A stretch of 64,000 bases of DNA from Agrobacterium albertimagni AOL15. GTDB taxonomy: Bacteria > Pseudomonadota > Alphaproteobacteria > Rhizobiales > Rhizobiaceae. The position numbers and the translations under genes are program-made. Each line of letters begins with the position of its first letter. The first letter of the stretch is position 1. Shown here piece after piece: positions 1 through 64,000 of this stretch. Location: the NCBI RefSeq assembly GCF_000300855.1, contig NZ_ALJF01000010.1, forward strand, positions 62,001 to 126,000. Direction: 5' to 3'. Below the pieces are notes generated by a model. It was not told the origin of the DNA and ran no database searches. It saw only the letters and a list, made by a program, of their open reading frames with translations.

Positions 1-1
1 A

Positions 2-313
2 GAGGTGGCAAACGGCTCCACCCACGTTCAGCAGACGGGAACCGTGCTCTCGCGCATCGGCGGCCAGATCGCGATGATCAGCGAGCATATCGAAAAGATC
101 GCCGAGACAAGCAGCGAGCAGTCTGGCGCGCTGCAGGAGGTCAATGGTGCCGTCGGGCGCATGGACCAGATGACCCAGCAGAATGCCGCGATGGTCGAGG
201 AAGCGACCGCGGCCACCCAGGATCTCTCAGCCCAGACGGATGCCCTTCGCGATCTGCTCCAGCAGTTCCGCATCGAATCCGATCGTCAGCGGTCTGTCGA
301 CCGCGCCGCCTGA
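2..313 (+). CDS. Methyl-accepting chemotaxis protein, C-terminal fragment
   Basis: Only the last ~103 codons are inside the window; the frame is open to the left edge and ends with TGA at 311-313. The residues form a long alanine/glutamine/glutamate-rich helix (IAMISEHIEKIAETSSEQ, then QNAAMVEEATAAT). This matches the descending, membrane-distal arm of an MCP signalling domain; the QNAAMVEE stretch is typical of the conserved end of that domain. Such receptors relay ligand signals to CheA/CheW. The sensory and membrane parts lie upstream, so the ligand is unknown. A strong terminator follows 20 bp downstream. Confidence 0.85.
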   Translation, partial: EVANGSTHVQQTGTVLSRIGGQIAMISEHIEKIAETSSEQSGALQEVNGAVGRMDQMTQQNAAMVEEATAATQDLSAQTDALRDLLQQFRIESDRQRSVDRAA

Positions 314-334
314 GGTCCCATCTTAGCCAAACGG

Positions 335-364
335 AAAAGCCCGGTCATCGCGCCGGGCTTTTTT
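335..364 (+). terminator. Rho-independent terminator after the chemotaxis gene
   Basis: The arms AAAAGCCCGG and CCGGGCTTTT flank an 8-nt loop and are followed by a T run, placed just after the MCP stop codon. The flanking A and T runs let it act on both strands, so it may also end the small minus-strand gene that stops at 368. Confidence 0.9.
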
Positions 365-367
365 GCA

Positions 368-592
368 TCAGGCCTCGGCCAGACGACAAGACCCGCCCGG
401 ATCGGTCTCGCGATCGACCGGTTTGTCTGCACCGCGCGCCAGATTTTTGCGCACTCTTCGAACGAGGCGCCGAAGGCGTTCCCACGGCGCTTCGCCGTAC
501 TGCGCATAGAACTCGTCTTCGGATAACCTGTCGTTTTGCCCTCGTTCCTGTTTCAGTGCGGCGATGGCAAGGGCTGCATAAACTTCGTGCAT
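368..592 (-). CDS. Small hypothetical protein (74 aa)
   Basis: This reading frame starts with ATG at 592, preceded by a good ribosome site (AGGAG, about 7 nt upstream), which argues that it is real despite its size. The product is charged and rich in arginine and glutamate (LRRLVRRVRKNLARG in the middle), with no signal peptide or membrane segment. It is divergent from the LysR regulator starting at 681, so the two may share a promoter region. I do not recognise the family. A soluble regulatory or nucleic-acid-associated role is possible from the basic stretch, but that is only a guess. Confidence 0.55.
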   Translation of the reverse strand: MHEVYAALAIAALKQERGQNDRLSEDEFYAQYGEAPWERLRRLVRRVRKNLARGADKPVDRETDPGGSCRLAEA

Positions 593-680
593 GACGGATC
601 TCCTGTTGTGATGCCGTCTCCTCTTTTACCCATCATTTTTGGAGGGAAATACGCGCAAGATCGTGTTATGTATTTCATCT

Positions 681-1556
681 ATGAAAGACATCACCTGGGA
701 CGCCTATCAATTATTCCTGGCCGTGGCGCGGCATGGCGGACTTTCGGCCGCAGCAGAAGCCACGGGTCTGAGTGCTGCGACCCTCGGCCGGCGCATGGTC
801 GAGCTCGAGCATGCTTTGGGCCGGGAGCTCTTCCTGCGCAGTCAGACCGGTTATCGCCTGACCAGCGATGGCAGCCAGCTTCTCGAACACCTCCTTGAGC
901 TCGAAGTCGGCAGCAAGCGGGTGGAGGAGTGGCGACGTGGCAAGGCCGGCCAGTCCCTGGTCCGCATCAGTCTCGGCACCTGGATCGCCTGGCTGCTTTG
1001 CCAGAACATGGCGGTCATCCGCACCCCGCGCGACGAGTTCCGCATCGACCTGCATGTCGCCGAGCAGCGCGCCAGGCTGTCGCATCGGGAGAGCGATATC
1101 GGCATCCGCGCCTTTGAACCTGAAGAGCCCAACCTGGCCGCGATCCCCGCGGGCGAGGTCGCCTATGCCGCCTATAAGGCACGCAACAGGGAATGGATGG
1201 GGCCAGAGCCCTGGGTTGCGGTTGATGACGAGAATGCCGTCTCTGCCTATCTGCGTTGGCCACGCCAGCACGCGCCCGAGCGCATCGTCGCGACGGTCAA
1301 TCGCCCGCGCTCACTGAGGGATTTGGTGAGGGCAGGGGCCGGTGTCGGCGTGCTTCCCTGCTTCGTCGGTGATCTGGATCCGACGCTCGAGCGGGTCGGC
1401 GAGGAGATCCCGGAGCTTCGCCATCGCCAGTGGATCGTGATGAACAGCGACGATCGTCATCGAAGTGACATTCGCGCTGTCGCCGATCGGCTGGCCAGGC
1501 TTCTCAAATCCCATCGGGATATTCTGGCGGGCAGGCGACCGAGCACCAGCGGCTGA
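681..1556 (+). CDS. LysR-family transcriptional regulator
   Basis: A 291-aa protein with the N-terminal winged helix-turn-helix of LysR regulators (residues ~4-62: WDAYQLFLAVARHGGLSAAA, then LGRRMVELEHALGRELFLR) and a diverged substrate-binding domain behind it. A longer frame reaches a TTG at 639, but the ATG at 681 gives the normal LysR N-terminus beginning MKDITWDAYQ. The gene is divergent from a 74-aa unknown gene, the usual arrangement for a LysR target, though that gene suggests no pathway. The C-terminal half is weakly typical (few conserved LysR-substrate residues), so the effector cannot be inferred. Confidence 0.85.
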   Translation: MKDITWDAYQLFLAVARHGGLSAAAEATGLSAATLGRRMVELEHALGRELFLRSQTGYRLTSDGSQLLEHLLELEVGSKRVEEWRRGKAGQSLVRISLGTWIAWLLCQNMAVIRTPRDEFRIDLHVAEQRARLSHRESDIGIRAFEPEEPNLAAIPAGEVAYAAYKARNREWMGPEPWVAVDDENAVSAYLRWPRQHAPERIVATVNRPRSLRDLVRAGAGVGVLPCFVGDLDPTLERVGEEIPELRHRQWIVMNSDDRHRSDIRAVADRLARLLKSHRDILAGRRPSTSG

Positions 1557-1578
1557 TCTCGGCGTCAAAACGAAAAGA

Positions 1579-1625
1579 CCCGCACGACGACCGGCACTCC
1601 TCCCCAGAGGCGATCATCGTGCGGG
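1579..1625. terminator. Hairpin between convergent genes
   Basis: Arms CCCGCACGA (1579-1587) and TCGTGCGGG (1617-1625) pair perfectly across a 29-nt loop. It lies between the LysR stop and the convergent small gene ending at 1670. There is no clear T run, so its role as a terminator is inferred from position. Confidence 0.45.
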
Positions 1626-1669
1626 AACCGGTCCGGAGGTCAGGGGCCGGACGGGGGATGTCTGGTTGC

Positions 1670-1918
1670 TCAGGCGGCCTGATGGCTGCCCTGGGTCACG
1701 ATGACGGGGATCAGCAGATCACCCCAGTTGCCGTCGCCGCCGTGATGGCGGGCGGAGCGGACGAGTTCGACCGAAACGCCGGCATCGACGGCCTTCATGA
1801 TCGAATGGTTGAGACGGTGCAGGTCGTTGGCCAGCATGCGGATCATCGCCTGCTGATCGGCGCTCATGGCCGAGGACTGTTCTTCGGCGCGTTCCTTGAC
1901 TCGGGTCTGGGGTGTCAT
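1670..1918 (-). CDS. Small conserved-looking hypothetical protein (82 aa)
   Basis: ATG at 1918 is preceded by AGAGGAGAAATGCC, a strong ribosome site, so I take this start and not the longer frame back to 2041, which would run through a repeat element. The product begins MTPQTRVKERAEEQ, is soluble, and has a helical middle (SADQQAMIRMLANDLHRLNHSIMKAVDAG) and a C-terminus with DLLIPVIVT. It lies downstream of aceA on the same strand, separated by the 120-bp inverted repeat, so it may be co-transcribed or read from its own promoter. I do not recognise a named family. Confidence 0.65.
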   Translation of the reverse strand: MTPQTRVKERAEEQSSAMSADQQAMIRMLANDLHRLNHSIMKAVDAGVSVELVRSARHHGGDGNWGDLLIPVIVTQGSHQAA

Positions 1919-1954
1919 GGCATTTCTCCTCTTGGTGTTGGGGGTTCTTGAAGT

Positions 1955-2074
1955 CACCTCCCCCTTGAGGGGGGAGGTCGCAGCGTAGCTGCGGGTGGGG
2001 GTGAACCTCTGATGACTGCGGTGGTCACCCCACCCCGGCACTGCGTGCCGACGCTCCCCCTCAAGGGGAGGGTG
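1955..2074. repeat. 120-bp composite inverted-repeat element (REP/MITE-like)
   Basis: Two 49-bp halves (1955-2003 and 2026-2074) are imperfect inverted copies of each other, separated by 22 bp. Each half holds its own small palindrome of the CCCCCTTGAGGGGG type plus a GCAGC/GCTGC or GGCAC/GTGCC arm. The structure begins six bases past the aceA stop codon. Intergenic palindromic repeats with this CCCCTTGAGGGG core are common in Rhizobiales genomes. The transcript would fold into a cruciform that could stabilise the aceA 3' end. Confidence 0.75.
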
Positions 2075-2080
2075 CGATCT

Positions 2081-3370
<1,290 letters not shown>

Positions 3371-3451
3371 GTCGGGTCTCCCTGTTCACTGCAGGAAGCG
3401 GAGGGCAACCGGATTTCGGGGTGCCGCTTGGCCGCTTCTGATGTGACTAGA

Positions 3452-3612
3452 TTTACACCGCACTGCAAAAGACGGCCAGAAAATTCGATAAAACAACGGG
3501 ATGAAAGAGGTTAGGCTGTCTTGTCTTTGACAGAAGTCCCGTGTAAATTTGTAAAAATAGTCAATGCGCCGGCGCGAGCCTGGCCCGTCTAATCTTGTAA
3601 AGGAGCTGTAAA
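3452..3612. promoter_or_regulatory. aceA/scfR divergent control region with TGTAAA repeats
   Basis: TGTAAA occurs on the plus strand at 3542-3547, 3550-3555, 3596-3601 and 3607-3612, and once on the minus strand (TTTACA, 3452-3457) next to a TGCAAA at 3464-3469. A good promoter for scfR is visible: TTGACA at 3527-3532, a 17-bp spacer, and a -10 at 3550-3555 that overlaps one repeat. The second pair straddles the scfR ribosome site (AGGAG, 3601-3605). RamB/ScfR-type regulators bind TTTGCAAA-like DNA, so these repeats are probable operators for autoregulation and aceA control; this is inference. Confidence 0.6.
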
Positions 3613-5040
3613 TTGGCAGAGCGCAAGATTTTTGCAGGCCCCCGCGTCCGCCGTATCAGAAACGGCCTTGGTCTCACTCAGACGGCTATGGCCGAGGCGC
3701 TGGAGATCTCGCCCTCCTATCTTAATCTGATTGAGCGCAACCAGCGACCACTCACGGTCCAGCTGCTCTTGAAGCTGGCCTCCGTATACAAGGTCGATCT
3801 CGACGAGTTGCAGGGCGAGGCCGGTGGATCGACGAGCCAGCTGCGCGAGGTCTTTGCCGATCCCTTGCTGTCGGGCGAGCTGCCCGGCGATCAGGAACTG
3901 ATCGAAGTGGCGGAAGCCGCGCCCAATGCCGCGAGCGGCATCGTCAAGCTCTACCGCGCCTATCGTGAGCAGGCGGCCCGGCTTTCCGACCTCGCTGATC
4001 TCCTGGCCAGAGAGGGGCACGAGACCTCTCTGTCGGGCGCCCGCCTGCCGATCGATGAGGTGAGAGAAGTCTTCGAACGCCGGCCCAACTATTTCGCACG
4101 CCTTGATGAAGCCGCCGAGACCTTCCATGCGGGCTTGAGCCTCGCGCCCGGTGATGATCTCGCCGTAGCCCTCAAGGCCTGGCTGCGTTCCACCCATGGC
4201 ATCGTGGTTCGCGCCTTGCCGGTCCAGACCATGCCGTCGCTGCGCCGCCGATACGACCGCCATTCCATGCGTCTCTTCCTCTCCGAGCGGCTGTCTCCCT
4301 TCGACCAGTTGCGCGAAGTGGCGATGGAGGTCGTGCTGCTGGCGCTGAGCGACCTTGTTCAGGCGGAGCTCGATGCGCTGGAGCTGTCTTCCGGTGAGGC
4401 GCGCCGCATTGCTCGCTTCGAACTCGCCCGTTACACAGCCCATGCGCTGATGATGCCCTACGGCGCCTTCCTCTCGGCCGCGATCCGCGCCCGCTACGAC
4501 ATCGACGTGCTGCGCGCGCGTTTCAATGTCTCCTTCGAGCAGGCCGCCAACCGCCTGACCATGCTGCAGCGCCCGGGCGCGACAGGGGTGCCCTTCTTCA
4601 TGATGGAGATCGACAATGCCGGAAACCGCTTCCGCCGCGCCGGTGCGACAGGCTTCCCGCAGGCGAAATTCGGCGGTGGCTGTCCGAAGCTCAATGTCCA
4701 CGCTGCCTTTGCCCAGCCGGGCCAGGTCCTGGTCGAGCAGGTGGAAATGCCGGATGGCAGCGGCTTCGTGACAATTTCGCGGACCCTCGAAGGTCCGCAG
4801 GCCGGTTTCGGCGAGCGTATAAGGCGCACGGCACTCCTGGTCGGCTGTGACGCCGCAAGCCGCGACGAGGTGGCCTATGCCGCGGCCTTGCCTGATCGAT
4901 CGCAGCCGGCAATCGCCATCGGCCCGGCCTGTCGGCTCTGCGAAAGGTCGGGCTGTCTGGCGCGCGCCGAGCCGCCGCTCACCCGTCCGCTCGGTCTTGA
5001 TGAGATGGTCACGGGGCTGTCGGCCTTTGACTTTCAATAG
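3613..5040 (+). CDS. ScfR/RamB-type XRE regulator of acetate or short-chain acyl metabolism
   Basis: A 475-aa regulator with an N-terminal XRE helix-turn-helix (residues ~8-65, RRIRNGLGLTQTAMAEALE), a central region related to ImmA/IrrE (M78) proteins but without an intact HExxH zinc motif (FELARYTAHALMMPY), and a C-terminal domain with a Cys cluster (CRLCERSGC). These features define the short-chain acyl-CoA responsive regulators found beside glyoxylate-shunt and propionyl-CoA genes. The TTG start at 3613 is chosen because AGGAG lies 7 nt upstream. The last ~26 codons and the stop codon are part of a duplicated segment (see 4962-5040): the present 3' end appears to have been supplied by the inserted P63C element. 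Confidence 0.85.
   Translation: MAERKIFAGPRVRRIRNGLGLTQTAMAEALEISPSYLNLIERNQRPLTVQLLLKLASVYKVDLDELQGEAGGSTSQLREVFADPLLSGELPGDQELIEVAEAAPNAASGIVKLYRAYREQAARLSDLADLLAREGHETSLSGARLPIDEVREVFERRPNYFARLDEAAETFHAGLSLAPGDDLAVALKAWLRSTHGIVVRALPVQTMPSLRRRYDRHSMRLFLSERLSPFDQLREVAMEVVLLALSDLVQAELDALELSSGEARRIARFELARYTAHALMMPYGAFLSAAIRARYDIDVLRARFNVSFEQAANRLTMLQRPGATGVPFFMMEIDNAGNRFRRAGATGFPQAKFGGGCPKLNVHAAFAQPGQVLVEQVEMPDGSGFVTISRTLEGPQAGFGERIRRTALLVGCDAASRDEVAYAAALPDRSQPAIAIGPACRLCERSGCLARAEPPLTRPLGLDEMVTGLSAFDFQ
4962..5040 (+). repeat. Left copy of the scfR tail (attL-like), in use
   Basis: This copy encodes the last 25 residues and the TAG stop of scfR. Relative to 6176-6254 it is identical over the first 57 bp except for one C/T. 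The remaining 22 bp carry only synonymous changes plus TAG for TGA. Sequence to the left is native scfR, so the part to the right of the shared block is inferred to have come with the element. Confidence 0.85.
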
Positions 5041-5045
5041 GGCGA

Positions 5046-6092
5046 TTATCTGCGAACTGGTGGCATCGGTAGTGGCAGCGAAAACTGCACCATGGTTCGT
5101 CCGTAGTGTTGGGCGACTTTCTCTCTTAAGTCCCTAATGTTGTCGCAAGTTTTGGCCATTCCGATAACCTCATAGCACCTCGATACCAGTGCCCGCACTC
5201 CCAAGTTTTCAGTTAATTGTCTGTGCCAGCGAATCCCGGCGGGAGGCTTATTGTTTTTTAGATACTCAGCCACATCTGGGTCGAGTGTGTCGTAGATCAT
5301 TTCGATGACCAGCTTACCCCACCATTTAGGGCGACTATTCAAGGAACCTTTCCAGCCTGTAAGTCGTCCAAACTCACTCCAAAGTTCATCCGGAAACGTT
5401 TTCTCCCACGCGCGTAATTCATCTGCGATGAATGCGCGTAGCTTTACTTGAAGGGCGTCCTCCGCTCTTTCGTACTGGTACCCGGTGGCTTCGTCGATCA
5501 GCGCCTCCAAGCCCAGCTTCGCGCATGCAGAGAGGAACATGCTGGCCTTTATGGCCATTTGCTTTTGGCGGTCGGTCATTGGGGGAAAGGGGGAATCCGG
5601 ATCCATCGAGGCCTGCAGTGCGGCTACAAATCCTTGGCACACCTCGATCATGAGATCCGCTGGTAGTCCCTTAACCGCTTTCTCGAGCCCTTCAACCTCT
5701 AGGAGGCGGAAGGGAACCATTCTGCTCGAGACTAGGGAAGGGCTTATGAATGGCTCTAGTGCTTTAACCCCTAGGTATTTTTCTAGCGCTCCACCTCCTT
5801 TGATTCCTGTAAGCAGCTCAGTTGCGGAGGTTCGGCCAATGATCTTTTCTCCATTGTCTAGAACGTAACATGGAACTTCGAGGCCAATGATGTTTAGGCT
5901 GCCTCGCCATCTGGCGATTGGCATCGCTGCCTCAGGTGGTAGAAGATCCTCGTCGTCTATGCTTAAGGGTGAGATTGTCTTGCTCCAGCGGGCTTCTGCG
6001 GCCTTCTTTGCGCTGAGTGCTCTTTCCTCTTTCGTCATTGCATTTGCTCTGGCGTGACCGCCCTTCGCTCTGCCTTGCTGCTCATCAGCCAT
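5046..6092 (-). CDS. P63C-domain protein carried by the mobile element
   Basis: A 348-aa protein. Residues ~8-36 hold the KGGHARANAMTKEERALSAK...AEARW segment often found at the start of P63C-family proteins, probably a small nucleic-acid-binding unit. The rest matches the family pattern from memory: a pattern like IGLEVPCYVLDNG, then LIDEATGYQYERAEDAL, FIADELRAWEKTFPDE, RPKWWGKLVIEMIYD and a C-terminal HRQLTENLGVRAL...VIGMAK block. P63C proteins occur in phages and genomic islands; their biochemical role is not established. ATG at 6092 follows GAGGAA and is preferred to the longer frame, which would read back through the palindrome and the right repeat. Codon use and GC differ from the host, a sign of transfer. 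Confidence 0.85.
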   Translation of the reverse strand: MADEQQGRAKGGHARANAMTKEERALSAKKAAEARWSKTISPLSIDDEDLLPPEAAMPIARWRGSLNIIGLEVPCYVLDNGEKIIGRTSATELLTGIKGGGALEKYLGVKALEPFISPSLVSSRMVPFRLLEVEGLEKAVKGLPADLMIEVCQGFVAALQASMDPDSPFPPMTDRQKQMAIKASMFLSACAKLGLEALIDEATGYQYERAEDALQVKLRAFIADELRAWEKTFPDELWSEFGRLTGWKGSLNSRPKWWGKLVIEMIYDTLDPDVAEYLKNNKPPAGIRWHRQLTENLGVRALVSRCYEVIGMAKTCDNIRDLREKVAQHYGRTMVQFSLPLPMPPVRR

Positions 6093-6109
6093 GGAAAGTT
6101 CCTCTGTTG

Positions 6110-6167
6110 TTTGCACGCATAGTTGCTCATTTTTGCACGCATGACAATGGCATGCGTGCAAAAATGA
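6110..6167. promoter_or_regulatory. Subterminal palindrome and TTTGCACGCAT repeats
   Basis: Perfect 17-bp inverted arms at 6127-6143 and 6151-6167 flank a 7-nt spacer; the arm core is TTTTTGCACGCATG. A third copy of TTTGCACGCAT lies at 6110-6120. The cluster sits between the P63C start codon (6092) and the right repeat (6176). It could be an operator for the P63C gene, an arm-type site for a recombinase acting in trans, or a hairpin origin. The sequence alone does not choose. Confidence 0.65.
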
Positions 6168-6175
6168 TTTTTGAT

Positions 6176-6254
6176 GCGCGCCGAGCCGCCGCTCACCCGT
6201 CCGCTTGGTCTTGATGAGATGGTCACGGGGCTCTCTGCCTTCGATTTCCAATGA
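6176..6254 (+). pseudogene. Displaced original 3' end of scfR (attR-like)
   Basis: This orphan fragment encodes R-A-E-P-P-L-T-R-P-L-G-L-D-E-M and on to the stop, exactly the final 25 residues of scfR, but with six synonymous codon changes and TGA in place of TAG. It has no start or upstream body. The simplest reading is that this is the ancestral chromosomal tail, pushed 1.2 kb away when the P63C element entered. It ends 138 bp before potF. Confidence 0.85.
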
Positions 6255-6392
6255 AACTGATACACCCGATAAAGCATTCGCGACTGCGAAGAATTTCGCT
6301 TGTGGCCCGTCCAATTCCTTTCTAGTCTCTTAAAAAATAACGGGAATGGCATAGGGGGCTCTCCGCTCCCCAAGGCTGGAACAGGAGAAAAA

Positions 6393-7493
6393 ATGAAGGC
6401 TCATTTCATTCGTACGGCGTCAGTGGCCCTGGCGACGATCTTCATCGCATCGGCTGTCCAGGCGCAGGAACGCGTCGTCAACGTCTACAATTGGTCCGAC
6501 TATATCGACGAGTCCGTCCTTGCCGATTTCACCAAGGAAACCGGCATCAAGGTTGTCTACGACGTTTTCGATTCCAACGAACTGCTCGAGACCAAGCTGC
6601 TCGCCGGCGGCTCCGGTTACGATGTCGTCGTCCCGACGGCGCCGTTCCTGGCGCGCCAGATCCAGGCCGGCGTCTTCCAGAAGCTCGACAAGTCCAAGCT
6701 TACCAACCTGCAAAACCTCTGGCCGATGGTCTCCGAGCGCCTCGCAAAATACGACCCCGGCAACGAATATGCCGTCAACTACATGTGGGGCACGACGGGC
6801 ATCGGTTACAATGTCGCCAAGGTCAAGGAAGCGCTCGGCGCCGACTTCACCGTCGACAGCTGGGATGCGATCTTCAAGCCGGAGAATGCCGAGAAGCTGA
6901 AGTCCTGCGGCGTCAACATCCTCGACGCGTCGGATGAGACCTTCGCGATCGCGATGAACTACATCGGCAAGGACCCGGACAGCAAGGAATCGGCTGACCT
7001 CGAGGCCGGCGGCGAAGTCTATATGAATATCCGCCCCTCGGTCCGCACCTTCAATTCCTCCGCCTATATCGATGACCTGGCGAATGGCGACATCTGCATG
7101 ACCATCGGCTGGTCGGGCGATATCCTCCAGGCGAAGGCCCGTGCGGAGGAGGCCAATAACGGTGTCGAGATCAACTACGTGATCCCGAAGGAAGGCACCT
7201 ACATGTGGTTCGACAACATGGCGATCCCGGCAGATGCCAAGAACGTCGCCGAGGCGCATGAATTCATCAACTTCCTGATGCGTCCCGACGTGATCGCCAA
7301 GGCCTCCAATTACGTCCAGTATGCCAATGGCAACCTGGCTTCGAAGGAGTTGCTCGATCCTGAGGTCAAGGACAATCCGGCCGTCTATCCGCCGGAAGAG
7401 GTCATGGCCAAGCTCTTCACGATTTCGCCTTACGGGCCGCGTGAACAACGCGTGCTGAACCGGGTCTGGACACAGATCAAGACCGGTCGCTGA
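6393..7493 (+). CDS. potF: Putrescine-binding periplasmic protein
   Basis: A 366-aa substrate-binding protein with a clear signal peptide (residues 1-24, ending AVQAQE). The mature start (RVVNVYNWSDYIDE), followed by GIKVVYDVFDSNELLETKLLAGGSGYDVVVP, is the PotF/PotD pattern of spermidine/putrescine-binding proteins, closest to PotF. ATG at 6393 follows AGGAG at 6383-6387; the longer frame to 6300 has no such support. It heads a four-gene operon with an ATPase and two permeases, and a GC-rich hairpin follows it, which commonly keeps the binding protein more abundant than the membrane parts. It would feed the putrescine breakdown genes at 35308-38855. Confidence 0.93.
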   Translation: MKAHFIRTASVALATIFIASAVQAQERVVNVYNWSDYIDESVLADFTKETGIKVVYDVFDSNELLETKLLAGGSGYDVVVPTAPFLARQIQAGVFQKLDKSKLTNLQNLWPMVSERLAKYDPGNEYAVNYMWGTTGIGYNVAKVKEALGADFTVDSWDAIFKPENAEKLKSCGVNILDASDETFAIAMNYIGKDPDSKESADLEAGGEVYMNIRPSVRTFNSSAYIDDLANGDICMTIGWSGDILQAKARAEEANNGVEINYVIPKEGTYMWFDNMAIPADAKNVAEAHEFINFLMRPDVIAKASNYVQYANGNLASKELLDPEVKDNPAVYPPEEVMAKLFTISPYGPREQRVLNRVWTQIKTGR

Positions 7494-7502
7494 TGAAAGA
7501 CC

Positions 7503-7533
7503 ATTCGCCGGGCGCCGCAAACGCCCGGCGAAT
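7503..7533 (+). other. Intra-operon hairpin between potF and potG
   Basis: A perfect 12-bp stem (ATTCGCCGGGCG and its complement) encloses a 7-nt loop, 9 bp past the potF stop. There is no T run behind it. Such structures after binding-protein genes usually protect the upstream mRNA from 3' decay or partly attenuate readthrough. Confidence 0.7.
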
Positions 7534-7576
7534 TGCTTAGGTGTAGGGGCAACAAGCAGACGGCTGGGATCGGGTA

Positions 7577-8731
7577 ATGGCGAAGACACTGGGGCCTGTT
7601 AAGCGTAAATTTTCTCCTTGGACCGATCCGGATGCCGTTCCATTCATCCGCTTCGAAAACGTCACGAAGCGCTTCGGCGATTTCGTCGCCGTCGATGATC
7701 TCAGCCTCGATATCTACGAGCGCGAATTCTTCTCGCTTCTTGGCCCGTCCGGCTGCGGCAAGACCACGCTGATGCGCATGCTGGCCGGCTTCGAAGAGCC
7801 GACCTCCGGTCGCATCCTCCTGCAGGGACAGGACCTGTCAGGCGTGCCGCCCTACAAGCGCCCGACCAACATGATGTTCCAGTCCTACGCGCTCTTCCCG
7901 CATATGTCGGTGGAAAAGAACATCGCCTTCGGTCTGGAACAGGACAATCTGGCAAGGGGCGAGATCGACGCGCGCGTCCAAGAAATGCTGAAGCTGGTCA
8001 AGCTCGAACAGTTTGCCAAGCGCAAGCCCAACCAGCTCTCCGGTGGTCAGCGCCAGCGTGTGGCACTCGCGCGCTCGCTCGCCAAGCGTCCGAAGGTCCT
8101 GCTGCTCGACGAACCGCTCGGCGCTCTGGATCGCAAGCTGCGCGAAGAAACCCAGTTCGAGCTCATGGACATTCAGACCAAGCTCGGCCTCACCTTTCTG
8201 ATCGTCACCCACGACCAGGAAGAGGCGATGACCGTCTCGGACCGCATCGCGGTCATGGACAAGGGCATTCTCGTCCAGGTCGCCACACCGGCGGAAATCT
8301 ACGAGGCCCCAAATTCGCGTTACGTCGCCGACTTCATCGGCGACATCAACATTCTCGAAGCCCGGGTCGAGGCCAAGGAGAGCCAGGGGAGCGAAGACCT
8401 TGTCCGCATCGACAGCGATGGCGTGAAAATTACCGTCGAGCAGACTTGTGAGGCGAACAAGGGCGACGCCGTCGCCTTTGCCATCCGACCCGAAAAGGTG
8501 CGCATCTCCACCACCCAGCCGGAAGGTGCGGTGGCAAATGCTTTGCATGGCGAGGTCTGGGACATCGGCTATCTCGGCGACTTCTCGGTCTTCATCGTCC
8601 GTCTCGACGATGGCCGTATGTTCCGCGCTGCCCAGGCCAATGTCGCGCGCCTCGTCGATCGCCCGATCACCTTCGGTGACATGGTCTGGCTGTCCTGGTC
8701 GGCCGATGCCGGCCTTGTCCTGACACGCTGA
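7577..8731 (+). CDS. potG: Putrescine ABC transporter ATP-binding protein
   Basis: A 384-aa ATPase with Walker A GPSGCGKTT near residue 57, Q-loop in MMFQSYALFP, signature LSGGQRQRVALARSL, Walker B VLLLDEPLGALD and switch His in IVTHDQEEAMT. The C-terminal ~110 residues form the TOBE regulatory domain seen in PotA/PotG/MalK-type ATPases. It lies third-party close to potF and potHI in one operon, so it energises putrescine import. The N-terminus carries an unremarkable ~20-residue extension before the ATPase core. Confidence 0.93.
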   Translation: MAKTLGPVKRKFSPWTDPDAVPFIRFENVTKRFGDFVAVDDLSLDIYEREFFSLLGPSGCGKTTLMRMLAGFEEPTSGRILLQGQDLSGVPPYKRPTNMMFQSYALFPHMSVEKNIAFGLEQDNLARGEIDARVQEMLKLVKLEQFAKRKPNQLSGGQRQRVALARSLAKRPKVLLLDEPLGALDRKLREETQFELMDIQTKLGLTFLIVTHDQEEAMTVSDRIAVMDKGILVQVATPAEIYEAPNSRYVADFIGDINILEARVEAKESQGSEDLVRIDSDGVKITVEQTCEANKGDAVAFAIRPEKVRISTTQPEGAVANALHGEVWDIGYLGDFSVFIVRLDDGRMFRAAQANVARLVDRPITFGDMVWLSWSADAGLVLTR

Positions 8732-8741
8732 GGGGGCAAGA

Positions 8742-9647
8742 ATGGCCGAAACCGTCACACCCTCGAAGCCCGGATCAGCGAAATGGCTGGTCGTGATCAT
8801 CCCCTATCTGTGGATGATACTCTTCTTCCTGACGCCATTCCTGATCATCGTGAAGATCTCGCTGTCGGATACGGCGATCGCCATGCCGCCCTATACGCCG
8901 GTCCTGGAAGGCTTTGCAGCGATCGGCGACTTCATCAGTCAGCTCGATTTTGAGAACTACATCTTCCTTACCGAAGACCCGCTCTACGTCAACGCCTACC
9001 TGTCGTCGCTGCGCATTGCGCTGATTTCGACCCTGCTTCTGCTGCTGATTGGCTACCCCATGGCGCTCGCCATGGCGCGCGCTTCCGTGACCATTCGCCC
9101 GACGTTGGTCATGCTCGTCATCCTGCCCTTCTGGACCTCGTTCCTGATCCGCGTCTATGCCTGGATCGGCATCCTGAAGCCGGAAGGGTTGCTGACGGTG
9201 CTTTTGCAGTCGCTTGGGCTGATGGACGAAGGCAGTCAGGTGCAGATCTTCCGCACCGAGATCGCCGTCTTCATAGGCATCGTCTATTCCTATCTGCCCT
9301 TCATGGTCCTGCCGCTCTATGCGGCTCTGGAAAAGATGGACAGTACCCTGCTCGAGGCGGCAAGCGATCTCGGCTGCCCGCCCTGGAAGGCCTTCTGGAA
9401 GATCACTTTTCCGCTCTCGATCCCGGGCGTGATCGCCGGCTCGATGATCTGCTTCATCCCGATAACAGGCGAATTCGTCATCCCGGATCTGCTGGGTGGT
9501 GCTGATACGCTAATGATCGGCAAGACGCTGTGGACGGAGTTTTTCGGCAATCGCGACTGGCCGCTGGCATCAGCCGTCGCCGTCCTGCTCCTGCTCATTC
9601 TGGTCGTGCCCATCGCGATCTTCCAGAACCAGCAGCAGAAAGTGTGA
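8742..9647 (+). CDS. potH: Putrescine ABC transporter permease PotH
   Basis: A 301-aa inner-membrane permease with about six hydrophobic segments, beginning LVVIIPYLWMILFFLTPFLIIV. The EAA loop that docks onto the ATPase is visible as LEAASDLGCPPWKAFWKITFPLSIPG. It starts 10 bp after potG and is followed 10 bp later by potI, so the pair forms the translocation channel. Family features (PFLIRVYAWIGILKPEG-like segment and the periplasmic loop with YTPVLEGF) fit PotB/PotH rather than other type I permeases. Confidence 0.93.
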   Translation: MAETVTPSKPGSAKWLVVIIPYLWMILFFLTPFLIIVKISLSDTAIAMPPYTPVLEGFAAIGDFISQLDFENYIFLTEDPLYVNAYLSSLRIALISTLLLLLIGYPMALAMARASVTIRPTLVMLVILPFWTSFLIRVYAWIGILKPEGLLTVLLQSLGLMDEGSQVQIFRTEIAVFIGIVYSYLPFMVLPLYAALEKMDSTLLEAASDLGCPPWKAFWKITFPLSIPGVIAGSMICFIPITGEFVIPDLLGGADTLMIGKTLWTEFFGNRDWPLASAVAVLLLLILVVPIAIFQNQQQKV

Positions 9648-9657
9648 GGGCGCGGCG

Positions 9658-10479
9658 ATGAAACCCGGAAAATTCGACGCGACCATCCTCACGCTCAGCT
9701 TCGCCTTCCTCTACATCCCGATCCTCATCCTGGTGGTCTACTCCTTCAACGAGTCGAAGCTGGTGACAGTCTGGGGCGGCTTCTCGCTCAAGTGGTATGG
9801 CGAGATATGGCGCAATGCCGGCCTGATGAGCGCCGCCTGGGTGACACTCCAGGTCGGTCTCTTGAGCGCGACGCTCGGCACGGTCCTCGGTACGCTCGCC
9901 GCCCTCACACTCGTTCGCTACACGCGCTTCAAGGGGCGGCTACTGTTCTCCGGCATGGTCTATGCACCGCTCGTCATGCCTGAAGTCATCACTGGCCTTT
10001 CGCTGCTTTTGCTCTTCGTTGCTGTCGGTGTCGATCGCGGCCTGATGACCGTCGTCATCGCCCATACGACCTTCACCATGTGTTATGTGGCAATCGTCGT
10101 GCAGTCGCGTCTGCTCACCTTCGACACGAGCCTGGAAGAGGCAGCGCAGGACCTCGGCTGCCCGCCGGTCAAGACCTTCTTCAAGGTCACGCTGCCGCTA
10201 ATCCTTCCGGCCGTGATTTCCGGCTGGATGCTGGCTTTCACGCTTTCCCTGGACGATCTTGTCATCGCGAGCTTCACCACGGGGCCGGGCGCCACGACAC
10301 TGCCGATCAAGATCTACTCGCAGGTCCGCCTCGGCGTAACGCCCGAGATCAACGCCATCTGCACCATCCTGATCGGCATCGTCACGATCGGCGTCATCAT
10401 TGCCTCCATCGGGACGAAACAGCGTGAGCTTCAGCGACAGCGCGACGAACATGTCGCCGCACGAGGCACACTGGCCTGA
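9658..10479 (+). CDS. potI: Putrescine ABC transporter permease PotI
   Basis: A 273-aa permease with six predicted membrane segments; EAA loop LEEAAQDLGCPPVKTFFKVTLPLILPA. The motif YSFNESKLVTVWGGFSLKWYGE near the N-terminus is typical of PotC/PotI. It is the last gene of potFGHI and runs convergent with a small membrane-protein gene 18 bp beyond its stop. No terminator hairpin is obvious in the short gap. Confidence 0.93.
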   Translation: MKPGKFDATILTLSFAFLYIPILILVVYSFNESKLVTVWGGFSLKWYGEIWRNAGLMSAAWVTLQVGLLSATLGTVLGTLAALTLVRYTRFKGRLLFSGMVYAPLVMPEVITGLSLLLLFVAVGVDRGLMTVVIAHTTFTMCYVAIVVQSRLLTFDTSLEEAAQDLGCPPVKTFFKVTLPLILPAVISGWMLAFTLSLDDLVIASFTTGPGATTLPIKIYSQVRLGVTPEINAICTILIGIVTIGVIIASIGTKQRELQRQRDEHVAARGTLA

Positions 10480-10497
10480 ACGTTTAGCGGTTCTTCG

Positions 10498-10770
10498 TCA
10501 GCCCCGCGGCGGCATCAGGATATAGGTGACCAGCCAGATCGGCAGGATGACCACGGCTCCCATCAGCATGCGCGGTGCTGCCCAGGCGAAGGCCAAGACC
10601 ATGCCATTGTGAAGCTCCTCGGCCGTCACCCCCAGGAAGTCCATGACTGATTTGGGCGTGATGCCGAAGATGGACAACAGGCTGCCGGCCAGCAACGATG
10701 CCAGAGCCAGTTTCAGAAAACCCGACAGCACTGTGTGCACCAGCCGTCCCCCAACCTGTGATTCGTCCAT
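10498..10770 (-). CDS. Small integral membrane protein (90 aa)
   Basis: Starts at ATG 10770 (MDESQVGGRLVHT); the longer frame to 10938 is rejected because it overlaps the upstream AsmA-like gene. Two hydrophobic segments are evident (FLKLALASLLAGSLLSIFGI and LAFAWAAPRMLMGAVVILPIWLVTYI), the second ending close to the C-terminus. It may belong to the rhizobial small membrane family DUF6460, from memory and not certain. It follows the AsmA-like gene on the same strand with a 52-bp gap, so the two may be co-transcribed. The function is unknown. Confidence 0.7.
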   Translation of the reverse strand: MDESQVGGRLVHTVLSGFLKLALASLLAGSLLSIFGITPKSVMDFLGVTAEELHNGMVLAFAWAAPRMLMGAVVILPIWLVTYILMPPRG

Positions 10771-10822
10771 TCTAGTATTTGAGTTTTCGAATGGAACAGT
10801 CAGGCAGCGACGCTTTCGACCT

Positions 10823-12634
10823 TTATTGTCCTGGGGCGGGCCGAGCGGGGATAGGCGAAATGACGGGATCGCTCCAGGCGCCGCCAATGAAGAACCTGAG
10901 GGGAGGCGGGGTCTGGTCGCCCTTGCTGCCAGCCGCAAGCGCGCCCGTAAGCGCCAGTGCCTGCCGGCTATAAGGGATGATCCCCGTCAGCTCGAGCATG
11001 TGCCGCTCACCAACGATTTGAGCCCGCTCGACCTCGGCTGAGCCGTCCGAAAAGCGCACGGCAATGTCCAGCGTGCGGTAGTCGAAGCCCTCATTGCCCG
11101 TGGCGCTCAGCTGGAAATAGGCTCGGTCTGCCGCGAGGCGCCGCAATCCGTCCGCGCTGAAGCCGGAAATGACGCCATTGTCCGACGCGATTGTCAGCCT
11201 GCCGGACATGGCCTCGATATTGCGCTGCCAGCCGGTGCCGACCAATTTCGCATTGAAGCCGACGGATCCGGTCCCCTTGAGTGAAGGGCCCCCTTCCAGC
11301 GAAAGCCGCGACATCAGACTTCCGAGATCGACGCGGGTCATGGTGACCGCGACATCGGCGCCCTTGTCGAAACCTTCACCGGTGCCGCTCAGTCGGGCGG
11401 CAATGGTCCCACCGAGGAAGCGTGTGTCGGCAATCACGAGGTTCAGCGCGTCGCCGCGACCGATGAGGCTTGCCCCAAGGTCGGTCATGGGAAAGACGCC
11501 GAAGGTAGCCGTTGCCGCAGAAAGGCGCAGGTCGATGTCGAGCCAACGGGTGAGGCCGGGCAGGCGAACATTCGCCCGGTCGCCGACATTGATAGACAGG
11601 GCCTGAAGCAGATCGTCCAGCTGAAGATGGTCGATGGCAAGCGTACTGCTCAGCAAGGGCCGGTCGCCGGGGCGGTTTCTGAGTGTCAGGATGCCGTCAC
11701 CGCGGCTGCCGTTGATCTCGAAGTCGAGATTCTCGAAACGCCACTCGTCTTCGGCATGTGTCACCCGCGCCTTGATGGCGGCGGTCCGCCAACGTTCGGT
11801 GCCGGCAAGGCGAAGGCCAAGGGCCGCAGCCGTCTTGGGAACATCGGAGATGCGAAGATTGATGTCAGTGTTCTCAGCACTCGCCTCCCGCAGGCTGACG
11901 GTTCCCCGAACCTCTGCGCTTGAGTCGGCAATCGTGGCGGAGGCGTCAACCCTGCTCGCCGCTCCGCCGATCAGAACCAGCGGTGTCGGCGTCTGTAGCT
12001 TGACCGAAACCGGAGTATCGCCCAGCCGAAAGGTCCCTTGGCCGGACAGAGGTGCTGCAAGACCCGGCCAATCGATGTTCGCATTGACGCCGCTTGCAAT
12101 GAAAGATGCGCCGCTGGCGACATCGGTCAGCGTGACCTCGCCGTCGATAATGTCGACCGTTCCGATTTCTGCCTTGTCGGCCGGAATGTTCGTCTGCCCG
12201 CCAGACGTGGCGGCCACTGCCGCGCGGACGGCATCGCTCAATACGCCTTGATCGCTCCAGTCGAGCCCGCCATCGACGCCGCGCCAGACCTGGATACGCG
12301 GGCGCACCAGGCGAAAGGCGCTGAAGTCCGGCCGGCCGGCAAGCGCCGAGATCAGGCCGAAGCGTGCCGAAAGCCGGTCAACCTCCCCGAGCGTCTCCGT
12401 TTGACCGTCGGTGACGCGCGTAACCTTGATGCCAGTCAAAGTGATTTCGGGCTGCGGCCAGAAGCCGATATCGGCAACATCGTCGATCGTGACCTCGTGT
12501 CCGACCCAGGCTGCGATCGACGAGGCGATGGCCGACCGCACCACGGAACTCGACACGAGATAGGGGGCGCTGAGCCGAAGGACGATCGATGCCGTCAGGA
12601 TGACGGCGGCGACCAGCAAGGCGAGCTTGATCAT
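10823..12634 (-). CDS. AsmA-family protein
   Basis: A ~603-aa protein with one N-terminal membrane anchor (MIKLALLVAAVILTASIVL) followed by a long beta-rich periplasmic region. The start of that region (GHEVTIDDVADIGFWPQPEITLTGIKV) and the late block GSVGFNAKLVGTGWQRNIEAMSGRLTI are AsmA hallmarks. AsmA-like proteins are related to Vps13-type bridges and affect outer-membrane lipid and protein assembly. ATG 12634 is used; ATG 12706 in the same frame would add 24 basic residues (RPRGRRRG) ahead of the anchor and is a real alternative. The gene is divergent from acetoacetyl-CoA synthetase. Confidence 0.85.
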   Translation of the reverse strand: MIKLALLVAAVILTASIVLRLSAPYLVSSSVVRSAIASSIAAWVGHEVTIDDVADIGFWPQPEITLTGIKVTRVTDGQTETLGEVDRLSARFGLISALAGRPDFSAFRLVRPRIQVWRGVDGGLDWSDQGVLSDAVRAAVAATSGGQTNIPADKAEIGTVDIIDGEVTLTDVASGASFIASGVNANIDWPGLAAPLSGQGTFRLGDTPVSVKLQTPTPLVLIGGAASRVDASATIADSSAEVRGTVSLREASAENTDINLRISDVPKTAAALGLRLAGTERWRTAAIKARVTHAEDEWRFENLDFEINGSRGDGILTLRNRPGDRPLLSSTLAIDHLQLDDLLQALSINVGDRANVRLPGLTRWLDIDLRLSAATATFGVFPMTDLGASLIGRGDALNLVIADTRFLGGTIAARLSGTGEGFDKGADVAVTMTRVDLGSLMSRLSLEGGPSLKGTGSVGFNAKLVGTGWQRNIEAMSGRLTIASDNGVISGFSADGLRRLAADRAYFQLSATGNEGFDYRTLDIAVRFSDGSAEVERAQIVGERHMLELTGIIPYSRQALALTGALAAGSKGDQTPPPLRFFIGGAWSDPVISPIPARPAPGQ

Positions 12635-12859
12635 GCCCCTGCGGCGGCCACGCGGCCAGCGGGAGGAGGGGCGTGAAGGATGATCGCCACGTCCTGGATT
12701 GCGCATGCCCTGTTGAAGGTCCTGAGGTTTCGTGAACTCCTGCGCGGATATAGGAATTTGCCCTCTGGTGCAAATGTCAGACCATATTCCAAGCCGCTCG
12801 CGTCTGTATATTGCATTGCCGCATGCTATAGAAAGACCATGCTTGCAAGGAGGATCAGC

Positions 12860-14812
<1,953 letters not shown>

Positions 14813-15020
14813 CGAAAAAGTGTCCCGAAACGCAGCAATATCAGAGCAATACCTCAAATGTGGGGTAGCTCACAGCGCGGCCAGGTAAGGATCTCTTAAC
14901 TGGCATTCGGCAAGACTAGGGGCAACTTGGAGATGCGCGATCAGACGCAGTGAGGCCTCAAGACAAGCCTCCGACAAAATGTCGATCGCTCGAGTACTCC
15001 GGTTCGACAGCATTGACTCA

Positions 15021-15048
15021 AGGGCGGCTTCGGCCGCCCTTTTTTTTG
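15021..15048 (+). terminator. Strong terminator after acetoacetyl-CoA synthetase
   Basis: AGGGCGGC / GCCGCCCT stem with a short TTCG-containing loop and eight T residues. It lies 209 bp beyond the acetoacetyl-CoA synthetase stop, a long gap. The stretch 14813-15020 holds no gene I can support; it could be a long 3' UTR or the body of a small RNA ending at this terminator. Confidence 0.9.
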
Positions 15049-15063
15049 TTCTGCGAAGCCGGG

Positions 15064-16755
15064 TCAACGCCTTTCGTCGAGCGATCGGGAAACCAGGATC
15101 ACCGGGATCAGGCCGGCAGCAATAATGATGATCGCAGCCACCGAGGCATCCTGTGCCATGCCACGCGAGGCATCTTCATAGACCAGTGTGGCCAGCGTAT
15201 TGAAGTTGAATGGCCTGAGCAGGATCGTGGCTGAGAGTTCCTTCAGCGTCTCGATGAAAACGAGCAGGGCCGCAGTCAGAACGGCCGGACGCAGGTTGGG
15301 AAGCAACACCTGGCGCAACGTCTGCAGGCCAGAGCGGCCAAGCGTGCGTGCCGCCATGTCGAGATGCGGCGAGAGCTTCTGGAAGCCCGCATCAACAGTG
15401 CCTTCCGCCATCGTCAGAAAGCGGACGGTATAGGCATAGACGATCGCAAAGCCGGTGCCGGACAGAAGAAGGCCGGTCGAAATGCCCATATTGACACGCA
15501 GCCAGCCGTCTACGGCATTGTCGAAGCTCGCAAACGGGATCAGGACCCCGATGCCCAGCACCGTGCCGGGAATGCCATAGCCGAGCGAGGCAAGTCGTCC
15601 CGCACCCTTCGCCAGGCGCGAACGGTCTGTCCGCGCGGCATAGGAGAGCACGAAGGCCAGAATGACCGTGATTAGCGCAGCAGCCGAAGACACGAGCGTC
15701 GAGTTCCAGAGGGCATCAAGCAGACGGGGCTCGAGGAAATCGTCGAGACGACGGAGCGCAAACCTGCCGAGCACGAAGACCGGCACGGCGAAGCCGACGA
15801 GGATGGGCAGAAGGCAGAAGACCACCGCAAGCCCCGCTTTCAATCCCTTTAGCCGCAGCCGGATGGCATCTGGGACGATGGCCGTCGTCTTGTGGCTGGT
15901 GAAACGCTGTTGACGGCGGGCCATCCGCTCCACGATCAGCAGCCCCGCAACGATCACCAGCATGACGCAGGCGATCTGCGCTGCACCCGCCAGACTGCCG
16001 CGGTTGAGCCAGGTGTCGTAGACCGAAAAAGTCAGTGTCTGCACGCCGAGATATTCCACCGCGCCGATGTCGTTCAGCGTCTCCATCATAACAAGCGTCA
16101 GGCCGATCATGATCGCTGGGCGTGCCATCGGTACTTGGATGCGGGCAAACACCCTGAAGGGGCTGGAGCCAAGCGTGCGGGCGACATCGGCTGCCGCGCG
16201 TCCCTGCATCAGGAACATCGACCGACAGGCGAGGTAGACGTAAGGGTAGAGCACCGCCGACATGACCAGCACGGCGCCCGACAGCGATTTCACATCGAAG
16301 AAGCTGTATTCGCGCGACGACGTGAAGCCGAAGATTGCCCTATAGGTTGTCTGCAGCGGTCCCGTGAAATCCAGAAACTCCCCGAAGGCATAGGCAGCCA
16401 GATAGGAGGGAATGGCGAGTGGCAGAACGAGGGCGGGGGAGAGGAGGCGGCGGAGCGGGAAATCGCATGCCGTGACCAGCCATGCCGTGCCGACCCCGAC
16501 CACCGCTGTTACGAGGCCGGTAAACAGCAGTAGCCAGAAGGTCCTGACACCGGCGCGCGGGATGACATTCGACATCATGTGCTGCCAGTTGTCGGGCTCG
16601 GCCGAGAAGCCGATGACGAAGATCGCCACGATCGGCATGACGACGACCGCCGCGGCAATCAGCGCAGCCAATGTTGCCGATCCCATGCGTCTGCTGGCAT
16701 GCGTGCCCTTGGGCGAAACGGAGTGGGCTGTGCCCGTGCGCGGCAATGTGGACAA
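15064..16755 (-). CDS. fbpB: Iron(III) ABC transporter permease, FbpB/SfuB type
   Basis: A ~563-aa permease with two fused halves, each with about six membrane segments and its own EAA loop (VARTLGSSPFRVFARIQVPMARPA and AARTLGRSGLQTLRQVLLPNLRPA). This doubled layout is characteristic of FbpB-type ferric iron permeases. The start is uncertain: TTG 16755 has AAGGG upstream, while ATG 16686 (MGSATLAALI) starts just before the first membrane segment. The matching binding protein (31173) sits 14 kb away next to rirA, and no ATPase gene of this system lies in the window, so the transporter is split. Confidence 0.85.
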   Translation of the reverse strand: MSTLPRTGTAHSVSPKGTHASRRMGSATLAALIAAAVVVMPIVAIFVIGFSAEPDNWQHMMSNVIPRAGVRTFWLLLFTGLVTAVVGVGTAWLVTACDFPLRRLLSPALVLPLAIPSYLAAYAFGEFLDFTGPLQTTYRAIFGFTSSREYSFFDVKSLSGAVLVMSAVLYPYVYLACRSMFLMQGRAAADVARTLGSSPFRVFARIQVPMARPAIMIGLTLVMMETLNDIGAVEYLGVQTLTFSVYDTWLNRGSLAGAAQIACVMLVIVAGLLIVERMARRQQRFTSHKTTAIVPDAIRLRLKGLKAGLAVVFCLLPILVGFAVPVFVLGRFALRRLDDFLEPRLLDALWNSTLVSSAAALITVILAFVLSYAARTDRSRLAKGAGRLASLGYGIPGTVLGIGVLIPFASFDNAVDGWLRVNMGISTGLLLSGTGFAIVYAYTVRFLTMAEGTVDAGFQKLSPHLDMAARTLGRSGLQTLRQVLLPNLRPAVLTAALLVFIETLKELSATILLRPFNFNTLATLVYEDASRGMAQDASVAAIIIIAAGLIPVILVSRSLDERR

Positions 16756-16840
16756 ACGGTCGGCCCTTGCGAATGCGGGAATGGCTTTCCTCTAGCGGAA
16801 AGCGAGGGCGATGAAAACCGGCCCGACTGTCGCGGTGCAG

Positions 16841-17482
16841 TCAGCGCCGCAGATGTGTCAGACTTTCGCCGATCAATCGCAGCCCAAGTGCACCGATAAC
16901 GGCGCCAGCGAGGCGATCGACCCAGAGTTTTGCGTTGAGATAGGCGCGTTGCGATCGCGGCACCGAGAAGGCGATCGCAACGATGGCATACCACCCGGCC
17001 TCGATCAGAAAGATCGCTGGCGGCAGTGCCAGAACTACCATGAGTGGCGGGTTCTGTGGCATCAGGGCAGCAAAGATGCTGGCATAGACCACGGCAGTCT
17101 TCGGATTGCTGATCTGCGTGACGAAGCCGAGCGCCAGAGAGCCGGGCAGCGAGCGCATGCTCCTCCCCTCTGCCGATCCGACCGAGAGCGGCGCAGCTGC
17201 GCCGCGCCAGATCATCACACCCAGATAGACGAGATAGAGCCCGCCCGCGACCTTGAGAACCAGATAGAGCCATTCTACCCGTTCGAGCAGGGCAATCAGG
17301 CCAGCCAGCGCCAGAACCGCAAAGAGAGCCCCGCCAAGCCCCATCCCGATAGCTGCCGCAAGTCCATGCAATCGCGTATTGGAAAGCGAGATCCGCGACA
17401 CCAGCACGAAGCTTGGCCCTGGGCTCATCGCGCCGATCGCGATGGCGACGGCAATGCCAAGGAGAATACCGAATGCCGTCAT
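16841..17482 (-). CDS. LysE/RhtB-family amino-acid exporter
   Basis: A 213-aa inner-membrane protein with about six hydrophobic segments. The N-terminal SPGPSFVLVSR motif and the ALGFVTQISNPKTAVVYASIFAAL block with its NPK motif mark the LysE/RhtB family, which exports amino acids and related metabolites. The individual substrate cannot be read from sequence. It stands between fbpB and a large sensor kinase, all on the minus strand, with no sign of shared function. Confidence 0.9.
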   Translation of the reverse strand: MTAFGILLGIAVAIAIGAMSPGPSFVLVSRISLSNTRLHGLAAAIGMGLGGALFAVLALAGLIALLERVEWLYLVLKVAGGLYLVYLGVMIWRGAAAPLSVGSAEGRSMRSLPGSLALGFVTQISNPKTAVVYASIFAALMPQNPPLMVVLALPPAIFLIEAGWYAIVAIAFSVPRSQRAYLNAKLWVDRLAGAVIGALGLRLIGESLTHLRR

Positions 17483-17517
17483 GCTGTTTTCCCCGAATTC
17501 GCGGTCATTTCATGATG

Positions 17518-20500
17518 TCAGTCTGCCAAGACCCTCGGCGACGGAAAGGTCACCTCGACCAGCGTGCCTTCGTTCGGCGTCGACGAGATCGCAAACTGGG
17601 CCCGGTTGGCATCGACCATGGCCTTGGTCAGCGGCAGGCCGAGACCGGTGCCGTCGCCGCGATTGCGCGGCGTGCCGGTCGAAACCTGCCGGAAAGGCTT
17701 CATCGCCTGCTCGAGTTCACTGCGCGACATGCCGATCCCGGTGTCCCGGATCCGAAGCACGACGCTGCCATTCGCCTCATAGGCTGTCGAAACGATGATT
17801 TGCCCGCCGGACGGCGTGAAGCGGATGGCATTCGCCAGGATGTTGAGCACGATCTGCTTGATCGATCGCCCGTCGGCCACGACATTCGGCACGGCCTGCG
17901 ACAGTGCGGTCCGGATGATCACCCGCTGGCCATTCGCCTGCGGCTGCACGATCGATACCGCCGCCTGCACGGCCTCGTTCAGACCCACAGAGGAGAAGTC
18001 GAGCTCCATCTCGCCCGCCTCGATCTTGGAAATGTCGAGCAGGTCGTTGACGATGTCGAGCACATGTCGGCCCGAGCGCACGATGTCATGGGCATATTCG
18101 CCGTAGCGCGGATGACCGACGGGACCGAAATGCTCGTTGGCCATCATGTCGGCAAAGCCGATGATGGCGTTGAGCGGCGTGCGGATCTCGTGGCTGACAC
18201 GGGCCAGGAAGTCGGTCTTGTGGGCGTTGGCCGTCTCAGCTGCGCGTTTTGCATTGCGCAACTCTTCCTCGGTCCGCTTCCATTGCGTGATGTCGCGAAT
18301 GACGGCGCAATAGCCGTTGGACGAGTTGAGCCTGCCAATGGTCATGAACAGCGGCAGGAAACCGCCCGAGGCCTCGCGGCCGATCACTTCGCGCCCGTCG
18401 TTGAGGACGCTGGCGACGCCATGACCGGAAAGCCCGTTCAGATAGTCGAGGATCGACTTCTGGCTCTCATGCGCAAACAGCATGACGAAGGGTTTGCCGC
18501 GCGTTTCCATGTCGTCGAAGTTGAAGAGCGCGCTTGCCGCACGGTTCATCGAACGGATGTCTCCGTCGGAATCGAGGATCACCACGCCGTCGGTCGCGGT
18601 TTCCAGGATCGAACGTAACTCGTCGATCTCGACCTTCAGACGCGCGACTTCGCCCGCCTGCGCCGGTGTCGCGACAGGGGCAACAATCTCCATCTCGGGC
18701 TCGGCTGGCACGTCCGGCCGGACCTGTTCCTCAGGCTGGGCGATCAGTGCCAGCATCAGGGCGGTGGTTTCCGCGAAGCGCACGGACTGCAGCCGTGCGG
18801 TGACCGGCAGCAGGCGATCATCGGCACAGAGCGCCACGACCTGGCCTGCCTCGTCACCGGGCTCTTCCAGATCACGACGCTGGATCAGCGTGTCGAGACC
18901 GCCGGCCTCGTCAAGTTCGCCCAACGTCTTGTAGCCCGTCAGCGCGAAAAATTCCGGATTGGCGTGGATCAGCCGATCGCCGACATGCACCAAAAGCGCG
19001 ACAGGCATCAGGTCGATGATATCGGCGGTCAGGCTGCGTTCGCGTTTTCCGGCCGGCCGATCCGTTGCGAAAGCTGGCAAGCTCGCTTCGACAGCCAGTT
19101 CGGAAACGGATGCGCTCGGCTCGGTCGGCGTGACCGCGCTTGCAGGCTCCGGCTGGCTGGGCTCTGGCGTTTTCGGTGAAGGCGTGGACGGCTGCTCCCG
19201 CAATACAGGCGGTTCGGAAGGCGCAAGCGACTGCTCGACCTTCGCCCTGAGGCTCAGCGGATCGAGCTTACGGGCGATCTCCTGGAATGCCGCCTGTTCG
19301 CCGGGTGTCAGGCTGTCGCGCTGACGGACGCGATGATCCTGCAACTGCACGACCTTGTCCGGCAGACTGGGTTTTCGCGGCTCCATGATCCGCAGCACCG
19401 GTGGCTCGAAGTCAACAGGGCGTGAGGGCGCAGGCTCCTCGGTGCCTTCTGCTTCCACACTCGGCTGAACCTCGTCGATAACGTCGTTTTCATCATCCGC
19501 ATCGATTAGGTCATCGAGGATTTGTTCGCCAGCTTCGGCTATCTGCTCTTCGACATAGTCTTCCGGGGGATGGATCTCGCCTTCGCTGAGTTCACTCAGG
19601 AACTCCGCGAGCTCCTCGTCCCGGTCGCTATGCATACCGGTCGGCAGTTCCTCAGGCGTATCGACGGTAGGCTGCTGCTCGACAAAGGTCATGCCGATCG
19701 CGTCCGGATCGTCCTGTGCGTCGGCGACCCTGACGATCCCGAAGCCGCGGAAACCGTCGAATTCGCGATTGCGCGTATAGGTCGGCAGGGCCGCCAGATC
19801 GACGGGCACGACCAGCCGGGTTCCTTCGACGGGCCAGTAGATCGTCTTGCCGGACCATGTGTCGCGCTTCTTGAGAAGCTCGCCGATCTTGCCGTCCGGA
19901 TCGAGGTTGAAAAGGGCTGCAAGATCGGAGAAGGCGACGCCCTCGATATCGGCCGCACGCGGACCGACCGCCTGGGCGAACTCCGCGGAAACTTCGCTGA
20001 AGCGGCCCTCAGCATCGATCTTCCAGACGAAGCGTGTGGCGCGCCGATCCTGACGAAACGCGAAGCCTTCGCCGTCGATGTGTTCGTCCGCGAGCCTGCT
20101 CGTCGGCGCGACGGTCGCCGCAGCGGGGGGCTCAACGGGCTCAACGATTTCATTGGTCGCGGACATGTCCGCTGCCGCGATCACAGGCGGTTCGTCGGAC
20201 TGTTCGGTCGTCTCTGAGGTGGGCAGATCCGGCTCGCTTGCGAGCGCATCTTCGGTCTCATCCGCGAGCTCGACATCCTCGTCCACCGTTTCGTCCTGCT
20301 CGTCGAATGCGTCGGTTTCCGGTTCGATCTCCTCGATATCTCCAAGGGCGGCAATCACGCTCTCGAAGGGGGCCGCAGGCGAGGGGAGTTCGGCCGCTTC
20401 TGCCATTGACTGATCCGCGGAGATTGCGAAGTCTTCCGTCTCCGTCTCCGTCTCCGTCTCCGTCTCCGTCTCCGTCTCCGTCTCCGTCTCGGTCTCGTCT

Positions 20501-21258
20501 TCGACAGTGTCGTCGGCCCGGACAGGCTCGGCGATCGCGGTCGGCAGATCCTGCTCCTTGTCTTCCGCAAAGTCGTCACTCGGGTCCATCTGGCCGAGGA
20601 TCGTCTCGACGGCAAACAGAAGATGGAGCGCCGGCGCGTCCGAGATCTTGCCGATAGCGGCCGGGAGATAGCCCCGGCCCGTCGGGATCGGCCGCTTGAC
20701 GAGCCGGTCTCCATCCGCCTCGACCAGGTTGATCAGCATGCGCGCCGTCTGCGGCGTAATGCCGAGGCTCGGGAAGCCGTTGGAGCTTGCAACCAGGCCG
20801 CCCTCGCCATCGAGCACCGCCATATGCGTGTCCGGATCGTCAAAGCCGCTCATCAGCTCCTGGGCCAGCTGCTTGTCCCCGCTCGCGCGCTTGAGGGCCG
20901 GCAGCGAGAGCAGGATCACCGGCTCACTCTTGCGAATCTCGATGCAGTCGGCAGAGGCCGTGATCGGCAGCTTCTGGAAGCCCGAGGTGATGCGCAGCAT
21001 CAGGCTGCGGCTGTCGCCCGGCGCTGACAGCTGGCGGGCAACCGTTTCGAGCTGCCGGAAGGTGATGTCGGAACGGTTAGGGCCTTCCTCGAGAAAGTCG
21101 TAGATCGAGTCGGCGCCGAAGAAGCGCGCACCGGCGCCGTTGCACCAGAGAACCCGTTCCAGTCCCGGCGCAAACAGCACGAGCGCCTCGCCCCGCGCCA
21201 GACGCGGTCGGATGAGGTCGTGCACGGCGACATCGATGAATGGGTATTGAGCGGGCAT
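17518..21258 (-). CDS. Very large PAS-domain sensor histidine kinase
   Basis: A 1,246-aa soluble kinase. The C-terminus holds HisKA with the phospho-acceptor His at ~1023 (RVSHEIRTPLNAIIGF) and an HATPase domain (NILANAIRFTP, DTGIGMSRSE, GDGTGLGLPL). Three PAS-like regions are readable, one at ~430-520, one near 790-870 and one at ~900-1000 just before the kinase core. The N-terminal half is acidic and low in complexity, including a TE repeat. No membrane segment is seen. The layout resembles PdhS/PleC-type cell-cycle kinases of Rhizobiales, but the identity is inference. ATG 21258 is preferred to the TTG at 21291. The gene is divergent from the phasin gene. Confidence 0.88.
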   Translation of the reverse strand: MPAQYPFIDVAVHDLIRPRLARGEALVLFAPGLERVLWCNGAGARFFGADSIYDFLEEGPNRSDITFRQLETVARQLSAPGDSRSLMLRITSGFQKLPITASADCIEIRKSEPVILLSLPALKRASGDKQLAQELMSGFDDPDTHMAVLDGEGGLVASSNGFPSLGITPQTARMLINLVEADGDRLVKRPIPTGRGYLPAAIGKISDAPALHLLFAVETILGQMDPSDDFAEDKEQDLPTAIAEPVRADDTVEDETETETETETETETETETETEDFAISADQSMAEAAELPSPAAPFESVIAALGDIEEIEPETDAFDEQDETVDEDVELADETEDALASEPDLPTSETTEQSDEPPVIAAADMSATNEIVEPVEPPAAATVAPTSRLADEHIDGEGFAFRQDRRATRFVWKIDAEGRFSEVSAEFAQAVGPRAADIEGVAFSDLAALFNLDPDGKIGELLKKRDTWSGKTIYWPVEGTRLVVPVDLAALPTYTRNREFDGFRGFGIVRVADAQDDPDAIGMTFVEQQPTVDTPEELPTGMHSDRDEELAEFLSELSEGEIHPPEDYVEEQIAEAGEQILDDLIDADDENDVIDEVQPSVEAEGTEEPAPSRPVDFEPPVLRIMEPRKPSLPDKVVQLQDHRVRQRDSLTPGEQAAFQEIARKLDPLSLRAKVEQSLAPSEPPVLREQPSTPSPKTPEPSQPEPASAVTPTEPSASVSELAVEASLPAFATDRPAGKRERSLTADIIDLMPVALLVHVGDRLIHANPEFFALTGYKTLGELDEAGGLDTLIQRRDLEEPGDEAGQVVALCADDRLLPVTARLQSVRFAETTALMLALIAQPEEQVRPDVPAEPEMEIVAPVATPAQAGEVARLKVEIDELRSILETATDGVVILDSDGDIRSMNRAASALFNFDDMETRGKPFVMLFAHESQKSILDYLNGLSGHGVASVLNDGREVIGREASGGFLPLFMTIGRLNSSNGYCAVIRDITQWKRTEEELRNAKRAAETANAHKTDFLARVSHEIRTPLNAIIGFADMMANEHFGPVGHPRYGEYAHDIVRSGRHVLDIVNDLLDISKIEAGEMELDFSSVGLNEAVQAAVSIVQPQANGQRVIIRTALSQAVPNVVADGRSIKQIVLNILANAIRFTPSGGQIIVSTAYEANGSVVLRIRDTGIGMSRSELEQAMKPFRQVSTGTPRNRGDGTGLGLPLTKAMVDANRAQFAISSTPNEGTLVEVTFPSPRVLAD
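20435..20494 (-). repeat. Hexanucleotide tandem repeat inside the kinase gene
   Basis: Nine perfect TCCGTC units (20435-20488) plus one TCGGTC variant, read as alternating Thr-Glu on the minus strand. Unit loss or gain changes the linker by two residues without shifting frame, so allele length may vary between strains. Confidence 0.9.
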
Positions 21259-21397
21259 TTCGGGACCTGTCGCTTCATGACCTGCAAGCAAATTAACAGA
21301 TTTTTAATAGCTAGGCAGTGCCTTTGGGTCCAGAAAGTCGGCACCCTTTCGATTGATAAGGTTAATCCGCCGCGGTTTTCAACATGCAGAAAATCTA

Positions 21398-21432
21398 ATT
21401 GTGCAGTGCACAATGATATTGCAATGCACAAT
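21398..21432. promoter_or_regulatory. Palindromic operator upstream of the phasin gene (PhaR-like)
   Basis: A perfect 17-bp palindrome with arms ATTGTGCA/TGCACAAT (21398-21414) is followed by a second partial copy ending TGCACAAT (21418-21432). A TATATAG box lies just downstream at 21442-21448. PhaR-type regulators of polyhydroxybutyrate granule proteins bind TGC/GCA-paired sites upstream of phasin genes, so this is a likely phasin operator; the assignment is inference. Confidence 0.6.
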
Positions 21433-21504
21433 ATGAGGTGCTATATAGGGTTCATGAATGAAACGAAGGGGTCGCCGAGATCCCGCGACAAGAGGAAATG
21501 CATC

Positions 21505-21945
21505 ATGAACACCAAGGATATCTTCTCTTTCTCCTCCTTCGATCCTTCGAAGATGCAGGAAAGCTTCCGTGACTTCGCCGAAAAGGGCGCAGTTCAGTCG
21601 AAGGAAGCCTATGCCAAGATGAAGTCTGCCACGGAAGAAGCCACGAAGACCGTGGAAGCGACTGTCCAGACGGCCCAGGCCGGCACCGTCGAACTCGGCC
21701 TCAAGGCCATCGACGCGATGCGCACCAATGCCGATCTCTCGCTCTCGCACATGGAAGCGCTTCTCGGCGTGAAGTCCATGGCTGAACTGGTCGAACTCCA
21801 GACCGCCTTCATCCGCAAGCAGGCTGAAGTGACGATCGAACAGGCCAAGTCGATCCAGGAAACCGCCAAGAAGGTTGCCGAAACGATGACCAAGCCGGGC
21901 AAGGAAGCTGCCGAAAAGGTCATGTCCTCGCTCAAGGTCGCCTGA
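21505..21945 (+). CDS. Phasin-family granule-associated protein
   Basis: A 146-aa amphipathic helical protein. The pattern SKEAYAKMKSATEEATKTVEATVQTAQAGTVELGLKAIDAMR, followed by SLSHMEALLGVKSMAELVELQTAFIRKQ, is the Phasin_2 family. These proteins coat polyhydroxybutyrate granules and control their size. ATG 21505 follows AGAGGA; the longer frame to 21220 would cross the operator. A strong terminator closes the gene. The short 3' tail (MTKPGKEAAEKVMSSLKVA) matches family C-termini. Confidence 0.9.
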   Translation: MNTKDIFSFSSFDPSKMQESFRDFAEKGAVQSKEAYAKMKSATEEATKTVEATVQTAQAGTVELGLKAIDAMRTNADLSLSHMEALLGVKSMAELVELQTAFIRKQAEVTIEQAKSIQETAKKVAETMTKPGKEAAEKVMSSLKVA

Positions 21946-21982
21946 TCGACCGCGATTGGTGAAAATCCTCCCAAGGATCTAG

Positions 21983-22009
21983 AGGCCGGGCACAGCGCCC
22001 GGCCTTTTT
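21983..22009 (+). terminator. Terminator after the phasin gene
   Basis: Stem AGGCCGGGC / GCCCGGCCT with a short loop and TTTT behind it, 38 bp beyond the phasin stop. Confidence 0.9.
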
Positions 22010-22108
22010 CATTTCCAGAGCCTTTTCACGCAATGCGCAGAAAGGGCTTGAAAAAAAATCCATCTGCTCGTATGTGACCCCTCGACGGCGTCAGCGACGC
22101 GGTCATGT

Positions 22109-22185
22109 GCGGTTGTAGCTCAGTTGGTTAGAGCGCAGGTTTGTGGCACCTGAGGTCGGAGGTTCGAGACCCCCCAACCGTACCA
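22109..22185 (+). tRNA. tRNA-His (GTG anticodon)
   Basis: A full cloverleaf: acceptor GCGGTTG pairs with CAACCGT, D arm GCTC...GAGC, anticodon stem CAGGT/ACCTG with loop TTGTGGC (anticodon GTG at 22143-22145), T arm with GGTTCGAGAC, and an encoded CCA at the end. The base before position 1 is T, so the G-1 that marks tRNA-His elsewhere is missing; position 73 is A and the first pair is G-T. This combination is known in a group of alphaproteobacteria whose histidyl-tRNA synthetase no longer needs G-1. Confidence 0.96.
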
Positions 22186-22363
22186 TTTTCTCCACATATC
22201 TATCTGGTATCTGCTCCTGAGAGACGCACTGCGTTTTGGCGCCATCCGGCATCGCTCAAATGCGATCGATTCCGTTTACCCGAATGAAAGGCCTCTAACA
22301 CTTGGTCCTTTCGCCGGCTGCGACTTCCTGCTCTGGTCCTCTGCGTCTGAATGGAGGCCCTAG

Positions 22364-22657
22364 ATGGAACGACGGAATGAGATGCGGCGGTGCTGCGAAC
22401 TGAGTTCGCTGGTGCTGATGTTCGGCTGCCACTTCCGCGCCTTCATTTCCGACTGGAGCCCGAAGGGACTGAGACTGGAACTGAGAGACGGGCTGATGCT
22501 CGGCGATCGCGAGGCCTTCGTCCTGCATTCCGGGCGCTTCGGCGTGCTGCACGCGCAGGTGATCTGGAGGCGAGATAAAGAGGTCGGGGCTCGCATCCGC
22601 AATTGGCGAACGGCGGCGGTGGCCGACAGACACCATTTCCTGGGCCTTCACGACTAG
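22364..22657 (+). CDS. PilZ-like domain protein (97 aa)
   Basis: Starts at ATG 22364 with GGAGG seven bases upstream. The sequence has a PilZ layout: a basic start (MERRNEMRR), a DWSPKGLRLEL segment matching the (D/N)xSxxG motif, and the strands GDREAFVLHS...VLHAQVIWRRDKEVGARI. PilZ domains bind cyclic di-GMP; both the basic RxxxR-type residues and the DxSxxG motif appear present. It stands alone between tRNA-His and ilvE. The match is by eye and the N-terminal block is slightly unusual (two adjacent Cys), so binding is not assured. Confidence 0.6.
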   Translation: MERRNEMRRCCELSSLVLMFGCHFRAFISDWSPKGLRLELRDGLMLGDREAFVLHSGRFGVLHAQVIWRRDKEVGARIRNWRTAAVADRHHFLGLHD

Positions 22658-22694
22658 GCCGCTCTGTCTGTCCATCCGCATTGATCCAGTCATG

Positions 22695-22726
22695 AAAAAC
22701 CCCGCCATGCTGACATGACGGGGTTT
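22695..22726. terminator. Bidirectional terminator between the PilZ-like gene and ilvE
   Basis: AAACCCCG.CATG / CATG.CGGGGTTT stem with a 4-nt loop; A and T runs on both sides fit termination of the convergent genes. Confidence 0.85.
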
Positions 22727-22753
22727 CCGAAGATGCGCAGGCGCGCTCTGGGC

Positions 22754-23857
22754 TCAGACGCGCGTGACTTCCTTTACCCAGCCATTGACGTCAGCGACGG
22801 AGCCGCGCTGGATGCCGGTCAGCTGGTTGCGCAGCTTCTCGGTTTCGATGCCGGTGCCGGCATTGCCGATGACGAACTCGCCGCCGGGATGGCGCACGGT
22901 GCCGATCGCGGCAACGACGGCAGCCGTCCCGCAGGCAAAGGCCTCGCGCAGCTTGCCGCTACGGGCATCCGCCATCCATTCGTCGAAGGAATAGGGACGT
23001 TCCACAACCTTCAAACCATTCTCGTTGGCGAGCTTGATGATCGAGGCGCGCGTAATGCCCGGCAGGATCGTGCCCGAGAGCGGTGGCGTGACGACGGTGT
23101 TGTCGTCCATGACGAAGAAGACGTTCATGCCGCCGAGTTCCTCGATCCACTTGTGCTCGGCGGCATCGAGGAAAACGACCTGGTCGCAGCCGCGGCTTGC
23201 CGCTTCCTTCTGGGCAAGAAGGCTGGCCGCATAGTTGCCGCCGCACTTGGCAGCACCGGTACCGCCAGGGGCTGCGCGCGTGTAATGCTCGCTGACCCAC
23301 AGCGTGACCGGCTTGCTGCCGCCCTTGAAATAGGGGCCGACGGGAGAAGCGATGACGCAGAAGATGTATTCGCGCGAAGGGCGGACGCCGAGGAAGGCTT
23401 CGCTGGCGAACATGAAGGGGCGCAGATAGAGGCTGCCTTCACCCTCCGGAACCCATTTGGCGTCGATCTTGACCAGCTCTTCGACCGCCTTCAGGAAAAG
23501 CTCTTCCGGCACGTCGGGCATGGCCATGCGCTCGGCCGACTTGTTGAAGCGGCGGGCATTCTCTTCCGGGCGGAAGAGCGTAATGCGACCGTCGGCACCC
23601 TTATAGGCCTTCATGCCCTCGAAGATTTCCTGGGCGTAGTGCAGAACGCTTGCCGCCGGATCGATCTGGAACGGCTTGCGGGCCGAAACTTCCGGGCTGT
23701 GCCAGCCCTTGTCGACATGCCAATGCACAACCGCCATGTGGTCGGTGAACAGTGTTCCAAAGCCCAGGTTTTCGAAAGCCGCGAGCCGCTCGGCTTCCGG
23801 CATGGGCGAGGCATTCGGAACGATCTGGAAGTCGAGAAGTGCGGGATTCGTGGTCAT
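22754..23857 (-). CDS. ilvE: Branched-chain amino acid aminotransferase
   Basis: A 367-aa PLP enzyme that makes leucine, isoleucine and valine from their keto acids, with glutamate as donor. Family blocks are intact: LHYAQEIFEGMKAYKGADG, YLRPFMFASE, and AKCGGNYAASLLAQKEA. The PLP lysine region is CDQVVFLDAAEHKWIEELGGMN, and the late EAFACGTAAVVAAIG follows. The length fits the eukaryote-like (BCAT-II) subclass common in rhizobia. ATG 23857 is preceded by a modest AGGCTCTCC site. It is convergent with the PilZ-like gene and lies downstream of hupE with no clear functional tie. Confidence 0.95.
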   Translation of the reverse strand: MTTNPALLDFQIVPNASPMPEAERLAAFENLGFGTLFTDHMAVVHWHVDKGWHSPEVSARKPFQIDPAASVLHYAQEIFEGMKAYKGADGRITLFRPEENARRFNKSAERMAMPDVPEELFLKAVEELVKIDAKWVPEGEGSLYLRPFMFASEAFLGVRPSREYIFCVIASPVGPYFKGGSKPVTLWVSEHYTRAAPGGTGAAKCGGNYAASLLAQKEAASRGCDQVVFLDAAEHKWIEELGGMNVFFVMDDNTVVTPPLSGTILPGITRASIIKLANENGLKVVERPYSFDEWMADARSGKLREAFACGTAAVVAAIGTVRHPGGEFVIGNAGTGIETEKLRNQLTGIQRGSVADVNGWVKEVTRV

Positions 23858-24014
23858 GGAGAGCCTGTGCCTGAGCTGTTCACGGTTGCGATGGCCACGC
23901 CGATGGAGCGGTCGCAGCCGGTGCCGTCGTTTGTGCGGTTTGATCCCGGTTTGTCAACAGAAACCGTGCTATCGCGATGCAGCAAAACGCTTGGTCTGCA
24001 GGGCCAAAGGCGGT

Positions 24015-24632
24015 TCAGCCCGTCACGAGCCCGAACAGGAACCAGAAGCCCGCAAGCGCTATGCCTGCGCCGAGGCCCTGGACCAGCTTTCCACCGGCGA
24101 TCGGCCTGAGGGCGGCCCCGATCGCGATGCCGACGACGTGGATGACACCGGTCGACACGACGAAGCCGACGGTGAAGGCCGCGGGATCGCTGGCGCGGGG
24201 TGCCAGAACGCCATGTGGATAGCCATGCATCAGCGCAAAGGCTGCAATCAGCGCCAGCGCCACCCATTCCGGCGCCCGCCAGGCGGCTGCGATCGCGCCG
24301 CCGAGCACGATGACCGACAAGGCGATCCCGTATTCGATCGGTTGGCCGGGCAAAATGCCGGTCATGCCGATCAGTCCGCCGATGCACATGATCATCGGGA
24401 ATGTTGCCGGCAGCGTCCAGACCGATCGCCCGCCCATCTGCGCGCCCCAGAGCCCGACGGCCAGCATGGCAAGCAGATGGTCGAAACCGGCCAGCGGATG
24501 GCCGAAGCCCGATCCAAAACCGCCGAGTGGTCCGTCCATCACATGGGCGCTCGCCGGCAGTGCCGAAAGGAGTGCAAACAGAAAGGCGGGAAGGCCGAGA
24601 TGAAGCAAGGGCTGGCGCATGTCAGTATCCAT
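24015..24632 (-). CDS. HupE/UreJ-family membrane protein
   Basis: A ~205-aa membrane protein with a signal-like first segment and the family motif HPLAGFDHLLAMLAVGLW near residue 45, followed by about five more hydrophobic segments. HupE/UreJ proteins are thought to import nickel (or cobalt) for hydrogenase and urease, based on the HPxxGxDH motif. No urease or hydrogenase genes are in this window, so the partner enzyme is unknown. ATG 24632 and ATG 24620 are both possible; neither has a good ribosome site. Confidence 0.85.
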   Translation of the reverse strand: MDTDMRQPLLHLGLPAFLFALLSALPASAHVMDGPLGGFGSGFGHPLAGFDHLLAMLAVGLWGAQMGGRSVWTLPATFPMIMCIGGLIGMTGILPGQPIEYGIALSVIVLGGAIAAAWRAPEWVALALIAAFALMHGYPHGVLAPRASDPAAFTVGFVVSTGVIHVVGIAIGAALRPIAGGKLVQGLGAGIALAGFWFLFGLVTG

Positions 24633-24715
24633 GGGTGATCAGATCAGCGCAGTCTAGCTGCGTCGATCACAACGGAAAAGCGTCCTCAAAAACGCACTGT
24701 GGCTGAAGAGCCTTG

Positions 24716-25597
24716 TCAGCTGAAGATCGCGCGATCTTCGTCCACGGCATCCTGCAGGAATTGCACCACCGCCCGGACCCGAACGAGTTCGCGGGCGCTT
24801 TCGTGGAATGTCGTCCAGTAGGCCCGCCGGATGGTGATTTCGGGCAGGACACGAACGAGGTCGTCATGCTGCCGGGCGATATAGCTATGCAGGATGCCGA
24901 TGCCCGCACCCGCCAGCACCGCCTCCGTCTGGCCGATCGCAGACGAGATCTCGAAGCCGGCATTCCAGTCGCGCATCACCTCGCCGGTGAAATTCAGAGA
25001 CGGGGTGAAGATCAAATCCTCGACATAGCCGATGCGTCGATGGGCCTTGAGGTCTTCGGCAGATGCCGGCAGGCCGTTTGTTTCGGCATAACGCTTCGAG
25101 GCATAGAGGCCGAGCGTGTAATCCACGAGCTTGGACGAGATGAGGCGACCCTGATCCGGGCGCTCCAGGGTGACCGCGATATCGGCCTCGCGCTGTGACA
25201 GCGAAAAGGAGCGGGGCACAGGCACGAGCTGGATCTTCAGTTCCGGATGGCGCTCGATCAGCGTGCCGAGCCGGGAAGCAAGGAAGAAGACGCCGAAGCC
25301 ATCGGGCGCGCCGATCCGCACGGTGCCGGCCACCTGGGTGTCCGTCCGCCCGAGCCGGGCCTGAACCTCCAGCATTTCGGTTTCCATTCGCTCGGCAGAT
25401 CCGAGAAAGGCCTCGCCCTCGGCGGTCAGTTCGCAGCCATTCGTGCGGCGGATGAAGAGCCGCGTCTTGAGGGCGGTTTCCAACGACGTAAGCCGCCGCG
25501 AAAGCGTCGCATGGTTCAGGCCGAGCCGCCGCGACGCCGCCAGAATCTGGCCGGTTCTGGCGACGGCCAGAAAGATGCGAACGTCATCCCAGTTCAT
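24716..25597 (-). CDS. LysR-family regulator
   Basis: A 293-aa protein with the N-terminal LysR winged helix (WDDVRIFLAVARTGQILAASRRLGLNHATLSRRL) and a substrate-binding domain (VRIGAPDGFGVFFLASRL, then ADIAVTLERPDQGRLISSKLVDYTLGLYAS). It is separated from mmsA by a two-gene Rrf2/flavoprotein unit. LysR regulators of this kind often sit next to mmsA, and a dyad before mmsA at 27185-27202 could be its target. That link is inference. Confidence 0.9.
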   Translation of the reverse strand: MNWDDVRIFLAVARTGQILAASRRLGLNHATLSRRLTSLETALKTRLFIRRTNGCELTAEGEAFLGSAERMETEMLEVQARLGRTDTQVAGTVRIGAPDGFGVFFLASRLGTLIERHPELKIQLVPVPRSFSLSQREADIAVTLERPDQGRLISSKLVDYTLGLYASKRYAETNGLPASAEDLKAHRRIGYVEDLIFTPSLNFTGEVMRDWNAGFEISSAIGQTEAVLAGAGIGILHSYIARQHDDLVRVLPEITIRRAYWTTFHESARELVRVRAVVQFLQDAVDEDRAIFS

Positions 25598-25628
25598 GCC
25601 CGGGCCTCCTCGGCTTGAGGTCGAGGCA

Positions 25629-26090
25629 TCATGTTTCGAAACCTTGTGCGCCGCTGCTCAAGCCCAGCATCTCTAACCGCCGGTCGAAGTTATCAGCGAT
25701 GTCCGAGAGTTTGAGCGTTGCAAACCGGGAAAGCAACAGCGCCTCGGCCTCCCGCCGTGCATCCTCAAGCGCTTCATTGACCGATATCTCGACGAGACAA
25801 CCTGCGTGGTCCGACGCGCTGACAAGGCAGAAGAGTTCCGGTCGCTCGAGCGCTTCATACACGTCGAGCAGGCTGATCTCGTCCAAGCTCTTGGTGAGCG
25901 TCCACCCGCCGCCATGCCCCTTCTCGGACTGCACATAGCCGCGCTCGCGCAAGCCTGCCATGGTGCGGCGCACGACCACGGGATTGGTGTTCAGCATCTT
26001 GGCGATCAGCTCGGAGGTCGCAGGCTCGCTGCGCCGTCCAAGATGGATCAGCACATGCAGCATGCGGGACAGGCGGCTATCCCCGCGCAT
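25629..26090 (-). CDS. Rrf2-family regulator with two cysteines
   Basis: A 153-aa Rrf2 regulator: helix-turn-helix at ~22-48 (ATSELIAKMLNTNPVVVRR), wing GHGGGWTL, and cysteines at 88 and 98. Classic Fe-S members such as RirA and IscR carry three Cys, so this one may sense redox through a disulfide or thiol. ATG 26090 follows AAGGAG. It is divergent from an FAD oxidoreductase across 139 bp that contain a 10-bp inverted repeat, which suggests that it represses both itself and the oxidoreductase. Confidence 0.88.
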   Translation of the reverse strand: MRGDSRLSRMLHVLIHLGRRSEPATSELIAKMLNTNPVVVRRTMAGLRERGYVQSEKGHGGGWTLTKSLDEISLLDVYEALERPELFCLVSASDHAGCLVEISVNEALEDARREAEALLLSRFATLKLSDIADNFDRRLEMLGLSSGAQGFET

Positions 26091-26177
26091 CGGGTTCTCC
26101 TTGGTTTGCTTTCATACACCGGTAGCCCATGCCAGCTCTCGCAACAAGTCGAGTTACATCACTTGACAGGGCTCCGT

Positions 26178-26217
26178 CATGTAACTTAATAAGATACATG
26201 ACTTTGAAAGTTACATG
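26178..26217. promoter_or_regulatory. Inverted-repeat operator between Rrf2 and flavoprotein genes
   Basis: CATGTAACTT (26178-26187) and AAGTTACATG (26208-26217) are perfect inverted repeats with 20 bp between them. A further GTTACAT lies at 26153-26159, and ATACATGACTT occurs inside the spacer. The site overlaps the flavoprotein start region, fitting repression by the divergent Rrf2 protein. Confidence 0.65.
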
Positions 26218-26229
26218 ATGGAATGCACG

Positions 26230-27135
26230 ATGAAGTATGATGCAGTCGTTGTGGGTGGGAGTTTCGCGGGTCTCTCGGCCGCCATGCAGCTCACCCGGGC
26301 GCGCCGGCGCGTCTTGTTGGTCGATGCCGGCAAGCCGCGGAATCGCTTTGCCGAAGCCTCGCATGGCTTTTTGGGGCAGGATGGCGTCGCCCCCGCAGAC
26401 ATTCTTCAGCTCGGGCTCCAGCAGCTCGCGCGCTACCCGAACTTCACTCTTCTGGAAGGGGAGGCAGCCTTGGCCGAGCGATGCTTGGGCGGCTTCAGGC
26501 TTGCAATGGCTGACGGCGCAGTGATCGAGGCATCCGTCCTTGTCCTGGCCCTGGGCGTGACCGACACCTTGCCATCCATTCCCGGACTTGCCGAACGTTG
26601 GGGCCGCACGGTCCTGCATTGCCCCTATTGCCACGGCTACGAGATCGGTGGCGGTCCGATCGGCATCCTCGCCTCGTCGCCGCTTGCAGCCCATCAGGGA
26701 AGCATGCTGCCGGATTGGGGCCGGACGACCATGTTCGTTGAACCCGGAATTACCTTTGACGAGGAGCAGCACGCCATGCTGCTCGCCCGAGGCGTAGTGA
26801 TGGAGACCGAGCGCGTGGTGGAACTGATCGGTGAAGGAGAGCAACTGGAGGCTGTTCGTCTTGCCGACGGCAGAGTGGTTGAAATCCATGCCCTGTTCGC
26901 TCAGTCGAAGGTTTCGATCTCGTCGCCTTTTGCGTCGCAACTCGGCCTGGAGCTCGAAGAAGGGCCGCAGGGTCTGCACATCAAGGTCCAGATGGGCGTG
27001 ACCAGCCAGCCGGGTGTCTTCGCTGCCGGCGATGCGACCAGTCCAATGCACAATGCGACGCTCGCAAGCGCATCCGGCGTCATGGCCGGGATCGCCGCCC
27101 ATCGCGCCCTGATCGAGGCCTCGCTCTGGCCATGA
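26230..27135 (+). CDS. Thioredoxin-reductase-like FAD/NAD(P) oxidoreductase
   Basis: A 301-aa flavoprotein. Residues 1-15 hold the FAD dinucleotide fold (YDAVVVGGSFAGLSAA), the redox pair CPYC is at 131-134 (HCPYCHGYEIGG), and the late GVFAAGDATS block is the second FAD site. It resembles thioredoxin reductase but with CPYC in place of CATC. A GxGxxA-type NAD(P) motif is weak (GGGPIGILASSPLAAHQG). ATG 26230 is used; ATG 26215 in frame is possible. Its divergent Rrf2 neighbour and operator suggest thiol or oxidative-stress regulation. The electron acceptor is unknown. Confidence 0.85.
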   Translation: MKYDAVVVGGSFAGLSAAMQLTRARRRVLLVDAGKPRNRFAEASHGFLGQDGVAPADILQLGLQQLARYPNFTLLEGEAALAERCLGGFRLAMADGAVIEASVLVLALGVTDTLPSIPGLAERWGRTVLHCPYCHGYEIGGGPIGILASSPLAAHQGSMLPDWGRTTMFVEPGITFDEEQHAMLLARGVVMETERVVELIGEGEQLEAVRLADGRVVEIHALFAQSKVSISSPFASQLGLELEEGPQGLHIKVQMGVTSQPGVFAAGDATSPMHNATLASASGVMAGIAAHRALIEASLWP

Positions 27136-27184
27136 AAAGCTTAGTGACTTTAATTTTTGCACAACAGATGCGTAAATCATCGCG

Positions 27185-27202
27185 TTGATTTGTAGAAATC
27201 AA
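27185..27202. promoter_or_regulatory. Dyad upstream of mmsA (possible LysR box)
   Basis: TTGATTT-GTAG-AAATCAA is a perfect 7-bp dyad with a 4-bp spacer, 39 bp before the mmsA start. It is a candidate binding site for a LysR regulator, perhaps the gene at 24716. Confidence 0.5.
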
Positions 27203-27240
27203 AGCGCATACTGCCTCCATAACAATTGAGGAGGACACCC

Positions 27241-28737
<1,497 letters not shown>

Positions 28738-28762
28738 GCCTACCTGCTTTGGGTTATGTCAG

Positions 28763-28793
28763 CGCCACCCGTTCGAAAGAGGGGGTGGCGTTT
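28763..28793 (+). terminator. Terminator after mmsA
   Basis: CGCCACCC / GGGTGGCG stem with a 12-nt loop and a short TTT run, 26 bp beyond the stop. Confidence 0.75.
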
Positions 28794-28956
28794 GCATGCG
28801 GTGAGGCAGCGCAATCGACGCTCTGGGATCGGGATCTCCGAAGGCCACAGGAAGTGTCCTAGCGCACTTGAGTGCGTGTTCCTCTCATGATCAATGTTCA
28901 GGCGCGCGTCGCGGGGGATAGCGACGTGCAGGTTTTGATTTTATGAGGGACATTTC

Positions 28957-30027
28957 ATGCAAGAGGCAGTTTTTGGCCGTGCGGTTAATTTGCGGCGCGG
29001 CGAATTTCGCGGCAGCGCCGGTGAGTATTTCGGGATCTGGATCGTCAACATCCTGCTGACCATCGTGACGCTCGGGATCTATTCGGCCTGGGCCAAGGTC
29101 CGGCGCAATCGCTATTTCTACGGCAATTCGTTCATCGACGGCCACTCCTTCGATTACCACGCCCGTGGTCTGCAGATCTTCATCGGCCGTGCCATCGTTT
29201 TCGGCTACATCATTGGCTACAACATTCTCCTCACCTTCAGCCCGATCGCGGGCGGTATCCTGGCGCTTCTGATGTTCGTGCTTCTGCCGTGGATCGCCAT
29301 GCGCAGCCTGCGCTTCAATGCGCGCGTCACGAGCTATCGCAACATTCGCTTCGATTTCGTCGGCAAGACCTGGGGCGCTTTCGTCGCGATCATCTTCGGC
29401 GGGCTCATCGCCTTCTTCTCGCTCGGTATCCTGGCGCCCTTCGCCAGCCGCTGGCTCTATCGCTACATCTTCAACAACCTTCGCTACGGCGACCGGGCCT
29501 TCGAGACGGATCCGAAGATCGGTGCGCTCTACCGCGTCTGGCTGCCGGCCTTCCTGCTGATGCTGGTCGGTGCTGCGATCGGCGGCGGGATCGCCATTTT
29601 CGGCTATTACAGCGCCGTCGAAGGAGCAAGTGAGGCCTTCAACGATCTGGAAATGCAGATCATCATGGCCATCTACGGTGCCCTGATCCCGCTCTTGGTG
29701 CTCTGGGGGATCGCTGCGATCTTCTACCGCATCGGGGTTCGCAACGTGGTGATGAATGCTGCCCGCTTTGACGGACGTCACCATCTGTTTTCCGACCTCG
29801 GCCGTCTGCGCTATTTCTGGATCGTAGTTTCCAACCTCGTTGTCACGGTCCTCACGCTCAGCCTGATGCGGCCCTGGGCAGCGGTCCGCGAGCATCGCTA
29901 TGTGATCGAGCATTCCGGCATCGTGGTCGATGGCGAACTCGGTGATGTGGTATCCTCGATGCAGGCGTCCGGCTCCGCCGTGACGGCAGAATATCTCGAT
30001 CTCGAAGGGTTCGACTTTGGCTTCTGA
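28957..30027 (+). CDS. DUF898/YjgN-family membrane protein
   Basis: A 356-aa polytopic protein with two repeated halves, each with a pattern like EYFGIWIVNILLTIVTLGIYSAWAKVRRNRYFY; this layout is diagnostic for DUF898 (YjgN). About six to eight hydrophobic segments are visible. The molecular function is unknown. ATG 28957 follows GAGGGA. The next gene (M48 protease) overlaps it by 11 bp, so the two are translated together and probably act together at the inner membrane. Confidence 0.88.
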   Translation: MQEAVFGRAVNLRRGEFRGSAGEYFGIWIVNILLTIVTLGIYSAWAKVRRNRYFYGNSFIDGHSFDYHARGLQIFIGRAIVFGYIIGYNILLTFSPIAGGILALLMFVLLPWIAMRSLRFNARVTSYRNIRFDFVGKTWGAFVAIIFGGLIAFFSLGILAPFASRWLYRYIFNNLRYGDRAFETDPKIGALYRVWLPAFLLMLVGAAIGGGIAIFGYYSAVEGASEAFNDLEMQIIMAIYGALIPLLVLWGIAAIFYRIGVRNVVMNAARFDGRHHLFSDLGRLRYFWIVVSNLVVTVLTLSLMRPWAAVREHRYVIEHSGIVVDGELGDVVSSMQASGSAVTAEYLDLEGFDFGF

Positions 30028-31075
30028 CGACAAGCGCATCGCCTCCGGTCGCTGGCATCCTCCCGGCTCAAGCCGGTCGGAGCCGGCGGTCCTCCTGGCG
30101 GAGGGCAAGACCCTCTTTGTCCGGCTCGACGCCGGAGGCGATCCGGTGTCGCTGGGAGACCTGGCGCGGACGGAAATATCCGCCCGCGTCGGTCGCGTTC
30201 CCCGCAGGATCACTTTCGCAGACGGCTCGCTCTTCGAGACCGATGACAACGATGCCATTGATCTCTGGCTGAGGAAGCATGGCAAGAAGGGGGGCGTTCA
30301 TGAAATGGAGCGGTTTCACCCCCGTCTGGTCGCCTTCGTCATCGCCGTCGTCGTGCTTGCAGGCCTGATCTACCGCTATGCGGTCCCTGCCTTGGTCGAA
30401 GTCGCCGTTCTGGTCACGCCGCCGGCGGTCACCCAGTGGATGGCAAGCGGCACGCTACTGTCGCTCGACCAGGCGGTGTTCAGCGAAAGCCGACTGCCCG
30501 AAGCCCGGCAGACGGAGATCCTCGAGGCCTTCAATCAGGTAGCGTCGCTTTCCTCCCGGGGCACTGCCGGCTACAACCTGAATTTCCGTTACGGCGGCCC
30601 GATCGGCCCGAACGCGTTTGCCCTTCCCGACGGAACGCTCGTCATCACCGACGAACTGATCGAGCTGGCCGATGGCGACATGGACATGATCATCGGGGTT
30701 CTGGCCCACGAGATCGGCCATGTCGAGGAGGAGCACTCGCTCCGCCAGCTCTATCGCGCCGCCGGCATGGCGGGTCTCATCATGCTGATTGCTGGTGACA
30801 TCGGTGCGGCCGGCGAGGACATACTGACGAACGGCGCCGCCCTGATGTCACTCTCCCATTCGCGCAATGCGGAAAACGAAGCCGACCGCATTTCGGTGGA
30901 GCTTATGGCCAAGGCCGGCCGCGATCCGCGCGCCATCGGCCGCTTCTTCGCGCGGCTGGAGGAAAAGCTCGGTCTCGATGGAGACTCCTCCTTCCTGTCC
31001 ACCCACCCGGGCACCAGTGAGCGCCGCGAGGCGATCGACAATCACGCGAAAACTGTAGAGGCCGGCGGCTCCTGA
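30017..31075 (+). CDS. M48-family membrane metallopeptidase
   Basis: A 352-aa protein with a cytoplasmic N-terminal part (~1-95), one membrane anchor (LVAFVIAVVVLAGLIYRYAVPALVEVAVL) and a zinc-peptidase domain. The motif HEIGH lies in IGVLAHEIGHVEEEHS, with the third ligand glutamate in NAENEADRISVELM. TTG at 30017 is taken as the start because GAAGGG lies 7 nt upstream and the frame is otherwise open without an earlier start. The gene overlaps the DUF898 gene by 11 bp, so translation is probably coupled. This DUF898-M48 pairing recurs in proteobacteria; the substrate is unknown. Confidence 0.88.
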   Translation: MASDDKRIASGRWHPPGSSRSEPAVLLAEGKTLFVRLDAGGDPVSLGDLARTEISARVGRVPRRITFADGSLFETDDNDAIDLWLRKHGKKGGVHEMERFHPRLVAFVIAVVVLAGLIYRYAVPALVEVAVLVTPPAVTQWMASGTLLSLDQAVFSESRLPEARQTEILEAFNQVASLSSRGTAGYNLNFRYGGPIGPNAFALPDGTLVITDELIELADGDMDMIIGVLAHEIGHVEEEHSLRQLYRAAGMAGLIMLIAGDIGAAGEDILTNGAALMSLSHSRNAENEADRISVELMAKAGRDPRAIGRFFARLEEKLGLDGDSSFLSTHPGTSERREAIDNHAKTVEAGGS

Positions 31076-31121
31076 GGCGGAGGCCAAGCGGCAGGCGGCT
31101 GATGATATATGCCGAAATGCA

Positions 31122-31155
31122 AGAAGGGGCGGTTCGAGACCGCCCCTTCTGTTTT
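31122..31155. terminator. Bidirectional terminator between the M48 gene and fbpA
   Basis: AGAAGGGGCGGT / ACCGCCCCTTCT stem with a TCGAG loop, flanked by TTTT to the right. It serves the converging plus- and minus-strand genes. Confidence 0.85.
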
Positions 31156-31172
31156 GACCAGTCTGACGAAGC

Positions 31173-32210
31173 TTACTGCGTTGCGCCGTCGTTCAGACCG
31201 ACCTTGTCGACCAGCTCGGAAGCGGTCTTGCGGTTTGCGGCGATATCGACGAGCGGCAGAGTGTCGGCCTTGAGGGGACCAAAGCCAGCAACGATCTCGG
31301 AGACCTTGGCATTGGGACCAACAGGATATTCGAAGACCTGCTCGGCATAGATGGTCTGCGCTTCGTCGGAAGCCAGGAATTCCATCAGCTTGACGGCGTT
31401 GTCCTTGTTCGGAGCGTTCTTGGCAAGTGCCATGCCGGAAATGTTGACATGCGTACCGCGGTCGGCAGCGTTCGGGAACAGAACCTTGACGGAAGCCGCC
31501 CAGTCCTTTTCTTCCGGCTCCTTCTCGTTGGTCTTCATCAGACCGAGATAGTAGGTGTTGGCAAGGCCCAGATCGCATTCGCCGGCATGGATCGCCTTGG
31601 CCTGGGCGCGGTCATTGCCGTCGGGCTTCTTGACCAGGTTCTGCTTCAGGCCAGCGAGCCACTTCTCGGTGTATTCGGCACCGTGATGGGCGACCATCGA
31701 GGCAAACAGGCCGATATTGTAGGAGTGCTGGCCGTCGCGCATGCAGATACGGCCCTTCCACTTAGGATCGGCAAGCTCTTCATAGGTGATGGCATCTTCG
31801 GAGACGCGATCCTTGGAAGCGTAGAGCACGCGGCCACGGGTCGTCAGGCCGAACCAGTTGCCATCCGTATCGCGATACTGCGCCGGGATCTGGTTGTTGA
31901 TGTCGTCGTCGTTCAACGGCTGGGTCACGCCGCCATCCTTGGCTTCCGTGAGGCGAGCGATGTCGACGGTCAGGATGACGTCGGCCGGCGAGTTCGCGCC
32001 TTCGGCCGTGATGCGCTCGACAAGGCCTTTGTCCAGGAACAGCACGTTGGTCTTGATGCCCGTTTCCTTGGTAAAGGCGTCCATCAGCGGCTGGATCAGT
32101 TCCGGCTGACGATAGGAATAGATGTTGACTTCGCCGTCGGCCAGTGCCGAGCCGGCCGAAAGGGCCAGCACGGAAACTGCGCCGAGTGCGATGGTACGGA
32201 TGGATGTCAT
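31173..32210 (-). CDS. fbpA: Ferric iron-binding periplasmic protein, FbpA/AfuA type
   Basis: A 345-aa binding protein with a signal peptide (SVLALSAGSALADG) and the FbpA pattern: GEVNIYSYRQPELIQPLMDAF, VDIARLTEAKDGGVTQPLN, GLTTRGRVLYASKDRV and the GLANTYYLG segment. The start is set at ATG 32210 behind GGGAGG, not at the longer frame to 32252. It lies divergent from rirA, as in other Rhizobiaceae, and is the probable partner of the distant FbpB permease at 15064. RirA control under iron sufficiency is likely from context. Confidence 0.93.
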   Translation of the reverse strand: MTSIRTIALGAVSVLALSAGSALADGEVNIYSYRQPELIQPLMDAFTKETGIKTNVLFLDKGLVERITAEGANSPADVILTVDIARLTEAKDGGVTQPLNDDDINNQIPAQYRDTDGNWFGLTTRGRVLYASKDRVSEDAITYEELADPKWKGRICMRDGQHSYNIGLFASMVAHHGAEYTEKWLAGLKQNLVKKPDGNDRAQAKAIHAGECDLGLANTYYLGLMKTNEKEPEEKDWAASVKVLFPNAADRGTHVNISGMALAKNAPNKDNAVKLMEFLASDEAQTIYAEQVFEYPVGPNAKVSEIVAGFGPLKADTLPLVDIAANRKTASELVDKVGLNDGATQ

Positions 32211-32383
32211 GGTAGGCCTCCCTCTTCGCGGATTGTTGAGGGGCATATTCATGAAATAGGATAAGCTGTCAATTGCAGTCCAGTTTATTCACCAACACGT
32301 GAGTCGCAGAACTTGAGTATTTTGGAATTGTTCAAAACTGCAAAAGGCGCTATATAAGCCGCAAGAAAACAGAGGAATCGTGC
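32211..32383. promoter_or_regulatory. Divergent fbpA-rirA promoter region
   Basis: 173 bp richer in A and T than the flanks. A CTATATAAG box (32350-32358) sits 26 bp before the rirA start, and TTGA...TTCAA (32312-32333) forms a loose dyad. I could not find an exact TGA-N9-TCA RirA box, so the operator is not assigned. Confidence 0.5.
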
Positions 32384-32872
32384 ATGCGTTTGACAAAACA
32401 GACAAATTACGCCGTGCGCATGCTGATGTATTGCGCAGCCAATAGCGACCAGCTGAGCCGGATCCCGGAGATCGCCAAGGCCTATGGCGTGTCGGAACTC
32501 TTCCTGTTCAAGATCCTGCAGCCGCTCAACAAGGCGGGTCTGGTGGAGACGGTCCGCGGTCGTAACGGTGGCGTGCGCCTTGGCCGCCCGGCCGAAAAGA
32601 TCACGCTGTTCGATGTGGTGAAGGTGACGGAAGACAGCTTCGCCATGGCAGAATGCTTTGAGGATGACGGTGACGTCGAATGCCCGCTGATCGACAGCTG
32701 CGGCCTGAACTCGGCCCTGCGCAAGGCGCTGAACGCCTTCTTCGACGTGCTTTCCGAATACACGATCGACGACCTGGTGAAGGCGCGTCCGCAGATCAAC
32801 TTCCTGCTCGGCATCGACGATCTGCAGCCGCGCCGTGTCGCCGGCGTACCGGCTGCCGCACCGGCCGCCTGA
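32384..32872 (+). CDS. rirA: RirA, Rrf2-family iron-responsive repressor
   Basis: A 162-aa Rrf2 regulator. The N-terminus (MRLTKQTNYAVRMLMYCAA) and helix-turn-helix (SRIPEIAKAYGVSELFLFKIL) match RirA, the main iron regulator of Rhizobiaceae. Cysteines at 91, 100 and 106 are the three expected ligands of its Fe-S cluster; cluster loss in low iron or under oxidative stress relieves repression. It is divergent from fbpA and followed by a terminator. It would be expected to control fbpA, fbpB and the siderophore genes at 46075-53499. Confidence 0.95.
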   Translation: MRLTKQTNYAVRMLMYCAANSDQLSRIPEIAKAYGVSELFLFKILQPLNKAGLVETVRGRNGGVRLGRPAEKITLFDVVKVTEDSFAMAECFEDDGDVECPLIDSCGLNSALRKALNAFFDVLSEYTIDDLVKARPQINFLLGIDDLQPRRVAGVPAAAPAA

Positions 32873-32896
32873 AGATCTTCAATTCTGCACTTGATC

Positions 32897-32922
32897 AAAC
32901 CCGCCGGAAGGCGGGTTTTTTT
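32897..32922 (+). terminator. Terminator after rirA
   Basis: AACCCGCC / GGCGGGTT stem with a GGAA loop and a run of seven T residues. Confidence 0.9.
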
Positions 32923-33054
32923 GTTGCCGGTGGGGTCGCTGGCGCCGGTCTTGCTTCCTTTCGACACTCTGCTACGTTTACGTACACGGCAGTTTAAGTC
33001 TGCCTGATTGGTCTGGGGCGGGCGGGCCGCGGGGTGCAGGTCTCTGGGGGGAGC

Positions 33055-34719
33055 ATGTACGATTATGTGATCATCGGCGGCGGATCGGCCGGCTCCGTCC
33101 TCGCGGCGCGGCTGAGCGAAGATCCTTCGGTCACCGTCTGCCTGCTGGAAGCCGGCGGTCGGGGTGATAGCGTTTTCGCCCGAGTGCCGATGGCGGCAGC
33201 CGCTGTCGTGCCGGGCCATGTGAAGAGCGGCAACTGGCGTTTTTCAACCGTGCCGCAGGCGGGCCTCAACGGTCGCCGCGGCTACCAGCCGCGTGGTCGC
33301 GGGCTCGGCGGCTCCAGCCTGATCAACGCCATGCTCTATGTCCGTGGCCATTCCAGCGATTACGACGAATGGGCCTCCCTCGGCTGTGACGGCTGGTCCT
33401 GGGCCGATGTTCTCCCCTGGTTCAAGAAGTCGGAAGACAACATTCGTGGCGCCGACGATCTGCATGGCCGAGGCGGCCCGCTGCAGGTCTGTGACCAGAA
33501 TTGGACCCGCCCGATCAACAAGGCCTTCCTGAAGGCCTGCGAGCAGAAGGGGCATCGGCAAAACGACGATTTCAACGGCCCGACGCAGGAGGGGGCCGGC
33601 GTCTATCAGGGCACCCAGTTCTGGAACGGCCCGAAGCGCGGCGAACGCTGCTCGGCGGCGGCCGCCTATCTCCACGACGTGATGGCGCGGCGCAATCTGA
33701 CTGTCATCACCAAAGCCCATGTGTCGCGCATCCTGGTCGAGCAGGGCAGGGCGGTCGGCGTCTCCTATCGCTTCGGCAAGGAAGAGCGGACCGTCCGTGC
33801 GGGACGCGAGGTGCTCCTGTCGGCAGGGGCGCTGCAGTCGCCACAGATCCTGATGTTGTCCGGGATCGGGCCGGCCGATCATCTGACCTCTCTCGGCATT
33901 CCCGTGGTGCTCGATCGGCCGCAGGTAGGCGCCGACCTCCAGGATCACCTCGACTACACTATGATCTTCCGCTCGCCGGACACCGACATGTTCGGCATGG
34001 GGGTTATGGCGACGCGCGATCTGATGCGGGCGGCCAATGAATGGCGCACGGAGCGCATGGGCCATCTGCGATCGACCTGCGCGGAATCGGGTGCTTTTCT
34101 GAAGACCGATCCGTCGCTCGATCGGCCTGACATCCAGCTACATTTCCTCGTCGCCATGGTCGACGACCACGTGCGCAAGATGCACTGGGGCCATGGCTAT
34201 TCCTGCCATGTCTGCGTGCTGCGCCCGCATTCGCGTGGGGCCGTTCGGCTTGCAAGTTCCGATCCGTCCGCCGCGCCGCTCATCGATCCCGCTTTTCTCT
34301 CCGATCCGCGCGACCTGGAAACCCTGCGCAAGGGCGCCCGCATGATGGCCGAGATCATGGCTGCCCCCGCATTCGATCGCTATCGCGGACCGGAACTCTA
34401 TCCGGCAGGCAACTCGGATGCGGAGCTGGACGCGGCCATCCGCGCCCGGGCCGATACGATTTATCACCCCGTCGGCACCTGCCGCATGGGCTCGGATGTC
34501 GATGCGGTGGTCGATCCCGATCTCAGGCTGAAGGGCATCGAGGGACTGCGCGTCGTCGATGCCTCGGTCATGCCGCGCCTGATCGGCGGCAATACCAATG
34601 CTCCTGTCATCATGATGGCGGAAAAGACTGCGGCATCCATCCGGTCCGAACTCCGGGCCACCAGGGAGCGACGCTCAGGCAATGAGGCCGCCAGCAAGAG
34701 CGGATTGCATTTCGCCTGA
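33055..34719 (+). CDS. GMC-family FAD oxidoreductase (choline dehydrogenase-like)
   Basis: A 554-aa flavoenzyme. FAD motif YDYVIIGGGSAGSVLAARL at the start, then RGRGLGGSSLINAMLYVRGH (GMC signature 1), LSAGALQSPQILMLSGIGP (signature 2), the HPVGTCRMG stretch with the catalytic His, and the NTNAPVIMMAEK end. The family oxidises alcohols and sugars; it is close to choline dehydrogenase-like members, but the substrate is not fixed by sequence. ATG 33055 follows GGGGGAG. It is followed 50 bp later by gluconokinase, which hints at a sugar-acid context. Confidence 0.9.
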   Translation: MYDYVIIGGGSAGSVLAARLSEDPSVTVCLLEAGGRGDSVFARVPMAAAAVVPGHVKSGNWRFSTVPQAGLNGRRGYQPRGRGLGGSSLINAMLYVRGHSSDYDEWASLGCDGWSWADVLPWFKKSEDNIRGADDLHGRGGPLQVCDQNWTRPINKAFLKACEQKGHRQNDDFNGPTQEGAGVYQGTQFWNGPKRGERCSAAAAYLHDVMARRNLTVITKAHVSRILVEQGRAVGVSYRFGKEERTVRAGREVLLSAGALQSPQILMLSGIGPADHLTSLGIPVVLDRPQVGADLQDHLDYTMIFRSPDTDMFGMGVMATRDLMRAANEWRTERMGHLRSTCAESGAFLKTDPSLDRPDIQLHFLVAMVDDHVRKMHWGHGYSCHVCVLRPHSRGAVRLASSDPSAAPLIDPAFLSDPRDLETLRKGARMMAEIMAAPAFDRYRGPELYPAGNSDAELDAAIRARADTIYHPVGTCRMGSDVDAVVDPDLRLKGIEGLRVVDASVMPRLIGGNTNAPVIMMAEKTAASIRSELRATRERRSGNEAASKSGLHFA

Positions 34720-34769
34720 ACCTTCCTATTGTCGCGACCCTTGGATGAGGGTTAGGCAAGAGGAAGAAC

Positions 34770-35297
34770 ATGCCGCAGGACAATAAGCTGACCGCCCCGC
34801 AGGCGGTGATCGTCATGGGCGTCAGCGGCTGCGGAAAGTCGTCGGTCGGCGAGGCGCTCGCGGCCCGTCTCGGGCTTCCCTTCATCGAGGGGGATGTGCT
34901 TCATCCCGAAAGCAATGTCGCGAAGATGGCCGCCGGTACGCCGCTGACCGATGAGGATCGCTGGCCCTGGTTGACGGTGATCGGCGAGCGCATGGCGGAC
35001 GCTTTGGCACGCGGGGAGGGGATTATCGTTTCCTGCTCGGCGCTGAAGAAGATCTATCGCGAGCACTTGCGTGCCGCGACCGGCGGTCGTCTCTCGTTCG
35101 TCTATCTCGATGGTTCACGGGAACTGCTCGGCCGCCGCATGGGCGCGCGCACTGGCCATTTCATGCCGCTTGGGCTTCTCGACAGTCAGCTCGCCACACT
35201 CGAAGTGCCGACCGGCGAGTCCGGCGTTGTCACCGTTTCCATCGACCAGCCGGTCGAGGGCATCGTCGCCGACGCGCTCGAAGGTCTGAAAAGATAA
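34770..35297 (+). CDS. gntK: Gluconokinase
   Basis: A 175-aa P-loop kinase that phosphorylates gluconate to 6-phosphogluconate for the pentose-phosphate or Entner-Doudoroff route. Walker A GVSGCGKSSVG lies at residues 17-27; the family blocks FIEGDVLHPESNVAKMAAG, LTDEDRWPWL and SCSALKKIYREHLR, plus the ARTGHFMP motif, are all present. The length is typical of GntK/IdnK. It sits just behind the GMC oxidoreductase and runs convergent with the amidase gene, with only 10 bp between stop codons. Confidence 0.93.
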   Translation: MPQDNKLTAPQAVIVMGVSGCGKSSVGEALAARLGLPFIEGDVLHPESNVAKMAAGTPLTDEDRWPWLTVIGERMADALARGEGIIVSCSALKKIYREHLRAATGGRLSFVYLDGSRELLGRRMGARTGHFMPLGLLDSQLATLEVPTGESGVVTVSIDQPVEGIVADALEGLKR

Positions 35298-35307
35298 AGC
35301 CTGAGCC

Positions 35308-36177
35308 TCAGCCCTCGTAGCCCAGGAGTGGACCGTAAAGCTCCGGCCGGCGGTCTCGGAACAGGCCCCAGCTGGCGCGTTGCCTTGCAATGCCGTCGAG
35401 ATCAAACGTCGCGGTCAGCACCGTCTCCGTCTCCCGGTCGGCGGTCGCCACCATCGCGCCGGTCTGGTCGCAGATGAAGGACGAGCCGTAGAAGGTTAGC
35501 GACGTGCCCTTGCGACCGTCTTCCTTGCCGATGCGGTTGGAGGCGACGACCGGCATGATGTTCGCGGCCGCGTGGCCCTGCATTACCCTCTGCCAATGTC
35601 CCGCGCTGTCGAGGCTCGCATCCTGCGGCTCCGAGCCGATCGCGGTCGGGTAGAACAGAAGTTCGGCGCCCTGCAGCGCCATGGCGCGTGCGGCTTCCGG
35701 GAACCACTGGTCCCAGCAGATCCCGACGCCGATCGCCGCATGCCGCGTCTCCCAGACCTCGAAGCCGGTATCGCCCGGCGAGAAGTAGAACTTCTCGGTA
35801 TAGCCGGGGCCATCGGGGATATGGCTCTTGCGATAGATGCCGAGCACGTCGCCGGTCGCATCGACGATCGCCACGCTGTTGAAGAAGGTCTGCCCCGCCT
35901 TTTCGAAGAAGCTGACGGGAATGACGACGTTGAGCTCTTCGGCGAGTGCTGAGAAATGCTCGATCAACGCATTGTCATGCGCAGGCTTGGCGAGATCGAA
36001 GAACTCCGCGATCTGGTCCTGGCAGAAATAGGGTGCCTCGAACAGCTCCTGGATTAGGACGATCTGCGCGCCTTTGGACGCAGCCTCGCGCACGAGTTTC
36101 TCAGCCCGGGCGATGTTGGCGGGGAGGTCCCATGTGCAGGCCATCTGGGTGGCGGCGACGGTGACGGTGCGGGTCAT
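35308..36177 (-). CDS. aguB: Carbon-nitrogen hydrolase, N-carbamoylputrescine amidase-like
   Basis: A 289-aa nitrilase-superfamily enzyme. The catalytic triad is visible: Glu44 (LIQELFEAPYFCQ), Lys117 (YRKSHIPDGPGY) and Cys154 (GICWDQWFPE). The ELFEAPYFC and HIPDGPGYTEKFYFSPGDTGF stretches are typical of N-carbamoylputrescine amidases, which release putrescine, CO2 and ammonia. A longer frame runs upstream but starts inside puuB; ATG 36177 behind GAGAGAA is the real start. It follows puuB by 11 bp, so it belongs to the polyamine operon and could supply putrescine to it. Confidence 0.88.
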   Translation of the reverse strand: MTRTVTVAATQMACTWDLPANIARAEKLVREAASKGAQIVLIQELFEAPYFCQDQIAEFFDLAKPAHDNALIEHFSALAEELNVVIPVSFFEKAGQTFFNSVAIVDATGDVLGIYRKSHIPDGPGYTEKFYFSPGDTGFEVWETRHAAIGVGICWDQWFPEAARAMALQGAELLFYPTAIGSEPQDASLDSAGHWQRVMQGHAAANIMPVVASNRIGKEDGRKGTSLTFYGSSFICDQTGAMVATADRETETVLTATFDLDGIARQRASWGLFRDRRPELYGPLLGYEG

Positions 36178-36188
36178 CTTTTCTCTCC

Positions 36189-37487
36189 TCAAACGCCAAG
36201 TTTGTCGCGCAGGCCGTAATACCACGCGCCCAGTGCGGTGAACGGCACGCGGAACATGCGCCCACCGGGGAAGGGATAGGCCTGCAGCGACGACCAGACG
36301 TCGAAGCGGCTCATCTGACCATGCACGGCCTCGCCGAGGATCTTGCCGAGCAGATGCGTGGTGGTCACGCCATGGCCGCTGTCGCCATGCGAGAAGTAGA
36401 CGGTGTCGGACAGCTTGCCCATATGCGGGATGCGCGTCAGCGTCAGCGCGAAATTGCCGCTCCAGGCATAGTCGATCTTCACGTCCTTCAGCTGCGGGAA
36501 GGTCTTCAGCATGTTCGGGCGGATGACGCCCGTCAGGTTCTTCGGATCCTGGCCGCCATAGCCAATGCCGCCGCCATAGAGCAGGCGGTTGTCGGCGGTG
36601 CGGCGGTAGTAATCGAGCACGTAATTGGCATCCTCGACGCAGTAATTGGCCGGCAGCAGTTCCTCGATCAGCTTGGCGTCGAGCGGCTCCGTCGCCATCA
36701 CCTGGCTGGAAACCGGCATCATCTTCTCGGTCACCTTCGGCGCGATGCCGGCCATATAGGCATTGCCGCAGACGAGGATGTGCTTGGCCCGGACGATCCC
36801 GCCTTCGGTGCACACGAAGGGCTGCGGGCCGGTGTCGAGATGCACGACCTTCGACTTTTCGAAGATCTTGGCGCCGAGGCTCTCGGCCGCTGCCGCCTCG
36901 CCGAGCACCAGATCGAGCGGATGGATGTGGCCGCCGTGACGGTCGATCATGCCGCCGACATAACGGTCGGTCTTGGCATATTTCGAAACTTCAGCCTTGG
37001 AGACCATCTCCAGCCCGTCATGGCCATGCTTCATCCAGTTTGCCCGGACGTCCGCCATCTCCTTGACCTGCTTGTCGGTGAAGGCTGCGAAGAAGCCGCC
37101 GTTAACGAGGTCGCATTCGATCCCGTATTTGGCCACGCGCTCGCGGATGATCCGGCCTCCTTCGAGCGACATCTCACCGAGCCGATCTGCCTTCTCCTGG
37201 CCGTAGCGCTTGGCAATGGTCTCGAGATCGCGGCTATAGCCGTTGACGATCTGGCCGCCATTGCGGCCCGAGGCGCCGAAGCCGATGCGATCGGCTTCGA
37301 GCACGATCACGGCATAGCCCTTTTCCGAAAGCTCGAGTGCCGCCGAAATGCCGGTAAAGCCGGCGCCTATGATGCAGATGTCGGCCGTGTGCTGGCCATC
37401 AAGCTTCGGGCGCACGCGCTTGTCGCGCGCAGAGGCTGCATAATAGGTGGCCGCATGGCCGGGATTGGGTCCGATCGACTTCGTCAT
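36189..37487 (-). CDS. puuB: Gamma-glutamylputrescine oxidase-like FAD oxidoreductase
   Basis: A 432-aa FAD enzyme of the DAO family. ADICIIGAGFTGISAALELSEKG holds the FAD fold near residue 38, ASGRNGGQIVNGYS follows, and the late HGDSGHGVTTTHLLGKILGE closes the FAD site. These segments match PuuB, which oxidises gamma-glutamyl-putrescine to the aldehyde. It is 9 bp after a glutamine-synthetase-like gene (PuuA) and 11 bp before the amidase, so the three form one operon. ATG 37487 has GAGGTGAAGCC upstream. Confidence 0.9.
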   Translation of the reverse strand: MTKSIGPNPGHAATYYAASARDKRVRPKLDGQHTADICIIGAGFTGISAALELSEKGYAVIVLEADRIGFGASGRNGGQIVNGYSRDLETIAKRYGQEKADRLGEMSLEGGRIIRERVAKYGIECDLVNGGFFAAFTDKQVKEMADVRANWMKHGHDGLEMVSKAEVSKYAKTDRYVGGMIDRHGGHIHPLDLVLGEAAAAESLGAKIFEKSKVVHLDTGPQPFVCTEGGIVRAKHILVCGNAYMAGIAPKVTEKMMPVSSQVMATEPLDAKLIEELLPANYCVEDANYVLDYYRRTADNRLLYGGGIGYGGQDPKNLTGVIRPNMLKTFPQLKDVKIDYAWSGNFALTLTRIPHMGKLSDTVYFSHGDSGHGVTTTHLLGKILGEAVHGQMSRFDVWSSLQAYPFPGGRMFRVPFTALGAWYYGLRDKLGV

Positions 37488-37496
37488 GGCTTCACC

Positions 37497-38855
37497 TCAC
37501 ACGGTCCGGATATAGGCGTCGTATTCGACGTCGGTCACTCGCAGCGAGAACTCCGAGAGTTCCTGCTGCTTGCAGGCGGTATAAAGGCTTCGATATTTCG
37601 GCCCGAGCGCCGCATAGGCAAAGCTCGACTTGCCAAAGCGCTGAAGCGCATAGTCCCAGTTGGTCGGCAGGGGCTCGTGGTTGACGGCATGGTCGTCGCC
37701 GGAGATCGCGCCACCCGGCGAAAGCTTCTCCTTCATGCCGGCGAGCGCCGCCGACAGGATCATGGCGAGAACCAGATAAGGATTGGTGTCGGATCCGGCG
37801 ACGCGATGCTCGATGCGGGTCGCAGGCTTCGACGCGGTGATCACGCGCACGGCAGCCGAGCGGTTGTCGAAGCCCCAGGATGCATAGGTCGGCGCATGTT
37901 CAGAGGGGCGCAGGCGGCGATAGGAGTTCTGGTGCGGCGCAAAGATCGCCATGCTCTCGCCCATGCTTTCCAGGAGCCCACCGACCGAATGGAAGAGGGC
38001 GTCCGAGGGGCCATCCTCGCCGACATAAATGTTCTCGCCCTTTTCGTTCAGGATCGAGAAATGCACATGCATGCCGCTGCCGGCCTGGGTGCCATAGGGC
38101 TTGGCCATGAAGGTGGCGTCGAGTTCGCTGGCGCGCGCCACGCCCTTGACGATGCGCTTGAGCAATACCGCGTAGTCCGCAGCCGCCAGTGCATCCGGCA
38201 CGTGGTTGAGGTTGATCTCGTACTGACCGGGACCGTTTTCGCGCAACGTCGTATCGGCCGGCACCTTCTGGGCGCGGGCGGCCGTCGAAATGCCGTGGAA
38301 GACCTCTTCGAAGTCCTGCAGTTCCGAGATCGACAGAACCTGCGTCTGGCCGGTATGCCAGCGACCGTCGCGCGTGTTTGGCGGACGCACCGGGTCGAGC
38401 GCCGAGCGCACAGGATCGATGAGGTAGAATTCGAGTTCTGTGGCAACGACGGGCGTGAGCTTGGCCGCCGTGAAGCGTTTCAGCACATTGCCGAGCACCT
38501 GACGCGGATCGGCGTAGAAGCTCTCGCCTTCCTGTGTATGCATCTGCAGGAGAACCTGCGCCGTCGGGCGCGACAGCCAGGTCACGCGCGACAGCGTGCC
38601 GGGCACCGGGAAGCAGATGCCATCCGGATCGCCGGTTCCCTCGGCAAGGCCTGCGGCATTCACGTCGCGGCCCCAGACGTCGAGTGCATAGACCGAGCGC
38701 GGCATGGCCATGCCCTTGGTCAACACATCGATCGCGCGTTCCCGCGGGATCCACTTGCCGCGAGGCACGCCGTTCACGTCAATGACGAAGGCTTCAAGTA
38801 CTTCAATATCGGGATTTGCCGCGAAGAATTCGCGTGCCTCTTCGGCCATGTCCAT
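37497..38855 (-). CDS. puuA: Gamma-glutamylputrescine synthetase-like glutamine synthetase
   Basis: A 452-aa glutamine-synthetase-fold ligase. N-terminal EAFVIDVNGVPRGKWIPRERA is typical of PuuA/GlnA3 proteins; the ATP and metal-binding regions are seen in VVATELEFYLID, the GSGMHVHFSILNEKGEN stretch and RVAGSDTNPYLVLA. It ligates glutamate to putrescine, the first step of the Puu pathway. It leads the puuA-puuB-amidase operon. ATG 38855 is used, though ATG 38849 is equally plausible. The 240 bp upstream hold no other gene and presumably the operon promoter. Confidence 0.9.
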   Translation of the reverse strand: MDMAEEAREFFAANPDIEVLEAFVIDVNGVPRGKWIPRERAIDVLTKGMAMPRSVYALDVWGRDVNAAGLAEGTGDPDGICFPVPGTLSRVTWLSRPTAQVLLQMHTQEGESFYADPRQVLGNVLKRFTAAKLTPVVATELEFYLIDPVRSALDPVRPPNTRDGRWHTGQTQVLSISELQDFEEVFHGISTAARAQKVPADTTLRENGPGQYEINLNHVPDALAAADYAVLLKRIVKGVARASELDATFMAKPYGTQAGSGMHVHFSILNEKGENIYVGEDGPSDALFHSVGGLLESMGESMAIFAPHQNSYRRLRPSEHAPTYASWGFDNRSAAVRVITASKPATRIEHRVAGSDTNPYLVLAMILSAALAGMKEKLSPGGAISGDDHAVNHEPLPTNWDYALQRFGKSSFAYAALGPKYRSLYTACKQQELSEFSLRVTDVEYDAYIRTV

Positions 38856-39095
38856 GGATCACCGTGTGGCTGATGTCGATCGGGTTCGAAACGCGCGATA
38901 GTGCGCGAACGGATGCTGGTCCGCTAACGATAGACGCTTTTCGCGTTATGGATCAAACACCGGCGCATGCCACTGTCCGTCTTTTCCTGATCCCCTCGAC
39001 CGGCGGCGTTCTTGCAACGCGTGCTGCGTTCCGGCCTGTTTCCACCGCGAAACAATTTGATCAAATTATGCGAGACTGAGTACCATCTCGGCGCC

Positions 39096-39125
39096 AAAAA
39101 GGCTAGCCCCCTGGGGAGGGGCTAG
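39096..39125 (-). terminator. Terminator after the dadA-like gene
   Basis: Stem CTAGCCCC / GGGGCTAG around CTGGGGA-like loop sequence, followed on the minus strand by TTTTT. It lies just past the stop of the amino acid dehydrogenase gene. Confidence 0.75.
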
Positions 39126-39139
39126 AAAAGCTTGGGTTT

Positions 39140-40393
39140 TCAGGGGCGAAAACGCTCAGGGCTCCAGGCCTTTGCGTCGAGGAATGTCTTCTCCCCGTCC
39201 ATCATTTCGGCGATCAGACGACCCGTCACCGGACCGAGCGTTAGCCCGTGATGTGCATGCCCGAAGGCGAACCACATGCCCTCGTGGCGCGGAGCCTTGC
39301 CGATGACCGGCATCATGTCGGGCGTGCAGGGCCGTGCACCCATCCAGGGTTCGGCATCGAGCCGATCGGCCAGCGGGAAGATCTCGCGTGCCACCTTTTC
39401 CGCCCGGGCGAGCTGGACGGGCGACTTCGGCGCGTCTCGATTGGCAAATTCCGCACCTGTCGTCAGGCGGATGCCCTTTTCCATCGGTGCCAGGAAATAG
39501 CCGCGCTCGGCATCCATGGTCCAGTTGTTGAGGACGGCATTGCCTTCCGGCGCGTAATGCATGTGATAGCCGCGCTTGACGCCGAGCAGGAAGCGATAGC
39601 CGAACTTGCGGGTCACTTCCTCGGACCACGGCCCGAGTGCAAGCACCACATCGTAGCCTTCGACCATGCCGTCATCGGTCTTCACTTTCCAGCCGCGGCC
39701 GGAGGCACCGGTCTCAAGCGTCGTTGCATCGCCCTTGACGAAACGACCGCCAAGCGACTGGAAATATGCGAGGTAGGCCATCGTCAGCCGATGCGGACTG
39801 GTGACCGACCAGGGATCGTTCCACTTCAGCCCGCCAACGAAATCGCCCCGGATATGCGGCTCTTCCTTGGCCAGTTCCTCGCGGCTCAGCGCCCGGTAGC
39901 TGACGCCGTATTCGCGCGCCAGGCGCTCGGCCTCGGCCAATTCCGTGTCTCGTTTGCCGGTGGTGCGGAAGATCTCCATCCAGCCGTCCCGACGGATCAG
40001 ATGGTCGGCATTTGCGGCCTGGATAAGGTCCTGGTGTTCGGTGATCGAGTTTTCGATCAGTGGCGCGTAGGCGCGTGCAATCGCCTGATGCCGGCTCTTG
40101 TTCGAATGCCACCAGTAGCGTGACAGGAACGGCACGAGTTTCAGGATGGCGCTTGCATGATAATGCGCGTCGATCCGGTTGTTGAAGCCGTATCGGATCA
40201 GCATCCCGAGTTCCTGCGGGAAGCCATAGGGCACGACGCCCTCACGCTGGATCAGGCCCGCATTGCCGAAAGAGGTCTCCTCGCCGGCGCCGCGGCGGTC
40301 CACCAGCACCACCGAGCGCCCGCGACGGGCGAGATGGATGGCTGTGGAAACGCCGATAATGCCGGCGCCGAGCACGAGGGTAACCTTGGACAT
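39140..40393 (-). CDS. D-amino acid dehydrogenase-like FAD oxidoreductase
   Basis: A 417-aa DAO-family enzyme. The FAD fold KVTLVLGAGIIGVSTAIHLARRG is at the start, followed by DRRGAGEETSFGNAGLIQ; the late ARPCTPDMMPVIGKAPRHEGMWFAFGHAHHGLTLG contains the C-terminal FAD site. The pattern is DadA-like, oxidising D-amino acids to keto acids with electrons going to the respiratory chain. ATG 40393 is used in preference to the frame back to 40429. It has its own terminator and lies upstream of, not in, the puu operon. Confidence 0.88.
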   Translation of the reverse strand: MSKVTLVLGAGIIGVSTAIHLARRGRSVVLVDRRGAGEETSFGNAGLIQREGVVPYGFPQELGMLIRYGFNNRIDAHYHASAILKLVPFLSRYWWHSNKSRHQAIARAYAPLIENSITEHQDLIQAANADHLIRRDGWMEIFRTTGKRDTELAEAERLAREYGVSYRALSREELAKEEPHIRGDFVGGLKWNDPWSVTSPHRLTMAYLAYFQSLGGRFVKGDATTLETGASGRGWKVKTDDGMVEGYDVVLALGPWSEEVTRKFGYRFLLGVKRGYHMHYAPEGNAVLNNWTMDAERGYFLAPMEKGIRLTTGAEFANRDAPKSPVQLARAEKVAREIFPLADRLDAEPWMGARPCTPDMMPVIGKAPRHEGMWFAFGHAHHGLTLGPVTGRLIAEMMDGEKTFLDAKAWSPERFRP

Positions 40394-40558
40394 GTCAGTT
40401 GAATTCCTGAAGGTGGGATTGCTGGGCAAGGATGCATTTCAGCCTGTTGCGGCGCAAACGAAAAATCGCCGCATTTGCCGCAATCCTCAAAATCCTTGTC
40501 GATCCCGAATCATGCCATATCTCCAGTCGAAGCGAAGGCAGCCAACGAAGGGGACTTG

Positions 40559-40927
40559 ATGCGCCTGCTCATTCTTGGCTGCGCCTGGCTGATGGTCGGG
40601 ATCGGCGTCATCGGCATCTTCCTGCCGGTTCTGCCGACGACTCCCTTCATGATCCTCGCCGCTGCGCTCTTCGCGCGTTCCTCGCCCCGTTTCGAGCAGT
40701 GGCTGATCGACCATCCGCGCTATGGCCAGCCCCTCATCGACTGGCGTCGGGAGGGAGCGATTTCGCGCAGGGCCAAGATCGCCTCAGTGTCGGCGATGGC
40801 GGCAAGCTTCGGCATCGTGCTATTCTTCGGACCGCCGCAGATCTGGCTGAAGGCTCTGATCGGCCTCATCCTGCTTTGCTCTGCCGCCTTCGTGCTCACC
40901 CGGCCTGCGCCAGGGCGCCAAGGCTGA
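40559..40927 (+). CDS. YbaN/DUF454-family inner-membrane protein
   Basis: A 122-aa protein with an N-terminal hairpin of two membrane segments (LLILGCAWLMVGIGVIGIFLPVLPTTPFMILAAALFARSS in two parts) and two more near the end. The GVIGIFLPVLPTTPF block and the ARSSPRFEQWLIDHPRYG stretch are diagnostic of DUF454. The function is unknown. ATG 40559 follows AAGGGG. Its last 32 bp overlap the convergent EAL-protein gene on the other strand. Confidence 0.88.
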   Translation: MRLLILGCAWLMVGIGVIGIFLPVLPTTPFMILAAALFARSSPRFEQWLIDHPRYGQPLIDWRREGAISRRAKIASVSAMAASFGIVLFFGPPQIWLKALIGLILLCSAAFVLTRPAPGRQG

Positions 40928-43730
40928 CGTCATGGCCGCCGGAAAGCAGCGAGTGGGCGGCCGACAGAGCCTGGATCTGTCGAGCCGACTGCGGCCGGCC
41001 GAAGAGATAACCTTGTCCTTCTTCGCAGCCCATGGCCGCGAGCATTTCCGACTGCAGCGCATTTTCGACGCCCTCGCCGACCACCTTGAGCCCGAGACCA
41101 TGGGCGAGCGTCATGACAGCCTGAACGATGCTCTGGGTCGCAGGATCGCTGACCATCTCGCGGACGAAGGACTGATCGATCTTCAGCTTGTCGAGCGGCA
41201 GGCTGGAGATGTAGCTGAGCGATGAATAGCCTGTGCCGAAGTCGTCGAGCGCAATCGTCACGCCGAGATCGCGCAGCGCATCCAGTTTGGAGAAGAGCTC
41301 TTCGGAGCGCTCGACGAAGATGGATTCGGTGATTTCGACATGCAGCCGATGCGGCGCAAGGCCACTCGCAGCCAGCGCCGCACGGATGTCGGAAAGCAGA
41401 TCGCCGCGCAAAAACTGGACCGGAGAAATGTTGACGGCAACGCTCACATGCGAGGGCCAGCTCGTGGCGGCCTTGCAGGCCTCCCGGAACATGAACTGGC
41501 CGAGATCGCAGATGAAGCCGTTGGCTTCCGAGATGCTGATGAATTCTGCCGGCGATATCATGCCGAGTGTTGGATGCTGCCACCGCAAAAGCGCCTCGGC
41601 TCCCGCGAGCCGCCCGGAGGTGAGGGAGACCTGTGGCTGAAAGAGCAGGAAAAACTGGCCCTGATCGAGCCCGGTGCGCAACTCTGCTTCCAAAAGCCTT
41701 GAGCGAGCCCTGCGCAGCGTCGAGGCCGGGTCATAGGCCCGCCAGCCACTTCCTCCGACCCGCTTTGCATCTAAGAGCGCAAGTTCCGCCGCTTCCACCC
41801 ATTTCCCGGGGTGGCCGAGATTGTCCGAGCCGCTGCAGGCGCCGATGCGGGCGTTGAGTTCGATCTTGATCCCGTCGATGCCGAAGGGCGTGTCGAAGAG
41901 CGCGAGCAAGTCAGCCGCACTGTCGGCAAGCGCGTCCTCACCCTCGATGCCGGGGGTGGCAAAACAGAGAACGTCGCCCGCGAGCCGGGCGGTCAGCCCG
42001 TCGATGCCCGCATGGCGCCGCAGTCGGGCCGCGACGGCTTGCAGAACGCCGTCGCCCTTTTCCCGGCCGAGCATTTCATTGAGATGACCGAAGCGATGGC
42101 GGTCGATGGCAAAGACGGAAAAACCGCGCCCGGTGGCCGCCATCGCGTCGATCAGACCACGTCGGGTCAAAAGCCCTGTAAGGTCGTCGATCCGTGTCAT
42201 CTCTTCGAGCTTGGTCTCGTAGAGGCGGCGGGCCGTCACGTCCCGCAGGCTGATGCAGGTCACATGCGAGCCGACCGATGACAGCCCCTGGCCGCCACGG
42301 CTTTCGAAGGGCGAGATCGTGATAACGGCTTCGAGATGGCGCCGGCCCTTTCGGCCCGGAATATCGAGTGCAACGGTCTTGCTGTGAATCTGCTGGGGCT
42401 CTGTGATGTGGATCGCTTCAAGCGAGAGCAAAGCCTCGGTCAGGGCAGGGGGCGCGAACGCACTCAGATTGCTGCCGCGCACAACCGCTTCGTCGCGTTC
42501 GAGCACGCCGCTCAGGGTCTGGCTTGCATCGAGCAGGTTGCGCTTTTGATCAAGCACGATGACCGGGTCGATGCTGTCATTGATGATGCGTTTCAGGACA
42601 CGGCGAATGTCGCGGTTTTCCGTCACGGCGAGCTCTGCCAGCCATCCGCTCAGCCCCACCTTCTCGGCCATCAGCAAGAAAAAGCCGAAGGCGAACACCA
42701 GCCACAGGCTGGCGGTGTGGAAGACCAGGGCCTCGTGTTTGTAGAACAGGAATGAGACCGCCTCGGCAATCGTCAACAGGGCCGCGGATGCTGCGAGCGG
42801 CACGCCCAGGGACTGTCGGTGGAAGGTGAGGGTATAGGCAATGATCAGGGCCGCGAGCAGCAGGCCGATGGGTTTGGTGCGCAGCGGCCGCAGAATTCGG
42901 TCCTGAACCAGCGTCTCCGTCGCCATCACATGCAGCATCGGGCCGCTGAGGATACCATAGACGGGCACCGCAAACAGGTCCTTCAACTCCGTCGCATAGG
43001 CGCCGACCACAACCGACTTGCCATCGATGGCATCGCGTCCGATGGAGCCGGAGAGGATATCGGCGACCGAATAGGTGGGTACCGTTTCCGGTCGAATGGA
43101 GAAGTCGATCTCGAGCCTGCCGGTCCGAGCGTCGCTATAGCCGGCAAGGACTGCGGGCGCCGACTGCGTCGGGATGCCGTCGATTATCTCCGTCACCGGG
43201 AAGGAGCGCAGCAGGCCATCGTCATCCAGCGCAACATCGACCAGAGCCGGCCAGGAATGGTCCGCAAAGATCGGCAAAGGTGCAGTCACGGTCAGCGGAT
43301 CTGCCGATCTGGCACCGAACTGCTGGCGGAAAATCGGCAGGATGACACCGCCACCGGCCTCTTCGAGAGCTTTCGCAAGCCGCGAGTCGTGTTCCGGCTG
43401 GGAGGGCGTGCTGAAGTCGATATCGAGAAAGATGTCCTGAACACCGGCCGCCACCAGTCTGTCGATCAGCTCGGCATGCACGGCGCGCGGCCAGGGCCAG
43501 GTGCCAATCTCGGTCAGGCTTTTCTTGTCGATGGCAACGAATACGAAGTCGCCGCTGGCAGCCCTGGGAGCCGCAGCGGCACGATAGGCCATCAGATCGT
43601 TGTCGAGATGCTGCACCACCGACAAGGAGGGCAACAACAGCGGAAGCGCCATGATCACGGCGATCATGGCGACCCGAAGCGATACCAGCCGTGCCAGGAA
43701 ACCGGATGCCGGGCGAATGCTATCCGTCAT
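40896..43730 (-). CDS. CHASE2-PAS-GGDEF(degenerate)-EAL cyclic di-GMP protein
   Basis: A 944-aa membrane sensor. One membrane segment at ~18-38 is followed by a periplasmic CHASE2 domain (~45-300), three membrane segments (~300-380), a PAS-like region, a GGDEF domain and an EAL domain. The GGDEF motif is AGDVL at ~584, so cyclase activity is probably lost. The EAL domain keeps EALLRW (~711), NISPVQF, ITES, DDFGTGYSS (~827), KIDQSFV and GEGVEN, so phosphodiesterase activity is likely. It follows a FecR-domain gene by 39 bp, a pairing seen with CHASE2 sensors elsewhere. Confidence 0.92.
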   Translation of the reverse strand: MTDSIRPASGFLARLVSLRVAMIAVIMALPLLLPSLSVVQHLDNDLMAYRAAAAPRAASGDFVFVAIDKKSLTEIGTWPWPRAVHAELIDRLVAAGVQDIFLDIDFSTPSQPEHDSRLAKALEEAGGGVILPIFRQQFGARSADPLTVTAPLPIFADHSWPALVDVALDDDGLLRSFPVTEIIDGIPTQSAPAVLAGYSDARTGRLEIDFSIRPETVPTYSVADILSGSIGRDAIDGKSVVVGAYATELKDLFAVPVYGILSGPMLHVMATETLVQDRILRPLRTKPIGLLLAALIIAYTLTFHRQSLGVPLAASAALLTIAEAVSFLFYKHEALVFHTASLWLVFAFGFFLLMAEKVGLSGWLAELAVTENRDIRRVLKRIINDSIDPVIVLDQKRNLLDASQTLSGVLERDEAVVRGSNLSAFAPPALTEALLSLEAIHITEPQQIHSKTVALDIPGRKGRRHLEAVITISPFESRGGQGLSSVGSHVTCISLRDVTARRLYETKLEEMTRIDDLTGLLTRRGLIDAMAATGRGFSVFAIDRHRFGHLNEMLGREKGDGVLQAVAARLRRHAGIDGLTARLAGDVLCFATPGIEGEDALADSAADLLALFDTPFGIDGIKIELNARIGACSGSDNLGHPGKWVEAAELALLDAKRVGGSGWRAYDPASTLRRARSRLLEAELRTGLDQGQFFLLFQPQVSLTSGRLAGAEALLRWQHPTLGMISPAEFISISEANGFICDLGQFMFREACKAATSWPSHVSVAVNISPVQFLRGDLLSDIRAALAASGLAPHRLHVEITESIFVERSEELFSKLDALRDLGVTIALDDFGTGYSSLSYISSLPLDKLKIDQSFVREMVSDPATQSIVQAVMTLAHGLGLKVVGEGVENALQSEMLAAMGCEEGQGYLFGRPQSARQIQALSAAHSLLSGGHDVSLGALAQAG

Positions 43731-43769
43731 GCGCGCATCCTGGCGGTGGTGTGGCGAACGCTCTCATCA

Positions 43770-44705
43770 TCAGTCGCCGTTTCTGCCGCGGCCATTCCCG
43801 CCAGCGTTGCCGTTACCACCGCCGTTGCCGTTGCCGCCGGCATTGCCGTTGCCGCCAGCGTTTCCGTTTCCGCCGCCGTTGCCGTTCCCGCCGGCATTGC
43901 CGTTGCCACCAGCGTTGCCGTTTCCGCCAGCATTGCCATTGCCGCCGGCGTTGCCGTTCCCGCCACTGTTGCCGTTGCCGCCGGCACTGGCATTGCCCCC
44001 AGTATCCCTGTTGCCGCCAGCCGTGTCCTTGGACTTGCTCGCGCCCATGGCGCCCTTGGCTTCTTCGGGTCTCGATGTCGCCTTGTTCACGGCGCCGGCG
44101 GCCGGGACCTTGGCGTTCGAGGGCGCCACACGCGTAATCTGCGGCTTTCCGGAAAGACCGGCGACCGTCATCCCGGATGAGGTTACCTGGGCACCCTGGC
44201 CGGCACCGAGGTCGCTACGTTCACCGGTACTGAAACTGGTCACCTGGACCAGACCTCGGTCGACAGCGACGGCCGCGTTGGTTTTGCCGACCTTGACGGT
44301 GAATTGCGTACCCTTGACCACGGCTGCCAGAAACGGCGTCTGCACCGTTGTATGCGGTCGCTGCCGCTTTTCGATTTCAAGGCTGATCTCGCCCACCTGC
44401 TGGACCACTTCGGTCTTGCGACTCATGTCCTGGCCCCGGGTAATGATCGCGGCCAGCGTATTGGGCTGAAAGGCGATGCTTTCCTTACCGCGCACCAGCT
44501 GCAGTCGCCCCCGCGGCCCGGTCGAGATCCAGGCCTTGTTGGGCACCTCCATGCCTTTCTGCAGCGGAATCCAGGTCTTCTTGTCGACGGTGTAGGCGAC
44601 CTGTGCCGTCGCTTTCGCGGCCGTCCATGCCTCGCCCGCGGCCGATGCCGCTCCGGCAAGGCAGGTCAGGAAAAGACAAAGGATGGTTGAAACGATAAAG
44701 CGCAT
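43770..44705 (-). CDS. FecR-domain periplasmic protein with Gly/Asn repeat tail
   Basis: A 311-aa secreted protein. A signal peptide (1-23, ending GAASAAG) precedes a FecR-type domain (~45-160: WISTGPRGRLQLVRGKESIAFQPNT, then QTPFLAAVVKGTQFTVKVG). A linker follows, then ~85 residues of GGNGNA-type repeats ending RGRNGD. FecR domains on their own act as periplasmic or surface modules. The repeat tail is disordered and may be a ligand or adhesin-like spacer. ATG 44705 is preferred (GGGAG upstream). It precedes the CHASE2-EAL gene in one operon, so it may present a signal to CHASE2. Confidence 0.88.
   Translation of the reverse strand: MRFIVSTILCLFLTCLAGAASAAGEAWTAAKATAQVAYTVDKKTWIPLQKGMEVPNKAWISTGPRGRLQLVRGKESIAFQPNTLAAIITRGQDMSRKTEVVQQVGEISLEIEKRQRPHTTVQTPFLAAVVKGTQFTVKVGKTNAAVAVDRGLVQVTSFSTGERSDLGAGQGAQVTSSGMTVAGLSGKPQITRVAPSNAKVPAAGAVNKATSRPEEAKGAMGASKSKDTAGGNRDTGGNASAGGNGNSGGNGNAGGNGNAGGNGNAGGNGNAGGNGNGGGNGNAGGNGNAGGNGNGGGNGNAGGNGRGRNGD
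43788..43990 (-). repeat. 18-bp tandem repeats encoding (GGNGNA)n
   Basis: About 11 copies of an 18-bp unit (minus strand GGCGGCAACGGCAATGCC and variants) run through the 3' end of the FecR gene. Copies differ mainly by single bases and by Ala/Gly/Ser at the last position. The frame is kept, so copy number may vary between strains. Confidence 0.85.
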
Positions 44706-44978
44706 GATAGGTGCTCCCTTGAGCACCTAATTCAGCACGCGTTCCTTAAGATTCTTCTGAATTTGCTGTGCCGGTTTTATCAAACGCCTGTTTATTGGAC
44801 GGAAAACGCACGAAGCCTGACGTGCCCCGGTCGGCATGACCAGTTCAGATTGCACCGCCTATGTGGCTACCCGCCGCTCAGCGGCTGCGGCGAAGCTTGA
44901 TCGGCGGTCGCCCGGTTCTAGTTAGCGTAGGGCGAGTGATGTCGGCGCTTGCATCAACCGAACCCGAAAGGATTTCCC

Positions 44979-45311
44979 GTGCACACCGGAAAACAGGTTT
45001 CAGCCGCCAGAATGCTGCTCGGCATGACGCAAGAGCAGCTCGCCGAGCGCGCCGGCCTTTCTGTGTCAACGGTCGAGCGACTGGAGAACTCGGCTCCGGG
45101 CAGCGAGGATGAAGCGGGTGTGCTCGCTGGGGTGAGGGCGGCATTGGAGGATGCGGGCGTCACCTTCATTGATGAGCGGACAACAAGCGCTGCCGGTGGA
45201 TTTGGTGTCCGCCTGTCCGTACCCGCTTCCCAATCGCTCGATACCGACGACGACGAAACCGTCCAATATCCAGAGATGGCGAAGAACGGTCCATTCGGTG
45301 CCGGAGGCTGA
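44979..45311 (+). CDS. Small XRE-family regulator (110 aa)
   Basis: GTG 44979 is taken as the start (AAAGGA upstream) because it gives a normal XRE N-terminus; the frame back to 44949 lacks support. The helix-turn-helix is at ~4-50 (GKQVSAARMLLGMTQEQLAERAGLSVSTVERLENS). The C-terminal part (VTFIDE...GGFGVRLS) matches a common pattern of single-domain XRE regulators in Rhizobiales, where GGFGVRL(R) is frequent. The target is unknown; it precedes pseudoazurin by 180 bp on the same strand. Confidence 0.8.
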   Translation: MHTGKQVSAARMLLGMTQEQLAERAGLSVSTVERLENSAPGSEDEAGVLAGVRAALEDAGVTFIDERTTSAAGGFGVRLSVPASQSLDTDDDETVQYPEMAKNGPFGAGG

Positions 45312-45404
45312 AACGATCGTCCGTTAGCCGGGAGACCGGCCATGCCGCGCGGATTTCCTGGCCATCAGCGCGTGACCGCCGTCGTCTGATCTTCCTTCTG
45401 CCGA

Positions 45405-45418
45405 TTTGATTTTGCTCA
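45405..45418. promoter_or_regulatory. FNR/FixK-like box upstream of pseudoazurin
   Basis: TTGAT-TTTG-CTCAA differs from the TTGAT-N4-ATCAA consensus at one position. It lies 74 bp before the pseudoazurin start, a sensible distance for activation. Pseudoazurin genes are commonly controlled by FNR-type regulators such as FnrN, FixK or NnrR. Confidence 0.6.
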
Positions 45419-45491
45419 AAGAAGCGGTGCACAGCTCAGCATAAGTCTTCGGCAAGGGAATGCTGACGTTCCCGATTCAAGGAGACAGACA

Positions 45492-45938
45492 ATGACACGC
45501 CGCTTCACGAAATTTGCCGCTATCGCTGCGCTTTCTCTTGCCCTTCCTGGTTTTGCCGCAGCGGCCGATTTCGAGGTCAAGATGCTCAACAAGGGGGCGG
45601 AAGGCGCCATGGTCTTCGAACCGGCCGGCCTGAAGATCGCCCCCGGCGATACCGTCACCTTCATCCCCACCGACAAGGGCCACAATGCCGAAGCCATCAA
45701 GGGCATGATCCCGGAGGGTGCGGCCGAGTTCAAGGGCAAGATGAACGAGGAGATCAAGGTGACCTTTGACGTGCCGGGTCTCTACGGCATCAAATGCGCG
45801 CCGCATGTCGGCATGGGCATGGTCGCCGCCATCCTCGTCGGTGATGCGCCGGCCGCCAATCTCGACGCCTTCAACGCAGCCAAGCTGCCGAAGAAGGCCC
45901 GCGAGCGCATCGACGCTGCCGTCGCTGCCGCGCAGTAA
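45492..45938 (+). CDS. Pseudoazurin (blue copper electron carrier)
   Basis: A 148-aa periplasmic protein with a 24-residue signal peptide (FAAA at the cut). The copper ligands are His64, Cys102, His105 and Met110, matching mature positions 40, 78, 81 and 86 of known pseudoazurins. The blocks [16 protein letters not shown] and [12 protein letters not shown] also match. The protein donates electrons to copper nitrite reductase or nitrous oxide reductase, so the organism probably has denitrification genes elsewhere. An FNR-like box lies upstream and a strong hairpin follows. Confidence 0.95.
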
Positions 45939-45995
45939 CAAGGCACTCTGCCTGTGATGGGGTCGCGATCGACCGCATCACAGGGGCAACAGTAC

Positions 45996-46032
45996 CGGGG
46001 AGCGGGCGGCATGGATTGACGCCCGCTCCCCG
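45996..46032 (+). terminator. Hairpin after pseudoazurin
   Basis: A perfect 13-bp stem (CGGGGAGCGGGCG and complement) with an 11-nt loop. There is no T run, so it may act as a transcript stabiliser or as a separator from the convergent siderophore operon. Confidence 0.7.
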
Positions 46033-46074
46033 AGTTCTCTCATCTCGGACGCACTGCGCAATTCGCGGCGGCTC

Positions 46075-47127
46075 TCAGCTCTCTTTTTCCCAATACCAGG
46101 CAACGTATTGCTTCCGGCGGTCGCGACCTTTTTGCGCGAGATGCCGCTTGATCGTCCGCACATCAGCCTTTTCGCCGGCAAACCAGACAAAGGTTTCGGC
46201 GTTCACATCCTCGAGTGCAGCCTTCACCTTGTCCACCAGAGGATGGGCATCGGTGCCCGTATAGGATGACCGGTGCAGCCATTCGACATGGATTGGAGCC
46301 TGACCGCGCAAGGCTTGCTCCTCGCTGGCATCTTCGACCTCGATGATCGCCCGCATCGCGACGCCAGGCCGCGCTTCCTCGACCATCCGGGCGATGGCTG
46401 GCAGCGCACTTTCGTCGCCGGCAAAGAAGATGTTCTGCGCATCGGGCAAGCCGCCGCCGCCCGGTCCCATGATCGCCACCTGCTGGCCGATCTCAGCGTC
46501 CCGTGCGAAATCCGCGCCAGGTGTCGCCACGCCCTCGGCCGGGTGCTGCAGGATATCAAGGGCAATGTGGCGTGCTTGCGCGTCGACGCAGCGGATCGTG
46601 TAGATCCGCACAAGCAACTCGTCGGGCCAGCCGATGCGTCCGTTTTCCTGCAGGTGAGGCCATACAGGTGTCTGACCCTGCGGCGGCACCAGCAGCCGCA
46701 CATGCATGTTGCGCACGAGAAAGGGCGAGACGTCGGCGACGGAGAGCGTCACCCGCCGCATCCTTGGGGTGACATCCTCGACGCCGACAACGGTCGCCTC
46801 GTGGAAACCCGGCGGTTTCACCTTCGCGGCCGGCTTCGACCACTCGAGCGAGAAGGGCTCATCCCCGGCGAAGTAAAAGAGATGTTCGGCGAACATGGTG
46901 CGCGTGACGGCGAGCGCCTCTTCCCCCAAGGTGCTGATTTCGATCTGCAGCACGTCCTCGGCCGTCACGATGTGGATCGTCCAGTCCTCCGATTTCAGCG
47001 TGGCAACGCCATCGGCGTGAGCCACGTCCGAGTGCTCGACGAAGTGTTCGCAGATTTCAGCAAGCATGGCGCCGACATCGGCAGGACGGGCAATACCGGT
47101 GAGTTTGGTGGGCTGAAGATCGGTCAT
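46075..47127 (-). CDS. Siderophore-interacting (ferric reductase) protein
   Basis: A 350-aa protein. Residues ~1-100 look like a DUF2218 domain (MLAEICEHFVEHSDVAHADG...IHIVTAEDVLQIEI). Residues ~105-345 are the SIP FAD/NAD(P)H reductase (TVVGVEDVTPRMRRVTLSV, then VRIYTIRCVDAQARHIALDILQH, IMGPGGGG, FAGDESALPAIARM and the final KRHLAQKGRDRRKQYVAWYW). It reduces ferric siderophores so that iron is released in the cytoplasm. Its start overlaps the ATPase gene stop by 4 bp, so it is translated as part of the uptake operon. Confidence 0.92.
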   Translation of the reverse strand: MTDLQPTKLTGIARPADVGAMLAEICEHFVEHSDVAHADGVATLKSEDWTIHIVTAEDVLQIEISTLGEEALAVTRTMFAEHLFYFAGDEPFSLEWSKPAAKVKPPGFHEATVVGVEDVTPRMRRVTLSVADVSPFLVRNMHVRLLVPPQGQTPVWPHLQENGRIGWPDELLVRIYTIRCVDAQARHIALDILQHPAEGVATPGADFARDAEIGQQVAIMGPGGGGLPDAQNIFFAGDESALPAIARMVEEARPGVAMRAIIEVEDASEEQALRGQAPIHVEWLHRSSYTGTDAHPLVDKVKAALEDVNAETFVWFAGEKADVRTIKRHLAQKGRDRRKQYVAWYWEKES

Positions 47128-47954
47128 GATTGTGCCAGTCGCGTGAGGGAGGACGAGGATTGCATGTGGTGCCGCCCGATCGGGAGCATCATCGGTCGGC
47201 CGGATGTCGGATCGGTGAGAATCCGGGCCTCGAGGTTGAACACCCGGCGGACCATGTCTTCGGTCAGGACGGTTTCCGGGCTGCCGCTTTTGAAGGGGCT
47301 TCCGCCCAGCATCGCGACGAGATGATCGCCATAACGAGCCGCAAGGTTCAGGTCGTGCAAGACCATCACGATGGTCGTGCCGCGGCTGCGGTTGAGGTCC
47401 GTCAGGAGATCGAGGACGTCGATCTGGTGGCTGATGTCGAGAAAGGTCGTCGGCTCGTCGAGCAGCAGGAATTCGGTCTCCTGGGCAAGAGCCATCGCGA
47501 TCCAGACCCGCTGCCGCTGGCCACCCGACAGCTCATCCACCGGCCGGTCTGCAAGCTCTGCGGTCTGTGTGGCCGCCAGGGCATCGGCAACCGCCTGATC
47601 GTCCCCCTTGGTCCAGGATTGAAACAGGCCATGATGCGGATGGCGGCCGCGGCTCACCAGATCCATGACCGTGATCCCATCCGGCGCGATCGGGGATTGT
47701 GGCAGAAGTCCCAGCCGGCGCGCGAGTTCGCGGGTCGGGACCTTGTGGATCGCCTTGCCGTCGAGCAGAACCTCGCCAGCCTTGGGCTCGATCAGCCGCG
47801 ACAGTGCCTTGAGTAGGGTGGACTTGCCACAGGCATTGGCGCCGACAATGGCAGTGATCTGGCCGGATGGGAGGATGAGGTCCAGATCGCTAAGGACGAG
47901 GTTGTCACCGTAAGCGGCCGAAAGAGCTTTTGCTTCGAGGCGGTGATCGGTCAT
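47124..47954 (-). CDS. Ferric-siderophore ABC transporter ATPase
   Basis: A 276-aa FecE/FepC-type ATPase: Walker A VGANACGKSTLLK, signature LSGGQRQRVWIAMAL, Walker B FLLLDEPTTFLD, and the switch His in MVLHDLNLAARY. The FLDISHQIDVLDLL stretch is typical of siderophore ATPases. Both ends overlap neighbouring genes by 4 bp, so it is translationally coupled to the permease before it and the reductase after it. Confidence 0.94.
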   Translation of the reverse strand: MTDHRLEAKALSAAYGDNLVLSDLDLILPSGQITAIVGANACGKSTLLKALSRLIEPKAGEVLLDGKAIHKVPTRELARRLGLLPQSPIAPDGITVMDLVSRGRHPHHGLFQSWTKGDDQAVADALAATQTAELADRPVDELSGGQRQRVWIAMALAQETEFLLLDEPTTFLDISHQIDVLDLLTDLNRSRGTTIVMVLHDLNLAARYGDHLVAMLGGSPFKSGSPETVLTEDMVRRVFNLEARILTDPTSGRPMMLPIGRHHMQSSSSLTRLAQS

Positions 47955-49000
47955 GTCGCGGCTCCCCGCCGATTGCTCCTGATGATCAGGGTGATGAGGT
48001 AGGGTGCTCCCAGCGCTCCGGTCACCACGCCGACCGGGTATCGGCTGGGCAAGAGAAACTGGCCGACGAAATCTGCGGTGAGCACCAGCAAGGCGCCGAC
48101 CACGGCGGCCGGCAGAAGGATCGAACTGCGTCGTCCGAAGACGCCGCTCGCGATCGGGCCTGCAAGAAAAGCGACGAAGGCGATCGGGCCCGTGACCGCG
48201 GTCGCGGTGGCGATCAGCCCGACGGCGCAGACGATAACCATGAGCTTGGTCGAGGAGACATGCACCCCGAGCGCGGTCGCCGTCTCGTCGCCTGCCCGCA
48301 TGACATCGAGATCGCGCGCCTTGGCCAGAAGCAGGCTGCCCAGCGCAATGAGGGCAACGATCAGCGGAAGGGCCTGATCGAGCTTGGCGCCGTTCAGGCT
48401 CCCGGTCAGCCAGCGCATGGCTTCCTGTAGCGTGAAGGCGGGCGCGCGCGACAGGATGTAGGCAATCATGCTTTCGAGCATGGCAGAGACGCCGATCCCG
48501 ACAAGGATCAGCCGCGGTCCGGCAACCCCGTTCTTCGAGGAGAGGCCATGCACCAGAAGTGCGATTGCAAGGCCGGCACCTACGGCCAGAAGAGAGACGA
48601 CAGGCCCGCTGAGTGAGAGCACCACGATGGCAAAGACCGCTGCCGCGCTGGCGCCGGAGGTGATGCCGATGATGTCGGGGCTGGCGAGCGGATTGCGCAA
48701 GAGCGTCTGGAAAGCAGCTCCTCCGAGGCCGAAACTCATGCCGGCGGCAATGGCCAGCACGGCGCGCGGCAGGCGCAGCTGCCCGACCGTGAAATCCGCG
48801 CCGGCAACCTGTTCTCCGATGAGGACGCGGATGACGTCTCCCAAAGGCGTGAAGGTGCGACCGGCCATCAGCGTCAGCGTGAAGCCTGCAAGGATGAGGA
48901 CCAGAATAAGGGCTAGCTTGATCAGCCGCCGGCGCGTCCGGTGTTTGCGGTTTGTCGCGACCATTGCTGCCAATGAGGCATCGGATCGAAGAAGGGTCAC
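47951..49000 (-). CDS. Ferric-siderophore permease, FecD/FepG-like
   Basis: A 349-aa FecCD-family permease with about nine to ten membrane segments. Family blocks: VLRLPRAVLAIAAGMSFGLGGAAFQTLLRNPLASPDIIGI-like start, ALGVHVSST, and PIAFVAFLAGPIA. It starts at GTG 49000, overlapping the stop of the partner permease by 4 bp. It forms one half of the inner-membrane channel for a ferric siderophore. Confidence 0.93.
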   Translation of the reverse strand: MTLLRSDASLAAMVATNRKHRTRRRLIKLALILVLILAGFTLTLMAGRTFTPLGDVIRVLIGEQVAGADFTVGQLRLPRAVLAIAAGMSFGLGGAAFQTLLRNPLASPDIIGITSGASAAAVFAIVVLSLSGPVVSLLAVGAGLAIALLVHGLSSKNGVAGPRLILVGIGVSAMLESMIAYILSRAPAFTLQEAMRWLTGSLNGAKLDQALPLIVALIALGSLLLAKARDLDVMRAGDETATALGVHVSSTKLMVIVCAVGLIATATAVTGPIAFVAFLAGPIASGVFGRRSSILLPAAVVGALLVLTADFVGQFLLPSRYPVGVVTGALGAPYLITLIIRSNRRGAAT

Positions 49001-50040
49001 AGATCTCTCACCTTCTGCCGACGAACGATAAAGATGAAGACCGGCGCGCCGATAAGGGCGGTCACCACGCCGACCTCGAGTTCGGACGGGCGGGCCGCAA
49101 GGCGACCGAGAATGTCACTCGCCGTCAGAAGGATGGCCCCGCCAATGGCGGAGAATGGCAGAAGCCAGCGATGATCCACGCCAACCAGCAGCCGGCAGGC
49201 ATGCGGGACGACGAGGCCGACGAAGCCGATCGGGCCGCAGACGGCCGTCGTCGCGCCGCACAGCACGACAGCACCGAGCGTGGCCATGCCGCGCGCCAAT
49301 GCCACGCGCTCGCCAAGCCCCGCGGCAAGTTCGTCACCGAGCGCCAGGGCATTCAGGCGTCGGGCTGAAAGCAGGCAGAGCAAGAACCCAACCAGAAGGA
49401 ACGGATAGATGTGTTCCATCCGCTCGAAGGTCGCACCCCCGACGCCCCCGATCTGCCAGGAGCGGATGCCGCCGGCAATGTCTGCACGTGGCAAGACGAC
49501 GGCAATCACCAGCGATGAAAAGGCGATCGCGGTTGCCGTACCGGCAAGTGCAAGCTTCAGCGGCGTTGCGCCACCGCGTCCCATCGAGCCGATGACATAG
49601 ACGAAGACGGCCGTGGCGCCGGCACCCGCGATGGCAACCCAGATGAAGACATGGGCCGAGCTGATGCCGAACCACGCCACGCCCACCACAACGGCAAGCG
49701 ATGCGCCGACATTGATGCCGAGGATTCCGGGATCGGCGAGCGGATTTCGCGTCACGCCCTGCATCACGGCCCCGGCAAGGCCGAGAGCCGCACCGGCAAG
49801 CAGTGCCAGAACGGTGCGCGGCACGCGCGTGGCCACGGCGGCGCGGTCCAGCGTCGTTGCGTCTCCGGAAAGAGCCGCCAGCACCTCCGAGAGCGGCACA
49901 TCGCGAGTGCCGATGGTGAGGGACAGCAAGGCGACGCCGATGCAGACCACGATCGCCCCGGCCAGCCAAACCAATCCACCTCTACCTGTCTTTGCAAGAG
50001 ACGGTCGGTGGGCGGAGGAAAGGGAAGGGGCGGATATCAT
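48997..50040 (-). CDS. Ferric-siderophore permease, FecC/FepD-like
   Basis: A 347-aa FecCD-family permease. RVPRTVLALLAGAALGLAGAVMQGVTRNPLADPGILGIN contains the family signature, in two parts, followed by GPIGFVGLVVPHACRLLVG. About nine membrane segments are visible. ATG 50040 overlaps the binding-protein stop by 4 bp. It pairs with the permease at 47951 to build the channel. Confidence 0.94.
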   Translation of the reverse strand: MISAPSLSSAHRPSLAKTGRGGLVWLAGAIVVCIGVALLSLTIGTRDVPLSEVLAALSGDATTLDRAAVATRVPRTVLALLAGAALGLAGAVMQGVTRNPLADPGILGINVGASLAVVVGVAWFGISSAHVFIWVAIAGAGATAVFVYVIGSMGRGGATPLKLALAGTATAIAFSSLVIAVVLPRADIAGGIRSWQIGGVGGATFERMEHIYPFLLVGFLLCLLSARRLNALALGDELAAGLGERVALARGMATLGAVVLCGATTAVCGPIGFVGLVVPHACRLLVGVDHRWLLPFSAIGGAILLTASDILGRLAARPSELEVGVVTALIGAPVFIFIVRRQKVRDL

Positions 50041-51032
50041 TCCGTCTTTCGCGCCGCTTCTGCGAGCTTCTCCACATAGGCAGGCAATACCCAGGTGATC
50101 GACAGCGGCGTGGGATTGGCTGCGGTCCCTACGGGATCCCGGCCGAGCGTGACGATCGCGTCATGCTTCACGGCCGGCATGTGGGACAGAAGAGGATTGG
50201 CTTTCATCGCCTCGATCAAGGCCTGGTCGCCATAGGTCACGAGAATATCGACGTCATCGAAGAGATCGATCTGCTCGGCGCTGATCGAACCAGCGAAGCT
50301 GCCGGTCGTCGATGCCTGCATCACGCTTTTCGGCATCGAAAGCCCGAGATCGGCGAAGAACCGAACGCGGGTGTCCTGGGTCGTGTAGAAATTGACAATG
50401 CTGAGGTCGGTCGCGTCGAGATGGGTGACGAACATCGCCCGTTTGCCCTTGAGTTCAGGATACTTGGCGACCTCGGCTGCGATCTTCTGCTCGATATCGG
50501 CAATCAATGCTTCGCCATCAGGTGACATGCCCATGCCGGCGCTGTCGAAGCGGATCGTTTCACGCCAATCCGTCGACCAGGGCGCCTGCGGATAGGCGAT
50601 GACGGGAGCGATCTGGCTCAAGGTGTCGTAGTCGGATTGGCTTAAGCCCGAATAGGCGGCGAGAATGACATCTGGTGCCGTCCCGGCAACCGCCTCGAAG
50701 TCGATCCCGTCCCCCTCGTCGAACAGCACAGGCGCGTCGGCGCCGAGGGATTTCAGACGCTCCGACACCCAAGGCAGCAGCCCGTCGCCGTCATCATCAC
50801 CGAAATTCGCAGCCGCCATGCCAACCGGTACGATGCCGAGGGCAAGCGGGACTTCGTGATTGGCCCAGGCCACGGTGGCAACCCGCTGCGGTTTCGCAGG
50901 AACAGTCGTCTGCCCGAGCGCATGGCTGAGCTCGAGGGGAAAACGAGCCTCCTCGGCGGCGAAGGCCATCGAGCCGGAGACAGAGAGGAAGACGGCTGCA
51001 AGAGGCGCCAGGTGATGCAAATTGATCCGCAT
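50037..51032 (-). CDS. Ferric-siderophore periplasmic binding protein
   Basis: A 331-aa protein with a signal peptide (LSVSGSMAFAAEEA) and a FepB/FhuD-type fold: SHALGQTTVPAKPQRVATVAWANHE at the start, APDVILAAYSGLSQSDYDTLSQIAPVIAYP in the middle, and DDVDILVTYGDQALIEAMK towards the end. ATG 51032 is preferred to the in-frame TTG at 51041. It heads a five-gene operon with 4-bp overlaps at each join and is divergent from a TonB receptor, which together give a full path across both membranes. Confidence 0.9.
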   Translation of the reverse strand: MRINLHHLAPLAAVFLSVSGSMAFAAEEARFPLELSHALGQTTVPAKPQRVATVAWANHEVPLALGIVPVGMAAANFGDDDGDGLLPWVSERLKSLGADAPVLFDEGDGIDFEAVAGTAPDVILAAYSGLSQSDYDTLSQIAPVIAYPQAPWSTDWRETIRFDSAGMGMSPDGEALIADIEQKIAAEVAKYPELKGKRAMFVTHLDATDLSIVNFYTTQDTRVRFFADLGLSMPKSVMQASTTGSFAGSISAEQIDLFDDVDILVTYGDQALIEAMKANPLLSHMPAVKHDAIVTLGRDPVGTAANPTPLSITWVLPAYVEKLAEAARKTE

Positions 51033-51348
51033 GGGTCCCAATCATCCCTTGGTTAAGTTGACTTTCCCTCTCAGCTTCAATTCATGGGGTCAAGCAATTT
51101 GGACCGAGCTGACGACATCGGCTCTTGATTTTCCGGGGAATCTTACAAAAAAGAGAAATCTACAATACTGGATGAAAATTATCCAGTTAAAGGCGTGCAG
51201 ACCGATCCGATCTTGGACTGCAGCGGCCGGGGCTCAGGGATAGGGCCGCAAGAGACTGCAGGCCTAAATCCGGTGTCGGTCGGCGCCCGACGATGATCCT
51301 CTCTGTTCATCGTGCGGGAATGTCGGAACGTCAAATTCTGGAAACAAC
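51033..51348. promoter_or_regulatory. Divergent promoter region, siderophore operon and TonB receptor
   Basis: 316 bp without a gene. The section 51107-51190 is A/T-rich (for example ACAAAAAAGAGAAATCTACA) and is the likeliest place for two divergent promoters and an iron-responsive operator. I saw no exact RirA, Fur or Irr box and assign none. Confidence 0.5.
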
Positions 51349-53499
51349 ATGATCAGAGCCATTCCCGCCCGGGGCGCCACGCGTGTGTCCCTTCGCCATC
51401 GCATCAGCATCCTTCTGGGCTGCACGGCATTCGTGGCCCTGGTGCCGGTATTTGCCGTCGCTCAGGACGCCGATACCGAAGGGGACACGACCGTTCTGCA
51501 GACGATCACCGTTGAAGGGGCCGGCAAGGCCGACGCGGATTCCAGATCGATCGTCGCGACCCAATCGAGCGCCGTCGGCAAGATGCCCGGCGAAATCCTG
51601 ACGACACCGGCGACCGTTTCCGTCGTCACATCCAAGGAAATCGAGCAGCGCGGTGCCGACAGCGTCGAGAAGGTGGTGCAGTACACCGCCGGCGTAACCA
51701 CCGATTTCTACGGATCGGACGATCGTTTCGATTACGTCACCATTCGGGGCTTCTCGCCCTACACCTACCGCGACGGTCTGGCCCTCGGCAGAACCTGGCT
51801 GGGTGTGAAGGAAGAACCCTATGCCTTTGAGAGGCTCGAGATCCTGAAGGGCGCGAATTCCACCGGCTTCGGCGTTTCCGATCCGGGTGGTGCCATCAAT
51901 TATGTGACGAAGACGCCGCGCAGCGAGCGTTTTGGCGAAGTCTATGGCACGACCGGATCCTTCGCCCACAAGGAGACGGGCTTCGACTTCGGCGACAATC
52001 TGACGGAAGACGACACCCTGTCCTATCGCCTGACCGGTAAGTTCCAGCGGGCCGATGGCGAGTATGATTTCTCGGAGAACGACGAGAACTTCATCATGGG
52101 CGGTTTGACCTGGCGTCCCACCGACATGACCAGTTTGACATTCGTCTTCGATCACCTCGATCGCAACGCGACCCCGAGCGGTGGCGGTCATCCGCTTTAC
52201 ACCGACTTTGACCGGGATCGGTTCTTCGGAGAGCCGGATTTCAACTATGATGCGACGAACCGCAACACCTATACGATGCTGTTCGACCACGATTTCGGCA
52301 ACGGCCTGAGCTTCAATTCCAGTGCGCGCTACAGCAATGCCAACCGCGACACCGGCTTTGCCTATATCTATGATTCAGCCGGCGCCTCCAGCCTTGCTGA
52401 CACCAGGGCAGACCGCATCTATTCTGTCGGCTCCAGTTCGAGCGAACAGTTCATTGTAGATGCCCATCTGCTGTACGAGACAAATTTCGACCAGGTTGAA
52501 AGCCGAACCCTGGCTGGCGTTGACTACAACAGCATCGAGTCCAGCAACGAGTCCGGCTATCTCTGGGGCGCAGGGACGCCATCAATCGATTGGCAAAATC
52601 CCGTCTATGCAGGTCTGCCGTCGGCGATCCCGCTCACGACCCGCAAGAGCAACGACCGCAGCACCCGGGCCATCTATCTGCAGCAGGATCTGATCTTCTC
52701 GGACCGCGTCACGGCCAGTGTCGGCCTGCGCAACGACTGGCTGGATCTCGAAGAGACCGATCTGGCGACCCGGGTGTCCAAGTCGCGAGACTACAGCGAG
52801 TTCAGCAAGCGCGTCGGTCTGAGCTACAAGGTTACCGAGGAACTGGCGGCCTATGTCAGCTATGCCGAGTCCGTCGCCCCGCCGAGCACGGGCAACGAGC
52901 CGCTCTACGGCTCGCAGTACGAGGTGGGCGTCAAATATCGTCCGGACGCCTTCCCCGGCCTGATCACCGCCTCGATCTACGACCTCACGCTCGAAAACAT
53001 CACCACATCCGAGGGGCCGTTCTACCTTGCGGCCACGGTCGAAAAGGTGCGCCATCGCGGTCTGGATTTTGAAGCAAAGGTCGAGGTCACGCCGAGCTTC
53101 GGGCTGATTGCGGGATATAGCTACATCGACTCGAAGATCGAGGACACGAGCACCACTTCGAGTTCGGTCGATGGCAAGCGTTTCGCCCAGGTCCCCGAGC
53201 ACATGGCATCAATCTGGGGCACGTACACGCTCGAAGGCAACGGCGATCGCGGCGACATGACCTTCGGGGCAGGCGCGCGCTTCGTCGGCTCCTACTATTT
53301 CAACAACGCGAACACCCGCAAATCTGACGGCGCAGTGATCTTCGATGCCTCCTTCACCTATGCGATCAAGGAGAACACGAGCTTCCAGCTGAACGTCAGC
53401 AACCTGTTCGACGAAAAGCATGTCGCCAACAATGATGGCGGTGCGCTCTACTACAACCCCGGTCGCGCCATCTACGCGACCCTCCGCCAGACCTGGTGA
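51349..53499 (+). CDS. TonB-dependent siderophore receptor
   Basis: A 716-aa outer-membrane receptor with a signal peptide (to ~38, FAVAQDAD), a TonB box-like segment (VLQTITVEG), a plug domain (~70-190: TTPATVSVVTSKEIEQRGAD, RGFSPYTYRDGLALGR, RLEILKGANSTGFGVSDPGG) and a beta-barrel ending in the aromatic RQTW. The pattern is of the ferrichrome/siderophore class, but the exact siderophore cannot be read. It is divergent from the ABC operon and close to an AraC regulator at 53548, which probably controls it. Confidence 0.94.
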   Translation: MIRAIPARGATRVSLRHRISILLGCTAFVALVPVFAVAQDADTEGDTTVLQTITVEGAGKADADSRSIVATQSSAVGKMPGEILTTPATVSVVTSKEIEQRGADSVEKVVQYTAGVTTDFYGSDDRFDYVTIRGFSPYTYRDGLALGRTWLGVKEEPYAFERLEILKGANSTGFGVSDPGGAINYVTKTPRSERFGEVYGTTGSFAHKETGFDFGDNLTEDDTLSYRLTGKFQRADGEYDFSENDENFIMGGLTWRPTDMTSLTFVFDHLDRNATPSGGGHPLYTDFDRDRFFGEPDFNYDATNRNTYTMLFDHDFGNGLSFNSSARYSNANRDTGFAYIYDSAGASSLADTRADRIYSVGSSSSEQFIVDAHLLYETNFDQVESRTLAGVDYNSIESSNESGYLWGAGTPSIDWQNPVYAGLPSAIPLTTRKSNDRSTRAIYLQQDLIFSDRVTASVGLRNDWLDLEETDLATRVSKSRDYSEFSKRVGLSYKVTEELAAYVSYAESVAPPSTGNEPLYGSQYEVGVKYRPDAFPGLITASIYDLTLENITTSEGPFYLAATVEKVRHRGLDFEAKVEVTPSFGLIAGYSYIDSKIEDTSTTSSSVDGKRFAQVPEHMASIWGTYTLEGNGDRGDMTFGAGARFVGSYYFNNANTRKSDGAVIFDASFTYAIKENTSFQLNVSNLFDEKHVANNDGGALYYNPGRAIYATLRQTW

Positions 53500-53506
53500 G
53501 AAACGG

Positions 53507-53541
53507 CGAGGGCTCGCAGCGCAAAGCGTGGCGAGCCCTCG
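53507..53541. terminator. Terminator between the TonB receptor and the AraC gene
   Basis: A perfect 11-bp stem CGAGGGCTCGC / GCGAGCCCTCG with a 13-nt loop between two convergent stop codons; no T run. Confidence 0.75.
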
Positions 53542-53547
53542 TGCCAT

Positions 53548-54447
53548 CTAGATGGAATGGTGTTTGCGTCGCCAGACGGCCGGGGTATCCCCGGTGATGC
53601 TGCGGAACACTTTGGTCAGATGCGCCTGGTCGGAAAAGCCGAGTTGCGCGCTGATGTCAGCGATGCTCATCTCGGTTTCCGAAAGCATCTGCCGCGCCAT
53701 GTCGATCCGGCGTGACAGTTGCCACTGCAGCGGCGTCATCTCCGTGGTCTGACGGAAAACCGTGGCGAACCAGCTCTCCGACAGGCCGACGACATCTGCC
53801 ATTTCTCGAACGCTCAAACGACGCCCGCCGCAATTGGCGAAATATCCCGAAAGCCGGTTCAGTTGCGCCTTGGTGAGATGCCCGGCATGCGCCGCCGTTC
53901 GATCGTCGCTGATCCGCAGATCGAGAAGTCCGGTGACGATGCTGCCCACCAGGTTCTCGGCAAAGGCGGGATGCCTGCCATCCGTCGAAAGCTCGTCGAC
54001 AACAAGTGTCGCAAGGCTGGCCAGTGGACCGGGATCCTGCAGTTCGACCGGTTGCTTGATGATGGCGCGTGCCGCCGATGAGCCGACAGCCGGCGTCAGA
54101 TAGCGCATCAGGCGTTCGGTGTGCAGATGCAGGTCGAGGTGGGAAAAGCGGTGGCGGCTGCTGAACTTCGTCCACATGGGCATGCCGGCTGGCACATAGA
54201 TGGCCCGCGCCATGCCCCGCTCGCCCCGGTCCAGTTCCTCCGCCCGGTCCGCCACCCGGATCTGGGTGCTGACGTCGTTGAAGAAGAAGACGATCCGTGG
54301 ATCCGGCGAGAGATAATAGCCGTTTGCCCCAGCATGGCCTTCCGCTTCCCAGTGGACGCCGACGACGCCGTCGAGGGAACGCCATTTGGGCGGCATGAGG
54401 GCGCGGATACCCTCGATTTCGGACTGCATCGAATGGAGATATGTCAA
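53548..54447 (-). CDS. AraC-family regulator (probable siderophore uptake activator)
   Basis: A 299-aa protein with a C-terminal AraC double helix-turn-helix (~200-295: RLSVREMADVVGLSESWFATVFRQTTEMTPLQWQ, then SIADISAQLGFSDQAHLTKVFRSITGDTPAVWRR). The N-terminal half is a diverged ligand domain. Similar regulators (PchR-like) sense ferric siderophore and switch on their receptor. The start is uncertain: TTG 54447 has GAGAGG upstream, while ATG 54429 lacks a clear site. It is convergent with the TonB receptor and divergent from the photolyase-like gene. Confidence 0.88.
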   Translation of the reverse strand: MTYLHSMQSEIEGIRALMPPKWRSLDGVVGVHWEAEGHAGANGYYLSPDPRIVFFFNDVSTQIRVADRAEELDRGERGMARAIYVPAGMPMWTKFSSRHRFSHLDLHLHTERLMRYLTPAVGSSAARAIIKQPVELQDPGPLASLATLVVDELSTDGRHPAFAENLVGSIVTGLLDLRISDDRTAAHAGHLTKAQLNRLSGYFANCGGRRLSVREMADVVGLSESWFATVFRQTTEMTPLQWQLSRRIDMARQMLSETEMSIADISAQLGFSDQAHLTKVFRSITGDTPAVWRRKHHSI

Positions 54448-54703
54448 ACCACTGGCCTCTCACCCGGTTTCGGTGACCTGCACATGCGTCATGGCGCGGC
54501 GCACTATTGGCCGGATGCTGGCGCCGGGTCAATAAAGATGACTTGATAAATCATATTTTTGATCTCGACTTTTTTGCTGTGGCTGTTCTGCCCACGGCTT
54601 GGATCGTGACGAAGGAGCGCAGGTCCGCCTTCGACGCTGAGCCGTAGTGTTGCTCGGTGGGCATCAGTCAGTGCCAGCCGGATTGAACGCATCTGGAGTA
54701 ACG

Positions 54704-55888
54704 ATGGCAGACTTCGACTTCCCCCTGACCCGCAGCGACGCCCTTCAACGCCTTAACGATTTTCTGCCGCATGCGGGGGCTGCCTATGCACGCTTGCGCA
54801 ACAAGGAACAGGGGCAGGGACAGCATGTGCATGTATCGCGATTGTCCGCTGCGCTGCGCAGACGGCTGATCTCCGAGCAGGAGGTGGTCGATGCAGTACT
54901 GGCACGGCATGGCCTGTCGGCCGCCGAAAAATTCGTCAGCGAAGTGTTCTGGCGCACCTACTGGAAGGGCTGGCTCGAGCAGCGTCCAACCGTTTGGGAG
55001 GATTATAACGCAGCCGTCGAACGGGCGCTGGAGCAGCTGGACGCACTGTCGGGACTGCGCAAGCGTTATGCCTCGGCGATCGCTGGATCGACCGGCATCG
55101 ACTGTTTCGACGCCTGGGCAAGAGAACTGAATGAGACGGGCTATCTGCACAACTGGGCGCGCATGCAGTTTGCCTCGATCTGGATCTTCACGCTCGGCCT
55201 GCCCTGGGAACTCGGCGCCGCCTCGATGTTCGAGCGCCTGATCGACGCCGATCCGGCATCGAACACCCTGTCCTGGCGTTGGGTGGCGGGGCTGCACACG
55301 GCCGGCAAGGCCTATCTCGCCGATGCCGAGCGCATCCGTTCCATGACAGATGGCCGCTTTTCGCCCGCCGGCCTGGCGCGCACGGCCCGCATTCCCGCAG
55401 ACAGTGTGCGTACCCCTTCACCTTCATCCATTCGGCTGGCCTCTTCGCCGGATCCATCCGCGGCCACTCTGTTCCTGCTGACCACGGAGGATCTGTCGGT
55501 CGAGCAGGTTGGCACGATGCGTGCGCTTCCGGTCAAGGCCATCGCGTTCCTTAGGGGTCGCAACAAGTGGGATGACGCTGCGCTTGCTGATGGTCTTGCC
55601 CGTGCCGCACAGGTGTGGCCGGATGCGGAAGTCTGCGGGGCTCTCGCCCCGGGCGAACTGGCCGCAGCAGCCAAGGCGGCAGGCTGCAAACAGATCGCAA
55701 CTGCTTTCCTGCCCGTCGGCCCGGTTGCGTCCTCCATCGCCCCGCTACGCGCCGAGGTCGACAGGTTCGGCATCGCCTTCACGGAATATCTGCGCGATTG
55801 GGATCGGATGGCTTGGCCACATTGCCGGAAGGGCTTCTTCGGGCTGAAGGAGAAGATTCCGGCTCTCCTGCAGGCTGAGCACCGCTGA
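54704..55888 (+). CDS. Photolyase/cryptochrome-like FAD-binding protein
   Basis: A 394-aa protein. Residues ~1-235 match the FAD-binding helical domain of photolyases (VSRLSAALRRRLISEQEVV, VSEVFWRTYWKGWLEQRP, GYLHNWARMQFASIW, NTLSWRWVAGLHTAGKAYL). The usual N-terminal antenna domain is absent at the front. The C-terminal ~160 residues have alternating strand/helix sequence (LFLLTTEDLS, VKAIAFLRGR, ELAAAAKAAGC) that could be a permuted alpha/beta domain. ATG 54704 follows GGAGT. It precedes the ABC1 kinase gene by 29 bp. Repair activity is not certain. Confidence 0.82.
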   Translation: MADFDFPLTRSDALQRLNDFLPHAGAAYARLRNKEQGQGQHVHVSRLSAALRRRLISEQEVVDAVLARHGLSAAEKFVSEVFWRTYWKGWLEQRPTVWEDYNAAVERALEQLDALSGLRKRYASAIAGSTGIDCFDAWARELNETGYLHNWARMQFASIWIFTLGLPWELGAASMFERLIDADPASNTLSWRWVAGLHTAGKAYLADAERIRSMTDGRFSPAGLARTARIPADSVRTPSPSSIRLASSPDPSAATLFLLTTEDLSVEQVGTMRALPVKAIAFLRGRNKWDDAALADGLARAAQVWPDAEVCGALAPGELAAAAKAAGCKQIATAFLPVGPVASSIAPLRAEVDRFGIAFTEYLRDWDRMAWPHCRKGFFGLKEKIPALLQAEHR

Positions 55889-55917
55889 CATGCGCTCCAA
55901 TCCTCGGAAGGATAGTG

Positions 55918-57237
55918 ATGAGTGATCGTGATCGATACAGGCCCGTGCCCCAGGGGCGTCTCAGCCGGCTTGCGGCACTTGGCCAGATTGCCGGTGGTGT
56001 CGCCTCGGGCATGGTCGCGGAAGGCTTGAGCCGCTTGGCGAAAGGGGAACGTCCGCACTTAAGAGATCTGCTGTTGACGCCATCGAACGCGCTGAAGGCT
56101 GCAGAGCAGCTGTCGCGCATGCGCGGCGCGGCGATGAAGCTCGGCCAGATGATCTCGCTGGAACCCGGCGAATTCCTGCCGCCCGAGCTCCAGTCGATCT
56201 TTGCGCAGCTCCGGTCCTCGGCGCATTTCATGCCGCCGAGCCAGCTTTCCGCCTCACTGTCCAGCGCCTGGGGCCCGGACTGGCGACGCCATTTCAGCCA
56301 GTTCGAGACGACACCGATCGCAGCCGCTTCGATCGGGCAGGTCCATCGGGGTATTCTGTCCTCAGGCCGTCCGGTTGCCGTCAAGGTTCAATATCCAGGC
56401 GTGCTCCAGAGCATCGATTCCGACATCGACAATGTCGCGACCTTCCTGCGTCTGTCGGGCCTTCTTCCCGCAGGTCTCGACATTGCGCCGCATCTGGCGG
56501 AAGCCAAGCGGCAGTTGCGGGAAGAGGCAGATTATCTGCGCGAGGCGGAGGAAATGCGTCGCTTCGGCAGCCTGCTCGCCGATGACGACCGCTTCGTGGT
56601 GCCGGCCCCCGTGGAGGATCTCCTGCGGCCGACAGTCCTGCCCATGGATTTCGTCGAGGGGGCTCCGCTCGAAACCCTGGCCCATGCACCCCAGACGCAA
56701 AGAGATGCGGCCATGCAGGCGATCTCCGAGCTGGCGTTGCGCGAGCTTTTCGTCTTCGGTCACATGCAGACGGATCCCAACTTCGCCAACTATCTCTGGA
56801 GGCCTTCGGATGGGCGGGTCGCGCTTCTCGATTTCGGCGCGGTACGACCGGTCTCCCCGGAAAGCGCCAGAGACTACCATCTCCTCCTGCAGGCGACTCT
56901 CGGCGGAGATCCCAAAGCCGTGCGCGATGCGCTGATGCAGATGCGCTATCTGTCCCGGGCGCAGACGGAGCGCTACGGACGGACGCTGGATGAAATGACA
57001 CGCGTCGTCCTCGACCATGTCCTGAAGGCGCCGGAGGGGCTCGTCGATTTCAGCGACCGTGGCCCGCTCGTGGAAATCCGCGAGCGCGCAGTGCCGATTT
57101 TTGCCGATCGCGCGCTCTGGGCGCTGCCGGCTCCGGACAAGATGTTCCTGCAACGCAAGATCACCGGGCTTGCGCTTCTCAGCATGAAGCTGCGCGTCCG
57201 CATGCCGCTTTCGGCCATGCTTCGAGACTATGCCTGA
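55918..57237 (+). CDS. ABC1/UbiB-family atypical kinase
   Basis: A 439-aa protein with the ABC1 set: KxGQ motif in RGAAMKLGQMISLEP (~residue 77), alanine-rich loop AAASIGQVHRG, lysine in VAVKVQYPG, ExD in EEADYLREAEEM, catalytic QTDPNFANYL and DFG in LLDFGAVRP. UbiB-like proteins support ubiquinone synthesis or lipid handling through ATPase activity. It lacks the C-terminal membrane hairpin of UbiB itself. ATG 55918 follows GGAAGGA. It trails the photolyase-like gene, perhaps as an operon. Confidence 0.9.
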   Translation: MSDRDRYRPVPQGRLSRLAALGQIAGGVASGMVAEGLSRLAKGERPHLRDLLLTPSNALKAAEQLSRMRGAAMKLGQMISLEPGEFLPPELQSIFAQLRSSAHFMPPSQLSASLSSAWGPDWRRHFSQFETTPIAAASIGQVHRGILSSGRPVAVKVQYPGVLQSIDSDIDNVATFLRLSGLLPAGLDIAPHLAEAKRQLREEADYLREAEEMRRFGSLLADDDRFVVPAPVEDLLRPTVLPMDFVEGAPLETLAHAPQTQRDAAMQAISELALRELFVFGHMQTDPNFANYLWRPSDGRVALLDFGAVRPVSPESARDYHLLLQATLGGDPKAVRDALMQMRYLSRAQTERYGRTLDEMTRVVLDHVLKAPEGLVDFSDRGPLVEIRERAVPIFADRALWALPAPDKMFLQRKITGLALLSMKLRVRMPLSAMLRDYA

Positions 57238-57266
57238 CGCGTATCGCAGGGCTACTGCAGTAATTT

Positions 57267-58064
57267 TCAGTCTGCCTGCTTCGCGGTTGCGACCGGGGCC
57301 GTGACCAGCTTGAACTCAGCCATCTCTTCCGGCGTCAGGTAGTAGAGCCGGTCCGGAGGCGTTTCCAGCGCGTTGATCCAAAGCCCGTTGCCGATGCCCA
57401 TTTCCTCGAGATGGCGGGCAATGCGTGCCGTGGTGCTCTGTGCGCCGGACATCGCCTGCTCGGGTGAGGGGCGGTCTTGCCCGGCATTGAAGACCTGATG
57501 CACGCCGAGAATGGCATCCTGTTCTGCCTCGCGGGCCACACCGCCGGCAAACACCAGAGGACAGGAGGAGGCGCAGAGCGCCTTGCTCGCCACCTTGGTG
57601 TTGATGCCTTTTTCCCGGATCAGCTTCGACATGGCCAGGGCATCGTTGACCGAGCCACCCGGCGAATTCAGCGACACCGCCTGAACATATTCGCCGCGAG
57701 CAGCGATCTCCTCGGCAAATCGCTCTGCAGCACCAAGGTCGATCGAACCTTCCGCCTTGAGCACGCCGCCCGTCAGCAATTCGAACCGCATCGGTTGGCG
57801 CAGGATTTCCGGAGAACTGTCAGGGTCCACCGGAGGCGCCTGGGGAGTACCGTCCGTCAGCGCTGGCGGAAGGACGGGTGCGTCCGTCGTCATCGGATCA
57901 TGGCCGGGAAGGGGAGCCTGCGCGAGGCTCATCTCCCGGAGGTCCGTGAACAGGAAAGCACCCGCAGCCGCCAGCAGCCCGAAGAAGGCGCTACGCATCA
58001 AGAGCCCGTCATCGGCACGCACAATGGCAGTCTTCAGGCGCAGGGCGAGCGAAGATGGTTTCAC
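57267..58064 (-). CDS. ClpP/crotonase-fold periplasmic protein (COG3904-like)
   Basis: A 265-aa protein with one membrane anchor near residues 22-42 and a domain at ~90-250 that follows the ClpP-like pattern: SLNSPGGSVNDALAMSKLIREKG, then CASSCPLVFAGG and ILGVHQVF. A serine in CASSC and the following His fit a catalytic dyad as in the COG3904 predicted periplasmic proteases. Its start overlaps the upstream membrane-protein gene by 4 bp, so both are made together. The substrate is unknown. Confidence 0.82.
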   Translation of the reverse strand: MKPSSLALRLKTAIVRADDGLLMRSAFFGLLAAAGAFLFTDLREMSLAQAPLPGHDPMTTDAPVLPPALTDGTPQAPPVDPDSSPEILRQPMRFELLTGGVLKAEGSIDLGAAERFAEEIAARGEYVQAVSLNSPGGSVNDALAMSKLIREKGINTKVASKALCASSCPLVFAGGVAREAEQDAILGVHQVFNAGQDRPSPEQAMSGAQSTTARIARHLEEMGIGNGLWINALETPPDRLYYLTPEEMAEFKLVTAPVATAKQAD

Positions 58065-59386
58065 GCCGGGGGTCCCTTGCGTGGCGCCTTGGCGGCCATG
58101 TCGAGGCTGGTGATGTTGGAATCGATCCGCCCGCGCTCGTCTTCCGCTTCTGCGGAGTGGAGCGCCTGTTCGACATCGATCCCCTGTCGATTGAGCGCCC
58201 GCTGCACTTCGAGCGCCCGCTGCACTTCGAGCGCCTCCAGCAGTTCGGCTGCGGTGATCCGCTGTGCGAAGGGCATTTGCTCCTCCTGTCGCCGGATCGC
58301 TCCGTGCACCACGGTCAGGATGAAGACCAGGACGGCAGGAAGGAGATCGATCGAAATCGCCCCCGCCCAGGCCGGAATGAAATCCGCAGCATAACGCAGG
58401 ACAGCCTCTGCCGAGGAGAGCGGGACGAAGCGCCGTTCGGCGACCGGCTCGCGTGCGAGGATTTCGTCGGCGGCCTGCGACAGAACCTGCGACTGGGCGG
58501 AAACAGAGGTCCGGATCGTCTGCATGACCTGGTCCTGGCGCTCGGCCAGATCGGCTGCTCGACCATCGGCAACAGGCGCGATAAAGCCGAGGGAGAGGTC
58601 GTCGGCCGCCCGCTTGACGGAGGGGGCAATCGAGGTCTGTTCCAGTGACGTGATGACGCCGGAAAGGGCGACGACTTCGGCGGAGAATTCGTCGCTGCGG
58701 GGTGCAATTGCACCGGGCGCCGAAACCAGCGTGCGCATGGTCGCCAGATGAGCGCGCCCCTGGTCGAAGAGCGTCGTCACCCGCTCGCGCGAGGCGGTGA
58801 TGCCGGTTTCCAACTCGTCGAGTTGGGCGGACATCTGCGTCAGAAGCTGGACGACGCTGCCCGCACCCGTGGTGCCTGTGAGCGCGCCATTTTGCCGTTC
58901 GTCCTCGGCAAGCCGCGAAAAGCGCTCCGATGTCCGCTGGATGTCGGGCAGCAGGCTTTGGGCGGCAAGTGCGTTCTGATGCGCCTGATCGAGATCCGCC
59001 GTGTAGTCCTGCACCGTTTCCGCGAGATGCTGTTCGAGTGCGGCAGATCCTGCAAGCGCCGCCGCATTCAGCCAGCTCGACATGGCGATGATCATGGCGC
59101 AGCCGAGCGCCATCACGCCCATCAGGGCCCCGCGTGCCGCAGCGCCGGTCACATGGGGGTAGAAACGCGCCATGTAGGACCAGAAGGCATAGATCGCCAC
59201 CGAGACCGAGGCTGAATAGATGATGGCGGCAAAGAAGACCGCGGTCGGTGAGCCGTCGAGAAGGCTACGGACCCCCAGATAGGTGTAGACACCGGACGCA
59301 AGGGCCAGAACGGCGAGCGCAAAGCGGGTCATGGTTTCGACGGCAAGGACGCCATCCTGCAAACGATGCGATGCGCCAAGCGCCAT
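58061..59386 (-). CDS. Membrane protein with four segments and a large coiled region
   Basis: A 441-aa protein. Three membrane segments lie near the N-terminus (~20-120), followed by a ~220-residue, mostly helical soluble region (QDYTADLDQAHQNALAAQSLL, QLLTQMSAQLDELETGITASRERV) and a fourth segment at ~352-372 (ISIDLLPAVLVFILTVVHG). The tail holds a repeat EALEVQRALEVQRAL. The helical part resembles a periplasmic sensor-like coil, but I recognise no family. ATG 59386 follows GGAGGT. It shares an ATGA overlap with the ClpP-fold gene after it, which suggests a protease-adaptor pair. Confidence 0.72.
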   Translation of the reverse strand: MALGASHRLQDGVLAVETMTRFALAVLALASGVYTYLGVRSLLDGSPTAVFFAAIIYSASVSVAIYAFWSYMARFYPHVTGAAARGALMGVMALGCAMIIAMSSWLNAAALAGSAALEQHLAETVQDYTADLDQAHQNALAAQSLLPDIQRTSERFSRLAEDERQNGALTGTTGAGSVVQLLTQMSAQLDELETGITASRERVTTLFDQGRAHLATMRTLVSAPGAIAPRSDEFSAEVVALSGVITSLEQTSIAPSVKRAADDLSLGFIAPVADGRAADLAERQDQVMQTIRTSVSAQSQVLSQAADEILAREPVAERRFVPLSSAEAVLRYAADFIPAWAGAISIDLLPAVLVFILTVVHGAIRRQEEQMPFAQRITAAELLEALEVQRALEVQRALNRQGIDVEQALHSAEAEDERGRIDSNITSLDMAAKAPRKGPPA

Positions 59387-59712
59387 GGAGACCTCCGACA
59401 GGAATGAATTCTTAACAAGCTCTTAAGAAGCGGGCGAAATGAAGGCTGAGGCTGAGTTGCCTTTCCTTCGGCGAAGGACGTTGTCGTTCATGCAAAAACA
59501 CCCATAATCGGTGTGATTTGCAACCAATTCGGGCTTGCCGGATGCGTCTAGCCGCGATGAGCACATATTTAGGAGCGGTGGATGAGCCGTCTTCTTCACC
59601 CCTCTCACGAATTTGTGTCACACTAGAAGCGTAATGCGCCCTCTGTCGCGTACCGTGAGGCCCGCAATCAGGCCCCTCGGTACGAGCCCTCATTCTCTGT
59701 TGGTTTTGCTGC
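59387..59712. other. 326-bp intergenic region before the LacI gene
   Basis: No gene is supported here. A hairpin, CGTACCG.GAGG / CCTCGGTACG (59649-59684), lies 29 bp before the LacI start. Other sequence is unremarkable and may hold divergent promoters for the membrane-protein operon and the LacI gene. Confidence 0.5.
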
Positions 59713-60744
59713 ATGCGTAAGAATGGCTCGCCGCTTTTTGTCAGTGCCAGGATGGTGGCCGAGCGCGCCGGCGTGTCCCGTTCCGCTGTATCGCGCACCT
59801 TTACCGACGGCGCGAGCGTTTCGGAGGAGACGCGTCGAAAGGTCGTCGAAGCGGCCGAGGCGCTCGGCTATCACGTCAATCATCTGGCCCGCCAGCTGCG
59901 CGAGCGTAGCAACATCGTCTGTCTGATCGTCTCGGATCTGACCACGCCCGTCAGAGCGGCAATGGTCGACCGCTTGACCCGCAAGCTTCAGGCGGCAGGC
60001 AAGATCACTGTGGTTCTCAACACGGAGAGTGACGAGGCAAGCGTCAATCACGCCTTGAAGCTCACCTTGCACTACCGTGCCGATGCGACGGTGGTCCTGT
60101 CGGGAACGCCATCGACGGGACTGGTGAAAACGGCGCTTGCCAACGGCCAGCAGGTCATCCTGATCAACCGCGACGACGGTCTGGAGGGCTGCGACAATGT
60201 CGGGCTGGACAATGCGACGGCAGCAAGAGAGGCGCATTTCCTCCTGAAACGGGCCGGGTGCCGGCGTCTCGGGATCGTGACCTCGGCGGCCCGCACCCCG
60301 AGCCTGGTGGAGAGAGAAGAGCGCTTCCTCGAGGCGGCCGCCGCTGAAGCGATTACGGTGACCGTCGTCGAGGCGGACGCGACCAGCTATCGCGCCGGTT
60401 TCGAAGCTGCCAAACGCGTCTATGCCCGGTCGGAGCCTCCAGACGGTGTGTTTGCCGTCACCGATCTGCTCGCGATCGGCTTCATGGATGGGGCACGCCT
60501 CGAATTCGGCCTCAGGATCCCGGAGGATCTCTGCGTCATCGGCTTCGACAATATCGAACAGGCATCCTGGGAAGCCTATCGGCTCACAACCTTCCAGCAG
60601 CCGCTCGATCGGATCGCACAGCATGTGGTCACCCTCCTGACGGAAGCAGAAGACCCGACTGGAACTTCTCAGCCGGACGGAGCCGTCTTCGAGCCGGTCG
60701 CCGTCTGGCGCCGTTCCGTTCGTCCCCATCCCGGGTCGACCTGA
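59713..60744 (+). CDS. LacI-family transcriptional regulator
   Basis: A 343-aa repressor with the LacI helix-turn-helix (~11-33: ARMVAERAGVSRSAVSRTFTDG) and hinge (LGYHVNHLARQL), then a periplasmic-binding-type effector domain (NIVCLIVSDLTTPVRAAMVD to the IGFDNIEQASWEAYRLTTFQQP block). It precedes an ABC importer operon and is flanked by two palindromes of the TGCAC-N4-GTGCA type, one at its own stop codon. It therefore probably represses the importer until a sugar-like or related ligand binds. Confidence 0.92.
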   Translation: MRKNGSPLFVSARMVAERAGVSRSAVSRTFTDGASVSEETRRKVVEAAEALGYHVNHLARQLRERSNIVCLIVSDLTTPVRAAMVDRLTRKLQAAGKITVVLNTESDEASVNHALKLTLHYRADATVVLSGTPSTGLVKTALANGQQVILINRDDGLEGCDNVGLDNATAAREAHFLLKRAGCRRLGIVTSAARTPSLVEREERFLEAAAAEAITVTVVEADATSYRAGFEAAKRVYARSEPPDGVFAVTDLLAIGFMDGARLEFGLRIPEDLCVIGFDNIEQASWEAYRLTTFQQPLDRIAQHVVTLLTEAEDPTGTSQPDGAVFEPVAVWRRSVRPHPGST

Positions 60745-60837
60745 TGCACGCGTGTGCATTCTCCCGGTGTCATCAAACCTTCGTCTAATCCCTGTAGGAC
60801 GGAAATGCCCGATTAAGCGCGTTGCACGCATGTGCAA
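60744..60837. promoter_or_regulatory. Two LacI-type operators flanking the importer promoter
   Basis: ATGCAC-GCGT-GTGCAT (60744-60759) and TTGCAC-GCAT-GTGCAA (60822-60837) are perfect palindromes whose centres are 78 bp apart. The first overlaps the LacI stop codon, the second lies 170 bp before the binding-protein start. Paired sites suit repression by DNA looping with a tetramer or by two dimers. Confidence 0.75.
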
Positions 60838-61007
60838 GCGCATGGTGCAAGTCTGCAGAGGGGCCGAGGCGGCGGTCCCTCTGCAGGCGTGCCCGGGCAA
60901 GCATTTCGAGAGATGCAGGCTGCAGGCCCGTCGGGGTCAATGTCGCTGTGTCTCGGGGTTTGATTGTGAGCCGACGCCGGGTGGCGCGGCAGCCAAGGGA
61001 GAAGACG

Positions 61008-62159
61008 ATGAAGCGTCGCGCATTCCTGATTTCCACGGCCGGCACCGTTGCCGGAATGATGATTCTACCGAAGCTGTCCTTTGCAGCCGAAGGTCAGATC
61101 GACTGGTATACCGGCTCGGATGCCAATGTCCTCGATTTCTGGACCAACACGGTCAAGCCGGCTTTCGAAGCAGCGAATGCGGGCGTGAAGCTCAATCTCG
61201 TCGATGCCGGCGACAATGCAGGCATCCAGTCGATCGCCGAGCGCGCCATCGCGGCAATGCAGACGAACACCGACCCGCAGGCCGATTACTTCGAGCATAC
61301 CGATCCGCGGCTGCCGAAGGGCGCCATCGAGGCTGGCCTCTACGTCAACATGAAGGAAGCTGGCCTGTCGAACTATTCGAAGGTCAACCCGCTCGCCATC
61401 GACAGCGACTACTCGCTTCCCTATCGCGGCAGCCAGGTGCTGCTCGCCTACGACACCACCAAGCTGTCGGCTGCCGATGCGCCGAAGACCTGGGATGCGC
61501 TCGTCGCCTGGATCAAGGCCAGCCCCGGCCAGTTCGTCTACAACCGCCCTGACAAGGGTGGTTCGGGCGGAAACTTCGTGCGTCGTGCCATCCATCAGGC
61601 AAACGGCCTCGACCCCAAGGCCTTCACGGTCGACAATTACACCGAAGCCTTCGGCAACGAGGCCCTCGGCAAGGCCTGGGAGCTGCTCAAGGACATCGCC
61701 CCGTCGCTCTACGACAACGGCGCCTACTCCTCCGGCAACACACAGTCGATCCAGTTGCTCGCCCAAGGCGTTGTAACCATGACCCCGGTCTGGTCCGACC
61801 AGGTTCTCCAGGCGATCGATCAGGGCGTCTTGCCGGAAACGACCGGCATCGTACAGCTTCAGGATCTGGCTCTCTGCGGCAACTTCTCGCGCGCCGTGGT
61901 GCTCGCCAACGGCAAGAACCGCGACGCAGCCCTGAAGCTGGCCAATTTCATTCTGACCGAAGAGATCCAGGGTGCCATTCTTTCCGAACTTGGCGGCTTC
62001 CCCGGTGTCAGTTGGGAACATGTCTCCGCTGATCTGCGCGAGAAGTTCGCCGACATTATCCCGAACAGCATTCCGACCTTCCCGGCTGGCGCCTGGGAAG
62101 TTGCGGTCAATGACGGCTGGTACCGCAACGTCGCGCCGACCATCGACCGGAAGTCGTGA
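61008..62159 (+). CDS. ABC transporter substrate-binding protein
   Basis: A 383-aa periplasmic binding protein with a twin-arginine-like or Sec signal (MKRRAFLISTAGTVAGMMILPKLSFAAEG). The mature part has a type 2 binding-protein pattern (QIDWYTGSDANVLDFWTNTVKPAFEAAN, YRGSQVLLAYDTTKLSAADAPKTWDALV), nearest to the iron/thiamine/phosphonate and YnjB-like set, but the ligand is not identified. ATG 61008 follows AGGGAG and is preferred to the long frame from 60822, which begins inside an operator. It heads the importer operon. Confidence 0.88.
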   Translation: MKRRAFLISTAGTVAGMMILPKLSFAAEGQIDWYTGSDANVLDFWTNTVKPAFEAANAGVKLNLVDAGDNAGIQSIAERAIAAMQTNTDPQADYFEHTDPRLPKGAIEAGLYVNMKEAGLSNYSKVNPLAIDSDYSLPYRGSQVLLAYDTTKLSAADAPKTWDALVAWIKASPGQFVYNRPDKGGSGGNFVRRAIHQANGLDPKAFTVDNYTEAFGNEALGKAWELLKDIAPSLYDNGAYSSGNTQSIQLLAQGVVTMTPVWSDQVLQAIDQGVLPETTGIVQLQDLALCGNFSRAVVLANGKNRDAALKLANFILTEEIQGAILSELGGFPGVSWEHVSADLREKFADIIPNSIPTFPAGAWEVAVNDGWYRNVAPTIDRKS

Positions 62160-63034
62160 GTTCAGGCGTGACATCGTCTGCGATATCCAGAACCATGGCG
62201 GGCAGGGGGCTTGTTGGCCTCCTGCTCGTCGCCTTGCCGGTTTCGCTCGTCGGATGGCTGGTCATCTGGCCGATCATCAGTGCCGTCCTGCGCACGGTGT
62301 GGCGGACGTCGCCGGATGGTGAGGCGGGCTTCGACCTGTCGAGCTATATCTTCTTCTTTTCCGACGCCTACAGTCTCAACAATCTCAGCCTGACACTCTG
62401 GACCACGGCGGTTTGTGCCTTGCTGCTCCTGGTCGTGTCGCTTCCGATCGCGCTTTATCTGCGCTTTGCCCGAGGCGGCATCTCCTCCTATGTGCAGGCG
62501 CTCGCGATTTTGCCGATGTTCGTGCCGTCGATCATTCTCGCCTATGCCCTGATCCGCGTGCTCGGGCCGAACGGCATGGTCGACCTGCTTTTGAACTTCG
62601 CCGGCCTGCCGAAATTGAGAACACCGTATCTCACGCCCTGGGGGCCGGTGATCGGCTTGGTCTGGGACAATATTCCGCTGACGGTGCTGATCCTGCTCTC
62701 GGGTCTCGGCTCGGTGAGCAACATGGCGATCGAGGCGGCGCGTGATGTCGGCGCAAGCCGGCTTCGGGTTCTCCGGCACATCATATTGCCGCAGATCACC
62801 AATTCCATTCTGGTGGCACTGTCCTTTGCCGTGCTCGGCATCTTCTCCGCCTTCACGCTGCCCTATCTGCTGGGGCCTGCCTCGCCGGAGATGATGGGAC
62901 CCTTCATGCAGCGAACGTTCAGGGATCTGAATGACCCCGTCAGCGCCATTACCCAGGCTGTGATCACCTTCGGCTTCTGCATCGTCTTTGGCCTGTTCTA
63001 CGTGCGCTCCGTCGCCCGCAACCAGGGGAGATGA
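62156..63034 (+). CDS. ABC transporter permease (first subunit)
   Basis: A 292-aa permease with six predicted membrane segments and an EAA loop IEAARDVGASRLRVLRHIILPQITNS. GTG 62156 overlaps the binding-protein stop by 4 bp, and its own stop overlaps the next permease by 4 bp, so translation is coupled through the operon. It belongs to the binding-protein-dependent type I importers. Confidence 0.9.
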   Translation: MSSGVTSSAISRTMAGRGLVGLLLVALPVSLVGWLVIWPIISAVLRTVWRTSPDGEAGFDLSSYIFFFSDAYSLNNLSLTLWTTAVCALLLLVVSLPIALYLRFARGGISSYVQALAILPMFVPSIILAYALIRVLGPNGMVDLLLNFAGLPKLRTPYLTPWGPVIGLVWDNIPLTVLILLSGLGSVSNMAIEAARDVGASRLRVLRHIILPQITNSILVALSFAVLGIFSAFTLPYLLGPASPEMMGPFMQRTFRDLNDPVSAITQAVITFGFCIVFGLFYVRSVARNQGR

Positions 63035-63864
63035 GGCCCATGAACCTACCCATTGCCCCACCACGCCGGATCGATGGCACTGGCATCCTGCTTGCGCTCG
63101 TGCTTTCGATCGTCGTCGTCCTGCCTTTGCTTGTGGTCGGCGTCTGGGCCTTTACCGAGGTCTGGCGCTATCCCAACGTCCTGCCGCAGCAATTCGGTCT
63201 GCGGTTCTGGGAGCAGACGCTGAACCGCGCGGACGTGTGGAACGCGCTATGGCTGAGCCTGACGCTCTCGGCCGTGGTGACGCTTGCCTCCGCGGTCATC
63301 TGCCTGCCGGCGGCTTATGCCTTTGCGCGGATGCGCTTTCCCGGTCGTGACCTCTTGTTCTTCTCGTTCCTCGCAGGCCATGCCTTCCCGAAATTCGGTC
63401 TCCTCGTCGCCATCGCCGCGATCTTTCTGCAGCTCGACCTGATCGGCACTTTCTGGGGTGTGGCGCTTATCCAGCTCGTCAACACGCTGATGTTCATGAT
63501 CTGGATCCCGGTTGCGGCCTTCCAGGCCGTTGATCGTCGCATGGAAGAGGCCGCCCGCGACGTGGGTGCCGGCCCGTTCCGTGTCTTCTGGTCGATCACC
63601 TTGCCCCAGGCCGCGCCGACAATTGCGGCGGCCCTTCTCCTGACATTCGTCGGCACATTCTACGAGACGGAAGGCGCCTGGCTGATCGGCGCGCCGGGCA
63701 TCCGCACCATGCCCGTGCTGATGATCAGTTTCATCAACAACCAGATGGTCATCCAGTTCGGTGCGGTCCTGTCCGTCATGCTCTGGGTCCCGTCCTTCAT
63801 CGCCCTGATGTTCGCCCGCCGGGTGATCGGCGGCAACGCCTTTGCCAAGGGTTTTGGGGGATGA
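63031..63864 (+). CDS. ABC transporter permease (second subunit)
   Basis: A 277-aa permease with about six membrane segments and an EAA loop MEEAARDVGAGPFRVFWSITLPQAAPT. ATG 63031 overlaps the first permease by 4 bp; ATG 63040 is an alternative. A pattern like FALMRFPGRDLLFFSFLAGHAFPKFG between segments is typical of sugar-class second permeases. The ATPase gene follows 25 bp later. Confidence 0.9.
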   Translation: MRPMNLPIAPPRRIDGTGILLALVLSIVVVLPLLVVGVWAFTEVWRYPNVLPQQFGLRFWEQTLNRADVWNALWLSLTLSAVVTLASAVICLPAAYAFARMRFPGRDLLFFSFLAGHAFPKFGLLVAIAAIFLQLDLIGTFWGVALIQLVNTLMFMIWIPVAAFQAVDRRMEEAARDVGAGPFRVFWSITLPQAAPTIAAALLLTFVGTFYETEGAWLIGAPGIRTMPVLMISFINNQMVIQFGAVLSVMLWVPSFIALMFARRVIGGNAFAKGFGG

Positions 63865-63889
63865 ACAACAGCCTCACAGGAATACCAAG

Positions 63890-64000
63890 ATGTCCAAACT
63901 GAGCATACGGGCGGTCTCCAAGGTCTTCGGGGCCGGAACCACCGCCGTCGACAGCGTCTCGCTCGATGTGGCGGATGGCGAGCTGGTCTGCCTGCTCGGC
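63890..64000 (+). CDS. ABC transporter ATPase, N-terminal fragment (cut by window edge)
   Basis: Only the first 37 codons are inside the window: MSKLSIRAVSKVFGAGTTAV, then a short segment ending in ELVCLLG, the start of the Walker A strand. It is the energy subunit of the LacI-controlled importer. The rest lies beyond the right edge. Confidence 0.85.
   Translation, partial: MSKLSIRAVSKVFGAGTTAVDSVSLDVADGELVCLLG

Follow-up and report, generated by a model that had tools for sequence, protein, structure and literature searches.

We analysed a window of 64,000 nucleotides of the Agrobacterium albertimagni AOL15 genome (contig NZ_ALJF01000010.1, positions 62,001 to 126,000), and all positions given for the scfR locus are those of the window. 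A 1,214-bp insert flanked by direct repeats lies inside the 3' end of its scfR gene. This foreign-looking insert holds a single gene, is absent from this place in 62 congeners and restores the scfR reading frame. The features of the locus are the following.

3613..5040, plus strand: scfR-type regulator gene with HTH, IrrE/M78-like and ScfRs C-terminal domains (Pfam ScfRs, E 1.8e-52)
4962..5038, plus strand: upstream tail copy, attL-like, native-like to about 5018 and divergent at its distal end
5046..6092, minus strand: P63C gene, 348 codons
6112..6120, no strand: third predicted operator half-site, TGCACGCAT, in the DNA that separates the palindrome from the P63C start (3 sites counted upstream)
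6127..6167, no strand: near-perfect palindrome of 41 nt, probable P63C-gene operator (predicted), with half-sites TGCACGCAT at 6134-6142 and ATGCGTGCA at 6152-6160
6176..6252, plus strand: downstream tail copy, attR-like; this is the native tail of scfR and runs directly into the native scfR-potF interval
6393..7493, plus strand: potF-like solute-binding protein gene, the first native gene 3' of the insert

The two tail copies (4962-5038 and 6176-6252) form a direct repeat of 77 nt with 92% identity and a spacing of 1214, the largest direct repeat within positions 3500-8500 of the window. A preliminary description of this DNA had reported a 1,214-bp unit with a one-mismatch repeat of 57 bp; we recovered both, the mismatch being at position 4992 of the initial 57 nt, and found that the repeat extends further, to the 77 nt given above. 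Both copies are scfR coding sequence, and the scfR frame, for which 3613 is a putative TTG start set mechanically, now ends in the upstream copy. Only 5 bp separate the scfR stop (5038-5040) from the P63C stop (5046-5048), and 8 bp separate the palindrome from the second repeat.

The GC content of the insert is 0.52, compared with 0.62 for the window, and the GC3 of the P63C frame (0.55) is the lowest among 44 non-overlapping ORFs of at least 200 aa chosen mechanically in the window (median 0.76), which agrees with the foreign composition and non-host codon use described earlier. Among the listed ORFs of at least 80 aa, P63C is the sole plausible gene within the insert, so that its description as one 348-codon P63C gene accompanied by a palindrome holds. 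The protein matches Pfam PF10546 (E 1.8e-23; 83.4 bits for a curated cut-off of 26.1), and its residues 1-341 match phrog_2384, a phage family without known function (E 3.2e-84). As had been said of the insert, no recombinase was recognisable in its ORF list, and a transposase gene was absent from that list as well. A search of the genome with the tyrosine-integrase profile PF00589 gave ten matches, none of them on the contig of the insert. PADLOC returned no match and holds no model for this P63C protein.

Looking at the relatives, we found a scfR match in all 62 congeners searched. The empty site predicted in the preliminary description was present in 55 of them, with 195-339 bp from the end of the scfR match to the potF reference point; the same distance in A. 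albertimagni is 216 bp without the insert and 1,430 bp with it. The scfR-potF interval of the other seven contained other DNA. No P63C gene was present in this interval in any of the 62 congeners and no second scfR tail was recognised there; the tail part of the query matched twice in the A. albertimagni genome only, with the caveat that this query could miss a second tail if it were short and the congener distant. The possibility that relatives all share the two-tail arrangement, raised in the preliminary description, is therefore not the case (0/62). Among the congeners, seven (L164, L165, L166, L169, L170, L171 and L175) had 1.1-1.3 kb of extra scfR-potF DNA: in L165, L166, L170, L171 and L175 it holds an ORF of 327-329 aa unrelated to P63C, in L164 this ORF is broken, and in L169 the ORF picker took the opposite strand.

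Leaving the A. albertimagni genome aside, PF10546 was found genome-wide in 0 of 23 congeners and 0 of 16 genomes of the order, and a P63C homologue at E ≤1e-20 was found in 16/393 other genomes of the family and 18/396 others from the order. We then considered which of the two tails is the native one. The match to the downstream copy continued past the tail in 27 of the 29 closest loci, for at least 222 bp (best 94.7% over 285 bp), the alignment covering the tail only in L027 and L031. Since the downstream copy is contiguous with the native flank in relatives, the downstream tail (6176 on) is native, as had been proposed, and the upstream end is new. When 394 genomes of the family were scanned for tails, four including A. 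albertimagni gave two tail matches; for one of the other three (G371) one contig was opened, and it showed one tail. No phage or autonomous element with a scfR attP was found with two exact patterns in viral contigs and blastn in phages.

Both tails encode an identical protein end (...LSAFDFQ), in agreement with the claim that the insert supplies a restored scfR tail. The six coding differences between them are all at third positions and all synonymous, meaning that the new tail has remained a coding sequence. Their distribution is uneven, since five of the six fall in the last 20 of the 77 nt (P 0.004). Within the last 60 coding nucleotides, the tails agree at 39 of the proximal 40, for which either copy compared with any of the 62 congeners reaches 37 at best and about 31 on average. 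Over the distal 23 nt (20 coding plus the stop) they agree at 16, the mean for the congeners compared with the native copy being 18.5. A mosaic tail of this kind would not arise from a foreign attP through conservative integration by itself. Because the proximal tails are closer to each other than to any congener and the distal end is divergent, a further step is needed, either homologous exchange near 5018 or gene conversion involving the two repeats.

This mosaic is what would be expected if RecA alone had acted, DNA from a two-tailed strain carrying P63C having been exchanged through scfR homology with crossovers at about 5018 on the left and about 6176 on the right. Gene conversion between the repeats at a later time would yield the same mosaic, however, and import by RecA only shifts the question to the donor, whereas no two-tailed donor is found among the 62 congeners. 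We thus regard RecA import on its own as rather unlikely.

We then studied the places that P63C genes occupy elsewhere. The scan covered 78 P63C loci, that of A. albertimagni included, and included a few that duplicate each other, and direct repeats were sought up to 6 kb on each side. Eleven of the 78 loci lie in units that a script identified by GGTAGTGTCTCAGTTTGAA-type repeats at their ends together with target duplications of 8 bp or more (L032, L036, L053, L143, L200, L201, L218-L221 and L223; for instance L032 8945-11596, L036 8978-11385, L053 9228-11299, L200 4989-7627 and L219 4005-7653). Their transposases are IS1-like and distant: out of five tested with Pfam DDE_Tnp_IS1, those of L032 and L221 were above the cut-off and three below, and the NCBIfam IS1 model gave E-values of 6e-16 to 4e-20 in three transposases, all under its cut-off. 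The remaining IS1-like transposases were recognised by eye, that of L053 being in pieces. A second type of unit has IS1595-type repeats with duplications (L042, L044, L047 and L214) or the repeats only (L045), and the transposases of L042, L044, L045 and L048 are well above the DDE_Tnp_IS1595 cut-off (L042 8886-10880; L044 2976-4965; L045 8837-10915; L048 9070-10924). In L042, L044, L045, L047, L048 and L214 there is an 8-bp overlap of transposase gene and P63C gene, P63C being the downstream one in L042, L044, L045 and L048.

Like the scfR insert, these insertion sequences (L032, L036, L042, L044 and others) are compact elements carrying P63C, and the IS1-like type shares with it half-sites upstream of P63C. 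They differ from it by their TIRs, by their transposase and by target duplications that measure about 8 bp. That the scfR repeat is an insertion-sequence scar, or an ordinary local duplication, could be suggested by the fact that relatives of the insert's P63C occupy insertion sequences (82% for L032). The terminal inverted repeats of both P63C types are nevertheless absent from the window, for which the script reported no TIR pair, the target duplications of P63C insertion sequences have about 8 bp instead of 77, and in the distal tail the copies disagree at 5 of 20 nt, always synonymously. No terminal-repeat remnant was seen at 5041 or 6175. The scar was thus rejected, and this explanation in either form is highly improbable.

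P63C genes are also carried by phages and plasmids: tblastn searches of 50,697 phage records and 72,556 plasmid records detected them in 45 and 14, respectively. In 4 of 14 regions opened (L230, L235, L242 and L243), P63C is directly 3' of a CI-type or immunity repressor; these regions are those of Gordonia Kuwabara, Salmonella SPLA1b, a prophage-like region of an E. coli plasmid and Erwinia Midgardsormr38. The gene preceding P63C is annotated as an immunity repressor in Kuwabara and as hypothetical in SPLA1b, where Pfam identifies an HTH and an S24 peptidase. In plasmids, an Abi-family gene lies two genes off in two cases, and a restriction endonuclease gene adjoins P63C in one, a DNA methyltransferase gene being a neighbour in another and a DUF3883 gene in a third. 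The remaining five of the 14 regions show mixed neighbours (integrase, RecT, tail or hypothetical genes). In lysogens, exclusion genes are expressed from the position next to the repressor, and these positions offer a lead, which we hold tentatively, towards an immunity role of P63C. P63C is a cargo recurring in small mobile elements, namely two insertion-sequence types, temperate phages, plasmids and an insert at tRNA-Pro.

This last insert is the only other one of its kind, as gene-end repeats bracket only 2 of the 78 P63C loci, the scfR insert and L038. In L038 (9714-12953), from Bradyrhizobium, the 3' end of a tRNA-Pro is repeated exactly, over 47 bp, and brackets 3,193 bp that contain P63C, DUF3800 and XRE genes, with half-sites upstream of P63C and no recognised integrase. 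In L182, L185 and L187, 3 of 19 relative loci, part of the left flank is situated about 50-650 bp away from the tRNA, which leaves no space for the insert; in the remaining 16 the left flank was unaligned. The L038 island thus resembles the scfR insert in being integrase-less and repeat-bracketed with upstream half-sites, and differs from it by its size (3.2 kb), its DUF3800 and XRE genes and its tRNA target. Other direct repeats (L035, L044, L045, L205, L217, L222 and L225) were judged by eye to be dispersed or due to chance. When the lone P63C genes L033, L034 and L035 were compared with relatives, the intervals were variable and no tail duplication was recognised. Five other Bradyrhizobium have one more copy of the repeat at a distance of about 12-57 kb from this tRNA-Pro, and the site therefore looks like an island hotspot.

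The preliminary description had allowed that the P63C protein takes part in recombination, and it is indeed the only plausible protein encoded by the insert. Its homologues, however, are passengers beside IS1-like or IS1595-family transposases in units with terminal repeats and target duplications, or reside in phages possessing their own integrase, and the other repeat-bracketed insert has an unrelated target. Compared with solved recombinases the protein gave no match, the sole hit at E ≤1 being a phage capsid (0.42). We therefore rejected P63C as the recombinase; that it catalyses the insertion itself is very improbable, and it is most likely cargo.

The insert may also be compared with known integrative systems. 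The e14 element and phage 21 integrate in icd, a protein gene whose 3' end is restored. The scfR insert likewise duplicates a gene 3' end and restores the reading frame, and differs by the absence of an integrase and of recognisable phage structural genes. PICI-like phage satellites carry their own integrase plus replication or packaging-interference genes, whereas the scfR insert holds a single plausible gene. CIMEs, as defined in PMC5704250, have lost integration and transfer genes and kept attL and attR. The insert is similar to them: it lies in a gene 3' end, retains att-like repeats, faces an empty site in relatives and has no integrase or transfer genes inside, with no PF00589 match on the contig. 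It departs from them in its size of 1.2 kb, its one gene, its protein-gene target, its mosaic tail and the lack of a known parent ICE or IME. A CIME agrees with the att-like ends, with the restoration of the tail and with the lack of a recombinase, hence the CIME-like reading that we adopt; the insert fits a known kind, and a new satellite class is not proven.

A CIME-like insert could be the immobile remnant of a larger phage or island that lost its integrase and the rest while keeping P63C and the att sites. The presence of P63C in the phage records given above is in favour of this origin, as is the tRNA-Pro case with its distant repeat copies in five other Bradyrhizobium. The insert is, however, unusually tidy for a remnant, with its 5-bp and 8-bp margins and its intact gene and palindrome, and no larger or parent element was found in the scfR-potF interval of the 62 congeners. 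A remnant in this strict sense seems doubtful.

The palindrome had been viewed as part of the mobile machinery. This view was not maintained, as the palindrome corresponds to a motif that is conserved 5' of P63C genes: inverted AGCAT/ATGCT motifs recur upstream of the homologues, and TGC[G/T]TGC was present upstream of 29 of 36 P63C loci whose protein has an N-terminal KGG...ARW segment, compared with 1 of 35 loci lacking it (Fisher 3.7e-12). This comparison is partly post hoc, since the motif was chosen after a first look, and the loci are related. Half-sites were counted up to 200 bp upstream and the segment was scored with an HMM built from 30 database proteins. The table comprises 71 of the 78 loci, two having no usable upstream sequence and five being dropped for near-identical upstream regions. 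The HMM replaced two regexes, which overlooked members visible by eye, when their results were already in hand: the first had given half-sites in 20/23 versus 11/43 loci (p 1.8e-6), and the second, cruder one 8/10 versus 2/4 (p 0.52) in a second set of 14 annotated phage and plasmid loci. With the HMM, this second set gave a half-site in 10 of 12 loci with the segment and 0 of 2 without (p 0.066); it was picked by hand among 44 listed of 59 matching records, and it is not fully independent of the first, as the segment-free L242 shares N-terminal protein sequence with L065.

Seven of the 36 segment-bearing loci have no exact half-site (L034, L035, L037, L142, L202, L207 and L209). In L034, L035 and L037 there are instead long palindromes of related sequence, an alternative start choice gives three half-sites in L202, and L142, L207 and L209 match the N-terminal segment partially. 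In the second set, L230 and L231 bear the segment without an exact half-site. The P63C proteins of the IS1595-type loci L042, L044, L045, L047, L048 and L214 are without the segment. In 9 of 9 IS1-like units whose P63C bears it, the half-sites are found either in the region separating divergently oriented transposase and P63C genes or 5' of a P63C-transposase pair, when mechanical ORF starts that extend too far are allowed for; in these units the transposase may thus be under the control of P63C as well. In L143 (9636-10718) a YdaS/Cro-like helix-turn-helix replaces the KGG...ARW segment at the P63C N-terminus (E 4.2e-7), and no TGC[G/T]TGC-type sites were seen in this insertion-sequence unit.

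As the half-sites track the N-terminal segment across P63C loci, the palindrome is more likely to be the operator of the P63C gene than an end of the element, and the segment probably binds the TGC[G/T]TGC operator, the gene being self-controlled; both proposals come from sequence comparison. A strict operator pattern had no match in the genome itself, the order of its half-sites being opposite to that of the operator in the window, so that this negative carries little weight. A terminator-like reading of the palindrome on the plus strand is possible (4 terminator-like sites found for 2.6 expected).

Altogether, we consider it probable that the scfR locus carries a non-autonomous CIME-like insert, produced by a recombinase from elsewhere and altered by later exchange or conversion, with P63C as self-regulated cargo. 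A site-specific recombinase encoded elsewhere would have formed the insert at scfR, either from a decayed larger element or from a minimal unit used in trans, and homologous exchange or gene conversion would afterwards have left the mosaic upstream tail. The N-terminal segment of P63C would bind the operator just upstream and lead to autoregulation, and the P63C domain at the C-terminus is probably of use to the element that carries it or to the host, perhaps in superinfection immunity. More speculatively, and in our view improbably, the insert would be the smallest vehicle of P63C, a one-gene, tail-restoring satellite moved by the recombinase of another element, with P63C as self-regulated and probably immunity-type cargo.

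With two att-like ends, an operator and a gene, the scfR insert may approach the smallest possible integrative element. Within the literature searched, a one-gene, tail-restoring insert without recombinase and the link between operator and segment appear new. The same search found no papers on P63C function and returned the word P63C partly in unrelated senses; the parts of PMC6536676 and PMC13414232 where it occurs merely name it. The P63C family gains a testable handle in the DNA site predicted for an N-terminal segment and in its recurrent positions after repressors and in insertion sequences. Finally, a near-identical P63C protein of 330 aa (P0002), with two substitutions counted by eye, is encoded on another contig, of 3,226 bp.
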